Shown: positions 1 through 7,372 of the stretch, piece by piece | How positions within the stretch are numbered: the first letter of the stretch is position 1 | Layout of the letters: each line of letters starts with the position of its first letter | Assembly (NCBI GenBank): GCA_016840645.1 | Contig: JAEORY010000188.1 | Location: 1-7,372 of the forward strand | Reading direction: 5' to 3' | From: Candidatus Borrarchaeota archaeon | Lineage (GTDB): Archaea; Asgardarchaeota; Sifarchaeia; Borrarchaeales; Borrarchaeaceae | DNA length: 7,372 nucleotides | Notes under the pieces: model-generated | The model's database searches: none | Told to the model about the DNA's origin: nothing | What the model saw: the letters and a program-made list of their open reading frames with translations, nothing else | Program-made: the position numbers and the translations under genes

Positions 1-137
1 GGCTCATCAAAGTCAACCAATTCAACATCGAGATCTTGAATTTTCTTTCTTATCTTGATAACATCTTCTTTCGATTTTCTGCTGTCCAACGCCTCTGATG
101 CAGTTGAAACCAACCCCAATCTCAATTTCTTTTTCAT
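1..137 (-). CDS. 5' end of an unidentified gene (partial, runs off the window)
   Basis: An open frame of 45 codons starts at ATG 137-135 and continues off the left edge. AGGAG (150-146) lies 8 bases before the ATG, which makes this a convincing start. The protein begins MKKKLRLGLVSTASEALD, a positively charged start followed by a short beta-strand-like 'LRLGLVST', then a charged helix (about residues 20-35) and a second strand 'VELVDFD'. That strand-helix-strand opening would suit a Rossmann-like fold. It loosely resembles the N-terminus of L-fucose/L-arabinose isomerase-like proteins, but 45 residues are too few to name it. It lies 47 bases after the second mttB-like gene, so it is probably the next cistron of the same operon. 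No signal peptide is apparent, so it is probably cytoplasmic. The gene is very likely real; its function is unknown. Confidence 0.7.
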   Translation of the reverse strand, partial: MKKKLRLGLVSTASEALDSRKSKEDVIKIRKKIQDLDVELVDFDE

Positions 138-162
138 GTGGGTAACTCCTTTTTATAATATG

Positions 163-175
163 TTCACATTGTGAA
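163..175. repeat. Short perfect inverted repeat TTCACA-N-TGTGAA in an intergenic gap
   Basis: TTCACATTGTGAA has 6-bp arms around one central base. It sits in the 47-base gap between the mttB-like stop (185) and the next start (137), just upstream of an AT-rich stretch and the AGGAG site. The arms could be half-sites for a dimeric regulator. The one-base loop makes an RNA hairpin of the full arms impossible, and there is no suitable U-tract, so it is not a terminator. A chance palindrome is also possible. Confidence 0.35.
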
Positions 176-184
176 AAAAAGTGA

Positions 185-1618
185 TTACCGACTCCTTTCA
201 ATAACACTCCTCTTTCTAATTTCTGATATTTCTTTCCGCTTTGCTTCTTCAATTTGAGGAGGCTCATGATGTGCAAGAAGCTCTCTTGACCGTGCATTTA
301 TCCGCCTGGCCAGCGTAAGACCGCCTTTTTCCTTCCAATGTGCAAAGTTAGACCTGTCCATCATTTTCATAGGGGTAATTTCTTCTCTAAAATAACGAAG
401 TGTATGATCATCGGTGAGAAAGTTCCCTCCCGGACCCACATCATCGATTACCTGTACCGCAAGCGTGTCCGGATTGACTTCAATACCGCGAAGAACTCTT
501 CGAACCATATTCAAAATTTCATCAGTGAGAACCACCATATCTATTGACCCGCACATACCGATTTCCATGTATCCGCTATCATGCACCATATTCAATCCTG
601 CAAGAGCATTCATCACACAACTGAAAGTAGATTCAATTGCTGCTTGTTCATCAACGATTTTTGAGTCAGTGAGTCCAGCTGTTCCCCAACTGGGCAACCC
701 ATAATATTGAAGCACTTCTGCATGCGCAGCATTCCCGAGACTAAACTCCGGAGGACCGCAACAGAGCGCACCCGTGGACATATCCATGATATTGGTCGCG
801 ATTCCCAGAATCGTCGGGTTTCCAGGATTTCTCAATTGCGCAATGACCAATCCGGTTAGTGCATCAGCCAATGCTAAAACGATCGTTCCCGCTAGTGTAA
901 CGGGTGAGGTCGCACCATTCATAGGTGAAGGGAAATACGCCAGGGGAATTCCTGCATCCGCAGCAACTAATATCTCCTCAACTGCATCCCTAGGATGAAC
1001 GAGAGGACAAATTGGCTCGGGAAAAGATATAATAAAAGGTTTTTCTTTCAGGGATTTCAAATTTCCGCGTGCAGAAGCTGCCATCTGGATGACATCTCTC
1101 ACGCCTTGCCCATCGGAACAGATGAATGCGATTGGTTTTCTTGTATTTACTACTGCCGCTTCGAATTCGTACACATCAGCAACTCCAGGGGTAACATCTT
1201 GAGCAGAACCGAGGGGCATAATCCATTCTATATTCGTCAGTGCATCTGAAACCCTCGCTGCATCAGCGATATCCTCAACTTTTGTTGATCGCCTTTCTCC
1301 GGTTCTCACATCCAGAACATAGGGTGTGGTGGGGCCTGTACCAAAATGAGATTCATTTCCACCTACCTGAAACGCTGTGTTTCCATCCCGGTCATACAAA
1401 CGGAATCTCTTTGGGGTCTTACGAATACACTCTTCAACTACATGAGGAGGGATAAAAACTCGTTCATTTTCAACTCTGCAGCCATGACTATACAAAAGTT
1501 CTACTGCCTCAGAGGAAAAGATTTTCACTCCTGTTGTATCAAGCACCTCGAGAATAGCATAATGTATAGATATTATCTCTTCATCCGAGAGTATCTTGAA
1601 AATAGGTTTCTTATTCAT
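185..1618 (-). CDS. MttB-superfamily corrinoid methyltransferase, non-pyrrolysine (distal copy)
   Basis: A 477-residue protein matching the trimethylamine methyltransferase family (COG5598), in which a TIM-barrel enzyme moves a methyl group from an amine to the Co(I) of a small corrinoid protein in the cytoplasm. Family-like segments include GATSPVTLAGT (235-245), GLTDSKIVDEQA (315-326) and a C-terminal DDHTLRYFREE (403-413). The length is normal for the family and there is no in-frame TAG, so it lacks the pyrrolysine of archaeal trimethylamine enzymes. It therefore falls with the non-pyrrolysine branch, whose characterised members act on glycine betaine (MtgB), proline betaine (MtpB), carnitine (MtcB) and gamma-butyrobetaine (MtyB). 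The substrate here cannot be read from sequence. The start ATG at 1618 follows only a weak GGGG site. It lies 50 bases behind the second permease gene, so it is likely co-transcribed and possibly acts on the imported solute. It is clearly divergent from the copy at 5285-6709. Confidence 0.93.
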   Translation of the reverse strand: MNKKPIFKILSDEEIISIHYAILEVLDTTGVKIFSSEAVELLYSHGCRVENERVFIPPHVVEECIRKTPKRFRLYDRDGNTAFQVGGNESHFGTGPTTPYVLDVRTGERRSTKVEDIADAARVSDALTNIEWIMPLGSAQDVTPGVADVYEFEAAVVNTRKPIAFICSDGQGVRDVIQMAASARGNLKSLKEKPFIISFPEPICPLVHPRDAVEEILVAADAGIPLAYFPSPMNGATSPVTLAGTIVLALADALTGLVIAQLRNPGNPTILGIATNIMDMSTGALCCGPPEFSLGNAAHAEVLQYYGLPSWGTAGLTDSKIVDEQAAIESTFSCVMNALAGLNMVHDSGYMEIGMCGSIDMVVLTDEILNMVRRVLRGIEVNPDTLAVQVIDDVGPGGNFLTDDHTLRYFREEITPMKMMDRSNFAHWKEKGGLTLARRINARSRELLAHHEPPQIEEAKRKEISEIRKRSVIERSR

Positions 1619-1668
1619 TCGATTACCCCAAGGTATTTCAATTTTTTTCCGAACTTCTCAATATTTCC

Positions 1669-2529
1669 TCATCCCTTGATCGATCCAGCGTACAGTCCTT
1701 TCATGAAGTATCGAATACCTACAATAAAAAGTATAAACATCGGTATTGTCATAACGACCATACCAGACATTATCATGGGGAGATCAAGTATGTTTCTCGA
1801 TTTGAACAATATGAGCCCTGTCATCAAGGTTTTCAATTTGTCTGCTTGCAGAAAAACCATCGCGATGAGCAATTCATTCCATACCCAGATTGCATTTACC
1901 ACCATAAGTGTGATTATTACCGGTTTGGAAAGGGGCAACATAATCAACCAGAGTATTCGTAGATGCGAGCAGCCATCAATTTTTGCGGCATCGAGAATAT
2001 CCTTTGGAATAGTGATAAAAAAGTTGGCAAGCATGTATATACAGAAAGGTAAAATCAACCCCACATAAATGAGAATTGCCGAAGGACGGGTATTCAGTAT
2101 GCCAAGTCTCACAAAAAGGTCAAAAAGCGGAATAATCATAACCACTGCAGGTATGACCATGATTGATATTGTGAAATTAAATAAAGTTCTTTTCCCTCGA
2201 AAATCCATGTGTGCAAAAGCGTATCCTGCAAGGCTTGCGAAAATGATCCCAATGAAAACAGAGAAAAAAGTTATGATTGTTGAATTGAGTAACCATGTGA
2301 TAAATTGCTGTCCACTCCGAAAAGATTTCTCAAAATTGGTCAAGACAAAATGCATAGGAGGACCAAACATGTTATGATGATACTCCTGTCTGGTTTTAAA
2401 GGTGGTGACAACCATATAGTAAATAGGAAAAAGTGCGAGAAATGTCATAGTTATCATGATAAATTGTTGCGTTGTTCTACCAATTGTCCTTCTTCCTTGA
2501 GTCAGCCAGAGCGATCTACTCTTTCTCAA
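1669..2529 (-). CDS. CUT1-type ABC sugar permease, MalG/UgpE-like, TTG start
   Basis: A 286-residue inner-membrane protein of the binding-protein-dependent permease family. Hydrophobic segments lie at about 23-42, 80-108, 118-140, 150-172, 202-226 and 254-274, consistent with the usual six helices. The cytoplasmic EAA loop that docks on the ATPase is at 178-203 (DAAKIDG then LPLSKP). The C-terminus, YFMKGLYAGSIKG, is characteristic of MalG-type subunits. The start is TTG at 2529, inside the end of the upstream permease gene. GGAGGG (2542-2537) stands 7 bases before it, and no in-frame ATG lies between the Shine-Dalgarno site and this codon, so the TTG is well supported. The 14-base overlap suggests translational coupling and equal amounts of the two permeases. 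Solute specificity is unknown. No ATPase gene is in the window, so a shared MsmX/UgpC-type ATPase encoded elsewhere is presumed. Confidence 0.93.
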   Translation of the reverse strand: MRKSRSLWLTQGRRTIGRTTQQFIMITMTFLALFPIYYMVVTTFKTRQEYHHNMFGPPMHFVLTNFEKSFRSGQQFITWLLNSTIITFFSVFIGIIFASLAGYAFAHMDFRGKRTLFNFTISIMVIPAVVMIIPLFDLFVRLGILNTRPSAILIYVGLILPFCIYMLANFFITIPKDILDAAKIDGCSHLRILWLIMLPLSKPVIITLMVVNAIWVWNELLIAMVFLQADKLKTLMTGLILFKSRNILDLPMIMSGMVVMTIPMFILFIVGIRYFMKGLYAGSIKG

Positions 2530-3388
2530 TTGCCATCCCTCCCCGAATGCGGAACTGCAGTATGATAAAAATGGAAGTTACCGCAAGAAGTAAAACCGCG
2601 CACGCCGATGCAACCCCCATCATCTGGAATCTGAAGCCATGCTGAAAGATGTACAATTCTGTTATCATTGTCGCATTTGCAGGACCCCCTGTTGTCATCA
2701 CATAAATGTAAGGGAACATCCAACTCAACATATTTATGGTAGAAATGATAACGTAAAATTCTATCGCTGTACGAAGCTGGGGTATATTGACATGAAATAA
2801 GCGTTGCCACCAGTTTGCTCCATCGATCGTCGCAGCCTCAATTAGTTCAATATCAATTGCCATGAGCCTCGCGAGAAAGAGTATAGTTCCGAAACCAAGC
2901 TCTTTCCAAATAATTACAAACATGACTGTCGGAAGTGCGAATGATGGGTTTCCAAACCAATCGACAGCTATTTTTTCCAGACCAATCCATCGGAGAAAAG
3001 TATTTAATATACCATTAAATTGAAAGATGTAGCTAAACACGATTCCTACAACCGGGATTGCAAGGATGTAAGGTAAAAAAATACTGACTCTGTAAAATTT
3101 CCACCCAGCCATTTGATCAAAAAGTAAGGAGGAAAATATTAATGAAAAAAGAACGAGTACAGGAACACAAATGAGCAAAGTAAAATTGTGGCGAATGGCC
3201 ATATGGAAAATTTGGTCATGAAAAAGGTACGAAAAATTACTTAAACCAATAAATGTATGTTCAGGACCTCGGATGCGCATAAAACTAAAACGAAACAATG
3301 TTATTATCGGGTAAATAAAAATTAGCGATATACAGAGGTATGCAGGGGCCAAATAGAGATAGGGTCTTATCTTTTCCTTGAATATCAT
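2516..3388 (-). CDS. CUT1-type ABC sugar permease, MalF/UgpA-like
   Basis: A 290-residue inner-membrane permease and partner of the MalG-like subunit that overlaps its 3' end. Features include an N-terminal membrane segment (about 11-34), the early FIGLSNF motif (46-52), further hydrophobic segments (about 68-90, 100-124, 152-173, 208-232 and 258-278) and the EAA loop at 181-205 (ELIEAATIDGANWW, ending NIPQL). The MTTGGPANAT stretch (231-240) is typical of UgpA/MalF-type proteins. ATG 3388 follows AAGGA with 6 bases between, so the start is secure. The gene lies downstream of the solute-binding protein gene, separated by 220 bases that hold a strong terminator. Its transcription therefore depends on readthrough or a weak internal promoter. 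It lacks the large periplasmic insertion of enterobacterial MalF, as is usual for generic CUT1 permeases. The transported solute is not predictable from the permease. Confidence 0.94.
   Translation of the reverse strand: MIFKEKIRPYLYLAPAYLCISLIFIYPIITLFRFSFMRIRGPEHTFIGLSNFSYLFHDQIFHMAIRHNFTLLICVPVLVLFSLIFSSLLFDQMAGWKFYRVSIFLPYILAIPVVGIVFSYIFQFNGILNTFLRWIGLEKIAVDWFGNPSFALPTVMFVIIWKELGFGTILFLARLMAIDIELIEAATIDGANWWQRLFHVNIPQLRTAIEFYVIISTINMLSWMFPYIYVMTTGGPANATMITELYIFQHGFRFQMMGVASACAVLLLAVTSIFIILQFRIRGGMAIEKE
2537..2542 (-). promoter_or_regulatory. Shine-Dalgarno site that fixes the TTG start of the MalG-like gene
   Basis: GGAGGG on the minus strand lies within the last codons of the MalF-like gene, 7 bases before TTG 2529. 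It overlaps no other plausible in-frame start. The nearby ATG (2536-2534) belongs to the upstream gene's frame. Confidence 0.7.
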
Positions 3389-3451
3389 CTCCGTTCCTTA
3401 AATTCAAAAAATCATTTCTCGGAGATTCCTAATATAAAAACCAGCATTATT

Positions 3452-3479
3452 ATTTTAAACTCATATCGTAAAAAGTTAA
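3452..3479 (-). promoter_or_regulatory. Weak candidate promoter for the permease genes
   Basis: TTAACT (3479-3474) and TAAAAT (3457-3452) are separated by 16 bases, with 4/6 and 5/6 matches to the sigma-70 hexamers. The pair lies in the 220-base gap after the binding-protein terminator and about 64 bases before the MalF-like ATG. The region is very AT-rich, so such matches arise easily by chance. Apart from this and the terminator I see nothing else in the gap. Confidence 0.25.
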
Positions 3480-3560
3480 ATAGATGTATATTGCCAAAGT
3501 ATATAGTAATCCCTTAATCTGGATCTACATGAAATTTATTCTTTTTTTGGCGTGAAATTA

Positions 3561-3595
3561 ATAAAAAAGGGTAGGGAAGCTTCTACCCTACCCTT
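3561..3595 (-). terminator. Strong rho-independent terminator behind the solute-binding protein gene
   Basis: The arms AAGGGTAGGG and CCCTACCCTT pair perfectly over 10 bp (3567-3576 with 3586-3595) around a 9-base loop. Read on the minus strand, the stem runs straight into a T-tract ending TTTTTTAT, the classic intrinsic terminator layout. It begins only about 14 bases past the binding-protein stop codon. Placed between the binding protein and its permeases, it probably limits how much transcript continues into the permease and mttB-like genes. Confidence 0.9.
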
Positions 3596-3608
3596 CTCAA
3601 ATAATCGA

Positions 3609-4946
3609 TCATTCTAGCCATTTCTCATATTCATCAAGACGATCGGGATTTTCTTTTCTCCATTTTTCAATTATCGTTTGCGTTAATTCTGCAGCCCCTT
3701 CAGGGGTCAGTTGTCCTGCAAACATACCCGCAACAGCTACAAAATAGCCCTGCTCATCAAGCATCGTGGGGAAAAAATTTTCCAAATGGGGTCCAGTCTG
3801 ATCTGAATTCGCCCATTCCCACATTTTTTTCAACTGCGGTAATTCTATCAGGTTTGAGTCGAGTTTCTTTGAACAGTGCAACGTACCAGTGGTTTTAAAG
3901 AAATTGTTTACCTGTTCTTCTTGATACAGCCATCTAAGAAATTCAGCGGCTTCTTCCTTGTGCGATGACCAGGAAGTGATTGAATATCCGTTTGTCTCCA
4001 TAAAATAACTTCCTGAAAGTTTTCCTTTTCCCATTGCAGGAATCCGCGCAACACCAACCGCTTCAACACCAAGTTCTTCAACCCACGCTCCAACGTGTGA
4101 ATCTGTCGCAAAAACCATTGCAATTCGTTGTTGAGGGAACAAATCCCATCCCTGATCAGCAGTGAGTGATAGAACATCATCATTGTAATAACCTTGTTGA
4201 ATGATAAACTCCAATCGTTTCCACCAATCTGAATATTTCGGTTCTGTGAGTTTTGCTCTTCCCAGAGCAACTTTTTTCATATCATCTGGACTGTCAAGAT
4301 CCTGGATACCCCAATGTGACACCATCCAACCCCCCTGCCATTGATCTTTCAGCCCCAAGCCGAGAGGAGTGATTCCTGCATTTTTCAGTTTCTTGCACAC
4401 ATCGACAAATTGCTCCCAGTTTTTAGGAGGCTTTTCCGGATCGAGCCCTGCTTTCTGAAATAGCTTTTTATTGTACGTCATCGGCTTTCCTGACAGATAA
4501 TAACCAACCCCCCACACCTTTCCATTCCATAATCTATCCTTATAACCAATAACCTGTTCAATTTCATCCATTGACCAATAATCGCTTAAAGGAGCAATAC
4601 TCCCTGCCCAAACATCTTCCAGGCACCATACACCGCCCCAGAAAAACGCAATGTCCGGACCTTCCTGTGCGGCAGCAGCAGCTTTAAAGGAAGGAATGAG
4701 GGTATCGAGAGATTGTTGGACTGGATCAATATCGATATTTGGATTTTCAGCTTCGTACTGCTTCACAGCGATATCGATCCACTCCGGCATTTTTACCACA
4801 TCCCAGGCTCCCGCCCACCAAAAGGTAATTATTTTTTTCCCCTCTTTTGTTTCTTCTTTCCTACCACCTGCAAATGCTAGACACGCAACTGACAATACGA
4901 GTACTACGCAAACTGATGATAGAACCACTCTTTTGCTTCGTTTCAT
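3609..4946 (-). CDS. ABC transporter family 1 solute-binding protein (carbohydrate type), tryptophan-rich
   Basis: A 445-residue exported binding protein of the MalE/UgpB-like family that would deliver solute to the adjacent CUT1 permeases. I place the start at ATG 4946, because AGGAGG lies 6 bases before it. An in-frame ATG five codons upstream (4961) overlaps that site and would translate it as RR. The N-terminus MKRSKRVVLSS is followed by a hydrophobic core and AFA at 24-26, a likely signal peptidase I site before GGRKEE. Cys22 (SVAC) is an imperfect lipobox, so a lipoprotein in a loose spirochaete style is an alternative. Family-like features are FWWAGAW just after the signal, the early GPDIAFFWGG and the later EEAAEFLRWL. 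It contains 24 tryptophans, unusually many, which could stack on sugar rings or form a cation-pi cage for a quaternary amine. A strong terminator follows, probably making it more abundant than the permeases. Confidence 0.94.
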   Translation of the reverse strand: MKRSKRVVLSSVCVVLVLSVACLAFAGGRKEETKEGKKIITFWWAGAWDVVKMPEWIDIAVKQYEAENPNIDIDPVQQSLDTLIPSFKAAAAAQEGPDIAFFWGGVWCLEDVWAGSIAPLSDYWSMDEIEQVIGYKDRLWNGKVWGVGYYLSGKPMTYNKKLFQKAGLDPEKPPKNWEQFVDVCKKLKNAGITPLGLGLKDQWQGGWMVSHWGIQDLDSPDDMKKVALGRAKLTEPKYSDWWKRLEFIIQQGYYNDDVLSLTADQGWDLFPQQRIAMVFATDSHVGAWVEELGVEAVGVARIPAMGKGKLSGSYFMETNGYSITSWSSHKEEAAEFLRWLYQEEQVNNFFKTTGTLHCSKKLDSNLIELPQLKKMWEWANSDQTGPHLENFFPTMLDEQGYFVAVAGMFAGQLTPEGAAELTQTIIEKWRKENPDRLDEYEKWLE

Positions 4947-4952
4947 AGGTTT

Positions 4953-4958
4953 CCTCCT
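4953..4958 (-). promoter_or_regulatory. Shine-Dalgarno site deciding the start of the solute-binding protein
   Basis: A perfect AGGAGG stands 6 bases before ATG 4946. It lies inside the first codons of the longer alternative reading from ATG 4961, which has no comparable site, so the shorter protein is preferred. Confidence 0.8.
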
Positions 4959-5062
4959 CATAGATTGTTATATTTTTTTCCATCTTTTATGTTTGCACAA
5001 TGCATATTATATCTATTTAAGACTTTTATGAAATAACTATTGATTGTCAAGTTAATCGCCAT
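4958..5062 (-). CDS. Possible 34-residue leader peptide upstream of the binding-protein gene
   Basis: ATG 5062 is preceded by GGGAGG with a 10-base spacer, and the frame runs 34 codons, beginning MAINLTINSYFIKVLN and ending KKYNNL. Its TGA (4960-4958) touches the AGGAGG of the solute-binding protein gene, an arrangement that would permit translational coupling. The peptide has no recognisable domain or signal sequence and is Asn/Lys/Tyr-rich, as expected from AT-rich noncoding DNA. A perfect TTGACA (5050-5045) lies inside the frame. If that is the real promoter -35 box, the ORF is not transcribed from it. It may be a leader peptide or a chance ORF with a good ribosome site. Confidence 0.25.
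   Translation of the reverse strand: MAINLTINSYFIKVLNRYNMHCANIKDGKKYNNL
5006..5050 (-). promoter_or_regulatory. Candidate promoter region for the solute-binding protein gene
   Basis: A perfect TTGACA (5050-5045) and a perfect TATAAT (5011-5006) occur in this AT-rich stretch, but 33 bases apart, so they cannot be one promoter. Possible pairings are TTGACA with TAAAAG (5028-5023, spacer 16) and TATAAT with TTCATA (5032-5027, spacer 15). Either would give a short leader before ATG 4946 and independent expression of the binding protein. Confidence 0.35.
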
Positions 5063-5067
5063 ATAAT

Positions 5068-5090
5068 AATTTCCTCCCTGTGGGAAAATT
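5068..5090 (-). promoter_or_regulatory. Small hairpin covering a Shine-Dalgarno-like GGGAGG
   Basis: On the minus strand TTTCC (5087-5083) can pair with GGAAA (5074-5070), or alternatively CCC (5084-5082) with GGG (5078-5076) across a 3-base loop. Both folds bury GGGAGG, the ribosome site of the possible leader ORF. The stem is short and may be coincidental. A second hairpin, CGACT/AGTCG with a 6-base loop (5106-5091), lies immediately upstream. Confidence 0.3.
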
Positions 5091-5163
5091 CGACTTTGAG
5101 GAGTCGGCTGCGACGAAAGCCCAATACATGCTCGAGATACTCCCCTATTAAAAGGTGAAATCG

Positions 5164-5199
5164 TGTATCGAAATATTAAAGACCCTGGCATACGATACA
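5164..5199. repeat. 7-bp inverted repeat TGTATCG / CGATACA
   Basis: TGTATCG (5164-5170) and CGATACA (5193-5199) are perfect inverted arms separated by 22 bases, within the leader before the binding-protein gene. The centre-to-centre distance is 29 bases, close to but not an exact number of helical turns. It could be paired operator half-sites or the base of an RNA stem; chance is possible. Confidence 0.35.
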
Positions 5200-5284
5200 A
5201 GGCAATGGAGCCAATAATCCCGTAGCAAAATGATTTCGGGTGAGATCTCTGCGTGATCCGTTTTACTCCTGATAGAATAAATTC

Positions 5285-6709
5285 TCATTTTGATAAAAAT
5301 TTTTTTGCATCCTTAAGGAGTCGATTTACAGATTTTATCGTATCCCCATCCAATGGAACAGGTGAATGTTCTTTTAATATTTTATCTCTCTTTCCCCTGC
5401 AGCGAGAAAACATATCTTTTTTTCCGGAATTTATCCAGTTCTCCCAGAAATCGCGGTCCAATAATTCTGGAAACCATAATTCTTTCCGAAAATGTTTTAC
5501 CGTATGATCCTCTGAAAAAAAACTCCCCTCTTTAATTGCATTCTCAATCACTGGTATACCGAATTTTTCATCGGTTATTTCAACTCCCTGCATCATCCTT
5601 TCAACATACCCTATTATTTCGTGTTGCATCATTAAAATCGGCAATGATGTTCCCTGGTCGACTCCGCTGATCCCTAAATGTCCGAATATATCTGCACCAG
5701 CCATTGCCCCGCATGCCAACGTGATACCAGCCTCTAATCCAGCCTGTGCATCTGGTATCTTGCTATCAGTTAATCCGACATTGATATACACAGGAAGGTT
5801 ATAACTCTTACCCATTTGAGTCATGCCGACAGCCATCAGTGCTTGTTCTGGACCTGCAAATATCATTTGCATGGTTCTCATATCAAATGCATGTGGGATA
5901 CCCCCATAGCACACAGGAGTACCTGATTTGATGAGCTGTACGATACAAATGCCTGCCAATATTTCCGCATTTTCCTGTGCCATTGTACCAGCGAGAGTTG
6001 CCGGAGCAGTTGCACCAGTTTGTGCCATAGGTCCGACAGGCACAGGCAAATTAAACCGGGATGTCTCAAACAGGAGATCTATCCCATCTTTCGGGAACCT
6101 CAAGGGACTGATAGGTTCTAAAAAAGGGTATGCAAAAGGGTATTTCATTGCGTCTGCTTCATTACCCGCGATAATCGTAAACAATTCCAAAAGAAACTTT
6201 GTGTTTGATCTGTTATGAAACCAGAAGTGAATCGGTTTTGTCGTATTCTTCAATAGTTCTGCTCCGATGTATACGTATCGGTATTCGACCGGAATATCAT
6301 ACGCATCCGACATAGCCCCAACAACATTTATACGCGGTAAGGAATCACCAATAATTGCGGCTGTTTTCACATCGGCGAGATTCGTATACCTCCGCTCAAG
6401 GTTGTCTTCGATCCATGAGGGTTCTCCTGCAATTGAATTATAATTCCGTTTCCCAAATCCAAACTCTGCCTTTCTTGATCGATCACGCCCGTATATAGTA
6501 AATTGTTTCCCGCAGGATTCAAGGCACTGTCTCACAAGATTCTCGGGAATCTTGACAATCTTATGATCCACATCGACATTTGAACCTGCTTCGAGAAAGA
6601 ACTCCAAAACTTTCTCATGGGGGACAAAAACTCCTATATCCTCCAATATATGTATCGATGCATCATGTATTTGCTCAATCTGACTGTCATTCAGCAGCAT
6701 GACTTTCAT
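5285..6709 (-). CDS. MttB-superfamily corrinoid methyltransferase, non-pyrrolysine (proximal copy)
   Basis: A 474-residue member of the trimethylamine methyltransferase family (COG5598), expected to be cytoplasmic and to methylate a Co(I) corrinoid protein from a methylated amine or related donor. Matching segments are GATAPATLAGT (232-242), GLTDSKIPDAQAG (312-324) and EDHTVKHFRKE (400-410), aligning without large gaps to the copy at 185-1618 but with otherwise low similarity. It is full length with no in-frame TAG, so it is a non-pyrrolysine member of the group that includes the betaine and carnitine demethylases. ATG 6709 follows GGAGG with a 7-base spacer; a second ATG at codon 4 is less well placed. 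It stands 117 bases after the damaged sugar-binding gene and 338 bases before the intact binding-protein gene. No corrinoid protein gene is adjacent, which is unusual for a demethylase operon. Substrate and direction of methyl transfer are unknown. Confidence 0.93.
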   Translation of the reverse strand: MKVMLLNDSQIEQIHDASIHILEDIGVFVPHEKVLEFFLEAGSNVDVDHKIVKIPENLVRQCLESCGKQFTIYGRDRSRKAEFGFGKRNYNSIAGEPSWIEDNLERRYTNLADVKTAAIIGDSLPRINVVGAMSDAYDIPVEYRYVYIGAELLKNTTKPIHFWFHNRSNTKFLLELFTIIAGNEADAMKYPFAYPFLEPISPLRFPKDGIDLLFETSRFNLPVPVGPMAQTGATAPATLAGTMAQENAEILAGICIVQLIKSGTPVCYGGIPHAFDMRTMQMIFAGPEQALMAVGMTQMGKSYNLPVYINVGLTDSKIPDAQAGLEAGITLACGAMAGADIFGHLGISGVDQGTSLPILMMQHEIIGYVERMMQGVEITDEKFGIPVIENAIKEGSFFSEDHTVKHFRKELWFPELLDRDFWENWINSGKKDMFSRCRGKRDKILKEHSPVPLDGDTIKSVNRLLKDAKKFLSK

Positions 6710-6826
6710 GCTCTACCCTCCCTCTCATTGGGCAAACGTATGTCACCCCTTCTGCTTAGATATAGAAGAAATTATTGATATATCACTGAACTGGTGAGAC
6801 GGATATTGATTAATAGATTACCTTTC

Positions 6827-7372
6827 TTATTCGACCTGATTTCCCCATAATTCTGGGTCGTTGACATTTTCTTCTGTAATGGGTTTCCCTGGATGCAGGA
6901 TTTCAGGACCGTAAGGCTGAATAGTAAGCTCCGATTCAACGCCGGCAATATTGTATTTCCCGGGTTTAATTTCCCTTTTATTAATGATGTCATCTAAAAA
7001 ATTTACTACACCTTCAACACATTCAATAGTGGGAAAGTCGATCGTGGCTTGAAGCCACCCGTCTCTGATAAGCTCAAGACCCATCGGCATCCCCACTGTT
7101 GAAATCATTAATATTTCCCCTTTTTCATACCCTTTGGATTCAAGAACAGATACTATCGCAGCAGCAAGGTGTTCTGCATGCGAAAATATCATATCAGTAT
7201 ATGGATGCGCGACAAGCCAATCATCAGCAATATCAGCTGCATTTGACGCTTCCCATCCTTCGGCGATCTTGGTGTTGATATCAACCTAAGGATATCAATC
7301 TTCGCATCTCCATCTGTTGAAGTAAAGTAAATTTCATTGAATGTAATTTTAATATGGTAATCAGCTACACCC
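6827..7372 (-). pseudogene. C-terminal part of a CUT2-like (RbsB-type) sugar-binding protein, frameshifted, partial
   Basis: From 7285 to the TAA at 6827 the frame encodes about 152 residues resembling the C-terminal half of a periplasmic ribose/galactose-type binding protein. It shows a helix ending in DDWLVAHPYTDMIFSH, a lobe strand-turn ILMISTVGMPMGLELIRDG, ATIDFP, and the family-like end PITEENVNDPELWGNQ. An in-frame TAG at 7288-7286 cuts this frame from upstream sequence. The region 7371-7292 is open in another frame (reading GDAKID near its end). Removing one 14-base unit of the direct repeat at 7277-7298 joins the two as GDAKIDINTKIAEGWEA. The ATG at 7192 has no ribosome site, so an independent short gene is unlikely. 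The residues before the junction do not obviously match the family, so the upstream frame is less certain. A real inactivating duplication or a sequencing/assembly error are both possible. It precedes the mttB-like gene by 117 bases without a clear terminator. Confidence 0.6.
7277..7298. repeat. 8-bp direct repeat GATATCAA with 6-bp spacer at the frameshift
   Basis: GATATCAA occurs at 7277-7284 and 7291-7298, separated by CCTAAG, giving a 14-bp period. The left copy is the core of a 12-bp perfect palindrome, GTTGATATCAAC (7274-7285). The 14-base period is not a multiple of three and coincides with the break in the binding-protein frame. It could have arisen by slippage at a palindrome or remain as a footprint of an excised element with an 8-bp target duplication. 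Confidence 0.65.

Follow-up and report, generated by a model that had tools for sequence, protein, structure and literature searches.

A CUT1-type importer beside non-pyrrolysine MttB-family methyltransferases: a candidate import-and-demethylation module

What a carbohydrate-type ABC importer does between two genes for MttB-family methyltransferases is the question raised by the window, the whole 7,372-nucleotide stretch of DNA analyzed here. The initial annotation had placed such genes on either side of genes for a substrate-binding protein (SBP), MalF and MalG, and five full-length open reading frames on one strand do occupy positions 185 to 6709 in that order (Table 1). Its description of the transporter as sandwiched holds for the position of the CUT1 genes between the two MttB genes, but not for a single clean operon, since a terminator-like hairpin on the minus strand (3589-3568) separates SBP from MalF (fold of -23 kcal/mol, z -5.0, with none of 200 shuffles as stable). 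The two longest gaps in the window measure 323 and 220 bp. MalF and MalG overlap by 14 bp and MalG is followed by MttB_B after 50 bp, and MalF-MalG-MttB_B therefore form the tight unit. The SBP start codon probably lies at 4946, behind an AGGAGG sequence.

Table 1. Features of the window and the evidence for each.
Feature	Coordinates	Strand	Evidence
C-terminal 151 aa of ribose-type (CUT2-like) periplasmic binding protein	6827..7282	-	PF13407
MttB_A, non-pyrrolysine MttB-superfamily methyltransferase, 474 aa	5285..6709	-	PF06253
CUT1-type substrate-binding protein (SBP)	3609..4961	-	PF01547/PF13416
Terminator-like hairpin (intrinsic), SBP/MalF gap	3568..3589	-	Fold and shuffles
MalF/UgpA-like CUT1 permease, 290 aa	2516..3388	-	PF00528
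MalG/UgpE-like CUT1 permease, 286 aa, TTG start	1669..2529	-	PF00528
MttB_B, non-pyrrolysine MttB-superfamily methyltransferase, 477 aa	185..1618	-	PF06253
Further gene, first 45 codons, AAGGAG ribosome site	3..137	-	Open frame

Both methyltransferases belong to the MttB superfamily (PF06253/COG5598), with scores of 319 bits (MttB_B) and 298 bits (MttB_A) against a PF06253 cut-off of 25 and alignments covering profile positions 26-491 and 32-487 of 500, and both fall under the TIGR02369 cut-off of 525 (366 bits for MttB_A, 427 bits for MttB_B). MttB_A is 78% identical to P0122, and the best matches of MttB_B reach 85, 85, 78 and 74%; a further MttB_B relative, P0005 (80%), is 445 aa long and its gene looks cut. 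In agreement with the non-pyrrolysine assignment of the initial annotation, neither gene contains an in-frame TAG. The two share superfamily membership and PYLIS_3 scores with the pyrrolysine-containing trimethylamine methyltransferase MttB (7xcl), but the position of its Pyl334 is occupied by Leu, encoded by TTA in MttB_A (window 5773-5771) and by CTC in MttB_B (673-671). Rfam PYLIS_3 scores the two genes at 44.3 and 32.2 bits, the first value over and the second under its gathering score of 38; a pyrrolysine reading on this basis was rejected given the absence of TAG, and the matches were taken as coding-sequence homology.

The glycine betaine system MtgB-MtgC of Desulfitobacterium hafniense and Methanolobus vulcani likewise relies on a non-pyrrolysine MttB-superfamily enzyme of similar length, and by analogy methyl transfer to a corrinoid protein would be the expected reaction of the window enzymes too. 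Identity to MtgB is, however, 28% for MttB_A and 30% for MttB_B, and the predicted betaine pocket is changed in both: at the contact positions Y94, N199, R309 and H345, which are docking predictions in PMC6855144, MttB_A presents A, E, Y and G and MttB_B presents P, E, W and H, setting both apart from MtgB. Glu at the Asn199 position recurs in every A- and B-family row aligned. An AlphaFold2 model of MttB_A built from 12 rows reached a pLDDT of 46.7 and was not used. The setting differs as well, since the same paper places opuD upstream and mtgC downstream of M. vulcani mtgB, whereas the window holds a CUT1 system and, as the initial annotation had noted, no corrinoid protein gene, with a B12-binding domain in none of six open reading frames scanned with Pfam. 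The scan of these six frames also returned no second methyltransferase or activase.

The SBP_bac_1-type binding protein and the two PF00528 permeases identify the transporter as a CUT1 ABC importer, a composition shared with UgpABE, MsmEFG and NgcEFG. Unlike those importers, it is linked to MttB genes and scores far under the NCBIfam equivalog cut-offs, as in the 100 bits of MalF against the UgpA model (cut-off 335). No CUT1 ATPase was found among the genes of the window; in CUT1 systems the ATPase is often encoded elsewhere and shared.

The conserved MttB-CUT1 linkage posed as a check in the initial annotation was recovered for the transporter and, through contigs of equal size, for a close homolog of MttB_B, but not for MttB_A. 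Among 392 sampled Spirochaetota genomes, an MttB gene lies within 5 kb of all four MalF relatives at least 50% identical to that of the window, versus no MttB seen within 6 kb of ten weaker relatives. The host of the window is probably an uncultured bacterium related to spirochaetes. These four loci belong to two other Spirochaetota genomes of one order, G001 and G062, and their MalF proteins group with that of the window in the inferred tree (89/85, under the star mark of the tool). The gaps between MttB and permease are 81 bp and 128 bp, both in G062, 0.8 kb and 4.9 kb. At L172 the order SBP-MalF-MalG-MttB is repeated, with a divergent LacI gene, while at L173 genes for MttB, SBP, GntR, an FGGY kinase and a corrinoid protein share one strand and MalF-MalG (MalG located by tblastn) are divergent. 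Between L139 and L172, where the contig end truncates MttB to 234 aa, the MttB pieces share 60% identity over the part compared, making this MttB-CUT1 pair common to G001 and G062. Also counted for linkage, contigs listed at the same size, 78,689 bases, carry a 74% homolog of MttB_B and a 77% homolog of SBP.

Several observations were counted against linkage. MttB lies 4.9 kb from MalG at L138 and in opposite orientation at L139; at L176 in G001 (MalF 44%) the nearest MttB is 6.8 kb away; P0005 lies on a contig of 39,054 bases, a size matched by no SBP homolog among those listed, and none of the MttB_A matches listed is on a 78,689-base contig. CUT1 permeases accompany relatives of MttB_A in just 2 of 80 GTDB loci. 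For 50 of the 77 MttB_A loci that are not from G001, a search of the source genomes for MalF of the window type (E 1e-45) gave two matches, 38 and 39% identical, with no MttB recognized in the surrounding stretches examined. Searches in three other phyla (337, 370 and 362 sampled genomes, at E 1e-135, 1e-125 and 1e-125) found no close MttB_B homolog, a result of low weight without a positive control, and viral contigs scanned with two queries (A2 and A1) yielded no relative. The MttB proteins linked to CUT1 genes in the relatives are about 25-31% identical to MttB_A and MttB_B (one outside that alignment shows 34-36% to MttB_B over its two halves), and what recurs is therefore a transporter clade with some MttB, and not the A/B pair. 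We regard the CUT1-MttB module as real, though narrowly sampled.

Supply of the corrinoid partner in trans, as the initial annotation proposed, is likely. G001 and G062 carry 12 and 18 matches to B12-binding_2 (methionine synthase not subtracted) and two RACo activase matches each, and the presence of such genes elsewhere in both makes such a partner realistic; the genes themselves are observed, and from them we infer provision in trans.

Gene neighborhoods offer clues to the substrate. In the MttB_A family, GH4 glycosidases are found near 20 of 80 GTDB loci and adjacent on the same strand in 13; leaving out the GH4 call L019|3-929, which aligns poorly at the motif, gives 12/80 adjacent, and 12/50 in a further count. 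The GH4 label does not cluster on the MttB_A tree (18 changes versus a shuffled mean of 18.0), suggesting that the link is recurrent or often lost, and it is absent from the five GTDB rows of the window's own subclade. Other MttB_A neighbors (n = 86) include PIG-L (6), MFS_2 (4) and sulfatases (3). Within G001, one MttB_A gene sits behind a two-domain ABC ATPase gene and ahead of SDR and class-II aldolase genes, a second has a ribose-type importer at a distance of 1.4 kb, and FAD oxidoreductase genes adjoin two of the three; genes for creatinase-type and isochorismatase-type hydrolases and a class-III aminotransferase neighbor its CUT1-MttB loci. A 'fucose isomerase' call at L140 was discarded, its score being under the Pfam cut-off. 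The FGGY kinase in the MttB run of L173 recalls the phosphocholine system MthB/MthK/MthC/MthA of Eubacterium limosum, in which an MttB-superfamily enzyme is accompanied by a substrate-modifying kinase gene, but MthK is not of the FGGY type, being instead a relative of serine kinases that acts on choline (excerpt of PMC12155760). The sugar-like substrate proposed initially gains plausibility from the GH4, PIG-L, FGGY, LacI and aldolase neighbors, but the FAD oxidoreductase, creatinase-type, isochorismatase-type and aminotransferase neighbors fit an N-methyl amino acid equally. A plausible substrate for MttB would be an amino sugar or polyol that carries a methyl group.

The reading we favor, at slightly short of an even chance, is that the locus encodes a catabolic import-and-demethylation module for a methylated sugar- or polyol-like molecule. 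The CUT1 importer, with an ATPase from elsewhere, would take up this small molecule; MttB_B would then demethylate it, the acceptor being the Co(I) of a corrinoid protein whose gene lies elsewhere and which a RACo-type activase would keep in the reduced state, and a second methyltransferase would hand the methyl group on to tetrahydrofolate. MttB_A may act on another substrate of related kind, for which the ribose-type system, with its binding protein encoded just upstream, is a possible importer. If a single substrate class had to be named, we would guess N-methylated amino sugars or aminocyclitols, since these would match the sugar-type and amine-type neighbors alike.

The main rival, possible but clearly less probable, is ordinary betaine demethylation, with the MttB enzymes using an N-methyl amino acid or quaternary amine of a known type (betaine, or a compound resembling carnitine or phosphocholine) and a CUT1 system, such as a glycerophosphocholine-type importer, recruited to deliver it. 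The FAD oxidoreductase and other amine-type neighbors described above would suit plain N-methyl amino acids, and the characterized MttB relatives named in the excerpt of PMC12155760 use methylamines. We consider it unlikely that the adjacency is fortuitous, with dozens of MttB genes per genome, some beside a sugar importer, and transporter and methyltransferases serving unrelated substrates. G001 does hold 40 MttB matches, which place 10.7% of its bases within 5 kb of one; MttB_A mostly occurs elsewhere without CUT1 genes, a terminator intervenes between SBP and MalF, and at L151 a distant CUT1 set (MalF 29%) likewise lies 2.9 kb from an MttB, in a stretch chosen because of that MttB. As the detailed evidence for linkage was drawn from two genomes, both rich in MttB genes and both in the same order, part of it could be chance. 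Against chance throughout stand the contrast between the four closest and the ten weaker MalF relatives, the short gaps in G062 and the window, the pair shared by G001 and G062, and the SBP and MttB_B homologs on contigs of equal size.

Marginally less probable still is O-demethylation, in which MttB_A-type enzymes would strip O-methyl groups from sugars or uronates, such as 4-O-methylglucuronate freed by GH4. GH4 genes lie near MttB_A in rows from nine phylum-level names, 18 of 24 GH4-like proteins carry CHG[VIF], a motif that we take to mark uronidases, genes for sulfatases and for polysaccharide enzymes occur nearby, and the conserved Glu at the Asn199 position would be compatible with such a substrate. 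This chemistry, however, differs from that of the MttB superfamily, for no member of which, to our knowledge, has methyl-ether cleavage been shown; at least two types are represented among the GH4 genes beside MttB_A, the window has none, and PIG-L and amine-type neighbors indicate nitrogen. O-demethylation by this route would be the anaerobic counterpart of a P450 route, which is known for 6-O-methylgalactose (excerpt of PMC10033563).

The favored reading of a sugar- or polyol-like substrate bears on a very large superfamily in which, according to the excerpt of PMC12155760, six members alone have an identified physiological substrate. Ties of MttB genes to a sugar-type importer, a sugar kinase and a LacI regulator, and to GH4 in the MttB_A family, provide a concrete, testable handle on its uncharacterized branches. 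Among the titles and opening lines of abstracts listed for open-licence papers, none reports MttB genes next to sugar importers or GH4. Extended further, and with considerable doubt, these ties may reflect a carbohydrate branch of MttB enzymes that demethylates N-methylated amino sugars or cyclitols or O-methylated sugars, served by CUT1 and ribose-type importers in Spirochaetota and coupled, across many further phyla that include Asgard archaea, to GH4 glycosidases and deacetylases of the PIG-L type. Sugar-bound methyl groups would then become accessible to anaerobic one-carbon metabolism, and a methylated sugar or amino sugar as substrate would give anaerobes a methyl-group source not known before, and aerobic sugar O-demethylation an anaerobic counterpart.

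Two gene parts add to the gene list of the initial annotation. For the gene starting at 137, searches of Pfam (to E 0.01) and of the PDB (to E 10) found nothing, and a fucose isomerase reading, made by eye alone, was dropped. Just upstream of MttB_A, the C-terminal part of a ribose-type binding protein, whose open frame breaks upstream of 7282, scores 38.1 bits against PF13407 (cut-off 35.1) and has 4y9t_A as its best PDB chain (E 6.4e-36 over 142 residues), a structure with an amino-sugar ligand.

The genes of the window confirm what the initial annotation had observed, CUT1 genes lying between two MttB genes of the non-pyrrolysine type. Profile searches placed MttB_A and MttB_B clearly in PF06253, their TIGR02369 scores fall below the cut-off for the pyrrolysine enzyme, and alignment revealed a leucine in both (TTA in A, CTC in B) at the pyrrolysine position of the archaeal TMA enzyme. 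Scanning of both frames detected no in-frame TAG in MttB_A or MttB_B. Both genes score against the Rfam family PYLIS_3 (44.3 and 32.2 bits, versus a gathering score of 38), which we read as shared coding sequence: both genes are matched although they lack a TAG, and this family apparently recognises the coding part of mttB. A strong intrinsic terminator hairpin separates the binding protein gene (SBP) from MalF. MalF overlaps the reading frame of MalG, and after a further 50 bp comes MttB_B. These features establish MalF-MalG-MttB_B as a tight unit, from which MttB_A may be transcribed apart. The terminator may also allow binding protein output to exceed that of the permeases.

Features of the window and gene content of related loci (L-numbers, loci fetched around relatives)
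Stretch	Feature	Position	Strand	Assignment
Window	Ribose-type binding protein, C-terminal part		minus	gene calls and Pfam
Window	MttB_A	6709-5285	minus	PF06253 member
Window	SBP	4961-3609	minus	CUT1 binding protein
Window	MalF	3388-2516	minus	CUT1 permease
Window	MalG	2529-1669	minus	CUT1 permease
Window	MttB_B	1618-185	minus	PF06253 member
Window	Further gene, first 45 codons in window		minus	
Window	PYLIS_3 matches	573-673; 5667-5773	minus	Rfam
Window	Terminator hairpin	3589-3568	minus	
L172	SBP-MalF-MalG-MttB, window's order; LacI gene divergent			
L173	MttB, SBP, GntR, FGGY kinase, corrinoid protein on one strand; MalF-MalG divergent			
L138	SBP-MalF-MalG, creatinase-type hydrolase, alcohol dehydrogenase, xylose-isomerase-type protein, class-III aminotransferase, cupin, MttB, MttB			
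L139-L140	Further genes: isochorismatase, URO-D, DegT aminotransferases, GFO/IDH/MocA oxidoreductase, corrinoid protein			
L177	CUT1 set and FAD oxidoreductase	7600-12027		PF01266 (oxidoreductase)
L202	GH4-like gene and CUT1 set	6144-10637		

Linkage of the CUT1 transporter to an MttB is conserved, on a small sample. A search with the MalF of the window at E 1e-50 in 392 sampled genomes of Spirochaetota gave 14 matches, distributed over 8 of them. Four have at least 50% identity, two loci each in G001 (CP070841, Spirochaetota bin100) and G062, which belong to one order with eight genomes in the sample. All four lie within 5 kb of an MttB. In G062 the distances are 81 and 128 bp; in G001 they are 4.9 kb and, for the convergent case, 0.8 kb. 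The G001 cases call for caution, as its 40 MttB matches place 10.7% of the genome within 5 kb of one. None of the ten weaker relatives, three on stretches that end at contig ends, shows an MttB within 6 kb, and one has an MttB at 6.8 kb. On the MalF tree, the window and the four closer relatives form one group (89/85, branch unstarred). The MttB piece at L172 (234 aa) is 60% identical to the MttB at L139 7857, and the two loci share an MttB-CUT1 pair in this sense. The CUT1-linked MttBs of the G001 and G062 loci, however, align to MttB_A and MttB_B at only about 25-31% identity; one outside that alignment is 34-36% identical to MttB_B. Further cautions are that G001 and G062 come from a single order and that at L151, a stretch selected for its MttB, a distant CUT1 set (MalF 29%) also lies 2.9 kb from that gene. 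Among the forty MttB-family matches of G001 (3.5 Mb), three long ones have one in-frame TAG or TGA apiece, and there are two fragments with two stops each.

Linkage of MttB_A to CUT1, in contrast, is mostly not conserved. Among the best 80 of 220 GTDB relatives, taken with up to 10 kb of flank per side (57 loci with at least 1.5 kb on both), CUT1 permeases occur at 2 loci, corrinoid proteins at 3 and URO-D at 16. A MalF search at E 1e-45, run on genomes that account for 50 of the 77 non-G001 loci, returned two matches, with 38 and 39% identity. In 14 MttB-bearing Spirochaetota genomes searched with MttB_A at E 1e-120, G001 has three matches, G029 one and G062 none. One G001 paralogue is preceded by a two-domain ABC ATPase and followed by an SDR and, at more distance, a class-II aldolase, another lies 1.4 kb from a ribose-type importer, and an FAD oxidoreductase adjoins two of the three. 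Among Asgard archaea (loci from Lokiarchaeota), MttB_A homologues adjoin a PIG-L deacetylase (L056) and an MFS_2 sugar transporter (L036), and a corrinoid protein is present at L036, L038 and L062.

For MttB_B, conservation of the CUT1 linkage is inferred. A 74% homologue (P0004) and a 77% SBP homologue (P0242) each lie on a contig of 78,689 bases, which we take to be one and the same; none of the MttB_A matches listed is on a contig of this length. An 80% homologue, P0005, may be truncated at the end of its contig (445 aa; contig of 39,054 bases), where none of the SBP matches listed is located. The window's own MttB_B is missing among these matches (best 85%), MttB_A and SBP being present at 100%. 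One SBP cluster member sits on a 10,124-base contig. At L155 and L156, an array common to two genomes contains pairs of MttB genes with about 33-40% identity to MttB_B; at L155 it also includes an aldehyde ferredoxin oxidoreductase and an FMN/FAD oxidoreductase in two parts.

The recurrent feature is a CUT1 importer clade together with an MttB, probably serving import and demethylation of a methylated compound in MttB-rich Spirochaetota. The initial annotation's proposal of such a pathway is supported in part: the lack of linkage in other genomes that would speak against it applies to MttB_A (CUT1 permeases at 2/80 loci) and not to the transporter (an MttB near 4/4 closer MalF relatives). The corrinoid partner in trans that it invoked is plausible given the B12-binding_2 matches (12 in G001 and 18 in G062, counts that would include any methionine synthase) and the two RACo matches in each genome. 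Signals of a sugar type (binding-protein fold, LacI, FGGY, GH4, aldolase, ribose-type system) co-occur with others of an amine type (FAD oxidoreductase, creatinase-type, aminotransferases). Our guess at a substrate compatible with both is an N-methylated amino sugar or cyclitol, with plain betaine as its main rival. At L177 in G001, an FAD oxidoreductase comes after a CUT1 set (SBP-MalF-MalG) in a 19 kb stretch that contains no MttB, suggesting that amines may be among the substrates of this lineage's CUT1 importers.

The MttB superfamily and the CUT1 family are known; their combination and an unexpected tie to GH4 glycosidases are described in none of the titles and abstract openings listed in searches of open-licence literature. 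Pfam matches among 86 of 95 same-strand immediate neighbours of MttB_A (nine excluded by hand) comprise 14 GH4 C-terminal, 6 PIG-L, 5 URO-D, 4 MFS_2, 3 sulfatase, 3 B12-binding and 2 FAD oxidoreductase domains. GH4 is present at 20 of the 80 MttB_A loci, on the same strand within 300 bp at 13 (adjacent loci include L006, L017, L022, L026, L032, L033, L037, L063, L064, L065, L072 and L074), and 18 of 24 GH4-like proteins carry a CHG[VIF] motif. With the 285 GH4 genes of 50 genomes placed at random, 0.02 same-strand cases within 370 bp of MttB_A are expected, against 13 observed (12 without one doubtful gene). The association is scattered over the MttB_A tree across nine phylum-level names, with no GH4 in the window's own subclade (18 rows, five GTDB loci, three from G001). 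In a further set of loci numbered above L080, mostly short stretches around other Spirochaetota MttBs, no GH4 was found. In a Phycisphaerae genome (L202), a gene that is GH4-like by its N-terminal sequence lies directly ahead of a CUT1 set whose MalF is 39% identical to that of the window.
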